Of a stretch of DNA of 64,000 bases, positions 1-64,000 are shown piece after piece. The stretch covers positions 1 through 64,000 of the IMG/VR virus record IMGVR_UViG_3300049617_000088; one strand, 5' to 3'. This stretch comes from a virus. Under the pieces are notes generated by a model. It was not told where the DNA came from and did no database searches. It saw nothing but the letters and a program-made list of their open reading frames with translations. Both the position numbers and the translations under genes were made by a program. Positions within the stretch are counted from its first letter, which is position 1. Every line of letters starts with the position of its first letter.

Positions 1-60
1 ACCTACTTTGGGACAAGCTGTTTTGTAACCGTATAACTGCATTTAACCTCAAAATTTATT

Positions 61-140
61 TGGTGGATACCCACAGGATTCGAACCCGAGCATTTCCCGA
101 CAATCGCCCAGCTTTTTCATAAGGACGGGTTGCGGTACCC
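61..140 (-). pseudogene. Degenerate tRNA-like sequence
   Basis: Read on the minus strand, a 7-bp acceptor (GGGTACC with GGTATCC, one G-U pair) encloses a canonical TTCGAAT T-loop, followed by A and an encoded CCA. The T-stem needs six pairs with a T-T mismatch, and no normal D-arm or anticodon arm can be folded in the middle. It is probably a decayed tRNA at the end of the cluster. Confidence 0.3.
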
Positions 141-212
141 ATTTGACGACAAGAATTGAAGAGTCTCGCTCAGCCGCGTCTTATTTCGCCACTCGGACAT
201 AATAATTATGTT

Positions 213-285
213 TGGTGCCCGAGGATTGGAATTTCACCAACCACCCTCAAAGAGGAGCTGTTTTAAATGTAAACCACTTCTGCAT
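213..285 (-). pseudogene. tRNA 3'-half-like remnant
   Basis: On the minus strand a 5-bp T-stem-like hairpin (GTTGG/CCAAT, loop TGAAATT) precedes CTCGGGC, A and CCA, as in a tRNA 3' end. No matching 5' acceptor strand exists upstream and the loop lacks TTC, so only a remnant is supported. Confidence 0.2.
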
Positions 286-293
286 TCGTCTGG

Positions 294-377
294 TGGTCAC
301 GAAGGGACTTGAACCCTTATGCCCCGAAGAGCGGGACTTTTTAAGAGTCCGGTGTATACCAATTCCACCACGTGACC
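294..377 (-). tRNA. tRNA-Leu (UAA)
   Basis: The acceptor GGTCACG/CGTGACC is perfect, the T-arm is AAGGG-TTCAAGT-CCCTT, and the anticodon arm is GGACT-CTTAAAA-AGTCC, which gives anticodon UAA. An extra arm marks a class II tRNA. CCA is encoded at 291-293. Confidence 0.92.
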
Positions 378-561
378 ATATCATCTAAAGCATTAACCAA
401 CGCTAGTCTTCACCTTATTGGATAAATAAGGTCCTATATCTCGGAAAATCAAGCCCGTTAACTTTTCCTCATAACCCTCTAGCCCTAGAACCTAGATTCG
501 TAGGAAACATAATCATGGATTATCATATATACGTAACTCAGATAATCGTATTGCTTTATGG

Positions 562-636
562 TGGGGCAAGTGGGGATCGAACCCACCTATAGGACTTTAT
601 AAGAATCCCGGACGCTACCAGCTTACCTTTTACCCC
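562..636 (-). tRNA. tRNA-Ile (UAU)
   Basis: The acceptor GGGGTAA/TTGCCCC (one wobble), the T-arm with TTCGATC, and the anticodon arm GGATT-CTTATAA-AGTCC give anticodon UAU, which reads AUA. CCA is encoded at 559-561. The D-arm is weak but the other three arms are clear. Confidence 0.85.
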
Positions 637-655
637 AAACTAGGCAACAAAAATT

Positions 656-686
656 GATGGTGATATTTTTCCATGTAATCACTATC
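656..686 (-). terminator. Intergenic hairpin with T-run, copy 1
   Basis: GATGGTGAT (656-664) pairs with ATCACTATC (678-686) with one wobble. On the minus strand the hairpin is followed after a few bases by TTTTT. Almost the same sequence recurs at 4987-5025. It lies between two tRNAs and could be a weak terminator or a processing signal. Confidence 0.4.
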
Positions 687-701
687 GGCATTTGCCTATG
701 G

Positions 702-774
702 CAGATACGACGGGGCTCGAACCCGCATGGACTTGCTTGACAAGCAAGTGAAATCACCCGATTTCTACGTATCT
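702..774 (-). tRNA. tRNA-Asp (GUC), first copy
   Basis: The acceptor AGATACG/CGTATCT is perfect. The T-arm is GCGGG-TTCGAGC-CCCGT, and the anticodon arm CTTGC-TTGTCAA-GCAAG gives GUC. Discriminator G73, an Asp identity base, is followed by encoded CCA at 699-701. Confidence 0.88.
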
Positions 775-856
775 ATATACGGATTGAATGATATCTAAAA
801 CGATATAATATCAATAATCCTAACCAACCTAACCTTCTCGTATGCGATTGGATTGG

Positions 857-928
857 CGGTTCCGAGGGGAATCGAACCCCCTTCAATTGCTTGACAAGCA
901 ACCCGCCTTACCAAATGCGTACGGAACC
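857..928 (-). tRNA. tRNA-Asp (GUC), second copy
   Basis: The acceptor GGTTCCG/CGGAACC is perfect, the T-arm has TTCGATT, and the anticodon arm GTTGC-TTGTCAA-GCAAT gives GUC. G73 and CCA (854-856) are encoded. Its anticodon arm resembles the 702-774 copy, but its acceptor stem is unrelated, so the two are not a simple duplication. Confidence 0.88.
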
Positions 929-972
929 ATTTACTTTTTTTAATAATTCTCTAGCATGCCTAGAAACTTCTT

Positions 973-1071
973 CTAGGTTTCTTTCCATCTCTTCAATCTT
1001 TTTTCGTCTTCCGCAATCTTTTTATCAAACTCTTCATCCGACATCATTGGTCCAAACACTATATAATTCAT
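973..1071 (-). CDS. Small charged protein, possibly frameshifted
   Basis: The ATG overlaps the stop of the upstream gene (ATGA). The frame gives 32 residues and ends in TAG. Just before the end is a run of six A (plus-strand T run 999-1004). One more A would continue the helix-rich frame through EEMERNLEEVSRHARELL towards the tRNA-Asp gene. Either this is a short peptide or a longer coiled-coil gene broken by a homopolymer indel. Function unknown. Confidence 0.4.
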   Translation of the reverse strand: MNYIVFGPMMSDEEFDKKIAEDEKRLKRWKET

Positions 1072-1319
1072 AAGAATGCCTTGATACTTTCAAATCTCGT
1101 ATATTCAATATATCTGAGATGCCTAATCATTTTAGGACTTATCCTAAGGCTCCAATAATCATGTGCTTCTGGTTGAAGAAGAAACGTAGGATCTCCATAT
1201 TCATTAGTAATCGAAACATGATCAACTAAGCGATTATTATTACCAATATCATCAAGAGATATTAAAAATATCTTTTCTGGCATTTGATAAATATTATTTT
1301 CTAATTCAATAGTTAACAT
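1068..1319 (-). CDS. Hypothetical protein, 83 aa
   Basis: No recognisable family. It overlaps the 3' end of the upstream 2H phosphoesterase-like gene by 14 nt and its TGA overlaps the next ATG, so it lies in a translationally coupled string. The sequence is mixed polar with no signal peptide or membrane segment. Confidence 0.6.
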   Translation of the reverse strand: MLTIELENNIYQMPEKIFLISLDDIGNNNRLVDHVSITNEYGDPTFLLQPEAHDYWSLRISPKMIRHLRYIEYTRFESIKAFL

Positions 1320-1761
1320 AAGGTCTAACTAATCTTCCTATTGTTAAATGAAACCAAGGTTTAAAAGTGAAACCTAATTCTTCTCTGATGGCGGATAAAT
1401 CTTCTGAGTATACATCGATCCACGCATGTTTTCCGTTCTCAAAACGGATTTGATTGCTGTAGTGAAACTCTACTTCATATCCTTCGTACTTGCCCCATTT
1501 TTGGGGACTTGGAGGTAATTCACCTTTTAAAACTGAAATATGTGTCCCCCATAATCCTTTATCATTAGGATGAACTTCTACACCATATCGTTTGAGCTGC
1601 CAAGCATAATACCTGGATAACTCATCGTCACATAGTAAGAGAACCCACCATGGATCATAATGTTTGAGACCCCGACCAGGATCGTATTGCAAGACGCCAG
1701 TTGAGGTAAACATAATAAACTCATAATTTTCTTTCTTAGGTTTGTTTCTCAAGCCGAACAT
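1306..1761 (-). CDS. 2H phosphoesterase-like protein
   Basis: Two H-x-[S/T] motifs, THISVLKG in the middle and FHLTIGR near the C-terminus, match the paired catalytic histidines of the 2H (LigT/2'-5' RNA ligase-like) superfamily, which hydrolyses or forms 2',5' or 2',3'-cyclic phosphodiester bonds in RNA. The frame runs upstream into the tRNA at 1808-1879, so I place the start at the internal ATG at 1761 (1713 is an alternative). Its position in a tRNA cluster suits a role in RNA end processing, which is inference. Confidence 0.6.
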   Translation of the reverse strand: MFGLRNKPKKENYEFIMFTSTGVLQYDPGRGLKHYDPWWVLLLCDDELSRYYAWQLKRYGVEVHPNDKGLWGTHISVLKGELPPSPQKWGKYEGYEVEFHYSNQIRFENGKHAWIDVYSEDLSAIREELGFTFKPWFHLTIGRLVRPYVNY

Positions 1762-1807
1762 GGGTTGGAGGATCAGTCGTCCAAACAACACACTCAAGAA
1801 ACAATGG

Positions 1808-1879
1808 CTCTTCCCCAAGGACTTGAACCTCGACTATATCAGGTTAATTGCCTGACCGTGCTAATTACACTAGAGAAGA
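1808..1879 (-). tRNA. tRNA with unusual anticodon loop (CAAUUAA)
   Basis: The acceptor TCTTCTC/GGGAAGA pairs with one wobble. The T-arm is CGAGG-TTCAAGT-CCTTG, and the anticodon stem TCAGG/CCTGA is perfect. The loop CAATTAA puts A at position 33 and AUU at 34-36 (codon AAU, Asn). Both A33 and A34 are abnormal, and the D-loop lacks the usual GG. CCA is encoded at 1805-1807. Identity is uncertain. Confidence 0.6.
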
Positions 1880-2155
1880 ATGAAATTTGATGACTAGAGA
1901 TTGTAAAGATTGTGATTATAGATTGACCCAACTAAAATCATAGGGAACATGCACTTAACCCGTAGCATGCTTTCGGACTTGTAGTTTGCCCCACTAACAA
2001 GTTTTTAGGATATCTGGCTTAACCTCTCCTGATAAAGTATGAGGGTTTACTATAGCAGTATGTAATCCTTACAGCATTCATCTCCACAATATACATAACA
2101 TATATTCCGGATTGATATACATCAATTCACTGTTAAGGTGATCAGTATATCTTGG

Positions 2156-2236
2156 CTCAAGAAGTAGGACTCGAACCTACAAAGTGTTTTACCACCGGGT
2201 GGTTAACAGCCTGCCTTACCATTAGGCTATCCTTGA
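2156..2236 (-). tRNA. tRNA, Asn-like, with distorted anticodon region
   Basis: Acceptor (TCAAGGA/TTCTTGA), D-arm (GCCT/AGGC) and T-arm (GTAGG-TTCGAGT-CCTAC) are good and CCA is encoded. The central part contains CTGTTAA, the Asn GUU loop, but the 3' half of the anticodon stem is replaced by a different hairpin (ACCAC/GTGGT). It may be an inactive or rearranged tRNA-Asn. The HNH gene upstream ends inside its first 10 nt. Confidence 0.5.
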
Positions 2237-2658
2237 ATGATTTTACTTCTTAGTGAAATAATAAGCTGCGCAACTTGTTTCATTTCTTCAGAGCTTAATG
2301 TTACATTTCTAATTAAATTACAAGCTTCACAACAAGACACAACGTTATCAAATTGATAACCGATATTATTATTTACTCTATCTAATCCGGACGCTTGCGA
2401 AACTATATTGCCTATTTTATTGGCACAATAAAAACAAGGCTTATTGTAAAATGTTTTAAACTCTTCCAAAGAAAGTGACCAATCTATTTTTCTAATTTTA
2501 GCCTTTCTTTTGGAACGATCAAATCTAGTTTCAACTAATTTATTATAAATTTTTACTCTGACAGAATTAATACCTCTCCACCGTTTAGAATAACATGGAT
2601 TACACATTCCACTCTTCCATCTTAATGCGGATGTAGTATTACATATTTTACATTCCAT
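2227..2658 (-). CDS. HNH homing endonuclease-like protein
   Basis: A 143-residue DNA endonuclease of the HNH family. An N-terminal zinc pair (CKIC and CNPC) precedes a C-terminal HNH core with CFYC, SGLDRVNNN and CCEACNLIRN, matching the ββα-metal fold. It lies between tRNA genes at 2156 and 2662. Its TAG stop lies within the 5' end of the downstream tRNA, so the last codons are shared with that tRNA. Such genes spread by cutting alleles that lack them, which is family knowledge. Confidence 0.85.
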   Translation of the reverse strand: MECKICNTTSALRWKSGMCNPCYSKRWRGINSVRVKIYNKLVETRFDRSKRKAKIRKIDWSLSLEEFKTFYNKPCFYCANKIGNIVSQASGLDRVNNNIGYQFDNVVSCCEACNLIRNVTLSSEEMKQVAQLIISLRSKIIQG

Positions 2659-2661
2659 TTG

Positions 2662-2733
2662 CTCATTCCCTCAGACTCGAACTGAGATATCACGAGTTAA
2701 CAGCTCGCCTCACGACCATTGTGATAAGAATGA
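2662..2733 (-). tRNA. tRNA-Asn (GUU)
   Basis: The acceptor TCATTCT/GGAATGA pairs with one wobble, the T-arm is CTCAG-TTCGAGT-CTGAG, and the anticodon arm CGAG-CTGTTAA-CTCG gives GUU. The discriminator is G. No CCA is encoded. Confidence 0.87.
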
Positions 2734-2749
2734 ATGTTATTTTCCTTGG

Positions 2750-2829
2750 TGTTCCCGGTTGGATTTGATACCAACATCTCTGCATTGCCACCCTTAATGG
2801 GTGGGCGTCCTAACTTAGACCACAGGAAC
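2750..2829 (-). tRNA. Unusual tRNA, loop CAUUAAG
   Basis: Acceptor GTTCCTG/CGGGAAC and D-stem GTCT/GGAC pair well. The anticodon stem CCACC/GGTGG is perfect and closes CATTAAG. Counting positions, 34-36 read UUA, which would pair with the ochre codon UAA, but position 33 is A. The T-loop has eight bases (TATCAAAT) instead of seven. CCA is encoded. It may be a suppressor-like or a decayed tRNA. Confidence 0.5.
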
Positions 2830-3347
2830 ATACTACATAGTGACAAAAATTATAAAGATACTTTGTGCCCCTGCACTTTATGTCCTTGCGGACCCACTTG
2901 TGCTACGGTTGTTCTCCAGTATAAATGGAGCCGGTGGGATTTGATACCCACACCATCAGAGCGTTTTTTGGTTGTAATCCTTATTGCATTCACTAAAGGT
3001 AAGTTGAGAGATAAGCTAACGTGAGATTTTTTCCCTAACACCATGCGTTAACAATGGGACATGAACATTTTTACTTCTGCTACATGCTTAGGAAGGTTCA
3101 CAGCGCAATTGCTGCCCACTCTTCAAATTGTCCGTCCTACTCCACCTACTAATTTTATTAAGAACAAGTTATGAGATTAGTACTAACTATGCTATTTACT
3201 TAACCGAATTTTATTTCAGTCTTTCAATCCGTAACCGAGTAATTAGTGCCTCGGACATACTGTTTTGCTTCTAAGTAATTGTTTACGAAGGGTCGTGGTA
3301 ATACATTTCAACCACTCTTAAGAATACTAACCTACACCACCTGCTGG
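2830..3347 (-). other. Intergenic stretch with one tRNA remnant
   Basis: No gene is supported here. At 2927-2951 the minus strand has a 5-bp T-stem (GTGGG/CCCAC) with the same 8-nt loop as the preceding tRNA, followed by CGGCTCCA, but no matching 5' acceptor strand is present. The rest shows no coding frame of note. It may be the graveyard of one or two tRNAs. Confidence 0.35.
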
Positions 3348-3418
3348 CTCCCCAGGCTGGAATCGAACCAACATAGCGAAGTTAACAGCTTCGCGTCCTA
3401 CCGTTGAACGACCGGAGA
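3348..3418 (-). tRNA. tRNA-Asn (GUU)
   Basis: The acceptor TCTCCGG/CTGGGGA pairs with two wobbles. The T-arm contains TTCGATT, and the anticodon arm CGAAG-CTGTTAA-CTTCG gives GUU. CCA is encoded at 3345-3347. This is the second good Asn tRNA in the cluster. Confidence 0.9.
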
Positions 3419-3570
3419 ATGTTATAATCTTCTGAGTTACTTGAGTGCTATAGCTGAAGATTATATTGGAACTATATTAACTCCCAATGATATCTAATTG
3501 CTGTTATCCATTCAGCATAGTCAACCTAAAAGGAAGATGCTATGATAAGCGTTTCCATTAAATATCATGG

Positions 3571-3639
3571 AGTTCTGGGAGAGACTCGAACTCTCTTCCA
3601 CCGGGTTGCAATCGGTGTACCTCGCCTGAAATCCAGAAC
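3571..3639 (-). tRNA. tRNA-Cys (GCA)
   Basis: The acceptor GTTCTGG/CCAGAAC is perfect and the T-arm is GAGAG-TTCGAGT-CTCTC. The discriminator is U73, the Cys identity base. The anticodon GCA follows U33 in a loop closed by CACCG/CGGTG, but that loop has nine bases, the D-arm is reduced and the whole tRNA is only 69 nt. CCA is encoded. Confidence 0.75.
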
Positions 3640-3644
3640 ATTGG

Positions 3645-3717
3645 CGCCGCCAGCTAGACTCACACTAACATTATCTTCCTTTAATGGAAGACGTTCTAAT
3701 AATTAAACTACAGCGGC
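3645..3717 (-). tRNA. Unusual tRNA, loop with CAUUAAA
   Basis: Acceptor GCCGCTG/TGGCGGC and D-stem GTTT/GAAC pair. The T-stem GTTAG/CTAGC is intact but its loop is TGTGAGT, lacking TTC. The anticodon stem TCTTC/GAAGA closes an 8-nt loop CATTAAAG containing UUA. It resembles the 2750-2829 tRNA in having A before UUA. CCA is encoded. Identity is unknown and function doubtful. Confidence 0.5.
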
Positions 3718-3720
3718 TGG

Positions 3721-3792
3721 TGATCCCAGCGAGAATCGAACTCGCATTGAGAGGGTGAAAACCTCTTCTCCTAACCATTAGAGGATGGGACC
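3721..3792 (-). tRNA. tRNA-Glu (UUC)
   Basis: The acceptor GGTCCCA/TGGGATC pairs, the T-arm is GCGAG-TTCGATT-CTCGC, and the anticodon arm AGAGG-TTTTCAC-CCTCT gives UUC. CCA is encoded and overlaps the end of the neighbouring tRNA by spacing only. Confidence 0.92.
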
Positions 3793-3874
3793 ATTGTGTA
3801 ACAACAAGAATTGAAGAAACTATTTTAACTAGCACCAGCTTCCCCATACAGTTCTAAAAGTCCAAAGGACTTGG

Positions 3875-3930
3875 TGGGAAATAAGAGAATCGGACTCTAA
3901 TCGTTCTTTTTCGCATAAAGATGTAATTCC
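3875..3930 (-). pseudogene. tRNA 3'-half-like remnant
   Basis: The minus strand carries a T-arm-like hairpin (AGAG-TCCGATT-CTCT), then ATTTCCC, A and CCA. No 5' acceptor partner (GGGAAAT) or D-arm is found within tRNA distance. Confidence 0.22.
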
Positions 3931-3949
3931 TTCTGGCATTTGTTACTGG

Positions 3950-4022
3950 TCAGCTAAACTGGAATTGCACCAGTACAACTACGCTCCGAAGGTAGTAGGC
4001 TCCTGTTAAACCTCATTAGCTG
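3950..4022 (-). tRNA. tRNA-Pro (CGG), probable
   Basis: The acceptor CAGCTAA/TTAGCTG and the T-stem ACTGG/CCAGT are perfect. The D-arm AGG/CCT has the same 11-nt loop as the next tRNA. By alignment with it the anticodon loop is TTCGGAG, giving CGG, with a C31-C39 mismatch. The T-loop is TGCAATT. CCA is encoded. Confidence 0.65.
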
Positions 4023-4034
4023 ATAATATTTTGG

Positions 4035-4107
4035 TCAGAGATATCAGATTTGCACTGATTCCACATGGTTCCAGACCACGGATGCTCCTGTTAAACACCA
4101 ATCTCTG
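4035..4107 (-). tRNA. tRNA-Pro (UGG), probable
   Basis: The acceptor CAGAGAT/ATCTCTG is perfect, the T-arm is ATCAG-TGCAAAT-CTGAT, and the anticodon stem CGTGG/CCATG closes TCTGGAA, giving UGG with C33. CCA is encoded. It is a paralogue of the 3950-4022 tRNA (same D-loop and T-loop style). The upstream HNH gene ends inside its first 17 nt. Confidence 0.68.
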
Positions 4108-4615
4108 ATAATTCTTTATTAAGTAATTCTCCACTGTGATGCGCAGCGTGACAGTTTCTACATAACAATACGCATTTATTTAATTCTTTATCTATCTTTT
4201 CTCTAGACCAATATCTGGCTACTGAAAAAGCAACATCTTTTTTTGTAGGATCTTTATGATGAATATCTAAGGAAGCTTTCCATTTATCAAAACCACAGTT
4301 AATACATTTGTCACCAAGCTTAGCCAACATATATTTTCTATTATCTTGACCTTTAGCTAAGGTATAAGAACAGTGACATTTGGTGCATACAGTAGTTTTG
4401 TTTCCATAAAACTTATTTGGATCATTTTCTCCACACTTACATTTTCTTGGAAAAGAAAAATCTTTTGGCTTTTTTCCTCTAGCACCACGCTTCAATTTTA
4501 AACTAAATTTCTTTATCCAATATCTAACGTTAGATTGAGACGTACTACATTCTTTTGCTATTTGTTTTAAAGTAAAACCTCGCTCAATAAGCGGGGATAA
4601 TATTTCATTTTCCAT
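4091..4615 (-). CDS. HNH homing endonuclease-like protein
   Basis: A 174-residue protein. The first 40 residues form a helix-turn-helix (TLKQIAKECSTSQSNVRYWI), followed by a zinc segment (CKCGEND, CTKCHC) and a C-terminal HNH core with CINCGF, LDIHHKDP and LLCRNCHAAHH. The family cuts DNA at specific sites to copy itself. The TAA stop lies within the 5' end of the tRNA-Pro at 4035-4107, so gene and tRNA form a fused cassette. Confidence 0.87.
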   Translation of the reverse strand: MENEILSPLIERGFTLKQIAKECSTSQSNVRYWIKKFSLKLKRGARGKKPKDFSFPRKCKCGENDPNKFYGNKTTVCTKCHCSYTLAKGQDNRKYMLAKLGDKCINCGFDKWKASLDIHHKDPTKKDVAFSVARYWSREKIDKELNKCVLLCRNCHAAHHSGELLNKELSEIGV

Positions 4616-4697
4616 AAATATCTATATAACACAGCTTGGGAGACGATGCTGTTGGATTTAGAAAAATGTTGAAGTCGGCAGCAATTTGTTGCCAACT

Positions 4698-4797
4698 TCG
4701 GTGATACTGGATTCGAACCAGTGATCTTCTGCTCCCATTTTACAAGAGGCTATGCCCCTTTATAAGCAGACGCGATACCAGGCTTCGCTAATCACCG
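4698..4797 (-). tRNA. tRNA-Pro (UGG) with a 26-nt intron-like insertion
   Basis: All arms are canonical: acceptor CGGTGAT/ATCACCG, D-arm GCGA/TCGC with loop AGCCTGGTA, anticodon stem TCTGC/GCAGA, T-arm ACTGG-TTCGAAT-CCAGT. The acceptor and D-loop match bacterial tRNA-Pro as I remember it. The anticodon loop is 33 nt. Removing 26 nt between positions 33 and 34 leaves TTTGGGA, the standard UGG loop. The removed piece folds as AAGGGGC-ATA-GCCTCTT. Group I introns are far longer. CCA is not encoded. Confidence 0.8.
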
Positions 4798-4889
4798 AAA
4801 GTTATTAAATTGTCATTGAACATGCCACAAATACTTTATCTAGTTTGCTCTGACAAAATACTAGAACCGAAGTTCCTGATGTGGGCTGG

Positions 4890-4969
4890 TGGAGTAGGTA
4901 GGAATCGAACCTACTGTGCCAAAGGCAACTGCTTTACAGGCAGCGGAACACCCATTGTTCATCTACTCC
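4890..4969 (-). tRNA. tRNA-Tyr (GUA)
   Basis: The acceptor GGAGTAG/CTACTCC is perfect. The T-arm is GTAGG-TTCGATT-CCTAC, and the anticodon arm CTGC-CTGTAAA-GCAG gives GUA. An extra arm marks class II. CCA is encoded at 4887-4889. Confidence 0.92.
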
Positions 4970-4986
4970 ATAGCTGACAAAAATTG

Positions 4987-5025
4987 ATGGTGATTTTTTT
5001 ATCTAATTGGATGTAATCACTATCG
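4987..5025 (-). terminator. Intergenic hairpin with T-run, copy 2
   Basis: This is the second copy of the 656-686 element: GATGGTGAT (4987-4995) pairs with ATCACTATC (5017-5025) and is followed on the minus strand by TTTTT. It lies between the tRNA at 5125 and tRNA-Tyr. Confidence 0.4.
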
Positions 5026-5124
5026 GCATTCAGCATGGTAGGTTAATTAGCTTTTACACTAAAAAACCTATAAAATGTTATCGATTAACCTTACGTCTAA
5101 GGACCGCAGATAACTAGCGCTTGG

Positions 5125-5196
5125 TGGGAAAGGAATGAGTTAAACATTCGACCTTCAGGTTTTTAATCTGACGCTCTAACACTGAGCTACCTTCCC
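5125..5196 (-). tRNA. Unusual tRNA, anticodon loop UUAAAAA
   Basis: The acceptor GGGAAGG/CTTTCCC pairs, the D-stem GCTC/GAGC closes AGTGTTA with no GG, and the T-arm is GAATG-TTTAACT-CATTC. The anticodon stem TCAGA/CCTGA has one A-C mismatch, and the loop reads AAA at 34-36 (Phe). The loss of D-loop GG together with T-loop C56 is notable. CCA is encoded. Confidence 0.62.
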
Positions 5197-5224
5197 ATGC
5201 AGACCACGTCTTAGGTGACCTTGG

Positions 5225-5297
5225 TGGGGGAGCCTGGAATTAAACCAGGGACCTTCAGATATTCCTACCTGACGCTCTTTCTCTGAGCTACTCCCCC
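5225..5297 (-). tRNA. Unusual tRNA with 8-nt anticodon loop
   Basis: The acceptor GGGGGAG/CTCCCCC is perfect, the D-stem GCTC/GAGC closes AGAGAAA, and the T-arm is CCTGG-TTTAATT-CCAGG. The anticodon stem TCAGG/TCTGA closes TAGGAATA, eight bases, so the anticodon cannot be assigned. It is a paralogue of the 5125-5196 tRNA and shares its reduced D- and T-loops. CCA is encoded. Confidence 0.6.
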
Positions 5298-5395
5298 ATA
5301 TAAAATGGTGAATCGTACAATCTATATCACTGTATGCCCAACTTTTTCAACAAAAAAGAAGAAAAATTAATTGGTTCTCGCTGCGACGTTCCACC

Positions 5396-5423
5396 ATCAT
5401 AAGGCGCCCCGAGGCGTTGTCAA
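5396..5423 (-). promoter_or_regulatory. Sigma70-like promoter of the tRNA cluster
   Basis: On the minus strand TTGACA (5418-5423) and TATGAT (5396-5401) are separated by 16 bp. It lies just downstream of coaD and just upstream of the first tRNA. The spacer contains a GC-rich inverted repeat. Confidence 0.65.
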
Positions 5424-5436
5424 CCGGGCTTATTTT

Positions 5437-5973
5437 TTATTTTTGAGGGTCACCGTGCTTGGTAAAACCAAATTTACTATCAATTTCTTCAGCAACATGC
5501 TTACAAACAAACTTACTAATGTCCCCACCATGTCTAGCGATTTCTTTTGCTGCCGAAGAAGAAACTACCGCCAACTCAGGATTAGTCGGTAGAAATACTG
5601 TTTCGATTTTAGGAGCCAATACTTTGTTGATATTAGCTAAGTTAATCTCGTATTCAAAATCAGACACGGATCTAATACCACGAATTATGATATGAGCTTC
5701 AGTTTGTTTCGCATAATCCACTAGCAAGCCCTGAAAAGAAACAATATCAACTCTTGCAACAGCATCTCCCAATTCTTTATACAAAGTTCTAGCAATCATT
5801 CCTTGACGTTCATTGTCAGAAAACATGGTTTTCTTTTCTGGATTAACGCCAATTGCTACAACTAATCTATTACAAAAAGATAGTGAACGTTTAATAATAT
5901 CCAAATGTCCATTTGTAATAGGATCAAAAGTACCAGCATATACTGCTTTTAAATCGGTCACTCGAACTATCAT
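5437..5973 (-). CDS. coaD: Phosphopantetheine adenylyltransferase CoaD
   Basis: It transfers AMP from ATP to 4'-phosphopantetheine, making dephospho-CoA, the penultimate step of CoA synthesis in the cytosol. The 178 residues cover the family length (about 160). The nucleotidyltransferase motif GTFDPITNGHLDI lies near the N-terminus, IIRGIRSVSDFEYE in the middle and AVVSSSAAKEIARHGGDI in the C-terminal third. It is the last protein gene before the tRNA promoter. CoaE, the next enzyme of the pathway, is at 56187-56792. Confidence 0.95.
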   Translation of the reverse strand: MIVRVTDLKAVYAGTFDPITNGHLDIIKRSLSFCNRLVVAIGVNPEKKTMFSDNERQGMIARTLYKELGDAVARVDIVSFQGLLVDYAKQTEAHIIIRGIRSVSDFEYEINLANINKVLAPKIETVFLPTNPELAVVSSSAAKEIARHGGDISKFVCKHVAEEIDSKFGFTKHGDPQK

Positions 5974-6444
5974 TTATTTACTCCAACCAAAATAATTATA
6001 ACCTTTACTCTCGGCTATTTCTGTTACATCTGATAATAAATATGAAAGAGGATTCTTAATTTGTTCTGGCTGATCCCTTTCGAATCTAGAAAAAGGCTTG
6101 ATTTTCAAGACTTTCCAATCAGGATTCCAGGCATACTCTTCTATCCCACAGCATAAACATACCCTATGTTCTTGATGAGAATCATTAAAATCCATAAGAT
6201 ATGATCCATCATATTCGGAACGAAAACAAACAGTGTGTTGATGAGGACATACCTTGCGCAATTTATTCAAAGAATCAGTTGCTTCTTTCTTTAAATAAGC
6301 TTCTTCTTTTTTGGAATCAGTTTCTTTTGCCAACTTGAGACACGAGATATAATCGTTTCTTAATTGAGAAATTTGATTCCAAATCTCTTCACTCACCTCT
6401 GAAAGAAGAACTTTTTCCGATCCTTTAATTTTTAAAGAGGACAT
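5974..6444 (-). CDS. Hypothetical protein with Cys/His pairs, 156 aa
   Basis: The N-terminal half is helical and charged. A CPHQH motif and a later CLCCG suggest one zinc site. It directly abuts coaD. No family recognised. Confidence 0.65.
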   Translation of the reverse strand: MSSLKIKGSEKVLLSEVSEEIWNQISQLRNDYISCLKLAKETDSKKEEAYLKKEATDSLNKLRKVCPHQHTVCFRSEYDGSYLMDFNDSHQEHRVCLCCGIEEYAWNPDWKVLKIKPFSRFERDQPEQIKNPLSYLLSDVTEIAESKGYNYFGWSK

Positions 6445-6777
6445 TTATTGTTCTTTACTAAGGCAAACAATTTCTAATTTGTCAGTACAAATACAAACGT
6501 AATCAACGCACTGACAAGTACAAGGTAATTCTATTTGTCCAACTTGAACACCATCCTTGTGATCGGAGCCATAAGGATCATGAGTGCAACTGCCGGCTGC
6601 TGCTAACTCATGGGCTCTCTTCTTAGCTGCATCACAAATACCAGGACTATAAAAAGGTATATCAGAAGCCGCACCACCAGCAACACCTTCATAATAATTA
6701 GACCACTTCCAATCATGACCTGCAAAGGCTAAAGATGGAACTAATAACAAACCCATTACTATGATTAAAGATTTCAT
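6445..6777 (-). CDS. Exported cysteine-rich protein, 110 aa
   Basis: A clear signal peptide (MKSLIIVMGLLLVPSLAFA) has an AFA-G cleavage context. The mature part has about ten cysteines, many near the end (PCTCQCVDYVCICTDK), suggesting a disulfide-bonded periplasmic or secreted protein. Function unknown. Confidence 0.7.
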   Translation of the reverse strand: MKSLIIVMGLLLVPSLAFAGHDWKWSNYYEGVAGGAASDIPFYSPGICDAAKKRAHELAAAGSCTHDPYGSDHKDGVQVGQIELPCTCQCVDYVCICTDKLEIVCLSKEQ

Positions 6778-6781
6778 CTTT

Positions 6782-7489
6782 TTACTTCTTGGTTGGAACA
6801 GGTACTTGAGTTACTGGAGTTACAGTAGTGGTGGTAGTTGTAGTTGTAACTGGAGGGGTTACAGGGGGCGTCGTCCCAAAAAATCCTGATTGAGAAGAAC
6901 CGCTTGAACGATAATTACTCAAAGAAGCTGAAGCGCTCTTGTAAAGACTTCTAGTTCCAATAGCAGAAGCATCATATTGCATCGTATTTGCCGCACTAAT
7001 TCCAACACTTCTACTTTCGGCAATGGCATCGATATTGGCTCCCATGAAAACGAATTCCCAATTATAGGTATCCTTTTGATGTTGAACCATACTGGCAATT
7101 TGTTCTCTAGAAAATCTAGAGCTAGCGTTCTCTTGACCATCTGTGATAATTAAGAAGACAATCTTGGAAGGTCTTTCCGATTCGACCATAGCTGCAAGCT
7201 TCTGTCCCACAGAATTAATAGTAGTTCCCATTGCATCCAATAATGCTGTATTGCCAGAAGGTGCGTAAGTCTTGGGATTCAAATCTGGAACAAAGGCTAA
7301 CTCAATAAAATCATGAACCAAAGTATAATCATGATTGAAAGTGCAAAGAGTAAAAACAGCGTCGCCTGGGACTAATTTTTGTTCTGCAAGGAAAGTATTG
7401 AAACTTCCGATAGTATCTTTTGCTAAGCTTCCCATAGAGCCGCTGCGATCAATAATTACGTTAATAGATGTAAAATTTTCTTTAGTCAT
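6782..7489 (-). CDS. VWA-domain protein with Thr/Pro-rich tail
   Basis: The N-terminal 180 residues form a von Willebrand factor A domain with the metal-ion site DRSGSMG, a later Thr/Ser set (SGNTALLDA) and IITDGQE. VWA domains bind protein partners through a metal ion. The C-terminus is a Thr/Pro-rich linker (TPPVTPPVTTTTTTTT). No signal peptide is seen. It lies a few kb from the TROVE protein, which also carries a VWA domain, but no direct link is shown. Confidence 0.85.
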   Translation of the reverse strand: MTKENFTSINVIIDRSGSMGSLAKDTIGSFNTFLAEQKLVPGDAVFTLCTFNHDYTLVHDFIELAFVPDLNPKTYAPSGNTALLDAMGTTINSVGQKLAAMVESERPSKIVFLIITDGQENASSRFSREQIASMVQHQKDTYNWEFVFMGANIDAIAESRSVGISAANTMQYDASAIGTRSLYKSASASLSNYRSSGSSQSGFFGTTPPVTPPVTTTTTTTTVTPVTQVPVPTKK

Positions 7490-7796
7490 TGTTATCCTTA
7501 TTTTTAAAGAGGTTGTCTAACCTGAATATAACCACATCACTAAACTCGTTTCCAAAAGAATCACAAATGGCTTCTTCTAATTTAGAAATAATTCTAGTAT
7601 GTTGCATCCCGGCAGACAATGCAGATTTATAAAAATCAATCCAATCTGGCAGATATCCTTTATCAAGAAAAATATTGAAAATTACATCAAGGGGAAGTCC
7701 ATGAGTTTCATAAAATTTATAAACATTACTGAAGACTAGCTTATTATCTTCAGTAATTCCTGATTGAATAAATTGAGCTTTAGTCTTTTTACTCAT
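7482..7796 (-). CDS. Hypothetical protein, 104 aa
   Basis: A helical soluble protein of unknown function. Its end overlaps the VWA gene by 8 nt and its start overlaps the preceding gene (ATGA), so it is translationally coupled to both. Confidence 0.65.
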   Translation of the reverse strand: MSKKTKAQFIQSGITEDNKLVFSNVYKFYETHGLPLDVIFNIFLDKGYLPDWIDFYKSALSAGMQHTRIISKLEEAICDSFGNEFSDVVIFRLDNLFKNKDNND

Positions 7797-8307
7797 TCTA
7801 TTTTTTTAATTTCCCACAACTTATTACTACTAAAATCTCCATGGCGTTGCGGGACACGGCTTCCAATAGGATAAACGTGCCATTTTCCATCTGCAAAATT
7901 TTCTTCTTTAAAATGATTTAAAGCTACCTTCCCATATGGATAAGTAACAATCCATTCGTCTTCTTTCAATTCTTCTAATATCTTCCAAGGCGATTGATCA
8001 ATTACAATCGCAGGGTAATCTGTTATCGAAGAGGATATTTTATCATCAACTTTCCAAACTTCATACGGGTGACCATAACCATCTTCGATTAAAGAATACC
8101 ACGGATAGGACATCGATTTTGGGGGTGGAAAGGATAGAGCTGCTTTCCCATCTAAAAGGCGATGCATCAAAGCAGACTTACGAATACTAACTTCTAAATT
8201 ATTTCTGTCAGTAGGAAAATCATAACCATTTTGTTTTCTAACTTCAAGAACCTTAAATAATAATTCAATAATAATTCAATATCTTTAGATAGATCCCAAC
8301 TTGGCAT
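7793..8307 (-). pseudogene. Hypothetical protein gene split by an 11-nt tandem duplication
   Basis: An ATG at 8305-8307 overlaps the stop of the GIY-YIG gene. The frame (MPSWDLSKDIELL) is interrupted at 8257-8278 by a perfect 11-nt direct repeat. Dropping one copy joins it in frame to the 125-residue downstream frame, giving 167 residues. Without the fix the downstream part could only start internally. Family unknown. The region with FPPPKSMSYPWYS and SWDLSKDIE looks like a small soluble phage protein. Confidence 0.6.
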
Positions 8308-8537
8308 TATAAATCCAACTTCTCTGCTCTTGATAATTGTTTAATTCGATACTCTTCTTTCAAGGCTTCACTCTTTGTTTCAACCATAAAAGATTTAAGT
8401 AACACCACCGGACATCTTCCTTTGGTATATTTGGCGCCTTTTCCAGTATTATGAGCATTAATTCTTTTATCTAAATCATTAGTGATACCAGTATAAATTG
8501 TATCATCTGAGCATTTCAATAGATAAATGTACCACAT
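8307..8537 (-). CDS. GIY-YIG nuclease domain protein (YhbQ/UPF0213-like)
   Basis: A 76-residue stand-alone GIY-YIG domain: WYIYLLKC, then YTGITNDLDKRINAHN, with the arginine of the second motif and a late glutamate (KEEYRIKQL). Small proteins of this type occur widely in bacteria and are thought to act on DNA. It overlaps the next gene in TAATG fashion. Confidence 0.85.
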   Translation of the reverse strand: MWYIYLLKCSDDTIYTGITNDLDKRINAHNTGKGAKYTKGRCPVVLLKSFMVETKSEALKEEYRIKQLSRAEKLDL

Positions 8538-8962
8538 TATTTTAAATCATCTGGTTTCAAATCAAAAGCTACTAGTAAATCTTTCAGAACATCTTTAATA
8601 TCTTGAGAAGATTGCTTTTCATATTCTTCATCAAAATCGCCCCTGCCACCATTCTGCTGAGAACCACTGAGTTGAATAAAAGCAAATACTAATCTTTTAT
8701 GCAATCTGTTTTCCAAATCAAGAGCATGAACTCCAGAGCCCATAAATAATTTTTCATTTAATGGCTCCTCAATACACCTCTCTTTATGAGCTTTTTTGAA
8801 GGTATTTAAATCTTCATACATAACTTTGTTAAGTAAATCTGAAGCGATCCCATCAGAATTAAGATTCATTCCTTGAACAAAATCATCCATTTCTTCAGCA
8901 TAATTTTGCACTAAAACTCTTATTAAGAATTTAATTTCTTTATCAGACAGATCGATTTGCAT
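8537..8962 (-). CDS. Hypothetical protein, 141 aa
   Basis: A charged helical protein with no known family. The start overlaps the end of a 55-residue upstream gene, and its stop is directly followed by the GIY-YIG start. Confidence 0.6.
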   Translation of the reverse strand: MQIDLSDKEIKFLIRVLVQNYAEEMDDFVQGMNLNSDGIASDLLNKVMYEDLNTFKKAHKERCIEEPLNEKLFMGSGVHALDLENRLHKRLVFAFIQLSGSQQNGGRGDFDEEYEKQSSQDIKDVLKDLLVAFDLKPDDLK

Positions 8963-9110
8963 TTATTAATTGTCTTTTCTTTCTGCCTACCAATATCGCT
9001 TCAACCGCGTCTTTTGTTTCTGCTACAGTTAGATTATTCATACGAATTCTACGGCATAACTCTTTGCAATAAGAATTGTTCCCACAATCCTTAGTACTAC
9101 ATAATTTCAT
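8943..9110 (-). CDS. Small cysteine protein, 55 aa
   Basis: A short frame starts MKLCSTKDCGNN with four cysteines (C4, C9, C15, C19) that could bind one zinc, then a basic helix. Its ATG overlaps the previous stop (ATGA) and its end overlaps the next gene by 20 nt, which supports it as real. Confidence 0.5.
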   Translation of the reverse strand: MKLCSTKDCGNNSYCKELCRRIRMNNLTVAETKDAVEAILVGRKKRQLINANRSV

Positions 9111-9400
9111 TTTAATTTCTTTATTACTCTAGTTTCACACCGTTTGACTTCAACATAAGCCAGCCACTTATCATCTTTGCGGTTTTTGATAACTTGTTCA
9201 GCATAAGCAATGGCTTGTTTCTTATACTTGAAAAGTCTAGCACGAACAGTGCGTTCATCTATTTTATCGGAAGGAACCGCTTCTTGTTGCTGAAGCAATG
9301 GTAAGCTATCATCCCAAGGAGAGTTATCTTCATCTATCTCCCAATCAGCACAATGAACCGCATATTGAATTGTGTGTTTGGGTCTTGAATTATTTTTCAT
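9107..9400 (-). CDS. Hypothetical protein, 97 aa
   Basis: I place the start at 9400 because that ATG overlaps the stop of the upstream lipoprotein gene. The C-terminal half is basic and helical (KYKKQAIAYAEQVIKN). No family recognised. Confidence 0.55.
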   Translation of the reverse strand: MKNNSRPKHTIQYAVHCADWEIDEDNSPWDDSLPLLQQQEAVPSDKIDERTVRARLFKYKKQAIAYAEQVIKNRKDDKWLAYVEVKRCETRVIKKLK

Positions 9401-9561
9401 ATCGAATGGCACTGATAAAGTGGAACACTGTGAGTATAACACCCATGAGGTCCACAGTGAGTTACTTCATAATAATTTGAGGGAACACACTTAGTTGCTG
9501 GGTAAGAATATACCATGCAGCCCGGAACAAGCAAGACCAACATTAATAATAAACATTTCAT
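9397..9561 (-). CDS. Small lipoprotein, 54 aa
   Basis: A short signal peptide ends in a lipobox (MKCLLLMLVLLVPGC). The mature part has five more cysteines among about 40 residues. Expected to be lipid-anchored in the host envelope. Too small to place in a family. Its TGA overlaps the next ATG. Confidence 0.6.
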   Translation of the reverse strand: MKCLLLMLVLLVPGCMVYSYPATKCVPSNYYEVTHCGPHGCYTHSVPLYQCHSI

Positions 9562-9563
9562 AC

Positions 9564-9857
9564 TTAAGAATATATCCAGTTCTTAGTGTACTTTAAAAGT
9601 AAATCCATAAGCTGAATAGCTTCGTTGTATGAGGCGTCACAATCAAAATTAATAATGGGGTAATCGAGCCTATAGTGATGTGAAAAATACTTTTTAATTA
9701 AGCGCTTGCACAGTATTCTAATTGAAGATTCTTTGTCATTAATAACATAATCTCCAGCTAAAAGAACCCTAAACCTTCTTTCAAAAGTTGAGTCTTCCCA
9801 TTCCTCACGAGTAGGAAAATATAACTTAATCTTTTTAACTCTTTCAAAAAGATTCAT
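9564..9857 (-). CDS. Hypothetical protein, 97 aa
   Basis: The start at 9857 is chosen because GTAGGAG lies just upstream of it. The protein is basic (LCKRLIKKYFSHHYRLDY) and unrecognised. Confidence 0.55.
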   Translation of the reverse strand: MNLFERVKKIKLYFPTREEWEDSTFERRFRVLLAGDYVINDKESSIRILCKRLIKKYFSHHYRLDYPIINFDCDASYNEAIQLMDLLLKYTKNWIYS

Positions 9858-9932
9858 TTGGGCTCCTACGTTGAACTTGCATCCACGCATCTAGTTTTCT
9901 AGAAGGCTCTTGGCTAGGAGCTATCTCACTTT

Positions 9933-11513
9933 TTACAGAGAGACGGATTCGATGGTACTTACCCACAAATCCTTATTGTTTCCAATCTCAACGAACTTTG
10001 CAATTACATCGAAGACTTGGTCACTGAAACCACCCACGTTAAGAATGTCACTTCTGTCATGAGCTTGAGTAGTTGTACTTGGAGTAACATCAATGCAAAC
10101 AAGCTTTGCCTTTGGGTTACGAGCACGGAACTTATTCCATTCCGTCATGGTTCCGGTGTTACGGTAATGTCCCGAATCCATCCATGACTCATTGTCAGAT
10201 ACATAAATAACAAGGTCACCCTTACCATTCTTACGATTAACTGACTCTAGAGCTGAAGAGCAATTGGTTCCACCACCACCAAATCCTGCCAACGTCTTGG
10301 CGTTAGTCATGATTGAATCCATTGGATTCAAACGGTGAGTATGAACGGTTGTGTCGAACGGAATTACTTCCGTGTCTGGATTCTTGCGCATAATAGCCGC
10401 AGCTACCAATGCAGCAACATCAATGCAACGCATCTTAGTCGTAGCCGAACCACGGTTTCCCGTAGCTGGAGAAGACATAGATCCTGAAGTATCCACCATG
10501 ACGTAAACCTTACCGTCAAAGGTTGGGATATTCTCCAACGCATGTTCAGCAGCCTTTTGCAAAGCAACTGAAATCTTCGTCGGCATTGTTGCCTCAATGT
10601 TCAAGAAGGCAGAGAACAACTGGTATGGGAAAACTTTCGCTCTCTTAACCTGCTCTGCGTCCTGAAGCTTATCACAAACGAGACCAACCATGGATTGATC
10701 ATTGAATACATTGTGACGCTGAAATGTATTTAGATTCATTCTAGTCTGAGTCCAAGTTGCATTAGCTGCAATCTGAGTCCAGTGGCTATCAGTTAGTGGA
10801 AGTGCCGTCAACATCTGGAAAGGCACATCAGGGATTTCTCCCGATAAGTCTTTCTTGAATGCTTCAAACTCCTTTGCTAACTGGCAAAGATCCTTCTTCG
10901 AATATTCCTTATCAAGCAAATATCCAAACAAAGCCGAACGCTTCTTGTTAGAAGGCTTCGGGTGAACTAACTTAATGATGTCCTGAAGGCTCGGATCGTT
11001 TCCGACATCTGCCTTGAACAACTGCTCATCAGTCAATGAAGCGAGATAATCCTGAATCAACTTCTTTGGGCGAGTACCCAGAGACTTACGACCAGTGACA
11101 CCTGAACGAATAACCTGAACGAAGTTTCTCAACATCTTCGGGTTATCAATGACCTTCGGGAAAATCTTGGACAATAGATCAGAGTCCTTTCCAGCTACCA
11201 CTGCTGCCAGAGTAGCAGGCATGTCCTTCATCAATCCCTTCTGACGAGCATAGACCGCCAGCTTTGCAACAAACTTTGGATCAAGTTTGTTAGCTAACTC
11301 AAGAGTCTTCTTCAACTGCTCTTGATCAGAAACGTAATACGTTCCGTTAAAACAACCAGTCATAGCTAGTTGAGCTAAAGCTGCCTTGTCGGCAAGCGAA
11401 TAAGCAGTTCCACCAGCATGGTTAGTCGTGTCTACTGGCTTGGTAACCTTAGCAGACGGAACTACAGACTTCTTAGATGACTTGATAGATGCAAATAATT
11501 TCTTAGATGACAT
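9933..11513 (-). CDS. TROVE-domain RNA-binding protein (Ro60/Rsr-like)
   Basis: A 526-residue protein of the Ro60 family: helical-repeat TROVE ring (about residues 40-340), then a VWA domain with the metal site DTSGSMSS and later VIYVSDNESWMDSG. In known Ro proteins the ring holds ends of misfolded RNAs and the outside binds Y RNAs. Bacterial Rsr works with RNA degradation and is linked to rtcBA in some genomes. An AAAGGGAG site precedes the chosen ATG at 11513. A sigma70-like promoter lies about 70 bp upstream. Confidence 0.92.
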   Translation of the reverse strand: MSSKKLFASIKSSKKSVVPSAKVTKPVDTTNHAGGTAYSLADKAALAQLAMTGCFNGTYYVSDQEQLKKTLELANKLDPKFVAKLAVYARQKGLMKDMPATLAAVVAGKDSDLLSKIFPKVIDNPKMLRNFVQVIRSGVTGRKSLGTRPKKLIQDYLASLTDEQLFKADVGNDPSLQDIIKLVHPKPSNKKRSALFGYLLDKEYSKKDLCQLAKEFEAFKKDLSGEIPDVPFQMLTALPLTDSHWTQIAANATWTQTRMNLNTFQRHNVFNDQSMVGLVCDKLQDAEQVKRAKVFPYQLFSAFLNIEATMPTKISVALQKAAEHALENIPTFDGKVYVMVDTSGSMSSPATGNRGSATTKMRCIDVAALVAAAIMRKNPDTEVIPFDTTVHTHRLNPMDSIMTNAKTLAGFGGGGTNCSSALESVNRKNGKGDLVIYVSDNESWMDSGHYRNTGTMTEWNKFRARNPKAKLVCIDVTPSTTTQAHDRSDILNVGGFSDQVFDVIAKFVEIGNNKDLWVSTIESVSL

Positions 11514-11578
11514 GATATACTCTCCCTTTATATTTGGACAATGATCCAACAATTTCCTGTACGTTATCAGGATGAACA

Positions 11579-11606
11579 ATTATAATCACGCTCATCCTGG
11601 CGTCAA
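11579..11606 (-). promoter_or_regulatory. Sigma70-like promoter of the TROVE gene
   Basis: On the minus strand TTGACG (11601-11606) and TATAAT (11579-11584) are separated by 16 bp. This would give a leader of about 60 nt before the ATG at 11513. Confidence 0.7.
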
Positions 11607-11738
11607 GGTCTACATGAATTTTTAAAATAAAACAATGCGACTCAACTCAACGAGTCAAGTCACGAACAACAAATTCATTTTCCCCTCTTACGTATCCGCT
11701 ATATAACTTTATTGATAGATACGTAATTTAATTAAATA
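11607..11738 (-). other. Intergenic region with inverted repeats upstream of TROVE
   Basis: Two hairpins are visible: TTACGTATC (11688-11696) with GATACGTAA (11718-11726), and a shorter GACTC/GAGTC pair near 11650. It is not coding. Because Y RNAs are often encoded next to Ro genes, it is a candidate small-RNA site, but no diagnostic Y RNA motif is seen. Confidence 0.25.
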
Positions 11739-12287
11739 TTACTCTGGAGGAAGGAATGAAAGATTTTGAACAGAGATTCGATCTACTTGTTCAGGAGTAA
11801 TCTTAAACTGACGAAACTTCCCCATGGGAGTAGTCCTGCGCAGCTTATCCTTGGCAATCGTCAGCTCACGCTTGTTGGTCTTAGGATAGGCGCCTGGCAT
11901 GATCACTCGCTTATGATTGACCAGACCATAAAGATGAAGAGTGTTAGTAGCAGTATGCAGCTTGACACCCTTGATGTAGGATCCGTTGGCATCAAAAAAT
12001 CGAGTATAAGCATCGTCGATCTCTTCAACCGGCGTAGCTGCCATCTTCACCAGGGAAGCATTGCAACTCTCAATCAACTCTTGCTTCGCCTTCGCCTGCA
12101 TAGAATCCACAGGCACAACAGCCTCAAATGCCATGATACTTCGCTTGAGAGCGCTCTCGTAACTCATGTGGAAAACGATACTATAATCAGCAACCTCGCT
12201 ATGTTCGTTGCGATAACCCGACAGGGTGAGAAAGGTAGCCGAGGGACGAAGCTTCGCCAATTCCGAAACAAATTCCAGATTATTCAT
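11739..12287 (-). CDS. Hypothetical protein, 182 aa
   Basis: CAAGGAG lies 8 nt before the chosen ATG at 12287. The protein is soluble and mixed alpha/beta in composition, with no recognised motif. A conserved 16-bp element lies about 70 bp upstream, so it probably heads a transcript. Confidence 0.65.
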   Translation of the reverse strand: MNNLEFVSELAKLRPSATFLTLSGYRNEHSEVADYSIVFHMSYESALKRSIMAFEAVVPVDSMQAKAKQELIESCNASLVKMAATPVEEIDDAYTRFFDANGSYIKGVKLHTATNTLHLYGLVNHKRVIMPGAYPKTNKRELTIAKDKLRRTTPMGKFRQFKITPEQVDRISVQNLSFLPPE

Positions 12288-12358
12288 TTCAATCTCCTTG
12301 AATGTTAAATAATGAATCGAGACGGTGGATCTCCTCCACCTCAATTGTAGCACAGCAT

Positions 12359-12374
12359 CGTTTTACGATGGGTA
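12359..12374 (-). promoter_or_regulatory. Conserved 16-bp upstream element, copy 1
   Basis: The minus strand reads TACCCATCGTAAAACG. The same sequence occurs at four other gene starts. Nine bases further on is TACAAT, so it could be a phage-specific promoter box; alternatively it marks the 5' end of the mRNA. Confidence 0.55.
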
Positions 12375-12396
12375 GGGTAATTTAGTAAATTGTCCC

Positions 12397-12558
12397 TCAA
12401 TCACGAAGGACTAAGCAACGACCGCCACACGGGCATTCCAAAATCATTTTGTTTTCATTGATCTTCTGTAAATCTTCTGGTTCTTCAAAATCAACAGAAA
12501 GAATCATTTTACAATCTTCACACTTAAAAAGGTATTTTCGTTTGGGATCGTTAAACAT
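12397..12558 (-). CDS. Small zinc-ribbon-like protein, 53 aa
   Basis: The frame contains two cysteine pairs, CEDC and CPCGGRC, about 30 residues apart, typical of a single zinc ribbon. No partner is known. Confidence 0.5.
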   Translation of the reverse strand: MFNDPKRKYLFKCEDCKMILSVDFEEPEDLQKINENKMILECPCGGRCLVLRD

Positions 12559-12591
12559 ATAACTATATGAAATAGTTAATAGACAATGAAA

Positions 12592-13122
12592 TTATTTAAT
12601 CACTGACAATATCATTCCCAAAGTAGTCCAACCTACCTGTTCGTTTAAGATCAAATCTTGAACTGAATGAACTTCTATGAAGGTCATTTCTGAATCTTTA
12701 ACATTCCCGTGAACGATTCCATCTTGGGATTTGAACCATTCTAATTCTTCTTCGTTTATTTCAGCGGAATAAAAATAAGCTTTGTGTGCAGAAAGAGTGC
12801 CTGATAATTGTCGAGCGCCATGAGAGGTTAATCGATCGGGAGAAAGGTGGAATCCTGTTTCTTCATGTACTTCTTCGGCGGCAACTTCCTGTGGATCTTC
12901 TCCCCTCTTAAAGGAAGAACCTCCAGGTAATTCTCTAATGAATCCGTCTTTTGTATTAGCGGGCGATCTAAATTCTTTAACTAAAATCACTTCTGATTCT
13001 TCTAGAGGCTCATTCTTTTTCCATAAAAGAACGGAAGAGATATCTGTTCTAGCTAAAACAAACTCATTATCTTTATTTCTTTTTTCGGATTCCACGTAAA
13101 CATTTACTTTAAGAACCCACAT
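12592..13122 (-). CDS. Nudix hydrolase, ADP-ribose pyrophosphatase-like
   Basis: A 176-residue Nudix enzyme. The box runs from GGSSFKRGEDPQEVAAEEV to HEETGF, with the REXXEE-type glutamates (EEVHEE). Such enzymes hydrolyse nucleoside diphosphates linked to another group. The domain around VILVKEFRSPA resembles ADP-ribose-type members, but the substrate is not determined. A start at 13122 fits. Confidence 0.85.
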   Translation of the reverse strand: MWVLKVNVYVESEKRNKDNEFVLARTDISSVLLWKKNEPLEESEVILVKEFRSPANTKDGFIRELPGGSSFKRGEDPQEVAAEEVHEETGFHLSPDRLTSHGARQLSGTLSAHKAYFYSAEINEEELEWFKSQDGIVHGNVKDSEMTFIEVHSVQDLILNEQVGWTTLGMILSVIK

Positions 13123-13259
13123 AAAAACAAACTTTTTATAGCCGGGACGGAAAGAATAAAGTAATTCTGCATGATCTAAACGGTTGCCAGCTTCCTTTTG
13201 ATTGAGATACCAAGACTGGAAAGATTCCGTATTCCAAATAAATAGGGGAACATGCAGAT

Positions 13260-13505
13260 ATGGCTTATGAATTAAGAAAAGAAGAATTAGATTCTAATCC
13301 ACAAGAACTGGATAAAGAATTAGATAAAAATAGAGATGCTGGTCGAAGATGGAGAGCAAAACAAGATCCCATTCTTTATAAAGAAAAATTAAAAAAATAT
13401 AGAGAGCAAGATGCTGCCACGAAAAGAGAATTAAAAAATTCTGGAGCAATAGATGGTCTGCTGTTAATTTTAGGACAAATAATTGCCGGTAAAAAAGGGA
13501 TTTGA
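13260..13505 (+). CDS. Hypothetical charged protein, 81 aa
   Basis: First gene of a four-gene plus-strand block. Highly charged and helical with a hydrophobic end (GLLLILGQIIAG). Preceded by AGGGGAAC. Unknown function. Confidence 0.6.
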   Translation: MAYELRKEELDSNPQELDKELDKNRDAGRRWRAKQDPILYKEKLKKYREQDAATKRELKNSGAIDGLLLILGQIIAGKKGI

Positions 13506-13774
13506 AGAGAAAACTACCAATTCTTCCTGAAATATTCTTGAATTTAGAAAAAGAAATAAATGATTTCAGATTCAACGTTAGAAACTATCTTGAAGGATTC
13601 GATGATACTCAACCAGGATTTTCCGCCAAGCCCGAAACACTTTTTAAGTTAATTCAAATGGGTAAAATTTTATTACCTAAAGTTTTTTCCTCAGCTAAAA
13701 GCACAGAAATTTTGAATAAAATCATAATTGAACTACAAAAAAGGGCTGATAATTATCAAATTGGCAAACAGTAA
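13502..13774 (+). CDS. Hypothetical protein, 90 aa
   Basis: The start appears to be TTG, overlapping the previous stop (TTGA). Helical, no recognised motif. Part of the plus-strand block that ends with the coiled-coil protein. Confidence 0.55.
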   Translation: MKRKLPILPEIFLNLEKEINDFRFNVRNYLEGFDDTQPGFSAKPETLFKLIQMGKILLPKVFSSAKSTEILNKIIIELQKRADNYQIGKQ

Positions 13775-13819
13775 TAAAACTATATATATTAAGTGAAATC
13801 ACATACTTTAGGTCTACAC

Positions 13820-15658
13820 ATGAATAAGTTGGCAAAGCTCTTCCAAGCTGTTGAATTCTTTTATAAAAAGGCTGTCCAGTTACCGGACTTAATTAAAAAC
13901 GCGGCTCCTGGAGATCCTTATGAAGATTACGATGACATTCCAGAAGGCGAAGACGAACCGACTTGGATGAAAGAACAAAATAAATACGATAAATATCAGA
14001 AAAAAGATAATGATTCTTCTTTATCTATTCCTCAAAAATTGAGAAACTTGGATAAGCTTATTGTCAATTCGGATATTGGAAACGGTTTATTATCGATTGC
14101 CAAGATGTTTGAAGCTGCAACGAATATGAATACTGGATTCATGGGACTATTAAACTTCGTATTGGATTTCAAAAATAGCCATTCGTCAGAATTTAAAGAT
14201 GAAAGCAATTCAGAACAAATTGAACAAACATTGAACGAGTGCATCAATTATCTATCTAAAATAGTTGAGAACAATTATCCAGGCGACTCACCAGATTCCA
14301 TTGAAATGTTTCATAACATAGTTAATGAAACTATTAGCTCTTCTTTATCAGATGCCAATAAAACTGAAGAAGAATTAAAAAGAGATGCAGATAAAGATTT
14401 ACAAGATCAACAGAAAGAAATACTAGGTGACGGTGGAGATGATGAAGGTGGACCGTCAGAACTTCCAACTTTTGATCCGAGCATGCTTAGCAGCAAGAAA
14501 CAAGACAAGGGAGACAAAGGGACAAGCCTTCATATTGAAGATAAAAAAGAACCAAAGGATTGGATTTTCTACTACGAAGTAGAATTGCAATCTTATAACA
14601 ACCAATTAAAATTTGAAAAAGATCCTCAAATTCAACAGAGAATATCTGCTGTCATTAGCAATATTCAAAATCTAATTAAAGTATATAATGAACAGAAGAA
14701 ATTGTATGCTGGCGATGATAATGAACAAACCAAAGTCGCTCTTATTGAGAATAAGAAACAGGTTAGTCAATTAAAAATTGACTTAGCCAAAAGCAAAGCC
14801 GTAATTAGAAAGAAATCTTTAGACGATAAATTTATCCAAATAGAAAGAAAATTAAATAGTACATCCGATAAAAATTCACATGAAGCTTATGTTTTGAAAC
14901 AAGAAAAAGAATACCTAGATTTAATCAGAAATACTGATTCAGTCTTAGGAAAAAGAGAAGAAAGCGCGTTGCGCAGAGACTTTGTTAATAGATTGAAGGC
15001 TCCTGCTACTTTCAATTCTCCTGGTGGATATAGAGGAAAAATCGATCCTATTACCGGTAAAAGATTCTTTCCAGAAGAACTCGCCATTGCAGAAGCTGCA
15101 AAAAAGAGAGTGTCAAGAACTCAATATAATAAGATGAAATGGCAAGCACAACTGGCACTTTTGCGAAGCGGAACTTTCAAGGGATTAATCCTAGACTTCT
15201 CTAAGAAGATTTTGAATCATAAAGCTAGTGTAAAAAAAGATGTCGTTGATGATTCTATTAAAGTTGTTCAAGCCGCTCGATATAATGAATTAAAACCATA
15301 TATAGATGCCGCCACTGCCGCGAAGAAAAGTAAAAACAAAGCCGCTATTGACGCCGCTGCTGCCGCTTTAAATGAAGCTATGAATAAAAAAGAACTAAAT
15401 GCAGAAGCTGAAAGAGACGTTTTCGTTAAAGAAGCCGTTGATCGTTCCAATAAATTTAGACAACTCAGAGACTTACTTGACGAGCTAGAAAAACTTTCCT
15501 CTTCTGAAAACCCAGAGGATTCTAGCAAATTGGTATCGGATATAGTTGATATGGCGAAAAAATTAGTATCACAAAACAAAGGTAAAAAATATACCATTAG
15601 TCTTGTGACTAGCACCGAAGAACTAATCAAACTACTAGAAACTGGAGCTATAAAATGA
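13820..15658 (+). CDS. Large coiled-coil protein, 612 aa
   Basis: The chosen start is the ATG at 13820. Almost the whole protein is charged helix, with an acidic low-complexity stretch (GDGGDDEGG) and a central coiled coil (LKIDLAKSKAVIRKKSLDDK). It could be a virion internal or scaffold-like protein, but no family is recognised. It is the longest gene in the plus-strand block, and its codon and AT bias resemble its neighbours. Confidence 0.8.
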   Translation: MNKLAKLFQAVEFFYKKAVQLPDLIKNAAPGDPYEDYDDIPEGEDEPTWMKEQNKYDKYQKKDNDSSLSIPQKLRNLDKLIVNSDIGNGLLSIAKMFEAATNMNTGFMGLLNFVLDFKNSHSSEFKDESNSEQIEQTLNECINYLSKIVENNYPGDSPDSIEMFHNIVNETISSSLSDANKTEEELKRDADKDLQDQQKEILGDGGDDEGGPSELPTFDPSMLSSKKQDKGDKGTSLHIEDKKEPKDWIFYYEVELQSYNNQLKFEKDPQIQQRISAVISNIQNLIKVYNEQKKLYAGDDNEQTKVALIENKKQVSQLKIDLAKSKAVIRKKSLDDKFIQIERKLNSTSDKNSHEAYVLKQEKEYLDLIRNTDSVLGKREESALRRDFVNRLKAPATFNSPGGYRGKIDPITGKRFFPEELAIAEAAKKRVSRTQYNKMKWQAQLALLRSGTFKGLILDFSKKILNHKASVKKDVVDDSIKVVQAARYNELKPYIDAATAAKKSKNKAAIDAAAAALNEAMNKKELNAEAERDVFVKEAVDRSNKFRQLRDLLDELEKLSSSENPEDSSKLVSDIVDMAKKLVSQNKGKKYTISLVTSTEELIKLLETGAIK

Positions 15659-15849
15659 GTAAAAAATCTAGACAGAAAGCTTTAGAAAAGCTTGCAGAGT
15701 CCAATGAAATAACTAAAATAGCACAAGAATTATCTGAAGCTACCCCTAACACCGAGAGCGGTGCGGATGATTTTGGTGATAAATTATTTGATGTATTACT
15801 TAAAAGATTACAAGATAAAAGATTAAAAGAAATCAAATCAGAAAACTGA
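15655..15849 (+). CDS. Hypothetical protein, 64 aa
   Basis: The ATG overlaps the coiled-coil gene's stop. A small lysine-rich helical protein. Its end overlaps the convergent methyltransferase by 12 nt. Confidence 0.6.
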   Translation: MSKKSRQKALEKLAESNEITKIAQELSEATPNTESGADDFGDKLFDVLLKRLQDKRLKEIKSEN

Positions 15850-16572
15850 AGATTCAACTCTCTCTCTTGCTTTTTGGCAATAATCTTCTGAAATATCTAT
15901 TCCAATATAAGTTTTTCCTAATTTTTTACAAGCTAGCGCTGTCGTTCCTGAACCAATAAATGGATCCAATATAATAGATCCTTTTGTTGCCTCTACACAG
16001 CGAGAAGCTAATTCCAAAGGAAATGCAGCGGGATGCCAGCTCTTTCTCTCCTGAGTGATCTCCCATACGTCCCCATATCTATTGACCTTAGGAGCTAATT
16101 CAAAATTGGGCTTGGCTATCAAATAAATAACTTCGTAGGTCGGAAGGAAATATCCTTCATTGAAATTGATTCCGCCAGCTTTTTTCCAAATAATTATCTG
16201 TCTAATCGGTAAGCCTGCGACAATTTCGGGTCTCTGTTGGAATAATCCGTGTTGAACTCTCCACTTGTGATTATAAAAGATAGCGCCATCATCCTTAATG
16301 ATGCGAAAAGACTCAGCTAATACTGCCTTTTGCCAAGCAATATATTTGTCTTCTGGCATGTAATCGTCGTGAGTATCATACCCCTGAGACTGGAGTTTAG
16401 ATTTATTCCATTTACCTTTCCAGTTTTGAGTATTACCAAAAGTCTTTCTAATAGAAAGATTATATGGAGGACTGGTTACAACTAAATCAAGAGACTGATC
16501 TGGAATTTCTTTCATTACTTCCAAACAGTCCCCACATATAATCTTGTTCTCAAAGTCCTGAGGGTAAATCAT
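15838..16572 (-). CDS. DNA methyltransferase (N4-cytosine or N6-adenine)
   Basis: Catalytic motif TSPPYN lies near residue 35 and the AdoMet motif DPFIGSGTT near residue 210, the order of the beta class. SPPY methylases modify either N4-C or N6-A, and the target cannot be read from sequence. The 244 residues are a full enzyme without a restriction partner nearby, so protection of phage DNA is the simplest role. Confidence 0.92.
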   Translation of the reverse strand: MIYPQDFENKIICGDCLEVMKEIPDQSLDLVVTSPPYNLSIRKTFGNTQNWKGKWNKSKLQSQGYDTHDDYMPEDKYIAWQKAVLAESFRIIKDDGAIFYNHKWRVQHGLFQQRPEIVAGLPIRQIIIWKKAGGINFNEGYFLPTYEVIYLIAKPNFELAPKVNRYGDVWEITQERKSWHPAAFPLELASRCVEATKGSIILDPFIGSGTTALACKKLGKTYIGIDISEDYCQKARERVESSVF

Positions 16573-17159
16573 AATACCTTTAATGATTCTGTCAATTGAC
16601 TGATTGCTCTATCAATTGACTTAACGATGAAGATTGTATTCTGAGCCCCTAAAGTCTTAACGAAATCAGATGACTCACCAGGAATCTGATAGTTACATTC
16701 TAACCATCTAGACCTGTTCAACAAACTAGCCGAAGACAACCAGAAACAATAATCTCTCATTACTGAGACCCCAATGTTTTCGTAGTCTTTATACTCAGCA
16801 TTATTGTTAGTTCGATTAAGAAAAATAATAACATCTTTATTATAATCAAACAATTGCGCGAAATCGCGGGGAGAAGTCAAGCCATCGATAACAAACCTGT
16901 TGGGCTTACTAATATCATAAGCCCCCATGGCTTCACAAACGTTATCAGCAATCATCTTGGGATGAAACTTTAAACGAAGAGTAAACCAAGTATGATAATC
17001 ATCATGATATTGTTGTGGATGTTCGCCCGGTCTTTGCTCTCTGAAGGTAGATTTTACCCAAGAAGAGGCGTCAATGTATTGGTAGTTCTCCATTTGACAT
17101 AGGGCTTTAGCCACTGTAGTTCTTCCCGAACCAGGCATTCCTACCACGAAAATCTTCAT
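16569..17159 (-). CDS. P-loop kinase-like protein
   Basis: The Walker A motif GMPGSGRTT lies right at the N-terminus (start chosen at 17159), followed by DGLTSPRDF and IIFLNRT, as in nucleotide kinases of the AAA_33/dNMP-kinase type. Substrate unknown. It overlaps the methyltransferase start by 4 nt. Confidence 0.7.
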   Translation of the reverse strand: MKIFVVGMPGSGRTTVAKALCQMENYQYIDASSWVKSTFREQRPGEHPQQYHDDYHTWFTLRLKFHPKMIADNVCEAMGAYDISKPNRFVIDGLTSPRDFAQLFDYNKDVIIFLNRTNNNAEYKDYENIGVSVMRDYCFWLSSASLLNRSRWLECNYQIPGESSDFVKTLGAQNTIFIVKSIDRAISQLTESLKVL

Positions 17160-17217
17160 AGCAATCACTTAACCTTATTGATACCTATAACATCCTTACA
17201 TATTAAGACATTTTATA

Positions 17218-17826
17218 ATGAAGTTCTTTTGGAGCATCGTATCACAATTATATTGCGATCTCGTCGTCGGGGGAATTTTAAAGAAAACCCCACCTCCTCT
17301 TTGGTTATTTAACCAACCCAAACAAACAATTCCCCATAAATACACCAGCGAAATCATTGCAGACATCAACTTCACTTCACAAGAAAGATGGTTGATTGAA
17401 GAGGCTACTCGCAATTTAGAATGGTTTTGTAATGGGTTCATTCAATTTAAAGTGAAATTTGAATTGAATCCCGATCATATCAATGGACACGAATATTGCA
17501 TACTCAAAAGAGCTGAACCAGCCCTAAAAGAAATTGTTGAATCAGATGCTAGAATTAAAAACACAACCCTAGGTCTGTGTAATTATTTACCAAACGATAC
17601 CATTGTATTGTATTTAGTGCCGGAAAGATTAAAGAATCCTTTTTCTTTTCGCACTACCACCATACATGAAATAGGACATGCACTTGGTATGAAACACATC
17701 GGTAAACCAAGTGTTATGCACCAATACAATCACAACGATGTGCTTTATCCTACATACAAAGATGCCATTGAGCTTGGTAAATTGTATGGTATTGATCCTA
17801 AAAATTTAAGATATTTCAAACTTTAA
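17218..17826 (+). CDS. Metzincin-type zinc metalloprotease
   Basis: The zinc motif HEIGHALGMKH (HExxHxxGxxH) is followed 10-15 residues on by the Met-turn PSVMHQY, the combination that defines metzincins such as matrixins. 202 residues, with a weakly hydrophobic N-terminus but no clear signal peptide. It stands alone on the plus strand and converges on the AlkB-like gene. It may cut a host or virion protein. Confidence 0.85.
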   Translation: MKFFWSIVSQLYCDLVVGGILKKTPPPLWLFNQPKQTIPHKYTSEIIADINFTSQERWLIEEATRNLEWFCNGFIQFKVKFELNPDHINGHEYCILKRAEPALKEIVESDARIKNTTLGLCNYLPNDTIVLYLVPERLKNPFSFRTTTIHEIGHALGMKHIGKPSVMHQYNHNDVLYPTYKDAIELGKLYGIDPKNLRYFKL

Positions 17827-18451
17827 AGTCTCTGAATGTTAGATTTATTCTTGGACTAACTGGTAACGAAACTTTCGGTATTTCATGTTTCCAATAGTGT
17901 TGAGTAGTACCACTCATCACCAATAAAGAACCATGATTCAATTCATAATGAAAAGAGTTACCTTCTGCTATGGAAATATTTTCAGGAACATTCCATCCAA
18001 AATCTTTACGATAGTTTGTGATTATAAACTTACGAGTAGCTCCCAGAGAAACAGATGCAATGTTAGCATTACTTCCCAATTCAGATTCATCATCTGCGTG
18101 CAATCCAACAGAATCCCTGCCGTTTCTGTAATGATTAAGTAATACGCTATTATATTTGCAACCAGTGATATATTCGATTTTATCTCTTAAAAGAAGTAGA
18201 TCGGGTAACCATGGTTGAACTGCTTGAGTTACACCAGAATAGGAGTAAGCCATCTTGGGATCGTCAGCATACCAAGCCGTCTGACGAGGTTGAGGTAACT
18301 TCTCTCCAGTTCTAAAATTAGTGTAATACTTTTGTTCCCAAAGTACATTCTTATCAAGATAAGTCAATAAACCATCTGATTCTACAGGTCTTAGGAAGTC
18401 CGAATCAAAATCTAAAATTCCGCCATAATTAATGTAACAGCGTACCATCAT
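17816..18451 (-). CDS. AlkB-like 2OG-Fe(II) dioxygenase
   Basis: Repairs alkylated bases in DNA or RNA by oxidative demethylation, using 2-oxoglutarate and iron. Visible are the HxD pair (GLHADDES), the distal histidine (HYWKHEIPK) and RINLTFR, which binds 2-oxoglutarate. 211 residues match the ALKBH2/3-like length. Confidence 0.92.
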   Translation of the reverse strand: MMVRCYINYGGILDFDSDFLRPVESDGLLTYLDKNVLWEQKYYTNFRTGEKLPQPRQTAWYADDPKMAYSYSGVTQAVQPWLPDLLLLRDKIEYITGCKYNSVLLNHYRNGRDSVGLHADDESELGSNANIASVSLGATRKFIITNYRKDFGWNVPENISIAEGNSFHYELNHGSLLVMSGTTQHYWKHEIPKVSLPVSPRINLTFRDFKV

Positions 18452-18819
18452 AGTCTTATTGTCTCTATCTTACTTAAAGCTTCTTGAACTTGCTCTTCAG
18501 TCGCCGGGGCACGATGTTTTGACACTGCAAACTGAATTAATTCGTAACGAATACTCTTTTCGCATTCTAGTTTCGCTGCCTCAATTGAAGGATAAAAGGC
18601 ATGAGAATACCAAACATCAAGAGTCAAAACAGTAGTAGGCTTGCCATCTACTACCTGTTCTTTTCGAGGATGAAAAGTCTCAGGAGATAGGATGCGAGCC
18701 CTATATTCGCCAGCAGGAATCCATAAAACTGACGGATCTTCCACGCCTTGAATAACTTCGCATTCGACTTCTACAATGGAACTTTTTCCTTTTTTGGATT
18801 GAACGACAAACTTTCTCAC
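18448..18819 (-). CDS. Hypothetical protein, 123 aa
   Basis: A mostly beta N-terminus with a helical end. Overlaps neighbours on both sides by 4 nt. No family recognised. Confidence 0.6.
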   Translation of the reverse strand: MRKFVVQSKKGKSSIVEVECEVIQGVEDPSVLWIPAGEYRARILSPETFHPRKEQVVDGKPTTVLTLDVWYSHAFYPSIEAAKLECEKSIRYELIQFAVSKHRAPATEEQVQEALSKIETIRL

Positions 18820-19253
18820 GACTTATTAGCTCGTTTCTTTTCTAATTCTTTAATTCGTTTCTTACAATTCTTCAGCTCTTGCTCTTCTGCCCAAACATTA
18901 TAAAACTTCATTTGTTCTAAATATTCAACACGATCTTCTTTATACTTCTTCATTTGTTTGGCGTAATCTTTCATTTGTTTGCGCCAAGCAATCATCTGTG
19001 ATTTATAATTTGTCGTCTTCTCCATGGTAATATAATATATTTCAGTATAATCATCGGATGAATATTCATCATGATAACATGTTGTATAACTGAAACGGAG
19101 ATCGGAAACATTCACATTAGTGGGAAGTTTGGCTACAAAAGTAGTCCAATCCATATCTTCTTGATGTGATATGATAACAGGATTCTGTTTTTCAAAAAAT
19201 TCTTTGGGTTCGACTGGAGCGTAAGGTGGTCTAGGTTCTATAGGATATTTCAT
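18816..19253 (-). CDS. Hypothetical protein with coiled coil, 145 aa
   Basis: The start at 19253 is preferred because it overlaps a small upstream frame as TGATG. Proline-rich N-terminus (EPRPPYAPVEP), beta middle, then a long charged coiled coil to the C-terminus. Function unknown. Confidence 0.6.
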   Translation of the reverse strand: MKYPIEPRPPYAPVEPKEFFEKQNPVIISHQEDMDWTTFVAKLPTNVNVSDLRFSYTTCYHDEYSSDDYTEIYYITMEKTTNYKSQMIAWRKQMKDYAKQMKKYKEDRVEYLEQMKFYNVWAEEQELKNCKKRIKELEKKRANKS

Positions 19254-19348
19254 CACCAGTCTCCATAAATATAATGAGCATAGGAAGCGTAGACAATCCC
19301 ATAATATCCACATCCTTTAGGGCAATTACCATCCAAACGTGGCCACAT
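19253..19348 (-). CDS. Possible 31-aa peptide
   Basis: A short frame (MWPRLDGNCPKGCGYYG) whose stop overlaps the next ATG as TGATG. The two cysteines and aromatic-rich end resemble a coding sequence. The frame is open upstream without a start codon, so it may be the tail of a decayed gene. Confidence 0.35.
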   Translation of the reverse strand: MWPRLDGNCPKGCGYYGIVYASYAHYIYGDW

Positions 19349-19428
19349 TTTTCTTATCTTATTATGACCAGACGAGCCTATGATAAAAGCTACGACTGGA
19401 TCAAGTGTCTTGTCAAGTGGCGCTTCCT

Positions 19429-19731
19429 CTAACAGTTCTTGGCGGCGGCTTCATCGAAAAAGACGCCATGATCACAGGTAGCTTGTAAGGGATTCTCTTC
19501 TCGCCACTTCTTATCACGAGCTTCATCTTCTTCTCGCCACTTCTTTGTAATCTCCTGTATGGTCTTGATAAAAGAATCCTTGTCGACAATGTCAGTCACT
19601 GGCTCAATCAATTGTATTTCATCAGAGATGCCAAATTTCTTCTTGAAATCTTCAAATTTCTTTGGATCACTCATGATTTCTTGAGCTTCTTTGGCTGCCT
19701 TAGTCAAGGCATCATCATCTTCTTTTTTCAT
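19429..19731 (-). CDS. Hypothetical charged protein, 100 aa
   Basis: AAGGAGTTCCG directly precedes the chosen ATG at 19731. An internal direct repeat (KKWREEDEARD then KKWREEN) gives a helical, charged C-terminus. Ends with TAG. Confidence 0.65.
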   Translation of the reverse strand: MKKEDDDALTKAAKEAQEIMSDPKKFEDFKKKFGISDEIQLIEPVTDIVDKDSFIKTIQEITKKWREEDEARDKKWREENPLQATCDHGVFFDEAAAKNC

Positions 19732-19741
19732 CGGAACTCCT

Positions 19742-20677
19742 TCAATACTTGATGCAATCGAAGGTGGCACTATATTTTTGCCATGATTGATCATTAGTAA
19801 TTGATTCGAACTTTAAACTCTGAAAAGCCTGTTTGAGGAGAGGAAAACTACGCTGACCCTCCTTCAAAACGATCTCACTCTCTGGTACCGATCTAAATTC
19901 AATTAGCTGGCGATTGACAGAAAAGTTGGCTCGATTCTCTTCCACTTCCAAAAACTTTTTAAAAAGTTCTGGATTAGTTACCGTATCAACAGCCTTCTTT
20001 GGCTTCAATAAAGCCGGAATATTGTCCGATTTATCACCATTTAAAGACTTCCAAGCTACATAAGGATAGGATGGAGCTTCCATAAAATTTTTCTTAATTG
20101 GATTGTAAATTCCAATCTTAGAATAATTTCGTTGCAACAATTGAATATAATCTGAATCGTTACTAAGGACTGTTAAATCTTCTTCTTTCATGTTTTCACA
20201 CAGAGTGGCGACTACATCATCGGCTTCATAACTAGCAGCGCGACAGATAGTGATTGGTAAGTACCGAAGTAGATCGACAATCAAATCTTTAGCTTTAAGA
20301 AAAGTATCTTGGGTTTCTTTCTTGGAAGCTTGCTTGATGATACGGTTGGCTTTATAGTCAGCAAAGAGGTCATATCTGAATTGTGGATGACCTTCTAGGA
20401 CAAAAAAGCATTTATCTGGAGTAAACAACTCGATCAAGGGTCGAAGGTTGCGGAAGAAATTAAAGGTGGTTACAACCTCTTCAGGTTGATCCTTTTCACA
20501 TTTAGCTGCAATCCACTTACCACCACATTGACAGTGTGGATCTTGGGGATGTTTGTCATCCCAGCCAGAAGTTTGGCAATTATGACACTCTAAATGAGAT
20601 ACTTTAGTCTTCGGACCAAATCCAATATTAGCTCGCCACATTGCATTATGAGCATCAATTAATAATACTTTATCCAT
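19742..20677 (-). CDS. 5'-3' exonuclease (FEN/T5 D15-like)
   Basis: A DNA flap/exonuclease of the family that includes the Pol I 5' domain. The metal sites are visible: LLIDAHNAMWR, YEADDVVA, LSNDSDYIQL and GDKSDNIP. A zinc-ribbon-like insertion (CHNCQ, HCQCGG) sits after the first motif, which is unusual. 311 residues. A role in primer removal or host DNA breakdown follows from the family. Confidence 0.9.
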   Translation of the reverse strand: MDKVLLIDAHNAMWRANIGFGPKTKVSHLECHNCQTSGWDDKHPQDPHCQCGGKWIAAKCEKDQPEEVVTTFNFFRNLRPLIELFTPDKCFFVLEGHPQFRYDLFADYKANRIIKQASKKETQDTFLKAKDLIVDLLRYLPITICRAASYEADDVVATLCENMKEEDLTVLSNDSDYIQLLQRNYSKIGIYNPIKKNFMEAPSYPYVAWKSLNGDKSDNIPALLKPKKAVDTVTNPELFKKFLEVEENRANFSVNRQLIEFRSVPESEIVLKEGQRSFPLLKQAFQSLKFESITNDQSWQKYSATFDCIKY

Positions 20678-21020
20678 TAGCTTTTTGTATTTTCTTTCTA
20701 TATATTTTACGCCAAACAGGATAAGCTAAGAAAAGAAAAACGCCAACTAGAGCAGAGTAAGAATGATTAAGAAAGAAATAAAGAAACCAAAAGAATTCTT
20801 TTCCAACGAAATAATACCATAACTTTTTATAGTAATCTACAACTGGAACCGCTCTTAGTTCTTCTTGTTCTGCTAGCCTATCAGCGATAGAAACGTGACC
20901 AAAAGTCAATAAAACGGCTATTGCAGCCAACATTTCGATAGTAAATAATCTATGAGTAAAATAATTGACAGCTAGCAATACCAACGCAACAAATGTTGTT
21001 TCATAGTGAAATGTCTTCAT
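20670..21020 (-). CDS. Membrane protein, 116 aa
   Basis: Three to four hydrophobic segments (TTFVALVLLAVNYF, EMLAAIAVLLTFG, FFWFLYFFLN, SALVGVFLFLAYPVW) with a basic C-terminus. No transporter motif. Function unknown. Confidence 0.65.
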   Translation of the reverse strand: MKTFHYETTFVALVLLAVNYFTHRLFTIEMLAAIAVLLTFGHVSIADRLAEQEELRAVPVVDYYKKLWYYFVGKEFFWFLYFFLNHSYSALVGVFLFLAYPVWRKIYRKKIQKANG

Positions 21021-21232
21021 TAACTTTGGACAAGCTCTGGGTGAGTAATGTGATGAGTAAGCCTCTCAAACTCAGTAAAGATAGCTAAAGTAATCAGATA
21101 CATCCCTTTGCGTTCTTCTTGAGCAGCATTACGAGTTAAAGAAGCTAACATAGTCTGTCGCATTTGTAGCAACTTTTCCCTGTTAGCTTCAGTAATATCA
21201 TCTATATGTAGAAAACTATCGTCATTATCCAT
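21020..21232 (-). CDS. Hypothetical protein, 70 aa
   Basis: A helical soluble small protein that overlaps the membrane-protein gene start by one base. No family recognised. Confidence 0.5.
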   Translation of the reverse strand: MDNDDSFLHIDDITEANREKLLQMRQTMLASLTRNAAQEERKGMYLITLAIFTEFERLTHHITHPELVQS

Positions 21233-21233
21233 A

Positions 21234-21794
21234 TTAATTTATCTTTAAAGTATTAGCAATACCAAAACACAAATCATGTTGAGTACCATCATCTTGCCCA
21301 CCACAGGTCAAGCCATAGCCATAACCATTGACTAGTGTAGCAAAGATATAAACTCGTACAGCATTCTTAGAAGATTCAATTGCGACGAACTTTTGACCAT
21401 TCAAAGTAATTTGACTGGCTGAAACGATAGTGGCGCCGGCTGCCTTCATTCCCCTTAGTGCAAGCAAAGCATATTGTGGAAAGGTACCAACGAACTCATC
21501 TTTGGTAAAAAGGATAAGGTTCTTTTTATCAGGATTAAGTAGAGAAACATTCACTGTGGCTGCCCCTTCGCCAATAGTAACTGGCTGCCAACCAGCATCT
21601 GGTAACACGAAAGAATAATTCTCTTTCGCAATTGTTACACTAGTTGATACGGGTGGAGGTGGAACAGGTGGAGTAACTGGAGGAGCCGGTTCAACAGTAG
21701 GAGTTGTCGGTTCTACTTGATCTTTCTTGGCACAAGAAGAGCAAGAGATGATTCCGATAGCGAGCAATGCAAGAGTGAAATAGATTTTTTTCAT
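21234..21794 (-). CDS. Lipoprotein with Pro-rich linker
   Basis: The start at 21794 gives a signal peptide (MKKIYFTLALLAIGIISC) with cysteines at the lipobox. A Pro/Thr-rich linker follows, then a globular domain (residues 60-185) with a CGGQDDG segment and a conserved-looking FVLPDAGWQPV. It is expected in the host envelope. Confidence 0.7.
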   Translation of the reverse strand: MKKIYFTLALLAIGIISCSSCAKKDQVEPTTPTVEPAPPVTPPVPPPPVSTSVTIAKENYSFVLPDAGWQPVTIGEGAATVNVSLLNPDKKNLILFTKDEFVGTFPQYALLALRGMKAAGATIVSASQITLNGQKFVAIESSKNAVRVYIFATLVNGYGYGLTCGGQDDGTQHDLCFGIANTLKIN

Positions 21795-22153
21795 TATATA
21801 CCTTCCAAAATTATAAGACCAAGATACTACCGGGTTTATATACCCGCAACTTGCCCGAATTAGCAAACTTCGTAGTTCAATTTATAACCTTGAGATGTCT
21901 TCAAAAGATCCTCGACTACCTAGAAAGCTTTTGCTAAAGCAAGAAATCCAGCCACAATCTAATAAATTAGGGCGGATGGTAAGTCTCCAAGTTACAAACT
22001 CTAATGTACCCAAGTATCAGGGGCAAACGAAGTATCTCTCGACAAACGAATGGGGATATATAGGGGAAGTATATATTATAGGGAGTTGTATAATTAGAAA
22101 TAATAAGGCTAGCAGCCTTACAATTTGAGCAGAAGTTATCTGCCCTTTCGATA
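21795..22153 (-). other. Intergenic region with repeated structured element, copy A
   Basis: No gene is supported. Positions 22034-22071 match 49145-49182 at 36 of 38 bases, in the same orientation. A second shared block (GGTAAGTCTCC near 21978) lies about 45 bases before it. Both copies are just upstream of a minus-strand gene. Unknown RNA or DNA element. Confidence 0.5.
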
Positions 22154-22558
22154 TTAAATTGTCTGTGAAACAGTGGTTACTGCGGTAAGTGTAGCAGCTT
22201 TTGCTGCGACAGCCGCTTGTTCCTTGGCTTCCAAAGCATCTTGCATTTGTTTCTTCGCAAGATCTTTTGCAAGTTTTGCTGCTTCTTTCTTTTGCTTCTC
22301 GGAAGCTCTCATGATTCCGCCGTGAGCACCACGGGTAACATGCCAGTCAGGATGGCGACGAACATACCATCTAACTAATACATCGGCTTCACGAAGTTGC
22401 TTCTCGCCCCAATTTAATTTGAGTGCCAACATTTCTAACAGTTTTGGAAATTGAAGATTACCTTCGCCAGTCCATTCACTAAGAGCTTCATTAGTGGCTC
22501 GAAAAATTGGTCTCAAATCATCACATGCTGATTCAATTACTGTATCATTGCTCATCAT
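22154..22558 (-). CDS. Winged-helix-like small protein with GAHGGI motif
   Basis: Residues 60-90 contain WHVTRGAHGGIMRASE, similar to VDVRKGAHGGIFKVAP in the gene at 54912-55217 and to LDIGKGKGGGVLRLA at 54395-54793. The motif looks like the wing of a winged helix. The C-terminus is an Ala/Lys-rich helix. DNA binding is inferred only. Confidence 0.6.
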   Translation of the reverse strand: MMSNDTVIESACDDLRPIFRATNEALSEWTGEGNLQFPKLLEMLALKLNWGEKQLREADVLVRWYVRRHPDWHVTRGAHGGIMRASEKQKKEAAKLAKDLAKKQMQDALEAKEQAAVAAKAATLTAVTTVSQTI

Positions 22559-22802
22559 CTACCGTCCCTTGCTTTGTAATATAGTTCCTTATTTTATGGT
22601 TGAACACTAGATAAAAATGGACACCAATGGCAACTAGGACCGCCACGAACAACGCTACATATCTGTTAGTTCCATTTGTCAGTAGTTGCATTAAGACTAC
22701 TGCGGAAGAAGTAAAACAAATAAAAACGTTGGTAAATGTTACCAGTAGAAGTACTGGCACAACTGCCAATAATCTAGATAACGAAGTCAGACGCGGGAAC
22801 AT
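22545..22802 (-). CDS. Two-pass membrane protein, 85 aa
   Basis: Two hydrophobic segments (LLAVVPVLLLVTFTNVFI, ALFVAVLVAIGVHFYLVF) and a short polar tail. Unknown function. Overlaps the next gene by 14 nt. Confidence 0.6.
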   Translation of the reverse strand: MFPRLTSLSRLLAVVPVLLLVTFTNVFICFTSSAVVLMQLLTNGTNRYVALFVAVLVAIGVHFYLVFNHKIRNYITKQGTVDDEQ

Positions 22803-23104
22803 TAGACTTTGCGAGCAAAACGTCCGCGAGTGTCACGAACATTGTGCCAACGTGTGGAAGTATTGCTTGGGTTACTAACTGCGGTACCAGTCACAGTCTT
22901 GCTGCTTCCGACTTGGTTGAGAGCAAAATACTCACCCAAAGTAAAAACAAAGGTAAGCGAATTTCTTACTAATTCATTCGAGGCAGCTAAAAGAGCGTCC
23001 CTATCAGAAGGATTCGAAAGTTTGTTTTGAACTTCCTCTGCCAGCGATTCGATCTTCTCGGCAAGCTGTTTGACATCACTACTGGTCGTTGTTGTATTTG
23101 ACAT
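22802..23104 (-). CDS. Hypothetical protein, 100 aa
   Basis: Helical N-terminus and a C-terminal basic motif (HNVRDTRGRFARK). This RDxxGRFAR-type tail is common at ends of small phage proteins, but its function is not known to me. Confidence 0.6.
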   Translation of the reverse strand: MSNTTTTSSDVKQLAEKIESLAEEVQNKLSNPSDRDALLAASNELVRNSLTFVFTLGEYFALNQVGSSKTVTGTAVSNPSNTSTRWHNVRDTRGRFARKV

Positions 23105-23191
23105 TGAATAATCTCCTATATTTTTCCTAATCAGGAATTGAAAGTAATATAATCACGAAACTTTACGGGCGCAAGCTGCACCGTAATTTTA

Positions 23192-23515
23192 TTAATTGTT
23201 GCCACCAAAACCGCTGCCACCTCCACCCTTAATGAGAGATAGCAAGTCTTTCATGGAATCATTCTTAGGTGGGGCGCCAACACTAGCGCCAACAAACGAA
23301 CCGATATCCATAATCAACATAGCAGCTTCCTGCATCACTCCAGTAGCTAATCCTGTTGCTTTCGACATTTCCACAATGAAATCGTTTACATTTGCGGAAT
23401 TAGAAGGACTACCACTTTTCTTAATACTATCTGCCGTATTAAGTGAATTCTCTAACTCACCAACTAACTTCTTCAACAAGGTTAAATCTACTTTATCCGT
23501 CATCATTTTAGACAT
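23192..23515 (-). CDS. Hypothetical protein with Gly-rich tail, 107 aa
   Basis: Helical body, and the last residues are GGGGSGFGGNN. It overlaps the kinase gene by 8 nt. Function unknown. Confidence 0.6.
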   Translation of the reverse strand: MSKMMTDKVDLTLLKKLVGELENSLNTADSIKKSGSPSNSANVNDFIVEMSKATGLATGVMQEAAMLIMDIGSFVGASVGAPPKNDSMKDLLSLIKGGGGSGFGGNN

Positions 23516-24116
23516 TATTATTCTCCATTAGATTACAGCGATCAAAATCAATCAGTTTGAAATTACCCAATGCATCCTTCATGATATTTCTTACGTGAAT
23601 ATCATTGTGTTGCACCATGGTTTTTCGAAAATTGTTACAAAAGAATGTAACCTTTTTTTCGTCGAAGTCAAGCCCGCGGCTCAGCCCCTTCAACATTTCT
23701 TTTATTTTTTTTGACGAGTAATCTTTAATAATATTTTTATCTTCGTGTGATAGAATTGTATGGAATATTTTCTTTTCATCCTCGGATAATTTATTTAATT
23801 TTTCCATTACATAATAATAGAAAATATAAGGCTGAAATCCATTGACTGTTTTGCGAGCACAAGTTCCTAGATATTTATACTCATACACACGAGCATGTGT
23901 GGATGGTTGAAAACTTTGCAAATACAATAAAATCTTTTCAATGTTAGAATAAATATGATGTATATCCAAATCATATTGATAAATAATACTAAATTTAATT
24001 ACTTTATTATCGATGAAATTAAACACCTCTCCATCGGCACCGTCACCAATTTTTTCTCCTATAAAATGTGGAGTTGTTTCTGGACAAAATGTTTGACACA
24101 TATTAAAAACATTCAT
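23508..24116 (-). CDS. Protein kinase-like protein
   Basis: A short kinase fold: glycine loop IGDGADGEVF, lysine in VIKFS, catalytic loop HNDIHVRNIMKD and the metal-binding LIDFDR. The catalytic Asp and Asn are conserved. 202 residues is shorter than usual kinases (about 260), so parts of the C-lobe are reduced. It could phosphorylate host proteins or a small molecule. Confidence 0.8.
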   Translation of the reverse strand: MNVFNMCQTFCPETTPHFIGEKIGDGADGEVFNFIDNKVIKFSIIYQYDLDIHHIYSNIEKILLYLQSFQPSTHARVYEYKYLGTCARKTVNGFQPYIFYYYVMEKLNKLSEDEKKIFHTILSHEDKNIIKDYSSKKIKEMLKGLSRGLDFDEKKVTFFCNNFRKTMVQHNDIHVRNIMKDALGNFKLIDFDRCNLMENNNV

Positions 24117-24125
24117 GATGAATCC

Positions 24126-24158
24126 AAAAAGAAAAGGCTGGATGTAGAATCCAGCCTT
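24126..24158 (-). terminator. Rho-independent terminator
   Basis: On the minus strand AAGGCTGGAT pairs with ATCCAGCCTT across a 5-nt loop and is followed by TTTTCTTTTT. It lies directly after the lysine-rich gene. Confidence 0.75.
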
Positions 24159-24184
24159 CGCTCAAGCTAACAAATTGTTATTTA

Positions 24185-24505
24185 TTAAAACTCACATTCA
24201 TCATCGTCATCGTCATCCACAGGATTCATAGTGACTACGCCATCCTTGAGAATTGGGACGGCTTTAGGTACTTTGACCTCTGCTGGAGCACTATCATCTA
24301 CACTCTTAACAGTTACTCCTGGGTTAGTGCTAACGGCAGGAACAGAAACATCAGCAGGTTTTGCCTTCTTAGATGTGACCTTTTTGACTGCTGGTTTCTT
24401 TGCTGATGCCTTCTTAACGGGCTTCTTAGCTGCTGCTTTTTTCACAAGCTTCTTTGCTGGTTTCTTAACCGCTTTCTTTTTCGCGGTTGTCTTTTTACTT
24501 GCCAT
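24185..24505 (-). CDS. Histone H1-like lysine/alanine-rich protein
   Basis: The first 55 residues are KKxxAKKP-type repeats, as in bacterial histone-like proteins. The end is acidic (DDDDDDECEF). It likely binds DNA or RNA non-specifically. A good terminator follows. Confidence 0.75.
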   Translation of the reverse strand: MASKKTTAKKKAVKKPAKKLVKKAAAKKPVKKASAKKPAVKKVTSKKAKPADVSVPAVSTNPGVTVKSVDDSAPAEVKVPKAVPILKDGVVTMNPVDDDDDDECEF

Positions 24506-24528
24506 AATATTTTCCTCTTTCCAAACGT

Positions 24529-24777
24529 TTAGATTGCAGAAGAAATCAAATGATTATCTATCATAACTTGGCGCAGCTCTTCTCCGGTTAGATCTCTACC
24601 GTTTACCTCTTGCCAAGCAAAAATTGCTGCGGCTACGTTAGGAAGTTCATTGCCTAAATAATGATATCTGCTATTGATTTCAGCTACTGTGTTTCGACCC
24701 AAATCCAACTCTTCCGAGAAAAGATTAATTTCTTGTCCCATGATTTTGAGCGTGACATAATCTCTATACACAATCAT
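24529..24777 (-). CDS. Hypothetical protein, 82 aa
   Basis: Soluble and acidic, with an internal ATG (MGQEINLF) as an alternative start. Unrecognised. Confidence 0.55.
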   Translation of the reverse strand: MIVYRDYVTLKIMGQEINLFSEELDLGRNTVAEINSRYHYLGNELPNVAAAIFAWQEVNGRDLTGEELRQVMIDNHLISSAI

Positions 24778-24819
24778 AATATATCTTTCATTCAGACTTT
24801 GTTTTATTTAATAAATTGG

Positions 24820-24939
24820 TGGAACGGGCAGGATTTGAACCTGCAATCTTCACTCGTGATGGAGTTAAAGATAGGCATGCTTGGGGGCTCATCACTGCCC
24901 TTACGAACGCCCGTGTACGCCAATTCCAACCACCGTTCC
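24820..24939 (-). tRNA. Class II (Leu-like) tRNA with anticodon-loop insertion
   Basis: The acceptor GGAACGG/CCGTTCC and T-arm GCAGG-TTCAAAT-CCTGC are perfect, and the D-arm GGAATTGG is Leu-like. Between them, GGGCG can pair with TGCCT around a 30-nt loop, and ATCTT-ACTC pairs with GAGT-AAGAT as a long variable arm. A 7-nt loop would need about 23 nt removed. Anticodon unresolved (Leu AAG or CAG possible). CCA is encoded. Confidence 0.6.
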
Positions 24940-24941
24940 AT

Positions 24942-25160
24942 TTATCTAATAAACCCGTGATATCTGTCCCACCATTCTTTAGAATATAAAACCGTTCCGT
25001 GTGAATCTCTTTCGAGCTTCTGACAGGAAGCACATTCACAATGAGAACCAAATTGTTTACCTGGATGTGCTATTGGATCTTCCAAATCAGGCTCAATAGT
25101 ACAATCCATATCACAAGAATACTTCTCATAGCATTCGGGACATGAATGATAATGATTCAT
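24942..25160 (-). CDS. Cysteine-rich protein, 72 aa
   Basis: Two cysteine groups (CPECYEKYSCDMDC and CECASC) suggest zinc binding. Function unknown. Ends next to the tRNA at 24820-24939. Confidence 0.6.
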   Translation of the reverse strand: MNHYHSCPECYEKYSCDMDCTIEPDLEDPIAHPGKQFGSHCECASCQKLERDSHGTVLYSKEWWDRYHGFIR

Positions 25161-25354
25161 CAGTTAGAGTTAGTATACTTATACCAAACCTTATTCTCGT
25201 CATGAGCATAAACCTTACTCTTACCATGCTCGCGCCAATCCAGATCATAAATAATACGATCTGTATCGGGATCCTGGCGAATGCACTCCACATAAGCCGA
25301 ATGCGGGTTACCCTGGACAACCAAACGATCACCAATCTTAACCATTGTTTTCAT
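25160..25354 (-). CDS. Hypothetical protein, 64 aa
   Basis: AGGAGG lies just upstream; the ATG at 25345 is an alternative start. Small beta-rich sequence (KIGDRLVVQGNPHSAYVEC) suggesting an SH3-like fold. It has a promoter and the conserved 16-bp element directly upstream. Confidence 0.6.
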   Translation of the reverse strand: MKTMVKIGDRLVVQGNPHSAYVECIRQDPDTDRIIYDLDWREHGKSKVYAHDENKVWYKYTNSN

Positions 25355-25379
25355 TGCCTCCTGTAACATTAGACGCCGA

Positions 25380-25395
25380 CCGTTTTACGATGGGT
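25380..25395 (-). promoter_or_regulatory. Conserved 16-bp upstream element, copy 2
   Basis: The minus strand reads ACCCATCGTAAAACG, then nine bases later TAATGT. A good sigma70 promoter lies just upstream at 25408-25436, which places this element near the 5' end of the resulting mRNA. Confidence 0.55.
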
Positions 25396-25407
25396 GTCAG
25401 TTTATAG

Positions 25408-25436
25408 AATATAGTTATAGCGTTAAGTTTTGTCAA
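25408..25436 (-). promoter_or_regulatory. Sigma70-like promoter
   Basis: On the minus strand TTGACA (25431-25436) and TATATT (25408-25413) are separated by exactly 17 bp. It would transcribe the 25354 gene and those downstream. Confidence 0.7.
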
Positions 25437-25457
25437 GCTAAGATCAATTAATAACTT

Positions 25458-25757
25458 TCACTTGGCGGCGGGGATGCTGGGATCCGGGACGCTGGCAGGA
25501 GAAATTATACAATGGCACACAACGCCTGCACGAGGGGCAGGAGGAGAAGAGATAAACTCTGCTTTAGCCCCCGGAGAACAGACATGAGATGTATGATCAT
25601 TATCAATCTGAAAGAATTCGTCTTTACACGGTTCTTTAATTGCCGGTTTATCTCGACAAGCATCCACTTTGAATGCAAAAAAGAATCCACCTAGAATAAC
25701 AATGGCAGCTAAAAATAAGAAAAATCTTAAAGATTTAGCATCAGATTCATCAGACAT
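25458..25757 (-). CDS. Single-pass membrane protein with Cys-containing exterior
   Basis: One hydrophobic segment near the N-terminus (FFLFLAAIVILGGFFFAF), then a domain with five cysteines (VDACRDKPAIKEPCKDEF). Likely anchored in the inner membrane. Unknown function. Confidence 0.6.
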   Translation of the reverse strand: MSDESDAKSLRFFLFLAAIVILGGFFFAFKVDACRDKPAIKEPCKDEFFQIDNDHTSHVCSPGAKAEFISSPPAPRAGVVCHCIISPASVPDPSIPAAK

Positions 25758-25761
25758 AATA

Positions 25762-26301
25762 TTACCTCTTATTTAAAGTAGCAATGAACTTATTTGCAAG
25801 TTCAGTATGAGTCGGGAAAGACAATTGTGTTGGTTGAAAATATCTAGCAATGTCGGACACTTCCTCATTGGGCTCGAATAAATTCAAAAACTTTTCGAAA
25901 TCTGTAAGCTGAAGATTAAAACGACAGAAAACAAGCAGGTTGCCATTCATAGCAGAGACGACATCATATAATGAAAACTCTTCTGTCTTTGAAGGAATAC
26001 CTAATTCCTCTTTCATTTCTCTTACAGCGGCTTGTTGCCAGGTTTCACCAGCATCAATGTAACCAGAAGGTAAAGCCCATTTGCCTTTTTGTGGTTCGAT
26101 ATTACGCTGTTCAACCAGTAATCCACGACTACCAACTCCATAAAATCTATCATCCATTAAGACAGGAATCATCATTACAACAACTGGCAATGGATTAATA
26201 TAAGAAATGTTCTGACAACGATCACACTTCTTTGGCCAAGGCATATTAGTAAACATTGTTCCGCAATAAGAGCAATGTGCATTCTTTGTAGGCTCAATCA
26301 T
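25762..26301 (-). CDS. Nudix hydrolase with zinc ribbon (NudC-like)
   Basis: An N-terminal zinc ribbon (CSYCG, CDRCQ) precedes the Nudix box GYIDAGETWQQAAVREMKEE. The combination resembles NADH pyrophosphatases, which also remove NAD caps from RNA, but the NudC-specific SQPWPFPxS motif is absent. The substrate is therefore open. Confidence 0.85.
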   Translation of the reverse strand: MIEPTKNAHCSYCGTMFTNMPWPKKCDRCQNISYINPLPVVVMMIPVLMDDRFYGVGSRGLLVEQRNIEPQKGKWALPSGYIDAGETWQQAAVREMKEELGIPSKTEEFSLYDVVSAMNGNLLVFCRFNLQLTDFEKFLNLFEPNEEVSDIARYFQPTQLSFPTHTELANKFIATLNKR

Positions 26302-26882
26302 TTGATTTTCTTATCTATCGCGAGCTGCAATCTTTCTTCTACATAAACAAGATGTTTACGAGGGAACCAAAGCTGTGGAGCTACTCTAAAATTATTTTTT
26401 TTACAGCCGTCTTCGACAATACAACCATATGTTTTTGAATTCCTTTTCCACCATCTTTTAGGAATAGGAGTACGTTCTTCATGATATTGAATACCAAGAT
26501 TCTCTAGAACGAGAAGAGAAGCCCATGCATCATGAGGATGTTCATGCGCCGAGTAGCCTTGAATATGATCATACATGCTGCCATCAGAGTTCTTTTCATA
26601 AACTGAAACAATATTTAGGAACTTTTCTAAAGCACGGGCGCTCTCAAAAGCAATCCAAACACGATCATAACAGTGTTTGGTCTTGGTATGATAGCTAAGA
26701 CTAGTACCATCCTTATATTTCTTAACCTTCTTCGTATGTTTACAAGACCTAGAGCACATCGCCTGACAAGCGTTATAGGTTTCAATACCTAGCTCCCACA
26801 TTTTGGATAGGAGCGGAGCTATATCTCTATCGATTCTAACTTTAGAATCCTTATAATACATCCATTTATATTTATGTGGCAT
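26298..26882 (-). CDS. Hypothetical protein, 194 aa
   Basis: The start at 26882 overlaps the previous stop as TAATG. A cluster of Cys/His (CQAMCSRSCKH) lies in the first third. Unrecognised soluble protein. Confidence 0.6.
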   Translation of the reverse strand: MPHKYKWMYYKDSKVRIDRDIAPLLSKMWELGIETYNACQAMCSRSCKHTKKVKKYKDGTSLSYHTKTKHCYDRVWIAFESARALEKFLNIVSVYEKNSDGSMYDHIQGYSAHEHPHDAWASLLVLENLGIQYHEERTPIPKRWWKRNSKTYGCIVEDGCKKNNFRVAPQLWFPRKHLVYVEERLQLAIDKKIK

Positions 26883-27283
26883 TACCAAAACACTTTCAAG
26901 TTATCATAACGATGAAGATAGCGTCTTACTTCAGATGCATACTCCCTATAATACGGGGTATGATCTATATTATATTGAATTTCATCTTCCAAATTGTACC
27001 AAAAATAAGTTTCTTTTAAATATCTATGGTACAAAGCTAAGTTCAAAGCGACGTTCTGTTGTTTTGATTCATAACAACTGATGACTGCTCCAGCTCTAAC
27101 GATGGTATAATTGAGAGCTTGATCACAAATGCCTGTCCATAACTCTGAACCGAACGAATCATCTACAATATTATAAACATAATGATACAGCTTATCTTTT
27201 ATAGATGGAGGATCAATCGTAACTGCTAACCAACCAGCAGACGTTTTGATTAAATTACCGACAGAATGTATCGATTGAAACAT
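26882..27283 (-). CDS. Hypothetical protein, 133 aa
   Basis: Aromatic-rich helical protein with no known motif. AGGAAAGT precedes the ATG. It is in frame with the preceding TAG-terminated gene. Confidence 0.6.
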   Translation of the reverse strand: MFQSIHSVGNLIKTSAGWLAVTIDPPSIKDKLYHYVYNIVDDSFGSELWTGICDQALNYTIVRAGAVISCYESKQQNVALNLALYHRYLKETYFWYNLEDEIQYNIDHTPYYREYASEVRRYLHRYDNLKVFW

Positions 27284-27289
27284 ACTTTC

Positions 27290-28003
27290 CTATTGAACGA
27301 TGGTCAAATGTCTCTTAACTTTATTCTTCTTGACACCATGAGCTGCAAAAGCAATTCCATAGTTACCTTGGAATAGACGAGCAACATCAAAACAGAGGCG
27401 ACAATCTGAACAACCAACCCCTCTCGTTTGATTAGGACAAGGAATCCACTTTGTATCCGACCCAGAAAGGTAGTACGATCTCTCACTTGGATGTTCTGCA
27501 ACCACAATGGCAGGCGCATAACCTTGTTGCCGAGCTTCTGCAACCTCTTCAGTAGTAGAAACAGAGGCTAGCATGGCTACATTACTCCAGATTGAAGCTG
27601 GAACGTGCTGCCAAGCATGAGTATAAGACCAAGCAATACCACCACCACGTTCCTGCCAACGACCAACTGCATTGTTAATCAATCGTGAGCCAGCTAAAGT
27701 ACGACTATCACCTGATACATGCAGCCTCATATCTCGTCCTTGAGGTACCGAGCCACCCTTGTAAGAGTTATTAATAGCGTTGGCTTCAGCACGAGCAGCT
27801 TGTAGAGGAGATAAGCCTGCGGCTTCCTCATCCAAACGATGAACATGAATACCAGTATGTCCTACTTGAGCATAGCACTCCTCTCCCATAAGAGAGCAAG
27901 TTTTGGGACAAGAAGCCTTAATAGACACATAGGTAGCATCTACCTTTTTAGAGCCCATAATCTTGGTGTTACCTGATTCCGAAACATATATTGCGCCGTT
28001 CAT
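27290..28003 (-). CDS. Conserved phage-type protein with Cys clusters, 237 aa
   Basis: Two cysteine clusters (CPKTCSLMGEECYA near residue 35, CPNQTRGVGCSDCRLC near 205) frame a domain with RLHVSGDSRT and WSYTHAW. The pattern suggests metal or Fe-S binding and an (alpha/beta) barrel. I recognise the type from phage genomes but not a function. GGAGGAGG precedes the start, and the 16-bp element lies upstream. Ends with TAG. Confidence 0.7.
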   Translation of the reverse strand: MNGAIYVSESGNTKIMGSKKVDATYVSIKASCPKTCSLMGEECYAQVGHTGIHVHRLDEEAAGLSPLQAARAEANAINNSYKGGSVPQGRDMRLHVSGDSRTLAGSRLINNAVGRWQERGGGIAWSYTHAWQHVPASIWSNVAMLASVSTTEEVAEARQQGYAPAIVVAEHPSERSYYLSGSDTKWIPCPNQTRGVGCSDCRLCFDVARLFQGNYGIAFAAHGVKKNKVKRHLTIVQ

Positions 28004-28033
28004 AGAATACGTGCCTCCTCCTTACCTACATCC

Positions 28034-28050
28034 AACGTTTTACGATGGGT
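28034..28050 (-). promoter_or_regulatory. Conserved 16-bp upstream element, copy 3
   Basis: The minus strand reads TTACCCATCGTAAAACG about 30 bp before the start at 28003. An imperfect 10-bp hairpin lies immediately upstream (28055-28081). Confidence 0.5.
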
Positions 28051-28132
28051 AACTAGGAGCCCAATCTTTAGAATTGAGCCCCTAAATACCACTATCCTTA
28101 GGGCGCGAATTTAATTGGATCGCACTTACCAA

Positions 28133-29359
28133 TTAAAAATCAGAAGACGAACCTCCGCCACCCGAATCGCCACCACCAAAACCACCACCATCATTAGATC
28201 CACCGCCGTCAGAGCTAGATCCACCCCAATCAAACGAACTGCTGGAAGAACTAGAGCTGGAATCATCATCCCTGCGACGCCTACGATCATCTTCCTCTTC
28301 TCTCTCACGAGCACGACGAGCCTCTTCGCGACGTTCATTTGTACGTCGCTCCTCTGCTGCCCGCTCACGCTCTCGTTCCCTAGCTTCTGCTCGCTCTCTG
28401 GCTTCATAAAGCTCCTCAACAGCTACTGCTGTAACCGCTGCTGCCGCAACTGCTGGCACCACATGAGAAGTCTTCATTGCGGGAGCCTGCGGAGGCTCTG
28501 GAACGAATGGAGAAGTAACTGGATAGCTTGGATAAGAAGGCTGTCGGGGAGGCATAGAAGGAACAGGAATGTACGGTGTAGTTGCAGTGGCAACGTACCT
28601 ATCATTCTCTTCCTCACGCCGCCTTCGAATAGCCTCTAACTCTCGTTCATCTTGAGCTTCTCGCCTACGCTTCTCTTCCTCAGCTTTATCGGAAAGAAAA
28701 AAAGCAAGCATAACACCACTGACTAGTACGCCTAGAACCACCAAGACAAACCAGATAACTCCACTAGAGCCACCCGAATCTGGAGTACCAGAGACATTAG
28801 TTTGTGGAACTGGAACAGTTGATTGCTGTTGCGGAGGAGATACAGGAGCTGGTGCAGCCTGTTGATTAGCACGGCTTGACATGAGAGCAGAAAGTGTATC
28901 TAAAGTCTCTGCAAACCCACCATAGAAATCACCCTTCTTAAGGTGAGGATTAAGATGTTGTTTTAGAATATCCTGCGTTTGGAGATCGGTAATATCTCCT
29001 TCAACACCTTTACCAGTCTGGATACGAGACTTGCGCTCCTTCAAAGCCACAAGAATCAAAACTCCGTTATCCAACCCGCGCTTACCAATGCCCCAAGATT
29101 TCCATGTAGCTTGGGCAGCATCTTCAATATTATCTCCATCCATATCCTGGAGTAAAAGGATACCGAACTCATTCTTGGTAGCCCTACTAATACGATCGAT
29201 CTTCTGATTCAGCTCTTGAATATCGCGTACGGACATTCGACCTGTTTGATCAGATACATATCCACCATGCTCTGGAGCAGGTGGAGGTGTAAAAGCCATA
29301 CCATTGATAGCAAACAGAGTTGCTGCCATGGCAACCAACAACATCACATACCTTTTCAT
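28133..29359 (-). CDS. TPM-domain (YgcG-like) exported membrane protein
   Basis: A signal peptide (MKRYVMLLVAMAATLFAING) is followed by a TPM domain (residues 30-150; YVSDQTGRMS, LLQDMDGDN, RGLDNGVLILVA), a transmembrane segment (VIWFVLVVLGVLVSGVML), a long charged coiled coil and a Ser/Gly-rich tail. Such proteins accompany LemA in bacteria, and a LemA homologue lies two genes upstream. 408 residues. Confidence 0.85.
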   Translation of the reverse strand: MKRYVMLLVAMAATLFAINGMAFTPPPAPEHGGYVSDQTGRMSVRDIQELNQKIDRISRATKNEFGILLLQDMDGDNIEDAAQATWKSWGIGKRGLDNGVLILVALKERKSRIQTGKGVEGDITDLQTQDILKQHLNPHLKKGDFYGGFAETLDTLSALMSSRANQQAAPAPVSPPQQQSTVPVPQTNVSGTPDSGGSSGVIWFVLVVLGVLVSGVMLAFFLSDKAEEEKRRREAQDERELEAIRRRREEENDRYVATATTPYIPVPSMPPRQPSYPSYPVTSPFVPEPPQAPAMKTSHVVPAVAAAAVTAVAVEELYEARERAEARERERERAAEERRTNERREEARRAREREEEDDRRRRRDDDSSSSSSSSSFDWGGSSSDGGGSNDGGGFGGGDSGGGGSSSDF

Positions 29360-29372
29360 TATCTAAACTCCT

Positions 29373-29582
29373 TTAAAAATCACTAGAAGAACCGCCACCA
29401 CCAGAACCACCACCGCCAAATCCACCACCATCGGAAGATCCACCGGATGAACCGCCTGAACTACCACCATCGAAAATAGCCCCAAGAATGGCAAAGAATA
29501 CTTCAGCTATTCCGAGCCAAATACAGAGCACTAAAAGCAGTACAGCAGCGACAATGAGACCAACAATCATTAAAGCTGACAT
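29373..29582 (-). CDS. Small membrane protein with Gly/Ser tail
   Basis: One N-terminal membrane segment (LIVAAVLLLVLCIWLGI), then a Gly/Ser-rich tail ending in GGGGSSSDF, identical to the end of the TPM protein next door. The shared end suggests both are handled by the same factor. Confidence 0.7.
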   Translation of the reverse strand: MSALMIVGLIVAAVLLLVLCIWLGIAEVFFAILGAIFDGGSSGGSSGGSSDGGGFGGGGSGGGGSSSDF

Positions 29583-29587
29583 GATGA

Positions 29588-30313
29588 TTACCTACTCGGG
29601 CTAGCAGGAGTTGCAGGTTGAACAGCAGGAGCGGCAGCAGGACTTCCAAAATCGATCTTTGGAGCTACCTTGGCATCCGAATCTGCCTGGAAAGGAATGC
29701 GAGGTCTAAACTCATGACCAGTAATAGGATTGATAATCTTACCACTGACATGTCGAAGCTCCTTATTGAACTCAAACACCTTATCATTGTAGACTTCGCG
29801 AGCCCTCAAGAGACGATTCTCAGTCCCTTCAATTTGAATTTGAAGATCGTGGAACGCAGGAGTAGCTGCCAGTGTAGGATACTGGGCAGGAGCCTGTACC
29901 ATTAAACGGCTCATCTGAGTACCCAAAGTAGATTGGGCTTGCTGGAAAGCGGCAAGCTTCTGCGGATCAGAGAAGTCATCACTCTTGGGATCAAGCCTGA
30001 TTTCAGGGCGAGTTGCATTAGCTTGTGCCTGAGCAATGGCTACCAGGGTAGTCTCCTCATGTGCAGCAGAGCCTTTAACAACGCTGACTAATTGAGGAAT
30101 CATATCAGCACGTCGCTGAAGGTTAGACTCATAATCGCCCCAAGCCTTATTACAATCCTCGTCCTTATCGACCAAGGTATCATACTTGATGGTACCCTTC
30201 TCGACAACGTTATCACCCTGTTTGAAACCAACATCCTCCATGTGTTGCTTAACGTCGCAACCTACAGTTGCCAGCAACAGAGCCACACACGCAATAGAAC
30301 TATAGATTCGCAT
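29588..30313 (-). CDS. LemA-family lipoprotein
   Basis: A lipobox (LLLATVGC) is followed by the LemA helical bundle: SNLQRRADMIPQLVSVV and a later RLLRAREVYNDKVFEFN, the signature of the family. LemA proteins are membrane-associated with unclear function, often beside TPM/YgcG proteins, as here. Confidence 0.88.
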   Translation of the reverse strand: MRIYSSIACVALLLATVGCDVKQHMEDVGFKQGDNVVEKGTIKYDTLVDKDEDCNKAWGDYESNLQRRADMIPQLVSVVKGSAAHEETTLVAIAQAQANATRPEIRLDPKSDDFSDPQKLAAFQQAQSTLGTQMSRLMVQAPAQYPTLAATPAFHDLQIQIEGTENRLLRAREVYNDKVFEFNKELRHVSGKIINPITGHEFRPRIPFQADSDAKVAPKIDFGSPAAAPAVQPATPASPSR

Positions 30314-30314
30314 T

Positions 30315-30596
30315 TTACTTCTTACCTTTCTTATTGTGTTGAGTTTGATCTGCCTTGGAAACTGGCGCCTTGCTAGGAGCCTCGACCTTCTCTACCTTCG
30401 GAGTCTCTTTAGGCTGTTGCTCCTTAACGAGCAAAGCTTGGAGCTTAGCCCTCTGCCTCTTGGCATGGGGTTCGGGCGGAAGCTTATCGAGCTTCTGCTG
30501 AGTGGATAGGGCGTTATACGCCTTAAGCCTAAGCTCAGCGGCGTTTCGACGAAACTCACGAACTGCACGGGTAATAGGAAATCCACGATGTGACAT
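30315..30596 (-). CDS. Basic hypothetical protein, 93 aa
   Basis: Lys/Arg-rich throughout (AKRQRAKLQALLVKEQ) with a KKGKK end. It may bind nucleic acid. It directly precedes lemA by one base. Confidence 0.55.
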   Translation of the reverse strand: MSHRGFPITRAVREFRRNAAELRLKAYNALSTQQKLDKLPPEPHAKRQRAKLQALLVKEQQPKETPKVEKVEAPSKAPVSKADQTQHNKKGKK

Positions 30597-30608
30597 ATTT
30601 ATATTCCT

Positions 30609-30803
30609 TTAAACTTTCTTGTTGTTGAGAAATGTGTTAACTTCTATAACGTACAGCATCTTTTTAGCTTTACACCATTCTGCACTATGGCGTAATGCAT
30701 ACTTAAATCTACGCCAAGCCTTATCTGCCTTAGCTTTTGAGGTGAACATTCCGACAATAATCTTACGATCTGCTTTGGCATACAATGGAAAAATAAACAT
30801 CAT
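30609..30803 (-). CDS. Hypothetical protein, 64 aa
   Basis: Basic, helical small protein (KADKAWRRFKYALRHSAEW). No recognised family. Overlaps the next Nudix gene by 4 nt. Confidence 0.55.
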   Translation of the reverse strand: MMFIFPLYAKADRKIIVGMFTSKAKADKAWRRFKYALRHSAEWCKAKKMLYVIEVNTFLNNKKV

Positions 30804-31225
30804 TCACCTTCTAATTTAACGTTGGGAAACATAGTTTTAAAAATATCTAATGTCTTACGATTATAAGCTCCGAAAGCAGCCTTACTGCAAGTAACTTCCT
30901 CAGGTGTTAGCCATTTAACAGAACCTTCTTCTGAGTCTCGTGGGAGACCTTCCCAATGGGCGGCATAGAAACAAGTGCTATAAAAATCTTCTGCATTAAC
31001 TCCGTCACCTAATTCTACTCGCTTATATATTTCAAGACAAGAGGTGACGACAATTCCAGTCTCTTCCAGGGTCTCACGAATGGCTGCATCCATAGCATTT
31101 TTATCGCCGGCAGTGGGATCAAGCTTACCGCCTGGAAGACCGTACTTGGTGCGATCATTACGACGAGTAATCCCAAGAATAAGACCCTCAGGATTGACCA
31201 CTAGCATTACACCAGCTTCTCTCAT
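30800..31225 (-). CDS. Nudix hydrolase (MutT-like)
   Basis: 141 residues. The Nudix box begins GGKLDPTAGDKNAMDAA and continues IRETLEETGI, with two extra residues between its halves. It starts MREAGVMLVVNPEGLILG, a typical beta-strand pair. The substrate (nucleotide, sugar nucleotide or cap) cannot be told. Confidence 0.85.
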   Translation of the reverse strand: MREAGVMLVVNPEGLILGITRRNDRTKYGLPGGKLDPTAGDKNAMDAAIRETLEETGIVVTSCLEIYKRVELGDGVNAEDFYSTCFYAAHWEGLPRDSEEGSVKWLTPEEVTCSKAAFGAYNRKTLDIFKTMFPNVKLEGE

Positions 31226-31512
31226 GTTAGTTCCTCTGCCTCTACAGTGGCTACCATAGCTTCAATTTGATCGTAATAAGCTCCAGAGAATGAAACCTCA
31301 TTCCTAGTTTTATAAAGGCTGTTTCTCCAAACTATGAAAGTAGGATATGACTTATCTTCATAGAGAGAAATCTCTCCTTCCACCTTAGATCCATCCGAAG
31401 CACGTAGTATTACTTTACGTTTTCTAAGTGTTACAGCCGCCAACTTCTTGCGAGCTAGTTCTTTCTCTAGCTCTTCGACAGAGTAACTTTCAATATATCT
31501 AGGTTCGTCCAT
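31222..31512 (-). CDS. Hypothetical protein, 96 aa
   Basis: Short helix then a beta-rich domain (KVILRASDGSKVEGEISLYED). Unrecognised. Overlaps the Nudix gene by 4 nt. Confidence 0.55.
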   Translation of the reverse strand: MDEPRYIESYSVEELEKELARKKLAAVTLRKRKVILRASDGSKVEGEISLYEDKSYPTFIVWRNSLYKTRNEVSFSGAYYDQIEAMVATVEAEELT

Positions 31513-31518
31513 AACGCC

Positions 31519-31812
31519 TCAACAATAGGAACTGGAGGTAGACCAGCCCGCATTACACAATTCAGATTCTAACTGATGAACATCAATTTTCTCAAGCTTC
31601 TTTGAGAGCTGATCGAGCTTTTGATTCAACTCAGCGCGAGACATAGAAGAATCACATTCCATATTTTCAGCGATCCAATTAGCACAAATCAATGCCGGAA
31701 GCTCTGCCTCATCTTTTAGACGATTAACTTCTTTTAAGGCAGCTACAGCCTCTGCAATTTTAGAATTAATTTGTGCAGCAATTACATCAAAATCTTTCTC
31801 TAAATCACTCAT
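31519..31812 (-). CDS. Coiled-coil protein ending in GWSTSSSYC
   Basis: The start at 31812 is preferred. The protein is helical and its last residues (CNAGWSTSSSYC) match the ends of the proteins at 42599 (GWNTSSFNC) and 55689 (GWEHSAVC). A shared C-terminal tag of unknown function. Confidence 0.6.
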   Translation of the reverse strand: MSDLEKDFDVIAAQINSKIAEAVAALKEVNRLKDEAELPALICANWIAENMECDSSMSRAELNQKLDQLSKKLEKIDVHQLESELCNAGWSTSSSYC

Positions 31813-31817
31813 TATAT

Positions 31818-31931
31818 TCACTTTCTTTTTGATTTGCGGTGGCGCCACAAATAAGACAAATGATCTTTAATTCCTTGCCAGAGTCCCTGACAAGAACAAA
31901 AATAGCCGCTCTCTTTAGAAGAACAAGACAT
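31818..31931 (-). CDS. Small Cys/basic peptide, 37 aa
   Basis: A frame (MSCSSKESGYFCSCQGLW) with a GAGG site 9 nt upstream. It is the first open frame after the structured leader at 31985-32262. Confidence 0.45.
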   Translation of the reverse strand: MSCSSKESGYFCSCQGLWQGIKDHLSYLWRHRKSKRK

Positions 31932-31984
31932 AATTAATACCTCGAATATTAAATGTTAAATGAAGTTAAAAGGATGCGGGGAAA

Positions 31985-32262
31985 CTCGTTTCGGCAATAC
32001 AAACCCGGGGGCTTATATCTGTGTTGTTATCTGAGTAGACCGCTTTTGTATAGCCGGAAAATACCACTTATAATGAATAATGTATTGCTACATTATTTCA
32101 AACTTCATGATAAGTACGACTAGCTAGCATCGTTATCCTTGGTACCGAACTGTTATTCTTGTCAGAACTCCTAAGCAAGGGTGGCTTTCCGGTAGCGACT
32201 CCGGTTCTTATGGGTTTCCATCCCACTAGCTAGGTGCTGCCCAGCCGCGTCTCTTATATACT
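31985..32262 (-). ncRNA. Predicted structured noncoding RNA
   Basis: It begins about 5 nt after a strong promoter and has no coding frame. Helices visible on the minus strand: CTAGCTAG (32226-32233) with CTAGCTAG (32120-32127) enclosing three hairpins (32211-32225, 32189-32204, 32137-32180); an outer stem 32066-32071/32110-32115 around a 9-bp hairpin with a GCAA tetraloop (32076-32097); and a 12-bp stem with one mismatch, 31992-32003/32045-32056. No known class recognised. Confidence 0.6.
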
Positions 32263-32264
32263 AG

Positions 32265-32293
32265 AATATATATCATAAAAATTACGGTGTCAA
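32265..32293 (-). promoter_or_regulatory. Sigma70-like promoter of the structured RNA
   Basis: On the minus strand TTGACA (32288-32293) and TATATT (32265-32270) are separated by exactly 17 bp, one of the best promoter matches in the window. Confidence 0.75.
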
Positions 32294-32334
32294 GCCCCGT
32301 CAATTTTTCAAATAACTGGCACGAACTTTGCAAT

Positions 32335-32664
32335 TCAAGTGTGAGCGGAATTTTGCCAGTCTTTTTGAGATTCCTCAATAATTAACTCGTCTTCAATCTT
32401 CTTTAATTCTTCTTCAACGTCGGCGCGGAGCTTTTGCTTTTCAGCTTCTCGACGCGTTTTAATTCTCTTGACTTCTTTTAACTTTTCTCTAGCTAAACCG
32501 GCAGCGAATAATGGTAATAATAAAATAGCTAATGGCCAAATGGACGTGCCAACAAGCAAATCATCTGTATCATTATCAGACCAATTGAACCATCCATCTG
32601 AAATGAAAGCAATACAGGCGCCCGCTATATAAATGCCAGCAATTAATAATATCTAAAATAACAT
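32335..32664 (-). CDS. Membrane protein with in-frame TAG at codon 4
   Basis: The ATG at 32664 directly follows the previous stop and has GAGGGAG upstream. It reads MLF, then TAG, then ILLIAGIYIAGACIAFISDG and a further 85 residues: two membrane segments and a charged coiled coil. The membrane sequence after the TAG is clearly part of the protein. Either amber readthrough or a nonsense mutation; translation from TTG at 32559 would lose the first membrane segment. Confidence 0.55.
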
Positions 32665-32868
32665 TTATGAACTCCCTCTAGTACTTCCCTTTTGCTGTAA
32701 ACAGTAGAAGCATTCCAATATCCCATGGTTCCCATAAGCTGCCACAAACTCATAGTCATGTCTTCCAATCTTACAGAGAATCCTAGAAACAAAAGGATGC
32801 TTATGCCAGTTAGTAATCGGGCGATAGAAACTAATTCTCTCTAGCCAATCCTTAAATCTTTGAAACAT
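32665..32868 (-). CDS. Hypothetical protein, 67 aa
   Basis: The start at 32868 is preferred to upstream ones because the previous gene overlaps it. Contains CKIGRHDYEF and CFYCLQQ, a possible zinc site. Unknown function. Confidence 0.55.
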   Translation of the reverse strand: MFQRFKDWLERISFYRPITNWHKHPFVSRILCKIGRHDYEFVAAYGNHGILECFYCLQQKGSTRGSS

Positions 32869-33031
32869 TTTTATTTTCCAATTCAAATTCCCAATACAAA
32901 ACTCCATTATCTAATTTATAGTAGAATTCTGTTTGTACATTATAAATTGTCTTAAAATAAATTGGGACAATTTTATGTATCTTTTTAGTACGAATTACTA
33001 TTACTTCATCACCAACACTGAATTTAGCCAT
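32852..33031 (-). CDS. Small beta-rich protein, 59 aa
   Basis: MAKFSVGDEVIVIRTKK is typical of SH3/KOW-like small phage proteins. It starts at the end of the SpoU gene and overlaps the next start. Confidence 0.55.
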   Translation of the reverse strand: MAKFSVGDEVIVIRTKKIHKIVPIYFKTIYNVQTEFYYKLDNGVLYWEFELENKNVSKI

Positions 33032-33664
33032 TTATTCGTCCCATTTTGAATCGGAATATTTATGAGTCATCTGGCGCATAAACTCGTGCATAATGATACC
33101 GGAAGCGGTACCAACATTCAAGCTGCGAACCGAACCATACTGCTCAATATGAACGATGTTTCGACACATAGCTTGCATAGCGGGAGTCAGTCCGACTCCT
33201 TCTTCTCCGAGGACAAGAAGGGTATTCTTCGTGAAACTATATGAAGAAACGGGAACAGACCCAGGCACGTTATCAACTCCAATAATAACATATTGATCCC
33301 TCAATTTAACAAAATCTTCTACGGTAGGAAGCCAAGTCACATCCGTGTAATTAAACGTCCCAACTGCCGCCCTTTTATCCCACTTCTTATCGCCCAGATA
33401 AAAAACTTCTTTAGCATTGAAAGCATTAGCATTTCGAACGACAGTGCCGAAATTGAAATCACCAATCAAATGCTCCATGCAAATGGCAAATGGATTAGCC
33501 GTTTCACGAAGTTCCTTCTTGATATCTTCAACTTCCATGCTCTTAAAACGGTCAGCCACATTGTGTTGCCAGGCACCGAAATGCTTATCACCATCGGTAA
33601 TAGCCGCTTGATGAGCAAGCGAAGTAGCAGCCAGGTTCGGAGTTGTACTAATCTTCGGTCTCAT
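33032..33664 (-). CDS. SpoU/TrmH-family RNA 2'-O-methyltransferase
   Basis: SPOUT motifs in order: NFGTVVRNANAF (residue 70), LVLGEEGVGLTP (150), and IEQYGSVRSLNVGTASGI (173), which together form the AdoMet-binding knot. The family methylates ribose in rRNA or tRNA. 210 residues. It fits the many tRNA-related genes here, but the target is unknown. Confidence 0.92.
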   Translation of the reverse strand: MRPKISTTPNLAATSLAHQAAITDGDKHFGAWQHNVADRFKSMEVEDIKKELRETANPFAICMEHLIGDFNFGTVVRNANAFNAKEVFYLGDKKWDKRAAVGTFNYTDVTWLPTVEDFVKLRDQYVIIGVDNVPGSVPVSSYSFTKNTLLVLGEEGVGLTPAMQAMCRNIVHIEQYGSVRSLNVGTASGIIMHEFMRQMTHKYSDSKWDE

Positions 33665-33689
33665 GATCTTTCAATTCGCTATATAGTTA

Positions 33690-33866
33690 TTACCAAACAA
33701 AACATTTGCAGCCTCTTTTGCCACCGCAAGTGTCATTATATTCGCCACAAGTCTTACAAAAATTGTAAGTCCAACCTTCAATCTTAGATAATATCTTTAA
33801 GACTTCTGCCGGTGTAGCTTCGGCAAGAGCATGTTCCAATTCTTCTTCCCACTTCTCTTGACTCAT
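33690..33866 (-). CDS. Small Cys-rich protein, 58 aa
   Basis: The ATG overlaps the previous TGA. A helical N-terminus precedes six cysteines (CKTCGEYNDTCGGKRGCKC), likely zinc-binding. Confidence 0.5.
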   Translation of the reverse strand: MSQEKWEEELEHALAEATPAEVLKILSKIEGWTYNFCKTCGEYNDTCGGKRGCKCFVW

Positions 33867-34174
33867 AATCTTCTCTGTTGTTGTATTTCTGCCTCTACCT
33901 GCTCCATAGCAGTCTCTACTTCTCGCTCTGCGGCAACACGAAGCTGTCTTTGATGCTCCTGTTTAGCGATCCTGGTTTCCTTTAAATTTCTTGTATATCT
34001 AGCAAAACCAAAAACAGCAAGAATAGGAACAGCAATTGACCAAAAAACTGCAACTAAAGCTAAAGGTGGATCATTATATCCATCAAAATCATAACCAAGT
34101 CCCACCAGTGCATCGAACAAACAGAATCCGATTATAGCAGAAATATATAATCCGATAAATAATAGCGCAATCAT
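33863..34174 (-). CDS. Membrane protein with coiled coil, 103 aa
   Basis: Two hydrophobic segments (ALLFIGLYISAIIGFCLF, ALVAVFWSIAVPILAVFGF) then a charged coiled coil. Unknown role. Confidence 0.6.
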   Translation of the reverse strand: MIALLFIGLYISAIIGFCLFDALVGLGYDFDGYNDPPLALVAVFWSIAVPILAVFGFARYTRNLKETRIAKQEHQRQLRVAAEREVETAMEQVEAEIQQQRRL

Positions 34175-34977
34175 TTTAAATTAAAAACCTTTTGAACATT
34201 TTTAGAAAGAGATTGTATTGAAAATGCGTCACCAAATTCCCAAATTTGATTTAGTGTATCATGATATGATTTTTGATCTGAAATAGGGAAATCTGTCCCA
34301 AATAATAACTTATCACTCCCAGCTATTTCTAGGAATTGACCAATCATAATTTTAAATTTTCTAAGATCATCAGCTCGAAATTTACCATAAACGAATCCTG
34401 AAATGTCTGTATAAACATTAGCATTCTTATAACAAACTTCTGCCGTATCCGTCACCCAAGGGAAGCCAACGTGGGCGATAACGAATTTAACATCATCATA
34501 ATCGACAGCAGCTTCATCAATATTAAGTGGATGAGAGTATTTTAACTTAGCTTTCTTAACAGAGTTAAGACAGTCTCCGCAATGGAAAATAGCTGGAATC
34601 TTTAACTGGCTACATAGTTCTAATGGATTATGATAGATCGCTGAAACAGGAGCGTCTTTTTCATTATCATATAAATCATGGGGATAATAATGTTCGTAGC
34701 CAGTGTAGAATTTGATACCAACAACTTCATTATCCATGGCTTGCTTCTCAAAATCCACCCAACGAAAGTTAGGGTGATGATACGCCATTACGCCATACAA
34801 TCTATCTCTATGAGGTTTAATCTGCTCTAACATCCAGTCGTTAGGACAATCATTTAGTTCGCCTGCAAAGACTAAAGACTTATCAATCTTAGCATTATCC
34901 ATGGATTTCAGAAGCTGTTTGACCGAACAATTGATATGTTCGTTGCGACCTAAATGCGTATGAGAATCGATTATCAT
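34171..34977 (-). CDS. Amidohydrolase-type metal-dependent hydrolase
   Basis: A TIM-barrel enzyme: HTH metal motif DSHTHLG at the start, HCGD near residue 137, VIAHVGFPW, and LLFGTDFP with the last metal Asp. 268 residues. Resembles the ACMSD-like amidohydrolase-2 family, which includes decarboxylases and lactonases. Substrate unknown. Confidence 0.85.
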   Translation of the reverse strand: MIIDSHTHLGRNEHINCSVKQLLKSMDNAKIDKSLVFAGELNDCPNDWMLEQIKPHRDRLYGVMAYHHPNFRWVDFEKQAMDNEVVGIKFYTGYEHYYPHDLYDNEKDAPVSAIYHNPLELCSQLKIPAIFHCGDCLNSVKKAKLKYSHPLNIDEAAVDYDDVKFVIAHVGFPWVTDTAEVCYKNANVYTDISGFVYGKFRADDLRKFKIMIGQFLEIAGSDKLLFGTDFPISDQKSYHDTLNQIWEFGDAFSIQSLSKNVQKVFNLK

Positions 34978-35245
34978 TTTAATTTCTCTTCTAAAATCTG
35001 TGTTATCAATTCGGGCGGCTCAACTGCCAAATTTGTTTTGCGCATCACATCGCCAATCAATTTCCCAAGAACCTGAGTCTTACCCTTCTTGTAAGCTTCT
35101 ACAATCTTGGGTTCAATTCAATCGCCTCATCACAAAAAATAGCAACAATTTCGGAGTCAGTTATCGTTCCCATGAACCCACATTCAAGAATAGCTTTCTT
35201 GATAAACGGACATTCAATTTGAACAATCCAACTATAATCATCCAT
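34974..35245 (-). pseudogene. GatB/YqeY-like protein, split by a 5-nt duplication
   Basis: Starts MDDYSWIVQIECPF. A tandem TCAAT-TCAAT (35113-35122, plus strand) shifts the frame; dropping one copy gives 88 residues ending in a segment (EAYKKGKTQVLGKLIGDVM) typical of GatB/YqeY tails, which contact tRNA. The stop overlaps the amidohydrolase ATG. As it stands the tail is not translated in frame. Confidence 0.6.
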
Positions 35246-35288
35246 ATAGAGACTCTTTATATTTATTCAACACAAAGAGTCTTATTAG

Positions 35289-35879
35289 TTAAGAGGCTAT
35301 CTTGCTCAATTCAAGAAAACACTTCTCAAGAATATTATATTCTTGAGGCGTTCTTGTTGAACGAACATGGGGGCAGTTTATAACAGATAAAAGTGCCGCT
35401 TTAGCTGCTCTGAGGTTCTTAGTAGCAGCCCCTTTCTGTCCAGCAACAACTTTGCTAGGAGCAGGTGAGGAGGCTTGAGGTACTTGAATTACCGGCATAG
35501 GAACCGCCTTTTTTTGTGGTAACGGTGTAACAGTAAAGCCACTTTTCTGAAAAGCCTGAGCCATCGTTGTCGGCGCCTTAACTGCTGCTACTGCCGGTTT
35601 CGGTTGGCTTGGCTTTTGTGTCAGATCGTCCCAAAACAAACTTTCGGGCGCAATCTTCCAATCACCGTACTTATCTTGGTAAGCTCGTCCATGAAAAGTA
35701 AACCCTTCAATCTTAGAGAGTAAAGAGGAGTGAACGCCTACACGCTCCAAGAAATCGTCGCGATGATCGAGAGTGTATGCGGATCGTATATGGATCTTCG
35801 TGCCCTTCAGGGAAGTGTTTTCCCAAGTAACCTCGGACCATTCTCCATCATCTCTCGCTTGTCTAACAACTAGTTTCAC
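35289..35879 (-). CDS. Hypothetical protein with Pro-rich linker, 196 aa
   Basis: A beta-rich N-terminal domain (residues 1-90), a Pro/Ala linker (VKAPTTMAQAFQ), then a short helical tail. Unrecognised. Confidence 0.6.
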   Translation of the reverse strand: MKLVVRQARDDGEWSEVTWENTSLKGTKIHIRSAYTLDHRDDFLERVGVHSSLLSKIEGFTFHGRAYQDKYGDWKIAPESLFWDDLTQKPSQPKPAVAAVKAPTTMAQAFQKSGFTVTPLPQKKAVPMPVIQVPQASSPAPSKVVAGQKGAATKNLRAAKAALLSVINCPHVRSTRTPQEYNILEKCFLELSKIAS

Positions 35880-35915
35880 AATTTGATCAGTTATAATATT
35901 ATCTTTCGTAATGTG

Positions 35916-36527
35916 TTAAAACCAAGATAGTATTGAAACAATTTTTCGATACCATTTGGGTTTACCAGTAACCATGCAATGGGAATTCCAATACACAATC
36001 GACTTGGCAAACTGTTCCGCCGTGAAATCACCTTGAGTCCCGCCTGCTAAATGCAGAAAATTACGAGCCATGGTATAAGGATCCATTGGTTCTTCTTCCT
36101 TATCTGTTCTCGCTTTAATACAAACAATCTCCCACTCTGCCTCTGTTTCGCGCTCGTTGTTCTCAGCTAATACATCGTGACGATAAAGAACAAAAGAAAC
36201 GTGCTTAGCAAGCTGCTTCTTAGCTTTAGCTGAAACCCTAATGAAGGGTACTTCGCCTTCTCTGCGAGGTGCAAAGTTAGCAGTAAGCCTACTCTTATTA
36301 TCTAAAGAAACAATAGCGGAATAGAATTTACGATGGCTCCATCCATAATCCATGTCAACCAGAATTACCCCGTCTCTATATCCTGGTCGAACTAATTGTG
36401 ACTTACTTAAAGAGCCCTCTACAATATGTTCCAACTCTTTCCAGGTTCCCTCAAAATGAGAATGTCCTGATTCTTTGGTTTGCCTTTTAACAAAAGCACC
36501 ACAAGCCACTTTCTTTGAAAATTTCAT
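35916..36527 (-). CDS. DUF3228-family protein
   Basis: 203 residues with VRPGYRDGVILVDMD, FYSAIVSL and PMDPYTMARNFLHLAGGT, the conserved blocks I know from DUF3228. Function of the family is not established. Confidence 0.7.
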   Translation of the reverse strand: MKFSKKVACGAFVKRQTKESGHSHFEGTWKELEHIVEGSLSKSQLVRPGYRDGVILVDMDYGWSHRKFYSAIVSLDNKSRLTANFAPRREGEVPFIRVSAKAKKQLAKHVSFVLYRHDVLAENNERETEAEWEIVCIKARTDKEEEPMDPYTMARNFLHLAGGTQGDFTAEQFAKSIVYWNSHCMVTGKPKWYRKIVSILSWF

Positions 36528-36528
36528 A

Positions 36529-36804
36529 TTACCATTCTTTAGTTAAAAGAGTATTTAATTTCTTCATCGCCCTATCGAATCTTTCGCGGGGAGACTCAAA
36601 AACAGAACCAGATTCGTGTTCAAGAAGTACTCGAATGAATTCTTTATTTTGTTCAGCAATTCTTTCTACAGTTTGAAAATCACTCTCACTCATTTCGCGT
36701 CCCGCTTTGACAGCTAGGTTGCTAATTTTATCTAGAATATCTAGAGCGTAGATAGCCTCTTTCAAAATATCCTTAGCATTTACTTTTCCCCAATTGTCCG
36801 GCAT
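36529..36804 (-). CDS. Hypothetical protein, 91 aa
   Basis: A helical soluble protein. Its ATG directly follows the TAG of the previous gene in the same frame. Unknown. Confidence 0.55.
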   Translation of the reverse strand: MPDNWGKVNAKDILKEAIYALDILDKISNLAVKAGREMSESDFQTVERIAEQNKEFIRVLLEHESGSVFESPRERFDRAMKKLNTLLTKEW

Positions 36805-36999
36805 CTAACTCTCCCAAGATAAATCAATTCTGCGTGATGTTTCGTTATCAAATTCCAAATCAGACCAGCCACAACCTTCAAGAAAAGAAGTGTACATAGA
36901 CCTATAATAATAGGCTTGTTCCATCGAGCGGGAAGCAGCCATCCGTATAATGAAATGGTCAACTTGCATCGCTACTATATCATAAGGAATACGAGGCAT
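36805..36999 (-). CDS. Hypothetical protein, 64 aa
   Basis: Unrecognised small soluble protein (DHFIIRMAASRSMEQAYYYR). Ends with TAG. Confidence 0.5.
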   Translation of the reverse strand: MPRIPYDIVAMQVDHFIIRMAASRSMEQAYYYRSMYTSFLEGCGWSDLEFDNETSRRIDLSWES

Positions 37000-37012
37000 T
37001 GATACCTACAAT

Positions 37013-37385
37013 TTAATCTTCGTCTTGAGCACCCTGCAAAACGCGCAAAGCATCTTCCAAAGCTTCTGTAATCTCATCTACCGTTTCTCTTTTAACTTGA
37101 CTTGTTTGTTTAAGAAAATGAATATCAAGACGAAGATGTTCAGCCAAAGGTTCCCAAGCAGGAATGACTTTGGCGGGTGAAGTGAACGTGTTGCCGTATG
37201 AATTATCTTTTTGGATAAAATCTAAACTCTCACAGGCTTTTTTTTTCTGTTTCATAAATGTCAGCGTAAAAAGCATCTTCGGAGCGAAACCAACCATGTG
37301 CTCCACCTAACCAAGTACCATCCACAAACTGTACTGCCCAACCTGGATGTGATTTTTGTTCATGCCTTTTATCTTTACGATTCAT
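37013..37385 (-). pseudogene. Hypothetical protein split at a run of nine A
   Basis: The ATG at 37385 overlaps the aminotransferase stop. It reads MNRKDKRHEQKSHPGW to YETEKKSL, then stops. One A fewer in the nine-A run (37238-37246) continues into ACESLDFIQKDNSYG and the rest, giving 123 residues. Real slippage, mutation or sequencing error are all possible. An alternative is two overlapping genes (37230-37385 and 37013-37255). Confidence 0.5.
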
Positions 37386-38407
37386 GAGTTGACCAAATTT
37401 AACCTATTAACTATTTCCTGCATCTTGGTAGCATCAAAAGCCAAGTTCATTCTAACCATCCCTGGCACCCCAAACAAGTCCCCGTTAATAAAATTAATTT
37501 TCGACTTGACAAAGTCGGCTTTATTTCCAACTTTAAACCAGCCAAACATTCCAGGTATTTGCTCGATATCTGAATTAACTTCTAGAATCTCTGTATTAAC
37601 TTGCTTAATAATTCTTTTGGATTCTTGTAGGGCAGCGTAGGCTTGACCCTCAAAACTTTCCGTCAAAGTAGGATAGCCCTGCATTCTATTCATCAAATCA
37701 TAAAGAAAGACTTGAGAGACCATCGAGACCCCCACCGTCATGGCTTCCATATATTGTAGAATCAAAGTGTAAAATTCTTTGTTGGGACAAACGACGTAGC
37801 CCAGCCTAAGACCAGAAAGACCCAGCATCTTACTTATAGAATAAATCTGAACATCACCAAAAGATTTTAATTGGTAACTAGGATCTATATAAGAGTGAGT
37901 ATAATAAGCTGCATCATGAATAAGTGGAATATGTCTCTCTTTTTCTAAAGAAAGATTACAAGCAATTTTTAATAGTTCCACATTAAAAATGAATCCATCA
38001 GGATTATTAGGAGATAATGCTAAAAAACTATCCCAAAAATTAGTATTATCATTAATACATTTAAGTCCATGCATTTCAGCAAGAGGAGGTATGAGAGCCC
38101 AAAAAGGATTCCTCATACCTAATCTTTCTTTTTTCATTTGTTTAAGGGCATAGAAGCAAGCGCCTAATCCCTGTTTAGCCCCATTAGTAATAATCACTGG
38201 AGCCTGATGTTTCTGTTCTAACAACTGAACTAATGGTTTATAGCCTTGCGAAGGGGGATACTCAAAGAGATGATCTATCTTGGGCAATTCATAGACAGAT
38301 AGATCAAATACTTTGAAAAGAGTATCCCTAACCACATGAGGTTCGCCAACGGAAACGTCAATCCAATCCGGTGGTAGTTGTGGTTTCGCAAGCAATATAT
38401 CACTCAT
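37382..38407 (-). CDS. PLP-dependent aminotransferase (class I/II)
   Basis: Fold-type I aminotransferase: NGAKQGLG (residue 76), SPNNPDGFI (133), DAAYY (165) and the Lys-containing YSISKMLGLSGLRLGY (190). 341 residues, slightly short of the usual 380-400. Transfers an amino group between an amino acid and a keto acid. Unusual in a phage. Confidence 0.85.
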   Translation of the reverse strand: MSDILLAKPQLPPDWIDVSVGEPHVVRDTLFKVFDLSVYELPKIDHLFEYPPSQGYKPLVQLLEQKHQAPVIITNGAKQGLGACFYALKQMKKERLGMRNPFWALIPPLAEMHGLKCINDNTNFWDSFLALSPNNPDGFIFNVELLKIACNLSLEKERHIPLIHDAAYYTHSYIDPSYQLKSFGDVQIYSISKMLGLSGLRLGYVVCPNKEFYTLILQYMEAMTVGVSMVSQVFLYDLMNRMQGYPTLTESFEGQAYAALQESKRIIKQVNTEILEVNSDIEQIPGMFGWFKVGNKADFVKSKINFINGDLFGVPGMVRMNLAFDATKMQEIVNRLNLVNS

Positions 38408-38627
38408 TGTCTTTTTCTTTTTGAATCTTTAGAGCCTCTTCATGAGAATAAAGAATAGTTTTATCATCCTTATAATCATCACCGGGAGCTACATAATATT
38501 TATCTGGAATGCCACATAATGTGATCCAACCTCTAGCCCCTAGATAAGTCATCTCAGCTCTCCATAGAAGACGACAAGCTTCTTCTTTAGAATAATTTCT
38601 AATATCCAAAGGATGTAGTTCTTTCAT
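38400..38627 (-). CDS. Hypothetical protein, 75 aa
   Basis: The start follows the lysS stop. GWITLCGIPDKYYVAPG and a helix. Unknown function, in an operon with lysS and the aminotransferase. Confidence 0.55.
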   Translation of the reverse strand: MKELHPLDIRNYSKEEACRLLWRAEMTYLGARGWITLCGIPDKYYVAPGDDYKDDKTILYSHEEALKIQKEKDNE

Positions 38628-38628
38628 T

Positions 38629-40242
38629 TTACTTTTCTGGTCTAAGAGTTGGAAACAAGATAACATCCTTGATGGATGTAGTATTGGTTAACAACATAAC
38701 CAATCGATCAATTCCCATTCCAAACCCAATAGCAGGCGGCATTCCATGTTCAAGCGCTTCAACATAGTCAGCATCATATGCCATTGGATCTTTACTATTA
38801 TTTTCCAGTTGTTCTTGGAAACGTAACGCCTGTTCATCAGGATCATTTAACTCTTGAAATGCATTCGCTAATTCGCGACCCTCAACATACAATTCAAAAC
38901 GGTCACAAATCTGTGAGTTGTTATCTCTAGAGCGTGCAAGAGGGCTAATCTCCTTAGGAAACTGAGTAATAAAAACAGGACATGAATGCTTGCCGTCAGC
39001 CGTACGATAGTCCTCGGTAAGAAAAGGCTCAGCTACATATTCAAAAAGGACTGCAAACTTTTCTCCAGTAGATTGACATTCCACCAGAGAATTAAACATT
39101 CCTTTGACATCAATCTTTTGAAGACGAGTATTATTTGGATCAGAAAAGTTTACACTCTCAAGATCGCCAGAGTTATTAAGAGCAAAGAACAGTGCTAGAG
39201 ATGCCTTGTCACAAGCATTCACTACTGCTCTTGACATTGGCATCTCGACGAACTGAGAGAAAGTAAACGGTCTTTCATCATACCACTTATGATAAAAAGG
39301 ACGAACCACTTCTGGTAATTCAATCTGACAATATGGATTGATGTGAATTAAAAGCTCCTTGGTATAAGCAATTAGCTCCTTGAAATTACCATAAGCCTGA
39401 TAGCTTTCCATCATAGTAAACTCAGGGTTATGTCGAGTATCAATACCCTCGTTACGATAGTTGCGACCAATCTCATATACCCTATCGAGACCACCAACTA
39501 ATAATCTCTTGAGATAAAGCTCGGGAGCAATCCTCAATGCAAGAGGAATGTCCAAAGCATTGTGGTGTGTCATAAAAGGCTTGGCATTAGCGCCGCTCGC
39601 CACACTGTTGAGGGTTGAAGTCTCAACTTCCAAGAAGTTCTTCTCTTCCATAAACTGTCGAATAGCTCGGATGATATAAGTACGAACCGTAAAACGGGCA
39701 CGACTCTCTTCCGAAGACATCAGATCTAAATACCTCTTACGGTACTTGAGTTCTTCGTCAGCAATGCCCGCAAACTTCTCAGGAGGAGGGCGATGTGCCT
39801 TGGTCAAAAGCCTGAGACCATAAAGTAAAAGAGATCTCTCACCCGACTTAGATAGACAAGGAACTCCCCCTGCTTCCACAATATCTCCCAAATCAAATAA
39901 CTTAAGACCATCGTACTCAGCGAAGGCAGCCTTACTAACAATCAATTGAACCGAACCAGTTGAGTCAGTAACCTTGATAAAAGTAATAGCGCCCGACTTG
40001 CGGAAAGCAGTAATACGACCATGAATAGAATACTTCGGAACTTCACCTAGCTCTGCGGGCACAATGGTAGTCTTAAGCTTACCAGCATCTTGCTTACTTT
40101 GCATATAAGTCAGCAAGTAAACAATACTGGTATGATTAATAAAAGGTAAAGAACTGGGATCAACCGCTAGGGGATAGGTTCCGCCATTAGCTTCTTGGTG
40201 CTTATCCTTACGAATCTGGATGAGAGTATCTTCGGATGACAT
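38629..40242 (-). CDS. lysS: Lysyl-tRNA synthetase, class II
   Basis: Charges tRNA-Lys. A complete 537-residue enzyme with an N-terminal OB fold (residues 70-175), then class II motif 2 (YEIGRNYRNEGIDTRHNPEF), a Lys-binding segment (FVEMPMS), and motif 3 (GFGMGIDRLVMLLTN). The window also has tRNA-Lys(UUU) at 62602. A full synthetase is rare in phages. Confidence 0.95.
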   Translation of the reverse strand: MSSEDTLIQIRKDKHQEANGGTYPLAVDPSSLPFINHTSIVYLLTYMQSKQDAGKLKTTIVPAELGEVPKYSIHGRITAFRKSGAITFIKVTDSTGSVQLIVSKAAFAEYDGLKLFDLGDIVEAGGVPCLSKSGERSLLLYGLRLLTKAHRPPPEKFAGIADEELKYRKRYLDLMSSEESRARFTVRTYIIRAIRQFMEEKNFLEVETSTLNSVASGANAKPFMTHHNALDIPLALRIAPELYLKRLLVGGLDRVYEIGRNYRNEGIDTRHNPEFTMMESYQAYGNFKELIAYTKELLIHINPYCQIELPEVVRPFYHKWYDERPFTFSQFVEMPMSRAVVNACDKASLALFFALNNSGDLESVNFSDPNNTRLQKIDVKGMFNSLVECQSTGEKFAVLFEYVAEPFLTEDYRTADGKHSCPVFITQFPKEISPLARSRDNNSQICDRFELYVEGRELANAFQELNDPDEQALRFQEQLENNSKDPMAYDADYVEALEHGMPPAIGFGMGIDRLVMLLTNTTSIKDVILFPTLRPEK

Positions 40243-40272
40243 AGTGTCCTGTGAATATTTCGATATTTGTTT

Positions 40273-40938
40273 ATGGTTTTAGGTTACAATATTAAACAAA
40301 GAATCCAGCAGCTTGAAGCTTTAGGGGCTAAGAAACTTTCCTTACCCTATAAAGAAATTCCAGGTGTTATTTCTGCCAGAGCTTTAGAAGAACATCTCAA
40401 GCTTTTTGAGGGCTATAAAGATTTATTAAAACGAATTGATGCCCGTTTCGAAACCATGAGTAAAGATGATGTCCCTAAAAAGACTGCCTGGGATCATTCT
40501 TTCCGTGCCATTAAACAAGCCGAAACTTATGCTCTAGGCGGAATCTTATTGCACGATTTATTCTTCAATAACTTAACCACCGAGACCTCAGATTGCAAGG
40601 GCTTGGAAATTGAAAAGTTTATTAAAGGGCAAGGCTTCGCTTCTCTATCAGAGTGGAAACACTGTATGCGCGGTAGCTTAATGGAAGCTAGGGGTTGGGT
40701 AATCTTTTCTATAGATGACCAAGGCGACTATCGTATTTTATTATTAGATGCTCACGATGAAGGAGCAATGTTTGGTCAGACTCCATTGATAGTCATAGAT
40801 GTTTATGAACACGCCTACTGGATGGATCATGGAGTTGATCGTGCTACTTATGTGGATGGTATTTTTAAACACCTCAACTGGGAAGAGATCAACCAAAGAT
40901 ATTTGGACGCACGTGCGCGTCTCAGTGAATCCGTTTAA
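40273..40938 (+). CDS. Iron/manganese superoxide dismutase homologue
   Basis: The C-terminal domain of Fe/Mn-SOD is clear: RGWVIFSID, LLLDAHDEGA, PLIVIDVYEHAYWMDHGV and HLNWEEINQRY. The four metal ligands align: H in LEEHLKL, H in GGILLHDLFF, and D and H of DVYEHAY. It detoxifies superoxide. ATG at 40273 chosen. Plus strand among minus-strand genes, so possibly a separate acquisition. Confidence 0.85.
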   Translation: MVLGYNIKQRIQQLEALGAKKLSLPYKEIPGVISARALEEHLKLFEGYKDLLKRIDARFETMSKDDVPKKTAWDHSFRAIKQAETYALGGILLHDLFFNNLTTETSDCKGLEIEKFIKGQGFASLSEWKHCMRGSLMEARGWVIFSIDDQGDYRILLLDAHDEGAMFGQTPLIVIDVYEHAYWMDHGVDRATYVDGIFKHLNWEEINQRYLDARARLSESV

Positions 40939-41224
40939 CTTTACGAACTACTTTAACAATACGACACTTGGTTGGATCGAAAGTAGATGGCGCTGTATCA
41001 GAAGGGGGTTCAAGAAGAGAATCATAACCAGAATAGTTACGGATAGCAACTTCGCGCTCTCTAATGTCATCAGCCATTTCTTTGTCACCAAATCTAACTG
41101 CTAGCTTTCTATTTTCAGTCAGCATATTTTCAACCTTAGAAAAAGGATTGAAAGATTTCCTGCTCATGTATGGTGCGTAATACTTGTCCTCATATTTAAG
41201 AACGTAATAAAGAGTTTCTTTCAT
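40922..41224 (-). CDS. Hypothetical protein, 100 aa
   Basis: Basic soluble protein starting METLYYV-like (MKETLYYVLKYEDKYYAPY). It converges with the SOD gene with a 17-nt overlap. Unknown. Confidence 0.6.
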   Translation of the reverse strand: MKETLYYVLKYEDKYYAPYMSRKSFNPFSKVENMLTENRKLAVRFGDKEMADDIREREVAIRNYSGYDSLLEPPSDTAPSTFDPTKCRIVKVVRKVKRIH

Positions 41225-41509
41225 AATCTTACCTAATTGTTAATATTAAATTATACTTGGTGGGCATGGAGGGAGTCGAACCCTCATGACCCATATAACC
41301 TTATCGATCAAATATGAAGCATGCATGCTTCGTAATAACGTCCAGCGAAGATTCCATGAATATGTTTTCAAGTAAACATAAAATGTCGCTTGGCGATGAA
41401 GAAAGGGTTTGAATTAACAACTCCTATATAATACTGGGTAGACTATACCACCATACTTATAAACCAAATTAGTAGTGGGTAATCATATTCGATTGATACA
41501 TAGTTATGT
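41225..41509 (-). pseudogene. tRNA 3' half and structured spacer
   Basis: 41261-41285 is a good tRNA 3' end (T-arm CCCTC/GAGGG with TTCGACT, acceptor CATGCCC, A, CCA), but no GGGCATG partner exists. Upstream sequence holds a perfect 16-bp palindrome (41316-41331) and another hairpin near 41372. It could be an interrupted or decayed tRNA. No group I intron core was recognised. Confidence 0.4.
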
Positions 41510-42001
41510 ATGCCAAGTGTAGCTTACAAAGTAAACGATAAAAAATTTTCCGAAGCTGTAAAATCATCCACATCCATCAGACAAGTACTAATGAAACTAG
41601 GGCTAAACGAAACCGGAAGTGCTTACAGAGTTTTTAAAAAGAGAATAAAAATATTAAAACTCGATATTTCACATTTTACGGGACAAGGACATTTACGTGG
41701 CAAATCTCATAACTGGGCAATTAAACAGCCAATTGAAGAAATACTGATTGAGAACAGTACTTACGCCAATATTGCCAGTCTGAAGAATAGGCTCGTCAAT
41801 GAGCATATTGTTCAATATAAATGTTCTGAATGTGCAATAACTAATGAATGGAATAATAAACCGATAGCATTACAACTCGATCATATTAACGGTATCTATG
41901 ATGATCATAGAATTGAGAATCTTAGGTTTTTATGTCCCAATTGTCATTCACAAACTTCTACTTTTGCTTTTGCTGGTAAAAATATTGGGAAGAATAAATA
42001 A
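41510..42001 (+). CDS. HNH homing endonuclease-like protein
   Basis: C-terminal HNH core with CSECAI, LQLDHINGIYDD, FLCPNCHSQT. The N-terminal part has a helix-turn-helix (SIRQVLMKLGLNETGSAY). It is a paralogue of the gene at 51865-52365. It converges on tRNA-Leu(CAA), ending 3 bp from its CCA. A palindrome overlaps its ATG. Confidence 0.87.
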   Translation: MPSVAYKVNDKKFSEAVKSSTSIRQVLMKLGLNETGSAYRVFKKRIKILKLDISHFTGQGHLRGKSHNWAIKQPIEEILIENSTYANIASLKNRLVNEHIVQYKCSECAITNEWNNKPIALQLDHINGIYDDHRIENLRFLCPNCHSQTSTFAFAGKNIGKNK

Positions 42002-42006
42002 ATTGG

Positions 42007-42089
42007 TGCCAACGGTGGGACTTGAACCCACACCCCATTTCTGGGACTTGGTTTTGAATCAAGCGCGGCTGCCATTACGCCACGTTGGC
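42007..42089 (-). tRNA. tRNA-Leu (CAA)
   Basis: The acceptor GCCAACG/CGTTGGC is perfect, the T-arm GTGGG-TTCAAGT-CCCAC, the anticodon stem CTTGA/CCAAG has one A-C mismatch and TTCAAAA gives CAA, and there is a long variable arm. CCA is encoded. Confidence 0.88.
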
Positions 42090-42092
42090 AAG

Positions 42093-42171
42093 TTAGAATA
42101 AGATATCTTTTTTATAATAGCCGTAGCAAAAAGGAGGGGAAATGCCGTAGCTGAAAGATATCTTATTCTAA
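42093..42171 (-). repeat. Perfect 18-bp inverted repeat upstream of tRNA-Leu
   Basis: TTAGAATAAGATATCTTT (42093-42110) is the exact complement of 42154-42171. The 43 nt between them include GCCGTAGC twice. It lies just upstream of the tRNA and would fold into a strong hairpin or mark a small mobile element. Confidence 0.6.
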
Positions 42172-42207
42172 GATCTATATATCATTATCCCCATTTGTTC
42201 TAAAGAT

Positions 42208-42516
42208 TTACATTAGCGAATGCACTATCCAGCCAATGCCCCAGGTAATCAAAAAGCCACCAATATGGGTTCCGAGGTTTCTGCCCAAAGATTCTACATT
42301 CAAAGTTTCTTTTCCCTCATCATATTCTCTTTTAGAATAAATCTGCCAAGGTTTTACGGCAACAACAAACAAAGAGATTCCGATACAGGCAACTAAATGC
42401 AGTTGCGGTAGCGCTGGAAATGAGGATAATACAAACCAAGCCCAAAAAGTCTTGATGAGGAAAGCTCTCATCAGAGTGACAGAAACATACATAATCCAGT
42501 AAAAAATGAACGTCAT
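42208..42516 (-). CDS. Membrane protein, 102 aa
   Basis: Three hydrophobic segments (FIFYWIMYVSVTLM, FWAWFVLSSFPAL, ACIGISLFVVAV) and a fourth (FLITWGIGWIVH). Unrecognised. The 16-bp element lies about 30 bp upstream. Confidence 0.6.
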   Translation of the reverse strand: MTFIFYWIMYVSVTLMRAFLIKTFWAWFVLSSFPALPQLHLVACIGISLFVVAVKPWQIYSKREYDEGKETLNVESLGRNLGTHIGGFLITWGIGWIVHSLM

Positions 42517-42546
42517 GATCTTTGATCCTCAACTATAAGGTAGGAG

Positions 42547-42562
42547 CGTTTTACGATGGGTA
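42547..42562 (-). promoter_or_regulatory. Conserved 16-bp upstream element, copy 4
   Basis: The minus strand reads TACCCATCGTAAAACG, preceded after five bases by TATAAA and followed by TATAGT nine bases on. Both layouts (leader or promoter box) are compatible. Confidence 0.55.
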
Positions 42563-42598
42563 GAATTTTATAACTTAATTTTTAGGGCTGCCGAATGT

Positions 42599-43018
42599 TT
42601 AGCAGTTAAAAGAAGATGTGTTCCAGCCACAATCATCCATAGCGCGAATCAGCGGTCCAGTGAGATCATATACTTCTACCAAAGCATGTCCATGACTTTG
42701 GGTAATCTCACCAGCTTCACGAAGCAACTGAGCGGCGGCAGCCACTTTCTCTTTAGCTTGATCTGACCAAACATTGAACTCAGCCTCTAACTTGGTTAGC
42801 TTCTCTTCAGCTTCAACTTCGGAACAAAGACTGATAGAATCCACTTCTTCTATCTTGCCCTTCTTATAATAGTTGGTAGTCCATTGAACAAGAATCTTTC
42901 CCTCTTTGGGAGACTGAGCTACGACAATTCCTCTAGTGGAATTTTCTTCATCAAGATTATATTTCTCTAACGACTGGTCAAGTAAAACAACTTTATCATT
43001 AATTTCAAATGTTTTCAT
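42599..43018 (-). CDS. Hypothetical protein with N-terminal beta domain and GWNTSSFNC end
   Basis: A beta-rich N-terminal part (INDKVVLLDQSLEKY, ILVQWTTNY) like a small SH3-type domain, then a coiled coil and the C-terminal tag. It shares this layout with the gene at 55689-56180. Confidence 0.6.
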   Translation of the reverse strand: MKTFEINDKVVLLDQSLEKYNLDEENSTRGIVVAQSPKEGKILVQWTTNYYKKGKIEEVDSISLCSEVEAEEKLTKLEAEFNVWSDQAKEKVAAAAQLLREAGEITQSHGHALVEVYDLTGPLIRAMDDCGWNTSSFNC

Positions 43019-43461
43019 CTTAACTTTCCTTCATTCTTCAATTGTCTATATGTTTTATGTGGAACCCAGGAACCATCCCTCAAACGATATCCCCAATCCC
43101 TATCACGTCCCGACGTAAATACTAATGCCCAAACCTCGCCACTAATTAGTGTCAGCTTGTGAACATCCTCCGCTTTATGAACTATTACATCGCCGGAATA
43201 ATAGGTCTTAAACTGAGAACCCACGAAGTCAGGAGCATAGCTAGTTTGTTCTTGATAGGCTCCCTCTAGAATAACACTAGAGAAGTCCCAAGGATGGTCA
43301 TGCATATCAGCATCTAAATCTGATCCCATAATCTGATGGATATAAACAGCTCGCCAGGGAGTCTGCAACAAACGGAAACGTCGAAAACGAACCTGACCAT
43401 TCTTGGCAACAATCTCCTTGACCAAGAAAAGCTTGCGAATAATTTTTGTGAATAAACTCAT
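43015..43461 (-). CDS. Cupin-like protein
   Basis: DADMHDHPWDFSSVIL with later HKAEDVHKLTL resembles the two metal-binding motifs of a cupin barrel, as found in several phage proteins and dioxygenases. 148 residues, overlapping its neighbours by 4 nt. Substrate unknown. Confidence 0.65.
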   Translation of the reverse strand: MSLFTKIIRKLFLVKEIVAKNGQVRFRRFRLLQTPWRAVYIHQIMGSDLDADMHDHPWDFSSVILEGAYQEQTSYAPDFVGSQFKTYYSGDVIVHKAEDVHKLTLISGEVWALVFTSGRDRDWGYRLRDGSWVPHKTYRQLKNEGKLR

Positions 43462-43868
43462 ACGTCTTCCTCTGGGAAACTGAGAGCTTGTTGTAGCTTT
43501 CGATCTAGATCGTGTTTCTCACATAGAGTTACAACCCAACCACCGCTACGACGAGAACCTTTCTCACCACATCTCTCGCAGATATGAAAGCTCATATTCT
43601 CTGCCAGCGCGATTGCACCACTGATGTAGGGAGTCTCTTGATTCATATAGAATCGGAGACCACCGAATTTTTCCTTCACTTGGGAACAATATACTTCTCC
43701 ACGAATCTCTTCAGGAAGATTCATGATCTTATGCTCTAGAATAAAACAGAGACCATGAACTAGTTTGTCCCAACCATCTGGCAGAGAGAATCCACTACGG
43801 GGATGCTCCCTAAAAAGAGTAGGATATTTACTTTGAAATAGATTAAATTTATCTTTATAGTCACTCAT
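43458..43868 (-). CDS. Conserved phage-type protein, 136 aa
   Basis: Contains KEKFGGLRFYMN and a single zinc-like set (CERCGEKGSRRSGGWVVTLC). I have seen this pattern in phage hypotheticals; function unknown. Confidence 0.65.
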   Translation of the reverse strand: MSDYKDKFNLFQSKYPTLFREHPRSGFSLPDGWDKLVHGLCFILEHKIMNLPEEIRGEVYCSQVKEKFGGLRFYMNQETPYISGAIALAENMSFHICERCGEKGSRRSGGWVVTLCEKHDLDRKLQQALSFPEEDV

Positions 43869-44197
43869 AGTTCGTCTCTAAACTTTAGAATTACTTCATT
43901 GCTGATTTTATAACAGAGAACGGCTAATTGATCGTAATATTCAAGAGTTAAATCTACCACCTTTTCAATCTCTTTCCTAGTAGCCATAACTCTAACTGGA
44001 ATCATTCTCTCTCTAAAAAGCTCACCAGTTGCAGGATGAATCCATTGACCGCGAGCTGGAGCCATTACCGTTAAACCACCAGTAATGACCCTAACTTTGG
44101 CGTCCCAAACACGATGATACCTGGTAGTATAATATCTACCAGGTCTCAATCTACGTTCAGTTGGTACTAGGATTTCCCATATTCTTTTGGTGGTCAT
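43865..44197 (-). CDS. Hypothetical protein, 110 aa
   Basis: Arg-rich beta N-terminus (ERRLRPGRYYTTRYHRVWD) and helical tail. Unrecognised. Confidence 0.55.
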   Translation of the reverse strand: MTTKRIWEILVPTERRLRPGRYYTTRYHRVWDAKVRVITGGLTVMAPARGQWIHPATGELFRERMIPVRVMATRKEIEKVVDLTLEYYDQLAVLCYKISNEVILKFRDEL

Positions 44198-44357
44198 GAT
44201 TCTTTTCAGCTTGCTGAATTAAACGAAGACGTAATTCGAAATGCTTCTTTTGCTTCTCGTACTTCTTAAGTCGTTTGTTGATTCGGTTAAGTCTATCTTG
44301 AATATGTTTCTTCTTTTTTTTCCAATCATCAATTACTTCTTCAGGCACTTTGCTCAT
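44157..44357 (-). CDS. Basic coiled-coil protein, 66 aa
   Basis: Lys/Arg-rich coiled coil (KKKKHIQDRLNRINKRLKK). It overlaps the next gene by 41 nt. May bind nucleic acid. Confidence 0.5.
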   Translation of the reverse strand: MSKVPEEVIDDWKKKKKHIQDRLNRINKRLKKYEKQKKHFELRLRLIQQAEKNHDHQKNMGNPSTN

Positions 44358-44653
44358 GGCGGAAATGGTTTCGCTTTTAACGGTAGATCTATTGTAATAT
44401 AAATTGGTTTTATCTCAAGAGATTTAAGATCAGCTTGATACGTTAGGACAGGTACGATCCAATCATTTTCATCTATGTCTAATAATAATGCATCAGCCTC
44501 TTTCTTGGAAAGAAATTTAGCTTCAGCTAAATCTTTAGTAAAAAAGTGCTGCTGCAACTACTCCTTTAGAAGACCACCATAATGGTATCCAGCTCTATAG
44601 AATAATTTCTTTTTAATGTCAACTAAAATATAATGTTTATTTATCTTTTTCAT
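44354..44653 (-). CDS. Hypothetical protein with in-frame TAG
   Basis: The frame from ATG 44653 (overlapping the previous stop) reads MKKINKHYILVDIKKK to YGGLLKE, TAG, then LQQHFFTKDLAEAKFLSKK and the rest, 99 codons. The part after the TAG could also start at TTG 44557, for which AAAGGAG is well placed, and a TTGACA-17-TATAGA promoter lies inside the first part. Readthrough, mutation or an internal start are possible. Confidence 0.5.
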
Positions 44654-44834
44654 GCTCACAACATTCATCATGAACTTCTACGTGTTCGACATGCTCGTCT
44701 TGGCAAGTTTTCTCATGACATTTGTGATGAAATTTGGAGTGCCACCACACATGGAGGCGACGAAAGAACATTCCAATGAAAGGAATCATCGCCATAACGG
44801 CTAGAGTCTCATCCATACACCAATGAAAAGGCAT
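44637..44834 (-). CDS. Small membrane protein with His/Cys-rich tail
   Basis: One hydrophobic segment (ETLAVMAMIPFIGMFF), then WHSKFHHKCHEKTCQD and more Cys/His (HDECCEHEKDK). Metal binding is likely; membrane orientation unknown. Confidence 0.6.
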   Translation of the reverse strand: MPFHWCMDETLAVMAMIPFIGMFFRRLHVWWHSKFHHKCHEKTCQDEHVEHVEVHDECCEHEKDK

Positions 44835-44845
44835 AATCTATCTCC

Positions 44846-45031
44846 TCAATATAGCATCGCTTCTTTAACTGCATCGTCAATCAAATCATCTTCCCAACAA
44901 CAAACGGTTTTGATACACTTCCTGAATCTCTTTTCATTCTCGCAGGCATCGCCCCATTTGGCTTCATAAACGAACTCTCCACCTTCAGCATAAAGACCAT
45001 CTCTAATATGATCCATGCCTACTCGGAGCAT
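44846..45031 (-). CDS. Hypothetical protein, 61 aa
   Basis: MLRVGMDHIRDGLYAEGG and a CIKTVCC pair. The same frame is open upstream (KWDIYKAKAW) to the previous stop without ATG, so the true start is uncertain (ATA or a lost start). Confidence 0.5.
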   Translation of the reverse strand: MLRVGMDHIRDGLYAEGGEFVYEAKWGDACENEKRFRKCIKTVCCWEDDLIDDAVKEAMLY

Positions 45032-45064
45032 CCAAGCTTTAGCTTTGTAGATATCCCATTTTAT

Positions 45065-45340
45065 TTAATCCGCCACAATCCAACGAGTTTTTCCAGACTT
45101 CATCTTGATCTTTTTAAAGGTACCGATAAGGAATCCATCATGTTTAATACCGCTGAAATGAACTCTCAACTCCGCATAATTGCTAGCGTCGAATGATTGA
45201 TACACCAACCAATCATTAATACTGTCACACGATACATCACTTTTATAATCCTGGATTTCAAAATCAACCGTGTCATGCACACTGAGCTTACCACCACGTT
45301 TGAGTTCGCCTATCTTAAGAACAAGTCTAGTATTAATCAT
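45065..45340 (-). CDS. Hypothetical protein, 91 aa
   Basis: The start at 45340 overlaps the upstream stop. Beta-rich and polar, no motif. Confidence 0.55.
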   Translation of the reverse strand: MINTRLVLKIGELKRGGKLSVHDTVDFEIQDYKSDVSCDSINDWLVYQSFDASNYAELRVHFSGIKHDGFLIGTFKKIKMKSGKTRWIVAD

Positions 45341-45629
45341 CGCCGCGACCATAGCCTATGTGATGTAATGGATTGTCATCTAGATCACCCAACGATTGTA
45401 AATCCATTTTGTTTAGCGCCTCGGCTTCTTTTTCAGCAATAGCCTCTTGAATAGCTTCTTTGCGCATCTTTCTCGTTTCTTCTTCTCTAAACTGTTCATT
45501 AAAAAAGTCACTAGCCTGCAAAGTATCACGAGGTTCAATTGCTTTTAAAGCACGATCAATTTCCGCCAGCTCTTGCATCAGAAGAAGTTTGCGTTGAATA
45601 AGCATCTCGACTGTTTTTGATTGAGACAT
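45333..45629 (-). CDS. Coiled-coil protein, 98 aa
   Basis: A charged helix with many Glu/Lys (EAIQEAIAEKEAEALNK). Function unknown. Starts just before tRNA-Arg. Confidence 0.55.
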   Translation of the reverse strand: MSQSKTVEMLIQRKLLLMQELAEIDRALKAIEPRDTLQASDFFNEQFREEETRKMRKEAIQEAIAEKEAEALNKMDLQSLGDLDDNPLHHIGYGRGDD

Positions 45630-45645
45630 ATGATATATTCCTTTG

Positions 45646-45717
45646 TCTCTCCGACAGGACTCGAACCTGTATAAAGCAGCTTAGAAGGCTGCCGCCCTTC
45701 CATTAGACCACGGAGAG
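45646..45717 (-). tRNA. tRNA-Arg (UCU)
   Basis: The acceptor CTCTCCG/CGGAGAG is perfect, the T-arm ACAGG-TTCGAGT-CCTGT, and the anticodon arm GCAGC-CTTCTAA-GCTGC gives UCU. No CCA is encoded. A TTGACA lies about 35 bp upstream (45749-45754). Confidence 0.92.
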
Positions 45718-45809
45718 TCGCGAGACAACCTAATCTCTATAAATTGGTTGTCAAGCCCTACAGGGCGCCTGCCAGCCAAATAATTGATAAGCTGGTTATA
45801 TTTAATGTG

Positions 45810-46388
45810 ATGAGTAAAAAAGACTATACAAATTTAAAAGTAAATAGATTAACTTTTATTAAGGCAACTAACAAAAAGAGTGGTGGTAAAATTGTTTGGG
45901 AATTACTTTGTGAATGCGGAAATATCACATATGCTATTGTATATAAAGTAACATCTGGACGAACTAAAAGTTGCGGATGTTATGCTTTACAAGTAGCCTC
46001 AAAAATTGCCACTAAGCGCGGATTAGCCAATAGAAAATACCCTCCTATTATAAGCAGTGCCCGACGAGTATGGGAGTACTATAAAGATGGATGTGATTTT
46101 GAAACATTCTTTAAACTATCTCAATTGTCCTGTGATTATTGCGGTAGAAAACCATATAGAATATTTAATATTGGATCGAAACAACGTAAAAGTGAGTGTA
46201 CGAGTGACTTCCAAAAAACAGAAGGAAATTTTATATACAACGGTTTAGATCGTATTGATAGTTCAAAAACTCATACACCAGATAATGTGGTTCCATGTTG
46301 TTGGGATTGTAATGATATGAAAAAAGATCGTACACGTGATGAATTTATATCACATATAAAACGTATACATACTCACCTTACCCCTTGA
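45810..46388 (+). CDS. HNH homing endonuclease-like protein
   Basis: The start at ATG 45810 is preferred to the frame opening at 45744. An N-terminal zinc domain (WELLCECGNITY, SCGCYAL) precedes a C-terminal core (SCDYCGRKP, NGLDRIDSSKTHTPDNVVPC, CWDCNDMKKDR). It diverges from tRNA-Arg. Confidence 0.85.
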   Translation: MSKKDYTNLKVNRLTFIKATNKKSGGKIVWELLCECGNITYAIVYKVTSGRTKSCGCYALQVASKIATKRGLANRKYPPIISSARRVWEYYKDGCDFETFFKLSQLSCDYCGRKPYRIFNIGSKQRKSECTSDFQKTEGNFIYNGLDRIDSSKTHTPDNVVPCCWDCNDMKKDRTRDEFISHIKRIHTHLTP

Positions 46389-47886
46389 CAGTACAAAGGG
46401 GCATGAGTTTAGCCACTACTCTAGCAATCCCTGCCTCTTCAATAGAGTTGATTACTGGAGTAATCGGCTTGTAAGCATAAGGCGCCTCTTCTTTAATTCG
46501 AGCCTTATACTTTTTGAGAATGTCTTTCCTTAATTGCATCTGAGGTGACTTAGGATCTATCGCCGTCACCAATCGAAGTGTCTCTGTTTCTTTATCGAAT
46601 ATATCATCCGAGACATGAGATGCTTCACCACGAGGCATCATCCTTCCAGCACCATGACAAGCACTAGAAAGTGCTTCCTCATTACCAGTTCCAGTCAATA
46701 GATAACTAGCACTTCCCATCGAGCCAGGAATGATCACAGGTCGACCCATCCAGTCAGATTCAGTCAATGGTCCCTCAGCAGGAGTTGCCCCTTTTCGATG
46801 AAGGAAAGAACCCTCCCGTTTGAAAACAAGATTGTGGGGAGCGTCATAGATTAATCGAAAATCAATCTCAATTCCTAACACCTCCTGAATAGCTCGTACC
46901 GCCATTAATCCTAAAAACAAACGGTTAGCAAAGGCGAAGTTGGCTGCATTATACATGCTATCCAAGTAGAATTCGCCTTCCTTCTGATACTCGCCGGACA
47001 TAGGAAGAACATAGAAATCATTCTTCGGATGCTTAATGCCATGAGGAAATAACTCTCGGGCACGATCCATGAAGTGACCGCCCACAACGTGACCTAAAGC
47101 CACTGAACCAGAATGAATCATGATGGCAAGATTGCCTTTGGTCAGGTTCATCTGACGAGCAGATTCACCACAAACAATCTCATCAATCTTTTGCAGTTCC
47201 ACAAAATGATTACCACCACCTACACAACCAATCTGCGGGTCACGACCATCCACTTCACCAGAAGATTGAATGAACTTCTCAAATCCAAACAATCGTTTGG
47301 TTTCAAAACCACCATGATTGTTGATTCTATTCAAATCATCGGCTTGAGTTCTGGCATCATAATACTTGTAGATGCCAGTACCTTGATTGTCTTTGGAGTG
47401 ACGTAGAAGACCGGGCAATCCATCGCGCAAGACAGCTTCTCTTTGTTGAGGAGACATAGGAATATCTCTTTGACCCTGAAAGAAAAGGGCGCGAAGCTTC
47501 TTTTGAATAGCATCCCAATGATCATCCAGTTTGCTAACAGGCAAATCAGTGGCAAGCAATCGCATTCCACAACAGATATCATTTCCAATAGCCTTAGGAA
47601 CAACGAACCCGTAAGCCTCCGCCACCGTTCCAACAGGTACGCCAGAACCTTTGTGGAAGTCGGGAGTCAGAACCACTCGGTTGATTCTAGCATCCTTATC
47701 TAGGAAAGTGGATTGGCTAGCATGAATATCACGAACGGCTCGTTCAACATCAAGGAATCCAAACAGTTCTTCAAATGCATCGTTCTCAACGAAGACATCT
47801 TTGTTGGCAAAGAGCTTGACATCGAGATTGAGATCATTAGTAATCTCGCAGCAGGCATCAGAGGTTCTTTTGACTTTATAGTTCAT
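46378..47886 (-). CDS. rtcB: RNA-splicing ligase RtcB
   Basis: Joins 2',3'-cyclic phosphate or 3'-phosphate RNA ends to 5'-OH ends using GTP and manganese. Complete, 502 residues: NDICCGMR, VGGGNHFVEL, MIHSGSVALG, the HxxGA-type segment RKGATPAEG, IPGSMGSAS and SACHGAGR are all present. No archease is seen nearby. RtcB acts in tRNA splicing and RNA repair. Confidence 0.96.
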   Translation of the reverse strand: MNYKVKRTSDACCEITNDLNLDVKLFANKDVFVENDAFEELFGFLDVERAVRDIHASQSTFLDKDARINRVVLTPDFHKGSGVPVGTVAEAYGFVVPKAIGNDICCGMRLLATDLPVSKLDDHWDAIQKKLRALFFQGQRDIPMSPQQREAVLRDGLPGLLRHSKDNQGTGIYKYYDARTQADDLNRINNHGGFETKRLFGFEKFIQSSGEVDGRDPQIGCVGGGNHFVELQKIDEIVCGESARQMNLTKGNLAIMIHSGSVALGHVVGGHFMDRARELFPHGIKHPKNDFYVLPMSGEYQKEGEFYLDSMYNAANFAFANRLFLGLMAVRAIQEVLGIEIDFRLIYDAPHNLVFKREGSFLHRKGATPAEGPLTESDWMGRPVIIPGSMGSASYLLTGTGNEEALSSACHGAGRMMPRGEASHVSDDIFDKETETLRLVTAIDPKSPQMQLRKDILKKYKARIKEEAPYAYKPITPVINSIEEAGIARVVAKLMPLCTVKG

Positions 47887-48113
47887 GACTTAGTTCTCAT
47901 TATCCATTTGAAATGACAGCCACTCGGCTTATCCTTATTGTCGGTTCCTTTACATTCTGTATGAAAATGACCATCATGATAATCGTCACATTCACAATAC
48001 TTAATTTGACCAAACTTCCAAGCCATACCGCATTTGGGACAGTACGTACAATCAAAGTTTTGAAACCCATATGATCCATCTTCTATGGGAGTAACAGTCT
48101 TATCTATTTTCAA
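47883..48113 (-). CDS. Zinc-binding protein, 76 aa
   Basis: Cys/His clusters: CTYCPKCG, CECDDYHDGHFHTEC, and GCHF. Starts a string of small Cys-rich genes upstream of rtcB. Unknown function. Confidence 0.6.
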   Translation of the reverse strand: MKIDKTVTPIEDGSYGFQNFDCTYCPKCGMAWKFGQIKYCECDDYHDGHFHTECKGTDNKDKPSGCHFKWIMRTKS

Positions 48114-48188
48114 TTTTCTAATTAGACTGTTAGCACAATGGTATGCTGTACCGCCGCCAATAAGGAAAAACTATGTCAACTATGACGC

Positions 48189-48497
48189 TCATTTGTTTTC
48201 TAGCTCGTTAATCTTGTCATAAGCAAGGAGTAATTCTTGCACCAAAGCATTTTTGCTTAGAACGAAACATTCTTTCTTTGAACCTGACCATTTACATCCA
48301 CAATTATATTCATCATGACAATGATAAGTGCTATTGTTTCCACGGTAAACGGAACCAAAATGACTACTACCACACTTAGGGCAATCAAAATCATAGTGAT
48401 GAGTTTCAGTATCAATGGATTCAATATAAGATGACTGCCCATTAATCATTGCTTCTAGCACTTTTCGATCAATCATTTGGCTAGTTCCAATCCCCAA
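48189..48497 (-). CDS. Zinc-binding protein, 102 aa
   Basis: FDCPKCGSSHFG and CHDEYNCGCKW suggest a zinc ribbon; a helical C-terminus follows. Unrecognised. Confidence 0.6.
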   Translation of the reverse strand: MGIGTSQMIDRKVLEAMINGQSSYIESIDTETHHYDFDCPKCGSSHFGSVYRGNNSTYHCHDEYNCGCKWSGSKKECFVLSKNALVQELLLAYDKINELENK

Positions 48498-48658
48498 GGA
48501 GTCTCCACGTATTTTCGTTCCATATCCTTTTGGGACTTAGTGCGCTTGAACTTAAACTTATGCCCGCAGCTTGTCAATTTTTCGCCTTTGGGTGTAGAAC
48601 CAATAACACACATCATCTGTTTACAGATAGGACAGGGCTTACTTGATATCTTGTTCAT
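48473..48658 (-). CDS. Zinc-binding protein, 61 aa
   Basis: CPICKQMMC and SCGHKFKF suggest one zinc site. Basic. Overlaps the end of a possible readthrough product by 20 nt. Confidence 0.55.
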   Translation of the reverse strand: MNKISSKPCPICKQMMCVIGSTPKGEKLTSCGHKFKFKRTKSQKDMERKYVETPWGLELAK

Positions 48659-49034
48659 GTTTTCTTTTCTCTAACAAATTCGAGACTGACATACCCAGTT
48701 CTTTTTCAGTCGGTTGTCGACCTTCCCAAAGGTCCCTGGCAAATTCCAGAGCTTTGATTACTTTCTCATAACCATCTGGACCATCATTGACTGTTTAAAT
48801 TACTTGACCATCGTACAGATGTTCTGATACTCTCTGCAAACAACAGACAGCCATACCTTGTAGATGGTCATTAAAATGCTGAACGGCTCCAAGAGCACAA
48901 AAAGAGTAGCCATCTACAATTGATGACTTATTTCCATTCTTATCGTACTGGTAATACCCTTGAGCAAATCTACTACGATCTTGATAAAGATCAATAATCT
49001 GAGCGTAAACCTGAGCTACTGGAATTATGTTCAT
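48639..49034 (-). CDS. DUF6197-like protein with in-frame TAA
   Basis: MNIIPVAQVYAQIIDLYQ and YSFCALGAVQHFNDHL resemble DUF6197 proteins. The frame stops with TAA at 48795-48797, yet the same frame continues with VNDGPDGYEKVIKALEFARD, the expected C-terminal half of that family. Either a nonsense mutation or ochre readthrough. As written the protein is 79 residues. Confidence 0.5.
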
Positions 49035-49044
49035 TATTCTTTCC

Positions 49045-49189
49045 TATTCAATTTATTCGATTGTCGGAGAAGATAATCATCCTGGGATGCATGGTCAAGT
49101 CTCCGACAATTTATACGGTTGGCAATCTTTACTAATTGCCAACCATCTCTCGACAAACCAATGGGGATCTATAGGGGAAGTAGAATATC
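49045..49189 (-). other. Repeated structured element, copy B
   Basis: Strong hairpins: TTGTCGGAGA pairs with TCTCCGACAA around a CATCC/GGATG hairpin (49060-49112), and GGTTGGCAAT pairs with ATTGCCAACC (49119-49146). Then comes the 38-base block (49145-49182) shared with copy A at 22034-22071. Noncoding, upstream of the 49034 gene. Confidence 0.55.
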
Positions 49190-49900
49190 TTATCTGCCGA
49201 AGATGGCAGCGAAGCCAACTCCTGGCATTCCTTTCAAGAAGAAATACAACTGACCTAGAAGGAAGATAGTTGCAGACCAACCAGCAGTAGTTAAAAACAT
49301 CTGTCCAGGAGTCAATCGTTTAGGAGGATTCCAGTCAGTTATCTCTCTCCAGATAGATGCACCACCAAACAGAATAACCATAATAGCGATTAGATAGTTG
49401 AAGAACCAAAGAACCACTGCCGCTACAACTGTAGAGATGATATGCATTACCATACCAAACGTTCTATTAGTGGAATAGGTTAGTGTATCTAACAATTGAC
49501 CACCATCCAAAAAGGATAGGGGTAATAGGTTAAATAGATTAAGGAAGCACATCCAGTAGGCAGCCGAAGCAAGATAAGGGTATCCGGTCAAGTAGTAGGC
49601 TCCTGCGGTTACACCAGCAAGAAGACCACCACCTACTGGTCCTAAGAGTACCACGAAGGCTTGTTGCCCATAGGTTTTATATCTATCTGAAACTAAGGCA
49701 ACTCCACCCATGAAAGGGATAAAGAAGAACCCGCTAGTTCTCAGATGCATTCTTTTCGCTGCCCACAAATGACTATATTCGTGGAAGCCTACGCCTACTA
49801 AAAGAAGTAAAGCGGCTTTCCAATTGAGAATTGAAGTATAAATTAGAAATGTAAAGATAGCTGATAAAATTTGTTTCTGTCTGAATGATAAATTTGGCAT
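49190..49900 (-). CDS. Site-2 protease-like M50 membrane protein
   Basis: Start at 49900 with AGGAA upstream. The zinc motif GFHEYSHLW lies in the second membrane segment and the second motif NLLPLSFLDGGQ in a later one, as in S2P/M50 proteases. About six membrane segments. Could cleave host membrane proteins or alter their activity. Confidence 0.85.
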   Translation of the reverse strand: MPNLSFRQKQILSAIFTFLIYTSILNWKAALLLLVGVGFHEYSHLWAAKRMHLRTSGFFFIPFMGGVALVSDRYKTYGQQAFVVLLGPVGGGLLAGVTAGAYYLTGYPYLASAAYWMCFLNLFNLLPLSFLDGGQLLDTLTYSTNRTFGMVMHIISTVVAAVVLWFFNYLIAIMVILFGGASIWREITDWNPPKRLTPGQMFLTTAGWSATIFLLGQLYFFLKGMPGVGFAAIFGR

Positions 49901-49910
49901 TAAATTCCTG

Positions 49911-50324
49911 TTATTTCTTGGCACTGAAAAAATAAAAGCTGGCGAAGGCACACAATATGCCACCCATTTTTCTCCATGAGAGATTCTCTCCCATAAACAA
50001 AAAAGATAGTAGGATGGTAACGCCAGGATATAACCCCGTGACGAACGTTGTTGAGCCAGCATCATTCTTCTGCAATGCATAGAAATAAGCGATAGAACCA
50101 ATTCCCATCATTATTCCACACAAAATAGAATAAACTACACCAGTCGTATTAATTGTATAGTTAACTTTAAAAATAAGAAACAAGAAGGGAGTCATTAACA
50201 TATGTAATAGGCTACCAATAGCAATGACCATGATAGGATGCATTGCACTGTTAGCTGTTTTACAAAAGAAAGATCCAATTCCCCATCCAAGGATACAAAT
50301 TGCGACCAGTAAAGTGCTAGACAT
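49911..50324 (-). CDS. Half-size EamA/DMT transporter
   Basis: 137 residues with four membrane segments and the DMT-like GSIAYFYALQ, LYPGVTILLSFLFMGE end. This is half an EamA protein, so it would act as a dimer like EmrE. Substrate unknown. Confidence 0.75.
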   Translation of the reverse strand: MSSTLLVAICILGWGIGSFFCKTANSAMHPIMVIAIGSLLHMLMTPFLFLIFKVNYTINTTGVVYSILCGIMMGIGSIAYFYALQKNDAGSTTFVTGLYPGVTILLSFLFMGENLSWRKMGGILCAFASFYFFSAKK

Positions 50325-50402
50325 GAGATACTTTCAAGGATGAAAACTAAATCCCATCCGCATTAGAAAACTAACGACTGCCCAAACAGTCATCAAAAAG
50401 AA

Positions 50403-50504
50403 TCACATCTTCAAAAAGATGTTTAAGAAACCCTCTTTAGACCAAATGATTGTCATAAACACGAATGACAAAAAGGCGGCAAAACAAAATCCTGTGATTA
50501 CCAT
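50403..50504 (-). CDS. Single-pass membrane peptide, 33 aa
   Basis: MVITGFCFAAFLSFVFMTII is one membrane segment. Its ATG overlaps the previous stop. Unknown. Confidence 0.45.
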   Translation of the reverse strand: MVITGFCFAAFLSFVFMTIIWSKEGFLNIFLKM

Positions 50505-50746
50505 GATCTGTACCCCTTCTTATCTCTGCTTCTCCTTCTTAGATAGTCTATCAGAATTACTAATCCGACAAAGCCAAGAACAACACCAACTATCGAGAGA
50601 TAGAAAGCAAAACTAATCCATAACGGACTGAGCACCCACAACCATGACCAATCAATATAGTGAGTTAACTTGAGTCCGATGAAGAGAACAGTAAGCAATC
50701 CCCCAAAACCGATACCAACCGCCGAAGCGTTATTTGAATCAGACAT
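50498..50746 (-). CDS. Membrane protein, 82 aa
   Basis: Two to three hydrophobic segments (GGLLTVLFIGLKL, AFYLSIVGVVLGFVGLVIL) and a basic tail. Unknown. Overlaps the isochorismatase gene start by one base. Confidence 0.55.
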   Translation of the reverse strand: MSDSNNASAVGIGFGGLLTVLFIGLKLTHYIDWSWLWVLSPLWISFAFYLSIVGVVLGFVGLVILIDYLRRRSRDKKGYRSW

Positions 50747-51201
50747 TATTTATTCCTTAGAATTTTAATATTGGGAATCTTTTTAATTTTCGCAAGTCCG
50801 TTCTTATGAGAACCGTTAGAGCTACAAGCATCTGCGATTACTTCAATCTTAGCTTGAGGAAGTTTCTCTCGTAAACCTTGCACCGTCTCGAACACACAAT
50901 AGTCGGTATTAACTCCAACCACTTTGAGATGACTCTTATTGAAACGACGCTTATGAAGCTGATCAAATACATTAGCCGAACCATCATTGCGGCTCTTGGT
51001 AACGCGACTGGCTCGCTTATTCTTTCTGGTCAAATAAGTTAGTTCTGGTTTAGTAGAACCATAACCATCGAACTCTACATAGAGAATCCCAGCCCCATTT
51101 TTCATGGCTTGTCGAAGCTCTCGTTGAACACTTCTCTGTACCGAAAGCTTGTTCGAAGCACTAAAAAACGACTGCATATCCACTACGACTAGTGTATACA
51201 T
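50746..51201 (-). CDS. Isochorismatase-fold cysteine hydrolase
   Basis: YTLVVVDMQ with the catalytic Asp, then GVNTDYCVFETVQGLRE with the nucleophilic Cys after the usual strand. Family members include nicotinamidases, which feed NAD synthesis. 151 residues, shorter than nicotinamidase (about 210), so substrate is open. Confidence 0.8.
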   Translation of the reverse strand: MYTLVVVDMQSFFSASNKLSVQRSVQRELRQAMKNGAGILYVEFDGYGSTKPELTYLTRKNKRASRVTKSRNDGSANVFDQLHKRRFNKSHLKVVGVNTDYCVFETVQGLREKLPQAKIEVIADACSSNGSHKNGLAKIKKIPNIKILRNK

Positions 51202-51219
51202 TATTGTAATCCTTGTTAT

Positions 51220-51324
51220 TTAATTGAAGAATAAACCGGCTAAAAATAGAGGAACTATTAACATTCCGTAAGCACAACCAATTAAACACCACCAAAGAAT
51301 CTTCTCTGGTAATGGATCTTCCAT
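51220..51324 (-). CDS. Membrane peptide, 34 aa
   Basis: MEDPLPEKILWWCLIG plus a hydrophobic stretch (AYGMLIVPLFLAGLFFN). Unknown. Confidence 0.45.
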   Translation of the reverse strand: MEDPLPEKILWWCLIGCAYGMLIVPLFLAGLFFN

Positions 51325-51325
51325 C

Positions 51326-51649
51326 TTATGCTACCGTTGGTGGATTAACGATATCAAGAATATCTTTAGGAGATCCGCGCATTAACCGACCAGCTCTGGT
51401 TCTAGCATTGGGAGACGCATCTAGGTGCTCAACTAACTTATCGAAACGACCGTTATCCAGGTGAAGACCATGTTGACGATCAATCTCTGCGGCAAGAGCG
51501 TAGCTAGTTGGTTCCATATCATCCTCTTCGTAGAAATCATCTTCTAGATAATCGTTATCTTTTTTATCGGACTTCATCTTGCCCGCTTTGCGCGCCATTG
51601 CTGGAACGGCAAAGGGATTCCTAAAAGGTTCTGTGGTTTTCTTTTTCAT
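51326..51649 (-). CDS. Hypothetical charged protein, 107 aa
   Basis: Basic N-terminus, acidic middle (YLEDDFYEEDDME), then a helical C-terminal domain (HGLHLDNGRFDKLVEHL). Unrecognised. Confidence 0.6.
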   Translation of the reverse strand: MKKKTTEPFRNPFAVPAMARKAGKMKSDKKDNDYLEDDFYEEDDMEPTSYALAAEIDRQHGLHLDNGRFDKLVEHLDASPNARTRAGRLMRGSPKDILDIVNPPTVA

Positions 51650-51664
51650 GACAGATCATCTTGG

Positions 51665-51748
51665 TACAGGTAGAGGGACTCGAACCCCCACTCTATTTCT
51701 AGAAATTGCTCTTAAGGCAATCGCGGCTGCCGATTTCGCCATACCTGC
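51665..51748 (-). tRNA. tRNA-Leu (UAA), second copy
   Basis: The acceptor GCAGGTA/TACCTGT pairs with one wobble, the T-arm contains TTCGAGT, the anticodon arm ATTGC-CTTAAGA-GCAAT gives UAA, and a long variable arm is present. CCA is encoded. Confidence 0.9.
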
Positions 51749-51764
51749 ATGTATTTAGTACTGG

Positions 51765-51849
51765 TTGGGGATGTTGGATTCGAACCAACGATGCTGTTAA
51801 GCGGGAGATTCAAAGTCTCCTGGGTTAAACCGGGCTGCCCCAATCCCCA
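51765..51849 (-). tRNA. tRNA-Gln (UUG)
   Basis: The acceptor TGGGGAT/ATCCCCA starts with U1-A72, as in Gln tRNAs. The T-arm GTTGG-TTCGAAT-CCAAC and the anticodon arm GGAGA-CTTTGAA-TCTCC give UUG. A 14-nt variable region is unusually long for Gln. CCA is encoded. Confidence 0.82.
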
Positions 51850-51864
51850 ATACAATGCTGTATA

Positions 51865-52365
51865 TTATATCTTGTCTTGCCTATGTTTATTCTTTCCTGC
51901 AAAATTTTCAGTTTGTGAATGACAATGTGGACAAAGTACTCTAAGATTTTTTAGTCTGTTGTCGTCGCTTATTCCGTTGATATGGTCCAATTGTAAAGAC
52001 AAGGGTTTATTATTCCACACCGGAAGTTGACCACAAATGGTACATTCATTTTTAAGAATACCTTCTTTTAGAAGCCTTATCTTTAGATGGTTTCTATTGA
52101 AAGTTGAGTGTTCAACAAGAACATCCTCCAATGGAATCTTTTTGGCATTAGGAAACTTTCTATTCTTATTTGAAGAAACTCCTAATTTAATGTTGGAATA
52201 ATTAATTGAATCTTCATCTAATCTTTTTTTGAGGGTACGATAATTATGACCTTTATTCTGTAAAGAAAAATGTAATAATATTTCACTGATAGAGTTAGAT
52301 TCTAATACAATCTTGGACAATTGTTCTTTATCAATTTTCCAAATTAAACTAGTTCGTTTTTTCAT
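51865..52365 (-). CDS. HNH homing endonuclease-like protein
   Basis: Paralogue of 41510-42001: HTH at the start (ISEILLHFSLQNKGHNYR), then ECTICGQL, LQLDHINGISDD and VLCPHCHSQTENFAG. It ends 15 bp from tRNA-Gln. A 9-bp hairpin sits directly on its start codon. Confidence 0.87.
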   Translation of the reverse strand: MKKRTSLIWKIDKEQLSKIVLESNSISEILLHFSLQNKGHNYRTLKKRLDEDSINYSNIKLGVSSNKNRKFPNAKKIPLEDVLVEHSTFNRNHLKIRLLKEGILKNECTICGQLPVWNNKPLSLQLDHINGISDDNRLKNLRVLCPHCHSQTENFAGKNKHRQDKI

Positions 52366-52406
52366 AAAGAGAGGTTTCCGGGTAGCGGATACTGCGTCCT
52401 CTCTTT
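52366..52406 (-). promoter_or_regulatory. Hairpin at the start of an HNH gene
   Basis: On the minus strand AAAGAGAGG (52398-52406) pairs with CCTCTCTTT (52366-52374), directly before the ATG. The purine-rich strand resembles a ribosome site and is buried in the stem. Could hold back translation of the endonuclease. Confidence 0.45.
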
Positions 52407-52428
52407 ATATATCAACCTATTACTAGGT

Positions 52429-52623
52429 TTACTGTCTAGATCGCAGTAGCAGATGCCTCATTAAACAGGCAGTACAGCGCGCTTGATGTCCATTTTCCTT
52501 ATCTTTTTTATTCACCATCACCGAGATGTTGCAATCAGGTTCACAACATACATCCATGGTAAGATTGGGATCAACCTTTTCCATACGAATGGTGGGCTTA
52601 GCTTCGTTTCTTCCGGTACTCAT
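52429..52623 (-). CDS. Hypothetical protein with one zinc-like site, 64 aa
   Basis: CCEPDCN and RCTACLMRH. Small basic protein, unknown function. Confidence 0.5.
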   Translation of the reverse strand: MSTGRNEAKPTIRMEKVDPNLTMDVCCEPDCNISVMVNKKDKENGHQARCTACLMRHLLLRSRQ

Positions 52624-52629
52624 TTAATT

Positions 52630-52827
52630 TTAGACTCCATATTGTTCTAAGAATACGGGCTTCTTAGGTACCCTAATGTACTTATTATCCGAGGCTTTAA
52701 GATGTAATTTGCAAGCCCACGTTTCGGCTTGATCATACTGAACATCAGTCCAAGTAGACACTACCTCTTCAGTGACAACAACTGAAACCAAAGAAAGAAT
52801 ATCTACGAGGACTGAATTATCTCTCAT
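52630..52827 (-). CDS. Hypothetical protein, 65 aa
   Basis: Mixed beta/helix, no motif. In the same string as neighbours. Confidence 0.5.
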   Translation of the reverse strand: MRDNSVLVDILSLVSVVVTEEVVSTWTDVQYDQAETWACKLHLKASDNKYIRVPKKPVFLEQYGV

Positions 52828-52833
52828 GGTTTA

Positions 52834-53217
52834 TTACTTCGCCAGCTCTTGAAGCTTATCAAAGCTCTCGCCCGACAAAGCCTGCTCAACAGCCTTCTCC
52901 AGCTTAGCCAGAGCTTCCTCAGCCTTGCTCTTCTTATCCCAAGCATCCTTACTGAAGGTCTCATTCTTGGTGCCATCACCAGAAATGCTGACCTGATCAG
53001 GACGCATCTTTTTCAGCTCGTTACGAGCATCTGTCAGCTTAGTCAAGCCCTTATCCAAAAGGTCAACTCGACTAGCCAGCTTGCGTTCTACTAGCGTTTG
53101 AGTAAGTCGAGCACGAGCCGTATCGGTTGAGTTCTTGAGGGTCTCAGCCACGCTAGCCAACAGGTCAGTGGCAACGCTCTGCTTAGAACCGTTATTCGTT
53201 GAATCGTTTTGCGACAT
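52834..53217 (-). CDS. Coiled-coil protein, 127 aa
   Basis: Almost all helix, Lys/Glu-rich with heptad-like pattern (LLDKGLTKLTDARNELKK). Unknown. Confidence 0.6.
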   Translation of the reverse strand: MSQNDSTNNGSKQSVATDLLASVAETLKNSTDTARARLTQTLVERKLASRVDLLDKGLTKLTDARNELKKMRPDQVSISGDGTKNETFSKDAWDKKSKAEEALAKLEKAVEQALSGESFDKLQELAK

Positions 53218-53509
53218 AATAATTTCTCCTGGCTTCCTTGATTTTAGTGTTTAGTGAATGTAGTTTACCGTAATAATCGTCATTAGACATAGTTAAGTTG
53301 CAGTCCCAAAATCTTTTACGAAAATGATGTCTTGTCATTTTAAGCGCGACATAATATCGTAGTCGATCTCCGACTGAAGAAAGTTCTATTCGATCCAATT
53401 TATCCAGCAAAAGAAAAAGAACGTCGAGGCTTCTTTCATTTGCCTGACGCTCTACTTCTGCTTCTAAAGATTCTAGGTTGGAATTATTACCAGACCATTC
53501 GACATCCAT
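53192..53509 (-). CDS. Hypothetical protein, 105 aa
   Basis: Helical and Arg-rich (YYVALKMTRHHFRKRFWD). Overlaps neighbours by 26 and 23 nt. Confidence 0.5.
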   Translation of the reverse strand: MDVEWSGNNSNLESLEAEVERQANERSLDVLFLLLDKLDRIELSSVGDRLRYYVALKMTRHHFRKRFWDCNLTMSNDDYYGKLHSLNTKIKEARRNYYVAKRFNE

Positions 53510-53978
53510 AGCAAATAAAATCCTTTCCTATAGGCGTTTCCGCATAAGGATATAATTCGTTACATTTAGTGCAAGTACAACCATTAGAAGAAGAATCTTT
53601 TTTCATTTCTACTGGTGTCGCGGGATCAGGACACCATCCGTTAAATGAAGTGGATATCCAAGTGATAGGTTGGTTAAGTTGAATTACATAGCCTGTACTA
53701 GAACCACCACCTCCGCCACCTGAACCAGTTGGTCCTGTGGAACCATTAGCACCTGTTCCATTGATAGGAACATAATTACTTCCAGTTACCCCAGAAACAG
53801 AAGTTATAACTGAGTAACCATCAATTCCTACTATGCCGTTAGAAGGAATAGGGTCAGTATTAGCGCTGGCAACTGTTTGTCTTGCTGTTTGCTTGGCACT
53901 AATTTCTGCTAATTCGTCATATAGTTTGGCGATTTCTGTTACAGATGTTTCATAAAAATCTACGGTGGTACAAGGCAT
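53487..53978 (-). CDS. Hypothetical protein with Gly-rich middle and zinc-like end, 163 aa
   Basis: Short helix, then a Gly/Ser/Thr-rich collagen-like stretch (GSTGPTGSGGGGGGSS) and a C-terminal Cys region (CTCTKCNEL, FICYGCRM). Could be a tail-associated or surface protein; not determined. Confidence 0.6.
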   Translation of the reverse strand: MPCTTVDFYETSVTEIAKLYDELAEISAKQTARQTVASANTDPIPSNGIVGIDGYSVITSVSGVTGSNYVPINGTGANGSTGPTGSGGGGGGSSTGYVIQLNQPITWISTSFNGWCPDPATPVEMKKDSSSNGCTCTKCNELYPYAETPIGKDFICYGCRMVW

Positions 53979-53987
53979 AACAACTCC

Positions 53988-54017
53988 TATAGGTGGACAC
54001 GTTTATATCCACCTATA
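53988..54017 (-). other. Strong hairpin before the 53978 gene
   Basis: TATAGGTGGA pairs with TCCACCTATA (10 bp, 10-nt loop). It sits between two genes, just upstream of the AGGAG site of the next one. Could be a terminator-like or regulatory stem. Confidence 0.45.
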
Positions 54018-54042
54018 TGTCAGGTCTTGAATTTATTTTAAT

Positions 54043-54264
54043 TCAATCTTCGTCATCCTCTTCATCTTCAAGGGGCTCGAAATCGGGATCAACATCTAGA
54101 TCCTCCTCATCATCGCCACCTTCAAAGTCAACCAATTCGCCATCAGCATCTTCATCTTCCATCAGGTTAGTGTAGATAACTACTTGACCATGATCATCAG
54201 TAACAATTTGAAAACCTACTGGTAGAATTTGTTCCAGCGCTTCTTCTAACTCTTCAAGATTCAT
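54043..54264 (-). CDS. Very acidic protein, 73 aa
   Basis: Over a third Asp/Glu, the end EPLEDEEDDED. DNA mimicry or binding to a basic partner is possible but unproven. Confidence 0.6.
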   Translation of the reverse strand: MNLEELEEALEQILPVGFQIVTDDHGQVVIYTNLMEDEDADGELVDFEGGDDEEDLDVDPDFEPLEDEEDDED

Positions 54265-54315
54265 TTAACTATCTCCTTCCTTTGGGTGAATAAATTATTG
54301 TTCATCACACAATTA

Positions 54316-54377
54316 GGGCTACGCCAGGTTGTGAACCTGCTTGTCTCTTATGAGACAAGATGCACATATACGCAGCC
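54316..54377 (-). tRNA. tRNA-like gene without D-arm, possible Met (CAU)
   Basis: Minus strand: acceptor GGCTGCG/CGTAGCC (one wobble), T-arm CAGG-TTCACAA-CCTG, and a strong central stem TTGTC/GACAA around TCATAAGA, containing CAU. Only 62 nt, with no D-arm and almost no variable loop. No CCA. Similar to reduced mitochondrial tRNAs, or a decayed gene. Confidence 0.4.
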
Positions 54378-54394
54378 TTTTAGATTGCCTAGAA

Positions 54395-54793
54395 TTAGGC
54401 AGTCTTGCTGGGACGAGCCGGAATCGACTGACCCGGAGTTGCAAGGCGGAGAACACCACCACCCTTGCCCTTGCCGATATCCAAACGACCACGGCACGCC
54501 TTGGTCTCAGGATCACGATCCGCCTGACCAACGATATACGCATGAATGCGCTTCGTCAGTGCGCCATGCTGCGCAGGAGCAACACCCAGGCTCGAAACCG
54601 CAGCCGACACCAATGCAGGCATCGGAAGACGATCACTGGGGAACTGATCAAAAACAGCCTCAACAGCCGTCTCAATCGTCTCCACCGGGGTCTCATTCTC
54701 CACCTTCCAATCGGCAAGAGCAGCTCGGTAAGCCGCAGCCGAAAGATCCAAATCCGCCGAACCATCACTACCCAAACGTGTAAACTTATCCAT
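54395..54793 (-). CDS. Winged-helix-like protein with KGKGGG motif
   Basis: Start at 54793 with AAAGGAG. LDIGKGKGGGVLRLA near the C-terminus matches the wing motif of the 22154 and 54912 proteins. 132 residues, GC-richer than neighbours. Confidence 0.6.
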   Translation of the reverse strand: MDKFTRLGSDGSADLDLSAAAYRAALADWKVENETPVETIETAVEAVFDQFPSDRLPMPALVSAAVSSLGVAPAQHGALTKRIHAYIVGQADRDPETKACRGRLDIGKGKGGGVLRLATPGQSIPARPSKTA

Positions 54794-54911
54794 TGTGAAA
54801 TTCTCCTTTGGTTTTAACCAAAATTTAAAACGTAACATTAACGTGACAATACCCAATCTAGATTATTCTGGCTTGGATACTTTTGATCTAGATTATTCTA
54901 GATGCAAACTT

Positions 54912-55217
54912 TTACTGACCATCAACCGCATCATCGGGAGGCGGCGCAGGAATGGTAGTTGGCTCCGCAACAGGAGCAACTTTGAAGATGCCACCATGAG
55001 CACCTTTCCGAACATCGACATTCGGATAACCATCGAAAAGAAACTTGAGAGTCGGATACAACTGGGGACCTGTCATTCCGTATTCCTTGGCAATATCACC
55101 TGCCAACTTGGTCGCCGGAATCTTCTCCCCAGGCTTAATAGCCTCGATCCGCTCAGAAGCCTTCTCAAAGATGATACGAATTTTGGCAAGACTATTTTCA
55201 ATATGAGCTGAATTCAT
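54912..55217 (-). CDS. Winged-helix-like protein with GAHGGI motif
   Basis: 101 residues with helices (ITAKEYGMTGPQLYPTLKFL type) and VDVRKGAHGGIFKVAP. Member of the same small family as 22154-22558 and 54395-54793. The 16-bp element lies about 77 bp upstream. Confidence 0.65.
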   Translation of the reverse strand: MNSAHIENSLAKIRIIFEKASERIEAIKPGEKIPATKLAGDIAKEYGMTGPQLYPTLKFLFDGYPNVDVRKGAHGGIFKVAPVAEPTTIPAPPPDDAVDGQ

Positions 55218-55293
55218 TGATATGTAATTCCTTTTTAGAAAGGTTGAAGAAATGAGACTGTATTGGCTACGGGCGCCTCATCTATAGGCGCCC

Positions 55294-55309
55294 TCCGTTT
55301 TACGATGGG
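55294..55309 (-). promoter_or_regulatory. Conserved 16-bp upstream element, copy 5
   Basis: The minus strand reads TACCCATCGTAAAACG. Nine bases downstream is TATAGA, inside a GC hairpin (GGGCGCC/GGCGCCC). Confidence 0.55.
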
Positions 55310-55336
55310 TAGTGTAATCACCCGTTCACGATTCAA

Positions 55337-55651
55337 TTACCAGCTACGGTAACGAAGCCAAAGCTTGGCGCCCTTAACTGCACGCGAAGGAGCAGTTTTA
55401 GACTTGGCAAGACTATACATAACTGCTTCCGAAATGTCATACATGGAAGCAAACTCTGGCAGAAGAACCGTAATCGGCTTTTCCACCAAACGAGACAGCG
55501 CCACCAAACGACCTTCTCTACGGTCAAACTTATCTAGTGGATTGAGAACAGACAACTGATACTCAGCCGTGTTCTTCTGACGGTTAACGGTAATTGCCAA
55601 CGTGCCCACAGGACGATAGTTGGCGTCACGAAGATACATAATTCTAGTCAT
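55337..55651 (-). CDS. Hypothetical protein, 104 aa
   Basis: Beta N-terminus (MYLRDANYRPVGTLAITVN), then helix. Unrecognised, but regular codon usage and a clean start. Confidence 0.6.
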   Translation of the reverse strand: MTRIMYLRDANYRPVGTLAITVNRQKNTAEYQLSVLNPLDKFDRREGRLVALSRLVEKPITVLLPEFASMYDISEAVMYSLAKSKTAPSRAVKGAKLWLRYRSW

Positions 55652-55688
55652 TGTAATAACCTAATCTTTCTTTTTGTTTAAATGTTAA

Positions 55689-56180
55689 TTAGCAAACTGC
55701 GGAATGTTCCCATCCTTCATAACCATATTCGTTGTAAGTTCCGGTAACACTTTCAACAAACTCTTTGTCTAACTCTTCAGGCACTGAACCTGGAGTATAA
55801 CTTTGACTAAGGAAAGAAATGCTTGCCGAAAAAGGAACGCCATAATCTTCTGAAAGAGCAACGGCTTCCGATAAATACTTCTTTGCTTTTGCCAGCTTAG
55901 CATTAATCTTTTCAGTAGCTTCGGCAACCGTACTCCTAAACTCTCGTTCTAACTCAGAGTCTCGTGGATCCAAAGTGTCAGTGGAAACAGTTTCGACAGA
56001 ACCGTCGTCCCATTTAACTTCAGCATGAGCTGTCATCTCAGCTTGCTCTTCCTTGGAGAGACCCCAATAACTATTGGTTCGAGCAACTCTAGCGGGGAAG
56101 AATTGGAGAACAACTCCATCCTATAGGTTTCCATCTTCGTCATGAGTCTGAACGAGATCGTTAACTTTACAGTCTTCCAT
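55689..56180 (-). CDS. Protein with in-frame TAG and GWEHSAVC end
   Basis: From ATG 56180: MEDCKVNDLVQTHDEDGNL, TAG (codon 20), DGVVLQFFPARVARTN, then a coiled coil and the C-terminal tag, 163 codons. The layout matches the intact 42599 protein, so the TAG lies within a real domain. Amber readthrough or a nonsense mutation. Without readthrough a start at 56036 would lose the N-terminal domain. Confidence 0.55.
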
Positions 56181-56186
56181 GTTAAT

Positions 56187-56792
56187 TTATTCTTTCAATA
56201 GGGTTAATAGTTTGTTGATGATTACTTCTGTTTGTGCTATTGAGCTTTCGATAGTGCCGGAGGTGTCGATAACATAATCTGCTAGAGCAACCTTTTGTTC
56301 CAGCGCCATCTGAACCTCAATTCTAGCCACCGCCTCGTCCCGCGTCAAGCTATTGCGCGACATTAGGCGCGCAAGCTGCGTATCTCGCGGACATGACACA
56401 ACAATCAGGGGACGATACTTCTCTACATCGCCCATTTCACAGATCAAAGCAGCATCATATCCTACCATACCATGTCCGTCCTGATGATACTTCTGGAATT
56501 GAAGGGCTACTTCCTGCTGAATCAAAGGTAACATAATGCTATTAACTTCATTCAAACGATCTTGATTACCAAAAACTAACTTAGCCAGTTTAGGACGATC
56601 CAACATCCCATCCTGGTTAAGATATTCTTTACCGAAATGATTAATCATTTGGTCAAGACCCTTAGATCCGGGCTCAACTACTTGACGAGCCACAATATCA
56701 GCATCAATCATAGGGATGTTATAACGGCGGAAGGTTTTAGTGACAGTGCTCTTGCCACACGCAATACCGCCAGTTAATCCAAAGGTAATCAT
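56187..56792 (-). CDS. coaE: Dephospho-CoA kinase CoaE
   Basis: Phosphorylates dephospho-CoA to CoA, the last step of the pathway. P-loop GLTGGIACGKST at the N-terminus, DADIVARQVVEPG, and the DAALICEMG and CPRDTQLARLMSRN segments are standard. 201 residues, full length. Pairs with CoaD at 5437-5973. Confidence 0.95.
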   Translation of the reverse strand: MITFGLTGGIACGKSTVTKTFRRYNIPMIDADIVARQVVEPGSKGLDQMINHFGKEYLNQDGMLDRPKLAKLVFGNQDRLNEVNSIMLPLIQQEVALQFQKYHQDGHGMVGYDAALICEMGDVEKYRPLIVVSCPRDTQLARLMSRNSLTRDEAVARIEVQMALEQKVALADYVIDTSGTIESSIAQTEVIINKLLTLLKE

Positions 56793-56793
56793 T

Positions 56794-56994
56794 TTACATT
56801 CCCCAATTACTTTTACATACTTCCAAATCTTTAAAACAGGCTGCGTTCCAATCTTCTACTGACCAGGAAGAATTCTTCGTACTAGAATATGCTTCTAAAC
56901 AATATTGTAAATTCTTCTGACAGATACTAGGAATCCGAGAACCAGTTGTAGCACAAGCGGTGCCAACTAATAATAGAATTAGAAGAGTTTTCAT
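56794..56994 (-). CDS. Small lipoprotein, 66 aa
   Basis: MKTLLILLLVGTACATTG has a lipobox. The mature part has about four cysteines. Size fits an envelope or Rz1-like protein, but no Pro-rich feature is seen. Confidence 0.6.
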   Translation of the reverse strand: MKTLLILLLVGTACATTGSRIPSICQKNLQYCLEAYSSTKNSSWSVEDWNAACFKDLEVCKSNWGM

Positions 56995-56996
56995 TC

Positions 56997-57095
56997 TCAA
57001 TGCCTGCGCCAAATCATAAATACAATTGCTATAATTATAAATATAATTGGCATGATACCATGAGTAATATGGTGATTATCTTTATTGCTATTCAT
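56997..57095 (-). CDS. Membrane peptide, 32 aa
   Basis: MNSNKDNHHITHGIMP followed by a membrane segment (IIFIIIAIVFMIW). AGGAG precedes the ATG. Sits directly before the lipoprotein gene. Confidence 0.5.
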   Translation of the reverse strand: MNSNKDNHHITHGIMPIIFIIIAIVFMIWRRH

Positions 57096-57112
57096 TAAAG
57101 TACTCCTAAAAA

Positions 57113-57192
57113 TTAGGTAGTTTATGGTTCACTACCAACCGGGGCAATCGGTTTTGGACACCGATGCCTCCACCAGCTATCAAGCTTAAACA
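57113..57192 (-). other. Two strong hairpins upstream of a membrane peptide
   Basis: GGTAGT pairs with ACTACC (57120-57140), followed on the minus strand by TAATTTTT. Next to it GGGGC-ATCGGT pairs with ACCGAT-GCCTC around a 7-nt loop. The first may be a terminator; the second is tRNA-hairpin-like but has no tRNA context. Confidence 0.4.
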
Positions 57193-57223
57193 CTTAATAG
57201 CGATGTCTGTCCTGTTTCCCAGG

Positions 57224-57430
57224 TTACTCCGTCATGAGTAAGGATCTTCTTACCACATACTGTCCATTTTTAACAGAGAACCAAACTTGGTCACCAGTAT
57301 TATATTTAATATAAGTATATAAACCATTCACTTCAATGGTATGAACTCCATTTTTATGTTTAGTAATAATGGTTTGATCATAATCCAATGAACCTGGGAC
57401 AATCTCGGCATCCAAATTATTTGTCATAAC
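57224..57430 (-). CDS. Hypothetical protein, 68 aa
   Basis: The start at 57430 is preferred. Beta-rich (GVHTIEVNGLYTYIKYN). Overlaps the lipoprotein gene only by spacing. Confidence 0.5.
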   Translation of the reverse strand, partial: VMTNNLDAEIVPGSLDYDQTIITKHKNGVHTIEVNGLYTYIKYNTGDQVWFSVKNGQYVVRRSLLMTE

Positions 57431-57431
57431 G

Positions 57432-57947
57432 TTAAATCTTTTTAGATACTTGACCAGTAGCACTTAAACACATCGTGCCATTAAGAATTGGAACAACAGT
57501 AGGAATACTTCCACTTAAAGTAAAGGTTAGAGTAACTGCTCCTGAACTGAAATATTGATTCAATACTGCTTCACTAGCTTGCACTGGCAAATTAATGTTA
57601 GATGATTGTTGCTCTGTCGAAGTCAGAGTGAAATCAATCATTGACACACTTGGCAATGTTTGGGTAGAAATTAATACATCAATCTTATTGACCCAAGACA
57701 TATCACCAGTAGTATTATCCAAACTTAATTGAGTTAAATTAATAACTGTTTTGTTATCAACATTATTAATATTGTTTAGAGTACTTGAAATGTTTACGTC
57801 TTGAGTAAAAGTAAAAGAAGGGACTGGACCAGGCGGATCTCCCAGAGAATTTAAAGATCCGCTGTAACAGATAGAAGGTTCATCAACCGAAACTGTTACG
57901 CAACCTGTCATCAAGAGACATGCAGCTAAAGCTAAAAGTTTATTCAT
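57432..57947 (-). CDS. Lipoprotein, 171 aa
   Basis: MNKLLALAACLLMTGCVTV has a lipobox. The mature protein is beta-rich with Ser/Thr and two cysteines. Likely in the host envelope. Confidence 0.65.
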   Translation of the reverse strand: MNKLLALAACLLMTGCVTVSVDEPSICYSGSLNSLGDPPGPVPSFTFTQDVNISSTLNNINNVDNKTVINLTQLSLDNTTGDMSWVNKIDVLISTQTLPSVSMIDFTLTSTEQQSSNINLPVQASEAVLNQYFSSGAVTLTFTLSGSIPTVVPILNGTMCLSATGQVSKKI

Positions 57948-57960
57948 GGTCGTATAATCC

Positions 57961-58494
57961 TTAAAAATAAACGGTAAATCCTAATTTACCAGTGGGGACT
58001 GCCGAAACATTTGCTGAAGGATTACCAATTCTCAATGCTGGATTGGCATCTACAACTGATTGAAAATCAAAAGTAGAAGCATGAATCCAACTTGGACCAC
58101 CTTGAAGAAAAAATCTCCATCTATTACGACGACCAAACTCTAATCCCAAATGAAGATTAACATAATCATAATCGAAACTTGGCAAAGAATTTGCACCCGG
58201 TACCTTCCCTTCGAAAGCATGACCGCCTTCTAAAGTCAAGGTTGGAGCAATGGGAAAGTTAATTGGGTCTAAAGTGAAGCCACCACGAATGCCCGGAGCC
58301 ATTACATTATGAGTTCCAGCTACTGTTAATCGTAACCAATTAACAGGGCGAACAACCACACCTAATGCTACTCCATCGGGAGCACCCACATCTGCTTGAA
58401 CTCCAATCCATTTGTGTCTAGTTTCGTCGGCAGATGAAGATCGGTTTACTAAAATAACTAATAAAAACAGGGCGATATATAATATTTTGCGCAT
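57961..58494 (-). CDS. Predicted outer-membrane beta-barrel protein
   Basis: Start at 58494. A signal peptide (MRKILYIALFLLVILVNRSS) is followed by alternating beta strands and a C-terminal aromatic signature (KLGFTVYF). These fit an outer-membrane barrel of about 150 residues. Unusual for a phage to encode. Confidence 0.65.
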   Translation of the reverse strand: MRKILYIALFLLVILVNRSSSADETRHKWIGVQADVGAPDGVALGVVVRPVNWLRLTVAGTHNVMAPGIRGGFTLDPINFPIAPTLTLEGGHAFEGKVPGANSLPSFDYDYVNLHLGLEFGRRNRWRFFLQGGPSWIHASTFDFQSVVDANPALRIGNPSANVSAVPTGKLGFTVYF

Positions 58495-58529
58495 ACCTTC
58501 ACATATAACCGTTAACTGCAAAGGCTATA

Positions 58530-59417
58530 ATGTTTTACATTTACTTAATTTTTAATAAAGAAAACGGCAAAATATATGTTGGTAAAACTAACAATCCAAA
58601 ATATAGATTACGTACTCATTTAAAAATAGCTAAAGGTGGTAGAGAAAAATATCCTAGAATGTTTAGCGTGATTCATGCCGCTATAAATAAATACGGCAAA
58701 GAAAATTTTGTTTTCAAACTTATTGAAAAAACAATAACTGAATCAGAAATTTTGATTAAAGAAAGTCAGTGGATAAAATCATTAAAAGATTCTGGATACA
58801 TTTTATACAATCTAACTGATGGTGGAGATGGTGTTTCAGGATGGCATCATACAGAAAAAACTAAAAGAAATATGTCTTTAAACAAAAGTGGAGCTAATAA
58901 TCCTATGTTCGGAACACATAGACCCGAATCTGTTAAAAAAGATATCTCAAATTTTAGAAAAGAAAACTTTAATTATTATTCTAATCTTAATAGAGGTAGC
59001 AAAAATCCCAACGCAAAGCTAACAGAAAACAAAGTTATCGCAATTAAAAAACTTATCTCAGAAGGTCTCAAAGATATTGAAATTGCAAATCTATTTTCTG
59101 TTAGCAAAAAATTAATAAATGATATTAGAAATACCATGAACATGCTTTGGTTTCGCTGGCTGTTGAGATACCACATGGTTTGGAATCGTCTTATCAGCAT
59201 CGCGTTGCTTGCGATAGGCGACATACTCTTGATAGTCAATACGATGACGACGTTTACGGAAGCCTCGCTTACTCATTATTCACCTGCCAATCCGAAAAAA
59301 GTCACATCACCCAAACCAAGTTCAAACTCTTTCTCTGGATTGCGAGCAAACTCATGCTTGAACACCAAGCATTGTTCCTTTAAAGTACCAACATCATTGA
59401 TCTTTATCTTGAGTTGA
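58530..59417 (+). CDS. GIY-YIG homing endonuclease, 3' end lost
   Basis: The GIY-YIG domain (YIYLIFNKENGKIYVGKTNN) is followed by NUMOD-like repeats (SGANNPMFGTHRPESV) and a helix-turn-helix (IEIANLFSVSKKLINDI). After residue 200 (about 59135) the frame runs antisense through the minus-strand genes, so the gene has lost its own end. It could be an insertion that truncated the adjacent gene. Confidence 0.75.
   Translation: MFYIYLIFNKENGKIYVGKTNNPKYRLRTHLKIAKGGREKYPRMFSVIHAAINKYGKENFVFKLIEKTITESEILIKESQWIKSLKDSGYILYNLTDGGDGVSGWHHTEKTKRNMSLNKSGANNPMFGTHRPESVKKDISNFRKENFNYYSNLNRGSKNPNAKLTENKVIAIKKLISEGLKDIEIANLFSVSKKLINDIRNTMNMLWFRWLLRYHMVWNRLISIALLAIGDILLIVNTMTTFTEASLTHYSPANPKKVTSPKPSSNSFSGLRANSCLNTKHCSFKVPTSLIFILS
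59112..59276 (-). CDS. Basic small protein, 54 aa
   Basis: MSKRGFRKRRHRIDYQEY is very basic at the start. It overlaps the 59276 gene as TAATG. Its 3' end lies where the GIY-YIG gene ends, so its C-terminus may be cut. Confidence 0.45.
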   Translation of the reverse strand: MSKRGFRKRRHRIDYQEYVAYRKQRDADKTIPNHVVSQQPAKPKHVHGISNIIY

Positions 59418-59605
59418 TCCATTCGATTATCATTATTACTAACTCTCATATCCTTCATGAGACTAGCAATTTCATTCCTAGCAGACTCTTCTTCAGAACG
59501 ATATCTCTTATATAGAGAAGTAGCTGGACCAACTAATTCTGAACCCTTATACTTATAAGTCCATTTAGTACGACCCATTGAAACATGATCATTATACATT
59601 CCCAT
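59276..59605 (-). CDS. Hypothetical protein, 109 aa
   Basis: Helical, basic, with no known motif (EEESARNEIASLMKDMRV type). Overlaps the next small gene by one base. Confidence 0.55.
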   Translation of the reverse strand: MGMYNDHVSMGRTKWTYKYKGSELVGPATSLYKRYRSEEESARNEIASLMKDMRVSNNDNRMDQLKIKINDVGTLKEQCLVFKHEFARNPEKEFELGLGDVTFFGLAGE

Positions 59606-59616
59606 AATTCACTTCC

Positions 59617-60427
59617 TTATTCTTCTAATTGTTCAGACTCTTTATTCTCAGCTTCTAATTCTAGGATATCTTGTAGACTTAAATTATCTCCATCCTCCAA
59701 CCCTCTGAAATAAGCCATGATATCTTTGATTAAATTATTCTGATTTATGTCAACAGATTCTTCTTTAGGTTTTTCTATCTTAGGTGTTGCGGTAGAAAGA
59801 TTACTTTTTCCATTATTAAGAATTTTTTCTTCTTGTTTAATGGATCGAGTTGCTTGTTTGGATTCTGGAATATCTACTCCGTGCAATGCCATATTCTTTT
59901 TAATTGATTCGACAACTCCTTGGCAATAGGAATCAATATAAATTGGACCTCGTCCCAAACATTTGGTATCGATTAAAGTATTAATCTTTTTGAAAAAAGT
60001 GGCAAAAACAAACTTAGTATATTCGGCGTCTTCATCATCGCCATAAACATAATAATTAAATTCTTCATCTCCTGAAGCGGGATGAATAGTTTCTTGTACC
60101 ACATAACAATAAAAATGTTTAGAGCAAACTAAAGCTAACGCTTGCATCCAACCAATGACTTTAAAAGTAACGCTTGCATCCAACCAATGACTTTAAAAGT
60201 AACGCTTGCATCCAACCAATGACTTTAAAAGTATGGTATAATAATTCGTTTTGACTGTAGCTAACCTCTTGCTTTTCCAGGCTAGCCAGCTCCTCTGGAG
60301 TAATGTTATACTTTTCAATCAACCTATCAGCTATCGCAGACGCTGCCGAAGCCTCGTTGCTATTGGGAGAATTAGATAAATTGCGGAGGAGCTTTACTTT
60401 AGTTAGTATGGCTGGTGGAGTTGGCAT
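59617..60427 (-). pseudogene. DUF2786-like protein split by three 32-nt repeats
   Basis: The N-terminal part (ILTKVKLLRNLSNSPNSNEA, ADRLIEKYNITPEEL) matches DUF2786 proteins. A perfect 32-nt unit occurs three times at 60137-60232; removing two (64 nt) restores one frame of 248 residues. As written it makes a short N-terminal peptide, with a possible second start at 60183. Copy number could control expression. Confidence 0.7.
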
Positions 60428-60446
60428 CTTGCTATAACTATATCAA

Positions 60447-61148
60447 TCACCAACTGAAATTAGTTGGAGCATAAACCTGACTTTGCATCCTAATAATCTC
60501 CCTCAGATCAGAACGGGGTTGATAATAATCCGATTCAGCTACTCGAATCAGATAGCGCCACTCATTAGCGGAAGCTACCACACCAGTGTGAATATCCCAC
60601 CAATCAAACTCTACTACTGTAGCTGATGGAACAGTCATAGTTCTAAAAACTGGCTTGGAGGTCAAATCTTGAACATACTGCGACATCATATTATAGACCT
60701 CATAAGAGGGTTCCGAGGGAATCGGAACATACAGAGGGCTATTAACGAACTTGGTTAGACATCCTGTACCAGTAACCAGCAGATGATATCTATTGGGACG
60801 AGGATCATTCTCCTGCGCAAAGATATCAGGCTTCCCAGAACCACCCGGATTCTTGGTATTATCCCTTGGAGCACCATCTGTATGCCAACCAGGGATAGCT
60901 GGAGACATTCCCTTCATCAACATATGAATTTTGGTGTCAACGATAACATGCTTCCTATCATGACGGATGTTCATTGCACGCAAAGCGAGACGAGTAATTT
61001 CTCCACCATAACGAACAGCATCATCCAGAGAGGCATTCCAAAGACCGAAAGTATTCTTCAGTTCATTGGTCGGAGGCTGCTCAATGGAGCCGCCAATCAC
61101 CAATGGATTACGATTAAAAAGAACCTTGGTTGTCTTCTCGTTATTCAT
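60447..61148 (-). CDS. Possible 2OG-Fe(II) oxygenase-like protein
   Basis: The start at 61148 avoids an overlap. Contains GWHTDGAPR (HxD), WDIHTG and EWRYLIRV, which would fit the H-x-D, H, R triad of 2OG oxygenases. 233 residues. Only weak support; family not certain. Confidence 0.45.
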   Translation of the reverse strand: MNNEKTTKVLFNRNPLVIGGSIEQPPTNELKNTFGLWNASLDDAVRYGGEITRLALRAMNIRHDRKHVIVDTKIHMLMKGMSPAIPGWHTDGAPRDNTKNPGGSGKPDIFAQENDPRPNRYHLLVTGTGCLTKFVNSPLYVPIPSEPSYEVYNMMSQYVQDLTSKPVFRTMTVPSATVVEFDWWDIHTGVVASANEWRYLIRVAESDYYQPRSDLREIIRMQSQVYAPTNFSW

Positions 61149-61498
61149 TGCCTTTTCTTTCATCGTACAAACATTGATCGCATTTACTATCTTCATACAA
61201 TTCATCGGAATCAATCGGAATCAAATAGCTTTTGACATGCAGCACAGCATACATAGTTCTCAGGGAAACATTCCTTATGAATCTCATCGCATGCCATGCA
61301 GGTTGAAGACCAACTACGCTCGTGCTCACACATTCTAGGATCTAATGCCCGCATCTCACTTGAGAGTTGACGAGCTAATTCTTTTTCTCCACTGTTATAA
61401 GCTGCACATATTCTTTCAATTAAAGATTTTCGTTTATCACAAGTATTAAACCACTCTTGTCGGCGTCTAGATATTTCTTCTTTACTTAAAGTAGACAT
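61141..61498 (-). pseudogene. Zinc protein split by a 10-nt tandem duplication
   Basis: The frame ends at CAACQKLFDSD. A direct 10-nt repeat (61204-61223) shifts it; without one copy it continues into ELYEDSKCDQCLYDER, which matches CIECKIPLDPDELYEDGRC in the neighbouring gene. So the original protein had an extra zinc site, 115 residues in all. Confidence 0.6.
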
Positions 61499-61821
61499 CT
61501 TAACCTGTCACATATGCAATGATCACATCTACCATCTTCATATAATTCATCGGGGTCGAGTGGTATTTTACATTCGATACAGCGAGATATTCGTGTTGAA
61601 CCAGTTTGGTCAGGATCACATTCCGTACAGGTACAAGTATTTTTCGCAACTAAACCGTGGTTAATTCCACGCGGCGAATTGCATGGGCATCCATCTGCAA
61701 TGCAACGATTCTCTGGCAACAATGTTTCGCCACAAGCACGACAGCTATCACAATCGGTATAGATGTTTTCACCTTCCATTGGATGGAAATCGTTGGGATT
61801 CATTTTGTAATCATCCGACAT
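61486..61821 (-). CDS. Zinc-rich protein, 111 aa
   Basis: Three Cys clusters: SCRACGETLLP, CNSPRG-type CTCTECDPDQ, and CIECKIPLDPDELYEDGRC. Paralogue of the split gene next to it. Unknown function. Confidence 0.6.
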   Translation of the reverse strand: MSDDYKMNPNDFHPMEGENIYTDCDSCRACGETLLPENRCIADGCPCNSPRGINHGLVAKNTCTCTECDPDQTGSTRISRCIECKIPLDPDELYEDGRCDHCICDRLRCLL

Positions 61822-61856
61822 TAGATTTAGTTAGGTTACAGATGAAGTATTCTTGG

Positions 61857-62048
61857 TCAGTTGGCTCTCGAACTGAGCCACAAAAAAACTGTGTGTTGTA
61901 CTGGACAGTAACCAATCTGTCCTGGGAATTGATTCTTGTAAGCATTTTCTTCTGTGACATAAACGTGAGATAGCCTACCGGACTTGAAGGGATCTTTAAC
62001 TTCTGAGTCGGGAACTATCTTCTCACATTCAACACAGAACCAAGTCAT
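61857..62048 (-). CDS. Hypothetical protein with Cys pair, 63 aa
   Basis: WFCVECEKIVPDSE at the start suggests a small zinc site. Overlaps the next gene as ATGA. Confidence 0.5.
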   Translation of the reverse strand: MTWFCVECEKIVPDSEVKDPFKSGRLSHVYVTEENAYKNQFPGQIGYCPVQHTVFLWLSSRAN

Positions 62049-62218
62049 TTCTTTTCCTCAAGGTACTTAACTACTTCCTGGCTAGACTCTTGAACTTTTT
62101 GAATCTTTTCACTTAACTTCTTATCAGGAATAGTTTTCGTAATCTCGGTAGATTTTCTACCGATTTCTTTATAAAATTCCTTGACATCATTCGCATGTTT
62201 TTTAGTTTCTTCACTCAT
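62045..62218 (-). CDS. Coiled-coil protein, 57 aa
   Basis: Charged helix (MSEETKKHANDVKEFYKEIG). Its stop overlaps the following ATG. Unknown. Confidence 0.5.
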   Translation of the reverse strand: MSEETKKHANDVKEFYKEIGRKSTEITKTIPDKKLSEKIQKVQESSQEVVKYLEEKK

Positions 62219-62232
62219 AATTTTCTACCTTT

Positions 62233-62586
62233 TTATTTTTGCTCTCCGACTAAATGTTTGACAATTGTGTACCCCATGTATTTATTGGGAATTAATTGGC
62301 AAACTTCGGCGGAGGATTCTATTTCAATATGGAAGCCATCCTTTTCAAAACGGGTTGAGAGGATACCTCCACGTGTACTAGTAACCCAGGAATCGGAGAA
62401 GTCAATGGCGAACTGTTGTTTAATATTACGACGCCTATTTTCTTCTTTTAATTTATCGTGATGGTCAGCACGCCAACAATCCCAACAAATCCAACCCTCT
62501 AAATAAGGAATAGGCTTACCAGAATGGTAGATATATTTATTATGTATTTCACAACGAAAGACTTTAATGTCTTCTAATCGAAACAT
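62233..62586 (-). CDS. Hypothetical protein with zinc-like site, 117 aa
   Basis: Start at 62586 after AAAGGAAT, which avoids the tRNA-Lys. GWICWDCWRADHHD suggests metal binding. Unrecognised. Confidence 0.55.
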   Translation of the reverse strand: MFRLEDIKVFRCEIHNKYIYHSGKPIPYLEGWICWDCWRADHHDKLKEENRRRNIKQQFAIDFSDSWVTSTRGGILSTRFEKDGFHIEIESSAEVCQLIPNKYMGYTIVKHLVGEQK

Positions 62587-62601
62587 GTATTCCTTTTCTG
62601 G

Positions 62602-62675
62602 TGGGTCCAGTGGGACTTGAACCCACAACAAGACGGATTAAAAGTCCGCTACTCTGCCAATTGAGTTATAGACCC
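62602..62675 (-). tRNA. tRNA-Lys (UUU)
   Basis: The acceptor GGGTCTA/TGGACCC pairs with one wobble, the T-arm GTGGG-TTCAAGT-CCCAC, and the anticodon arm CGGA-CTTTTAA-TCCG gives UUU. CCA is encoded. The HNH gene ends inside its 5' part. The phage LysS at 38629 could charge it. Confidence 0.93.
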
Positions 62676-63135
62676 AGTTTTGTACCAACCTTGAATGTCA
62701 GAAGTTTTTTTACGATGACAGTTGGCACACCTGACATCGCACTTCTTTATCTCTAATTTTATTCTATTTAAAGAACAAACATTAGAGATAAGCTTTGAAA
62801 CATTATTGCTTTTCTTTCCTCGAACATGATCGAATTCTAAACATCTAATGTCTGATTCGCCGCAATCAACACAAGAATGTGTTGATAAATATTCGCGAAT
62901 GTGTTGATAAATATTCGCGAAGCCATTGATAGTTGCTATCTTTAGTTTCTTGTTTTCGGAGCCCACAAATTTTGATATGCTTTTCACGATTAGCAGCATA
63001 GTATTCCCTAGAACGCTGCCTACCACATTCTTTACAATGTGGCTGCTTACCATCTGGACTGGTTTTCTTTTTATTAAAATCGTCTTTTAATGATTTAGGT
63101 AATTTACAGATAGAACATTTCTTTTGTATTAGCAT
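62649..63135 (-). pseudogene. HNH endonuclease gene split by a 22-nt tandem repeat
   Basis: N-terminal zinc part (CSICKLPKSLKDDF, HCKECGRQRSREYYA) and C-terminal HNH core (CVDCGESDIRCLEFDHVRG, RCANCHRKK) are in different frames. Perfect 22-nt copies at 62877-62898 and 62899-62920 separate them; removing one gives 154 residues. The TAG stop lies in tRNA-Lys. Currently inactive unless the repeat contracts. Confidence 0.75.
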
Positions 63136-63165
63136 GCCTTTTAATATAACATGCCGGATTAAAAG

Positions 63166-63354
63166 CTATTGGATGCTCGCTTTAACTACTTGTTGATTTG
63201 CAATCTCAACACATAAACGATCCTCTCGTTTATCTTCGGGATAAGGAAGGAAAGGTTCTCCATCCACTGAAATGAGTCGGAAGATTAAATACTTAGCCTC
63301 TGCGGTATCCTGTGCCTTCTTCTTACTCATACCAAGAAATTGCGTCGCATCCAT
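63166..63354 (-). CDS. Hypothetical protein, 62 aa
   Basis: MDATQFLGMSKKKAQD type small protein. Ends in TAG, in frame with the HNH gene. Unknown. Confidence 0.5.
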   Translation of the reverse strand: MDATQFLGMSKKKAQDTAEAKYLIFRLISVDGEPFLPYPEDKREDRLCVEIANQQVVKASIQ

Positions 63355-63355
63355 T

Positions 63356-63697
63356 TTATTCTTCCTTATCAGCTAGAATTACACCAACAATTTGTTTCTC
63401 TACCACATATTCATCATCATAGTGATCTTCACATCCCAATGCGGGGTCAACATATATTTCATAACGAACCGTATTGATATCCCAATCCAATCCCTCAAAC
63501 TCTCTGTCGGCAATGATGATAAATCCTAAGCTGCCAGTCCACATGACATCAGCTTTAAACGCACAATCATGCATCGTATTGATGATGCAGGTGCGAATAT
63601 AATCGTGCCGTCCTATATAGGAATGATTATTTCTTGCAATAAAATCTACTGCTGCATTTAATTCAATTTGATTATAACTAATTTCTACAGTCGGCAT
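63356..63697 (-). CDS. Hypothetical protein, 113 aa
   Basis: Beta-rich, acidic end, no recognised family. Overlaps the preceding gene by one base. Confidence 0.55.
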   Translation of the reverse strand: MPTVEISYNQIELNAAVDFIARNNHSYIGRHDYIRTCIINTMHDCAFKADVMWTGSLGFIIIADREFEGLDWDINTVRYEIYVDPALGCEDHYDDEYVVEKQIVGVILADKEE

Positions 63698-63999
63698 TAT
63701 TCAATCAAATCGAATTGCTGAACAATATTTCTCAATCCACTTGCTTCTAAATCAAGTGCTTCTAATTTTTTGAGAATTTGATTTCCCTTAATAAGGAGAC
63801 CATATTCTTTAATGAAGGGAGAAATATCATTCGTATTTTGGAAACTGATAGATAGAATTGAGTCATCGAAACGCAAATCGATATCAGGAGACACTTCAAA
63901 AGAGGAATGCCAACCATCCCAAGTTAATTTTTGAAGAGGTGCAACTTGTTCATCCTGAACACTACCAGTATATTCAAGATATAATCCACTAGCCTGTTC
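63697..63999 (-). CDS. Hypothetical protein, 5' end beyond the window
   Basis: The frame is open to the window edge (EQASGLYLEYTGSVQDEQ, LTWDGWHSSFEVSPD), so the start lies outside. About 100 residues visible. No family recognised. Confidence 0.55.
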   Translation of the reverse strand, partial: EQASGLYLEYTGSVQDEQVAPLQKLTWDGWHSSFEVSPDIDLRFDDSILSISFQNTNDISPFIKEYGLLIKGNQILKKLEALDLEASGLRNIVQQFDLIE

Positions 64000-64000
64000 A

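Follow-up and report, generated by a model that had tools for sequence, protein, structure and literature searches.

A short intron-like insert in the anticodon loop of a phage tRNA-Pro gene beside an HNH endonuclease gene

The window analysed here spans 64,000 nt at the start of a linear viral fragment of 95.7 kb. On its minus strand, within an array of tRNA genes, lies a 100-nt tRNA-Pro(UGG) gene (4797-4698) whose anticodon loop is interrupted by a 26-nt insert between U33 and U34. An HNH endonuclease gene begins 82 nt downstream. The features of this region, with loci of other phages denoted by L and a number, are:

4764-4797, minus strand: 5' exon of tRNA-Pro, nt 1-33 (acceptor 5' strand, D arm, anticodon stem 5' strand, U32 and U33), placed by RF00005; 34/34 identical to the related locus L184
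4738-4763, minus strand: the insert, AUAAAGGGGCAUAGCCUCUUGUAAAA, 26 nt between U33 and U34; L184 is empty at precisely this site, and none of the 8 kin orthologues has the insert
4744-4760, minus strand: hairpin of the insert, AAGGGGC / AUA / GCCUCUU, 7 bp including one G-U, from a computed fold
4698-4737, minus strand: 3' exon of tRNA-Pro (U34 G35 G36 G37 A38, anticodon stem 3' strand, variable loop, T arm, acceptor 3' strand, A73), placed by RF00005; 35/40 identical to L184
4695-4697, minus strand: AGU, where 8/8 kin tRNA-Pro genes encode CCA, from sequence comparison
4091-4615, minus strand: HNH endonuclease gene, 174 aa, a candidate homing endonuclease (phrog_2255, 4e-19)
2227-2658, minus strand: second HNH/endonuclease VII-like gene, directly upstream of the window tRNA-Asn (phrog_3118, 3.8e-13; phrog_1035, 2e-11)
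2153-2236, minus strand: tRNA-Asn(GUU) with a long variable arm, uninterrupted, its 5' anticodon strand 3 nt short; counterpart of interrupted tRNA-Asn genes in L157, L166 and L179

The tRNA-Pro gene matches RF00005 over the full model with a score of 54.8 bits (gathering 29; E 4.9e-9), every extra base falling within the anticodon loop. Its acceptor, D, anticodon and T stems, of 7, 4, 5 and 5 pairs, are paired at 21/21 positions, and the loop bases, T loop and D loop are canonical, with no damage besides the insert and the loss of CCA, which most tRNAs of the same array encode. The anticodon loop measures 33 nt; leaving out the 26 nt restores UUUGGGA with anticodon UGG, and on its paired stems and this loop the gene is then a member of RF00005 and of tRNA-Pro(UGG). 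The joined 74-mer is 83.8% identical to the tRNA-Pro of Aeromonas phage ST4, ungapped over 74/74. Among viral loci fetched by pattern, the nearest uninterrupted tRNA-Pro shows 12 differences from it, by which four stem pairs are altered on both sides and 0 are broken. ARAGORN misses the gene in default mode; with introns allowed, it recovers the same 26 nt as an insert and misnames the gene tRNA-Tyr(ata).

The insert starts and ends with A within UU^U, so its boundary at 33/34 is unambiguous. The hairpin folds at -8.5 kcal/mol; at least as stable a fold is reached by 1.1% of the 26-mers of the window and by 0.16% of mononucleotide shuffles. No second copy is present within 6 edits in the 95.7-kb contig, and nothing closer than 7/26 mismatches occurs in the fetched loci. 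A first-pass annotation, made from the sequence alone, had described a real tRNA-Pro with canonical arms, a 7-bp hairpin, and a standard loop once 26 nt are removed at 33/34; all of this holds, the last point being borne out by an exact empty site in L184.

Other members of the array are also unusual. The tRNA-like genes at 3645-3717, 1805-1879 and 5222-5297 (minus strand) either lack U33 or have anticodon loops of 6 or 8 nt, and may be decaying or non-decoding. The tRNA-like RNA at 2750-2829 (minus strand) has A instead of U33, and its Rfam skipping-rope score of 30.4 bits lies below the cut-off of 36.7. A repeated spacer element, ATGCCGATAGTGATTACAT, occurs with its variants inside closing helices at 637-701, 2061-2090, 2973-2998, 3497-3515, 3921-3945 and 4970-5045 (minus strand); kin spacers are similar, and these elements, near the Ro60/TROVE gene, are candidate phage Y RNAs. 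At 24817-24939 (minus strand), and in kin L188, a CCA-ended tRNA body carries a long structured insert with GUGAUG/CAUCAC, possibly a YrlA-like tRNA mimic. In L184, the anticodon loop of the tRNA-like gene at 12631-12734 exceeds that of its L157 counterpart by about 27 nt, another short insertion in the clade and one of comparable size.

Kin were reached only through the vWA protein adjoining the tRNA array. This gave nine kin loci, one being a second piece of the L157 contig; L157 is a true relative, reached through a tRNA-Asn found by another route. Queries of viral contigs with the RtcB, DUF7275 and LysRS proteins gave no relatives. In 8 of 9 kin (L157 contig counted once) tRNA-Pro(UGG) adjoins tRNA-Tyr, is uninterrupted and encodes CCA. 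The insert is found in 0/8 of these orthologues, which include two near-identical phages. The L184 tRNA-Pro, at the same place and without the insert, is 69/74 identical overall, and the differences in the 3' exon include two T-stem pairs changed on both sides. Since the insert is absent in kin and the empty site in L184 is exact, it was gained in the window's lineage. It appears to be young and confined to that lineage, the phages closest to the window possibly falling outside the search. A pattern for interrupted tRNA-Pro (insert of 12-42 nt) has 0 matches in IMG/VR, against at least 120 for the same pattern without an insert. In 84,980 genomes the interrupted pattern has one match, in L012 (Dehalococcoidia), a chance match with no tRNA at the site. 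The first-pass annotation had looked to related phages for conserved insertions as the mark of an intron; by these counts the insert is not conserved.

The HNH gene at 4091-4615 is 74% identical to the HNH directly downstream of tRNA-Pro in L179, and more distantly similar to HNH genes near interrupted tRNA-Asn. No HNH is found downstream of tRNA-Pro in kin other than L179. An HNH gene adjoining the insert, and presence or absence of the insert among relatives, are the marks of an HNH-linked mobile insert cassette, and both are found here. The arrangement fits an endonuclease that would target the tRNA-Pro anticodon region and be blocked in the window by the insert; the adjacent HNH probably targets the insert site. 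The link is circumstantial: L179 has the HNH without the insert, its uninterrupted tRNA-Pro having a quite different, diverged anticodon stem, and in several kin an HNH gene adjoins an uninterrupted tRNA-Asn.

Inserts of a comparable kind occur in phage tRNA-Asn(GUU) genes. The first lead to these came from ARAGORN intron mode, which on viral loci returned rare tRNA bodies with anticodon-arm inserts. A pattern scan, the kin loci and a GenBank phage search together gave 13 distinct inserts between U35 and U36 (CUGU^insert^UAA), mostly 45-52 nt long and usually with a purine tail. Part of the set, to which further loci belong, is:

L157:3348-3481, minus strand: interrupted tRNA-Asn of the 35/36 insert family
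L157:4224-4347, minus strand: interrupted tRNA-Asn of the same family
L179:13523-13654: interrupted tRNA-Asn of the same family
L166:694-827: interrupted tRNA-Asn of the same family
L177 (phiM7):1495-1617: interrupted tRNA-Asn of the same family, at 92505-92627 in the phiM7 record
L085:902-1021, minus strand: interrupted tRNA-Asn of the same family
L142:447-569: interrupted tRNA-Asn of the same family
L061:8073-8216: interrupted tRNA-Asn of the same family, with a 71-nt insert

The Asn inserts fold as a minihelix, an acceptor-like helix plus a T arm. Acceptor-like pairs 0-3 and pairs T0-T2 are paired in 13/13 inserts with up to 4 pair types, as counted on hand-set arms, since MAFFT misaligned inserts with an extra hairpin. 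Covariation in an 8-sequence alignment is 0.671 versus 0.245 when shuffled, and 0/500 shuffles reach it. The T loop and border letters are not evidence alone because they are part of the search pattern; the evidence for the family is covariation, movement and the outer tRNA arms. L157 carries near-identical inserts, 46 and 47 nt long, in two tRNA-Asn genes whose exons differ greatly; this shows movement of the insert, and the pair flanks the L157 HNH gene on both sides. Among the carriers are the isolated Sinorhizobium phages phiM7, phiM12 and phiM19, where an HNH gene overlaps the interrupted tRNA-Asn or directly follows it; the interrupted copy is annotated as pseudo tRNA-OTHER in phiM12 and as tRNA-Thr in phiM7. 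An HNH motif lies within 500 nt of 10/14 interrupted tRNA-Asn genes versus 84/1167 uninterrupted tRNAs, the former figure being biased upward because some HNH queries came from interrupted loci. The 71-nt insert of L061 ends in CCA just before exon 2, and so looks like a complete small tRNA-like RNA lodged inside the anticodon loop of a second tRNA. Compensatory exon changes among L157, L166 and L179 were dropped as proof of selection while interrupted, because uninterrupted L180 and L183 carry the same anticodon-stem variants and the changes may predate the inserts. The family is apparently undescribed, and its inserts appear conserved, structured and mobile at one fixed site.

The Pro insert and the Asn family are alike in being short anticodon-loop inserts in otherwise intact phage tRNAs, present or absent among close relatives, and in the Asn family too an HNH gene is often nearby. 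They differ in form and position: a plain 26-nt hairpin at 33/34 in the one, an acceptor/T-arm minihelix at 35/36 in the other. Membership of the Pro insert in the Asn family was rejected, the family model R1 giving 10.8 bits on the Pro gene and only over the tRNA's own T arm. An intron-like reading of the Pro insert nonetheless gains indirect support because conserved anticodon-loop inserts exist in phage tRNA-Asn.

Against this reading stands the possibility that the insertion inactivated tRNA-Pro and is never removed, leaving a young pseudogene in a partly decaying array; at the DNA level the insertion would be no more than a scar, or a shield from a homing endonuclease. This is a serious contender, with a sizeable chance of being correct. 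The window tRNA-Pro may simply be decaying, because other tRNA-like genes of the array have abnormal anticodon arms, the neighbours showing 6- or 8-nt loops, a missing U33 or broken stems. The insert is unique to the window phage, CCA is lost in the window and kept in 8/8 kin, and tRNA genes can be dispensable to phages. Against inactivation are exons whose pairs, loop bases and T and D loops are otherwise undamaged, the position of the insert, squarely within the anticodon loop, its hairpin fold, and the conservation by phages of structured anticodon-loop inserts in tRNA-Asn.

The window also encodes an RNA ligase, which the first-pass annotation had correctly placed:

46378-47886, minus strand: RtcB RNA ligase, 502 aa (PF01139, 305 bits)

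The same phage encodes a Ro60/TROVE protein and a lysyl-tRNA synthetase, and further on the 95.7-kb contig carries two ATP-dependent RNA ligases. RNA ligases and TROVE proteins of jumbo phages have been described as repair systems (PMC7824862). With Ro60/TROVE encoded by the window phage, RNA repair is another likely role for RtcB.

Ro60/TROVE and RtcB also raise the possibility that the interrupted tRNA-Pro acts unspliced, as bait for anticodon nucleases or in partnership with the phage Ro60, in the manner of bacterial Y RNAs that contain tRNA-mimic modules. Long structured anticodon-arm inserts of 42-60 nt occur in tRNA bodies of other phages, at L077:7647-7785, 7954-8087 and 10135-10266 (minus strand) and at L061:10450-10809, and these inserts share motifs with free stem elements (GTTACTTAG in L077, ACAGCAA in L061). 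TROVE and RtcB genes occur in the L077 record as well; the L061 locus encodes a DUF7788/DUF2828 vWA protein. The Pro insert has none of those motifs, however, and the exons retain the precise tRNA-Pro consensus in the anticodon loop, needless for a decoy. A functional unspliced RNA is therefore improbable, and the Y-RNA reading of the Pro insert was abandoned for want of the motif.

The first-pass annotation had proposed a protein-type intron sealed by RtcB. An intron of the archaeal/eukaryal type, cut by a tRNA-splicing endonuclease, could draw on the encoded RtcB and on a length of 26 nt, within the archaeal range of 11-129 nt (PMC4090602). The best BHB arrangement, however, pairs 2/4 central positions, a level matched by 99% of shuffled inserts, and the tRNA-Pro is of bacterial type. 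No tRNA-splicing endonuclease (PF01974, tRNA_int_endo) is found on the partial 95.7-kb contig, host genes lying outside it; search controls for this domain gave matches only in archaea. RtcB is absent from every tested record of a phage bearing tRNA-Asn inserts, complete phiM7 included, and from four large kin contigs tested; most of the insert-bearing phages have ATP-dependent RNA ligases. Sealing by RtcB is thus unsupported, because phages with comparable inserts lack it, and splicing of this type is very unlikely. Hardly credible is a remnant of a group I intron, for which exon 1 ends in U, like group I 5' sites, and the anticodon region is the site of bacterial group I introns (PMC4090602), but the insert is only 26 nt, ends in A and not G, has no ribozyme core, and Rfam intron families have no match in the tRNA region.

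The reading narrowly preferred here is that a once-ordinary tRNA-Pro recently gained an HNH-linked, intron-like insert which would be removed at the RNA level. Splicing of the insert is plausible, with a chance just short of even; that the tRNA is dead is almost as likely. Removal from the RNA is favoured by the exact placement, the intact exons and the Asn family in the same clade. Against it are the single example, a sequence unrelated to the Asn family, the lost CCA, the missing BHB and the failure to find a splicing endonuclease. Of the first-pass interpretation, the intron-like insert itself survives, through the parallel with the Asn family; the BHB/RtcB mechanism and conservation do not.

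From these comparisons we infer HNH targeting of tRNA-Pro, insert movement by homing, and RNA splicing. An ordinary phage tRNA-Pro(UGG) would have gained the hairpin insert at U33/U34 beside a free-standing HNH gene. The insert would split the endonuclease target in conserved anticodon-loop DNA, and would spread or protect by homing. The precursor RNA would be cleaved before and after the hairpin, and a phage or host RNA ligase would join the exons into normal tRNA-Pro. ATP-dependent RNA ligases are present in 11/12 records, T4 Rnl1-type in 5, and the single ligase-less record is a fragment whose near-identical sister has both; this co-occurrence is permissive evidence only, because such ligases are common in large phages. 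The Asn minihelix may resemble a small RNase P substrate with its 5' end at the exon 1 border. The Pro insert is most likely part of a wider phenomenon of short anticodon-loop inserts in phage tRNA arrays, linked to nearby HNH genes. A more speculative proposal is that there exists in phages a so far unrecognised class of mobile anticodon-loop tRNA introns, short at about 26-71 nt and spread by free-standing HNH endonucleases; ordinary tRNA-processing activities would cut them out and phage RNA ligases would seal the exons, and the Pro insert would be a second, independent type.

Phages may thus carry short tRNA introns of a new kind. If spliced, the inserts offer a new reason for RNA ligases in large phages. 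Interrupted tRNA genes are missed or misnamed by tRNA gene finders. The splicing question is directly testable in the laboratory because the Asn insert occurs in isolated Sinorhizobium meliloti phages.

Bacterial tRNA introns have been placed in group I only (PMC4090602), and all phage introns known to a 2014 review sat in protein genes (PMC3984707), which agrees with the first-pass view that a short non-group-I insert in a phage tRNA would be new. Like archaeal/eukaryal BHB introns (PMC4090602), the Pro insert is short, lies in the anticodon loop and leaves exons that give a canonical tRNA; unlike them, it has no BHB and no splicing endonuclease found, and sits at position 33/34 of a bacterial-type tRNA. 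Group I introns of bacterial tRNA genes (PMC3984707) share insertion in the anticodon region and mobility by homing endonucleases, but the Pro insert is 26 nt long with no ribozyme core. Bacterial Y RNAs (YrlA, with its tRNA-mimic module) likewise combine a tRNA body with another stem, with Ro60 and RtcB in the same genome; unlike YrlA, the Pro insert has no Y-like motif and the exon anticodon loop is intact. In T4, MobA makes up a mobile cassette together with the 50-nt bypass of gene 60. SegB is a free-standing homing endonuclease of T4 acting on the T4 tRNA region, and MobA is likewise free-standing (PMC2988022). Both share with the window a free-standing endonuclease gene adjoining a probable target in a phage; unlike SegB (GIY-YIG), the window endonuclease is an HNH and its candidate target a tRNA anticodon loop. 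A short mobile insert with a free-standing HNH gene is a known kind of cassette, while its location in a tRNA anticodon loop, and any splicing, would be new to the open-licence literature.
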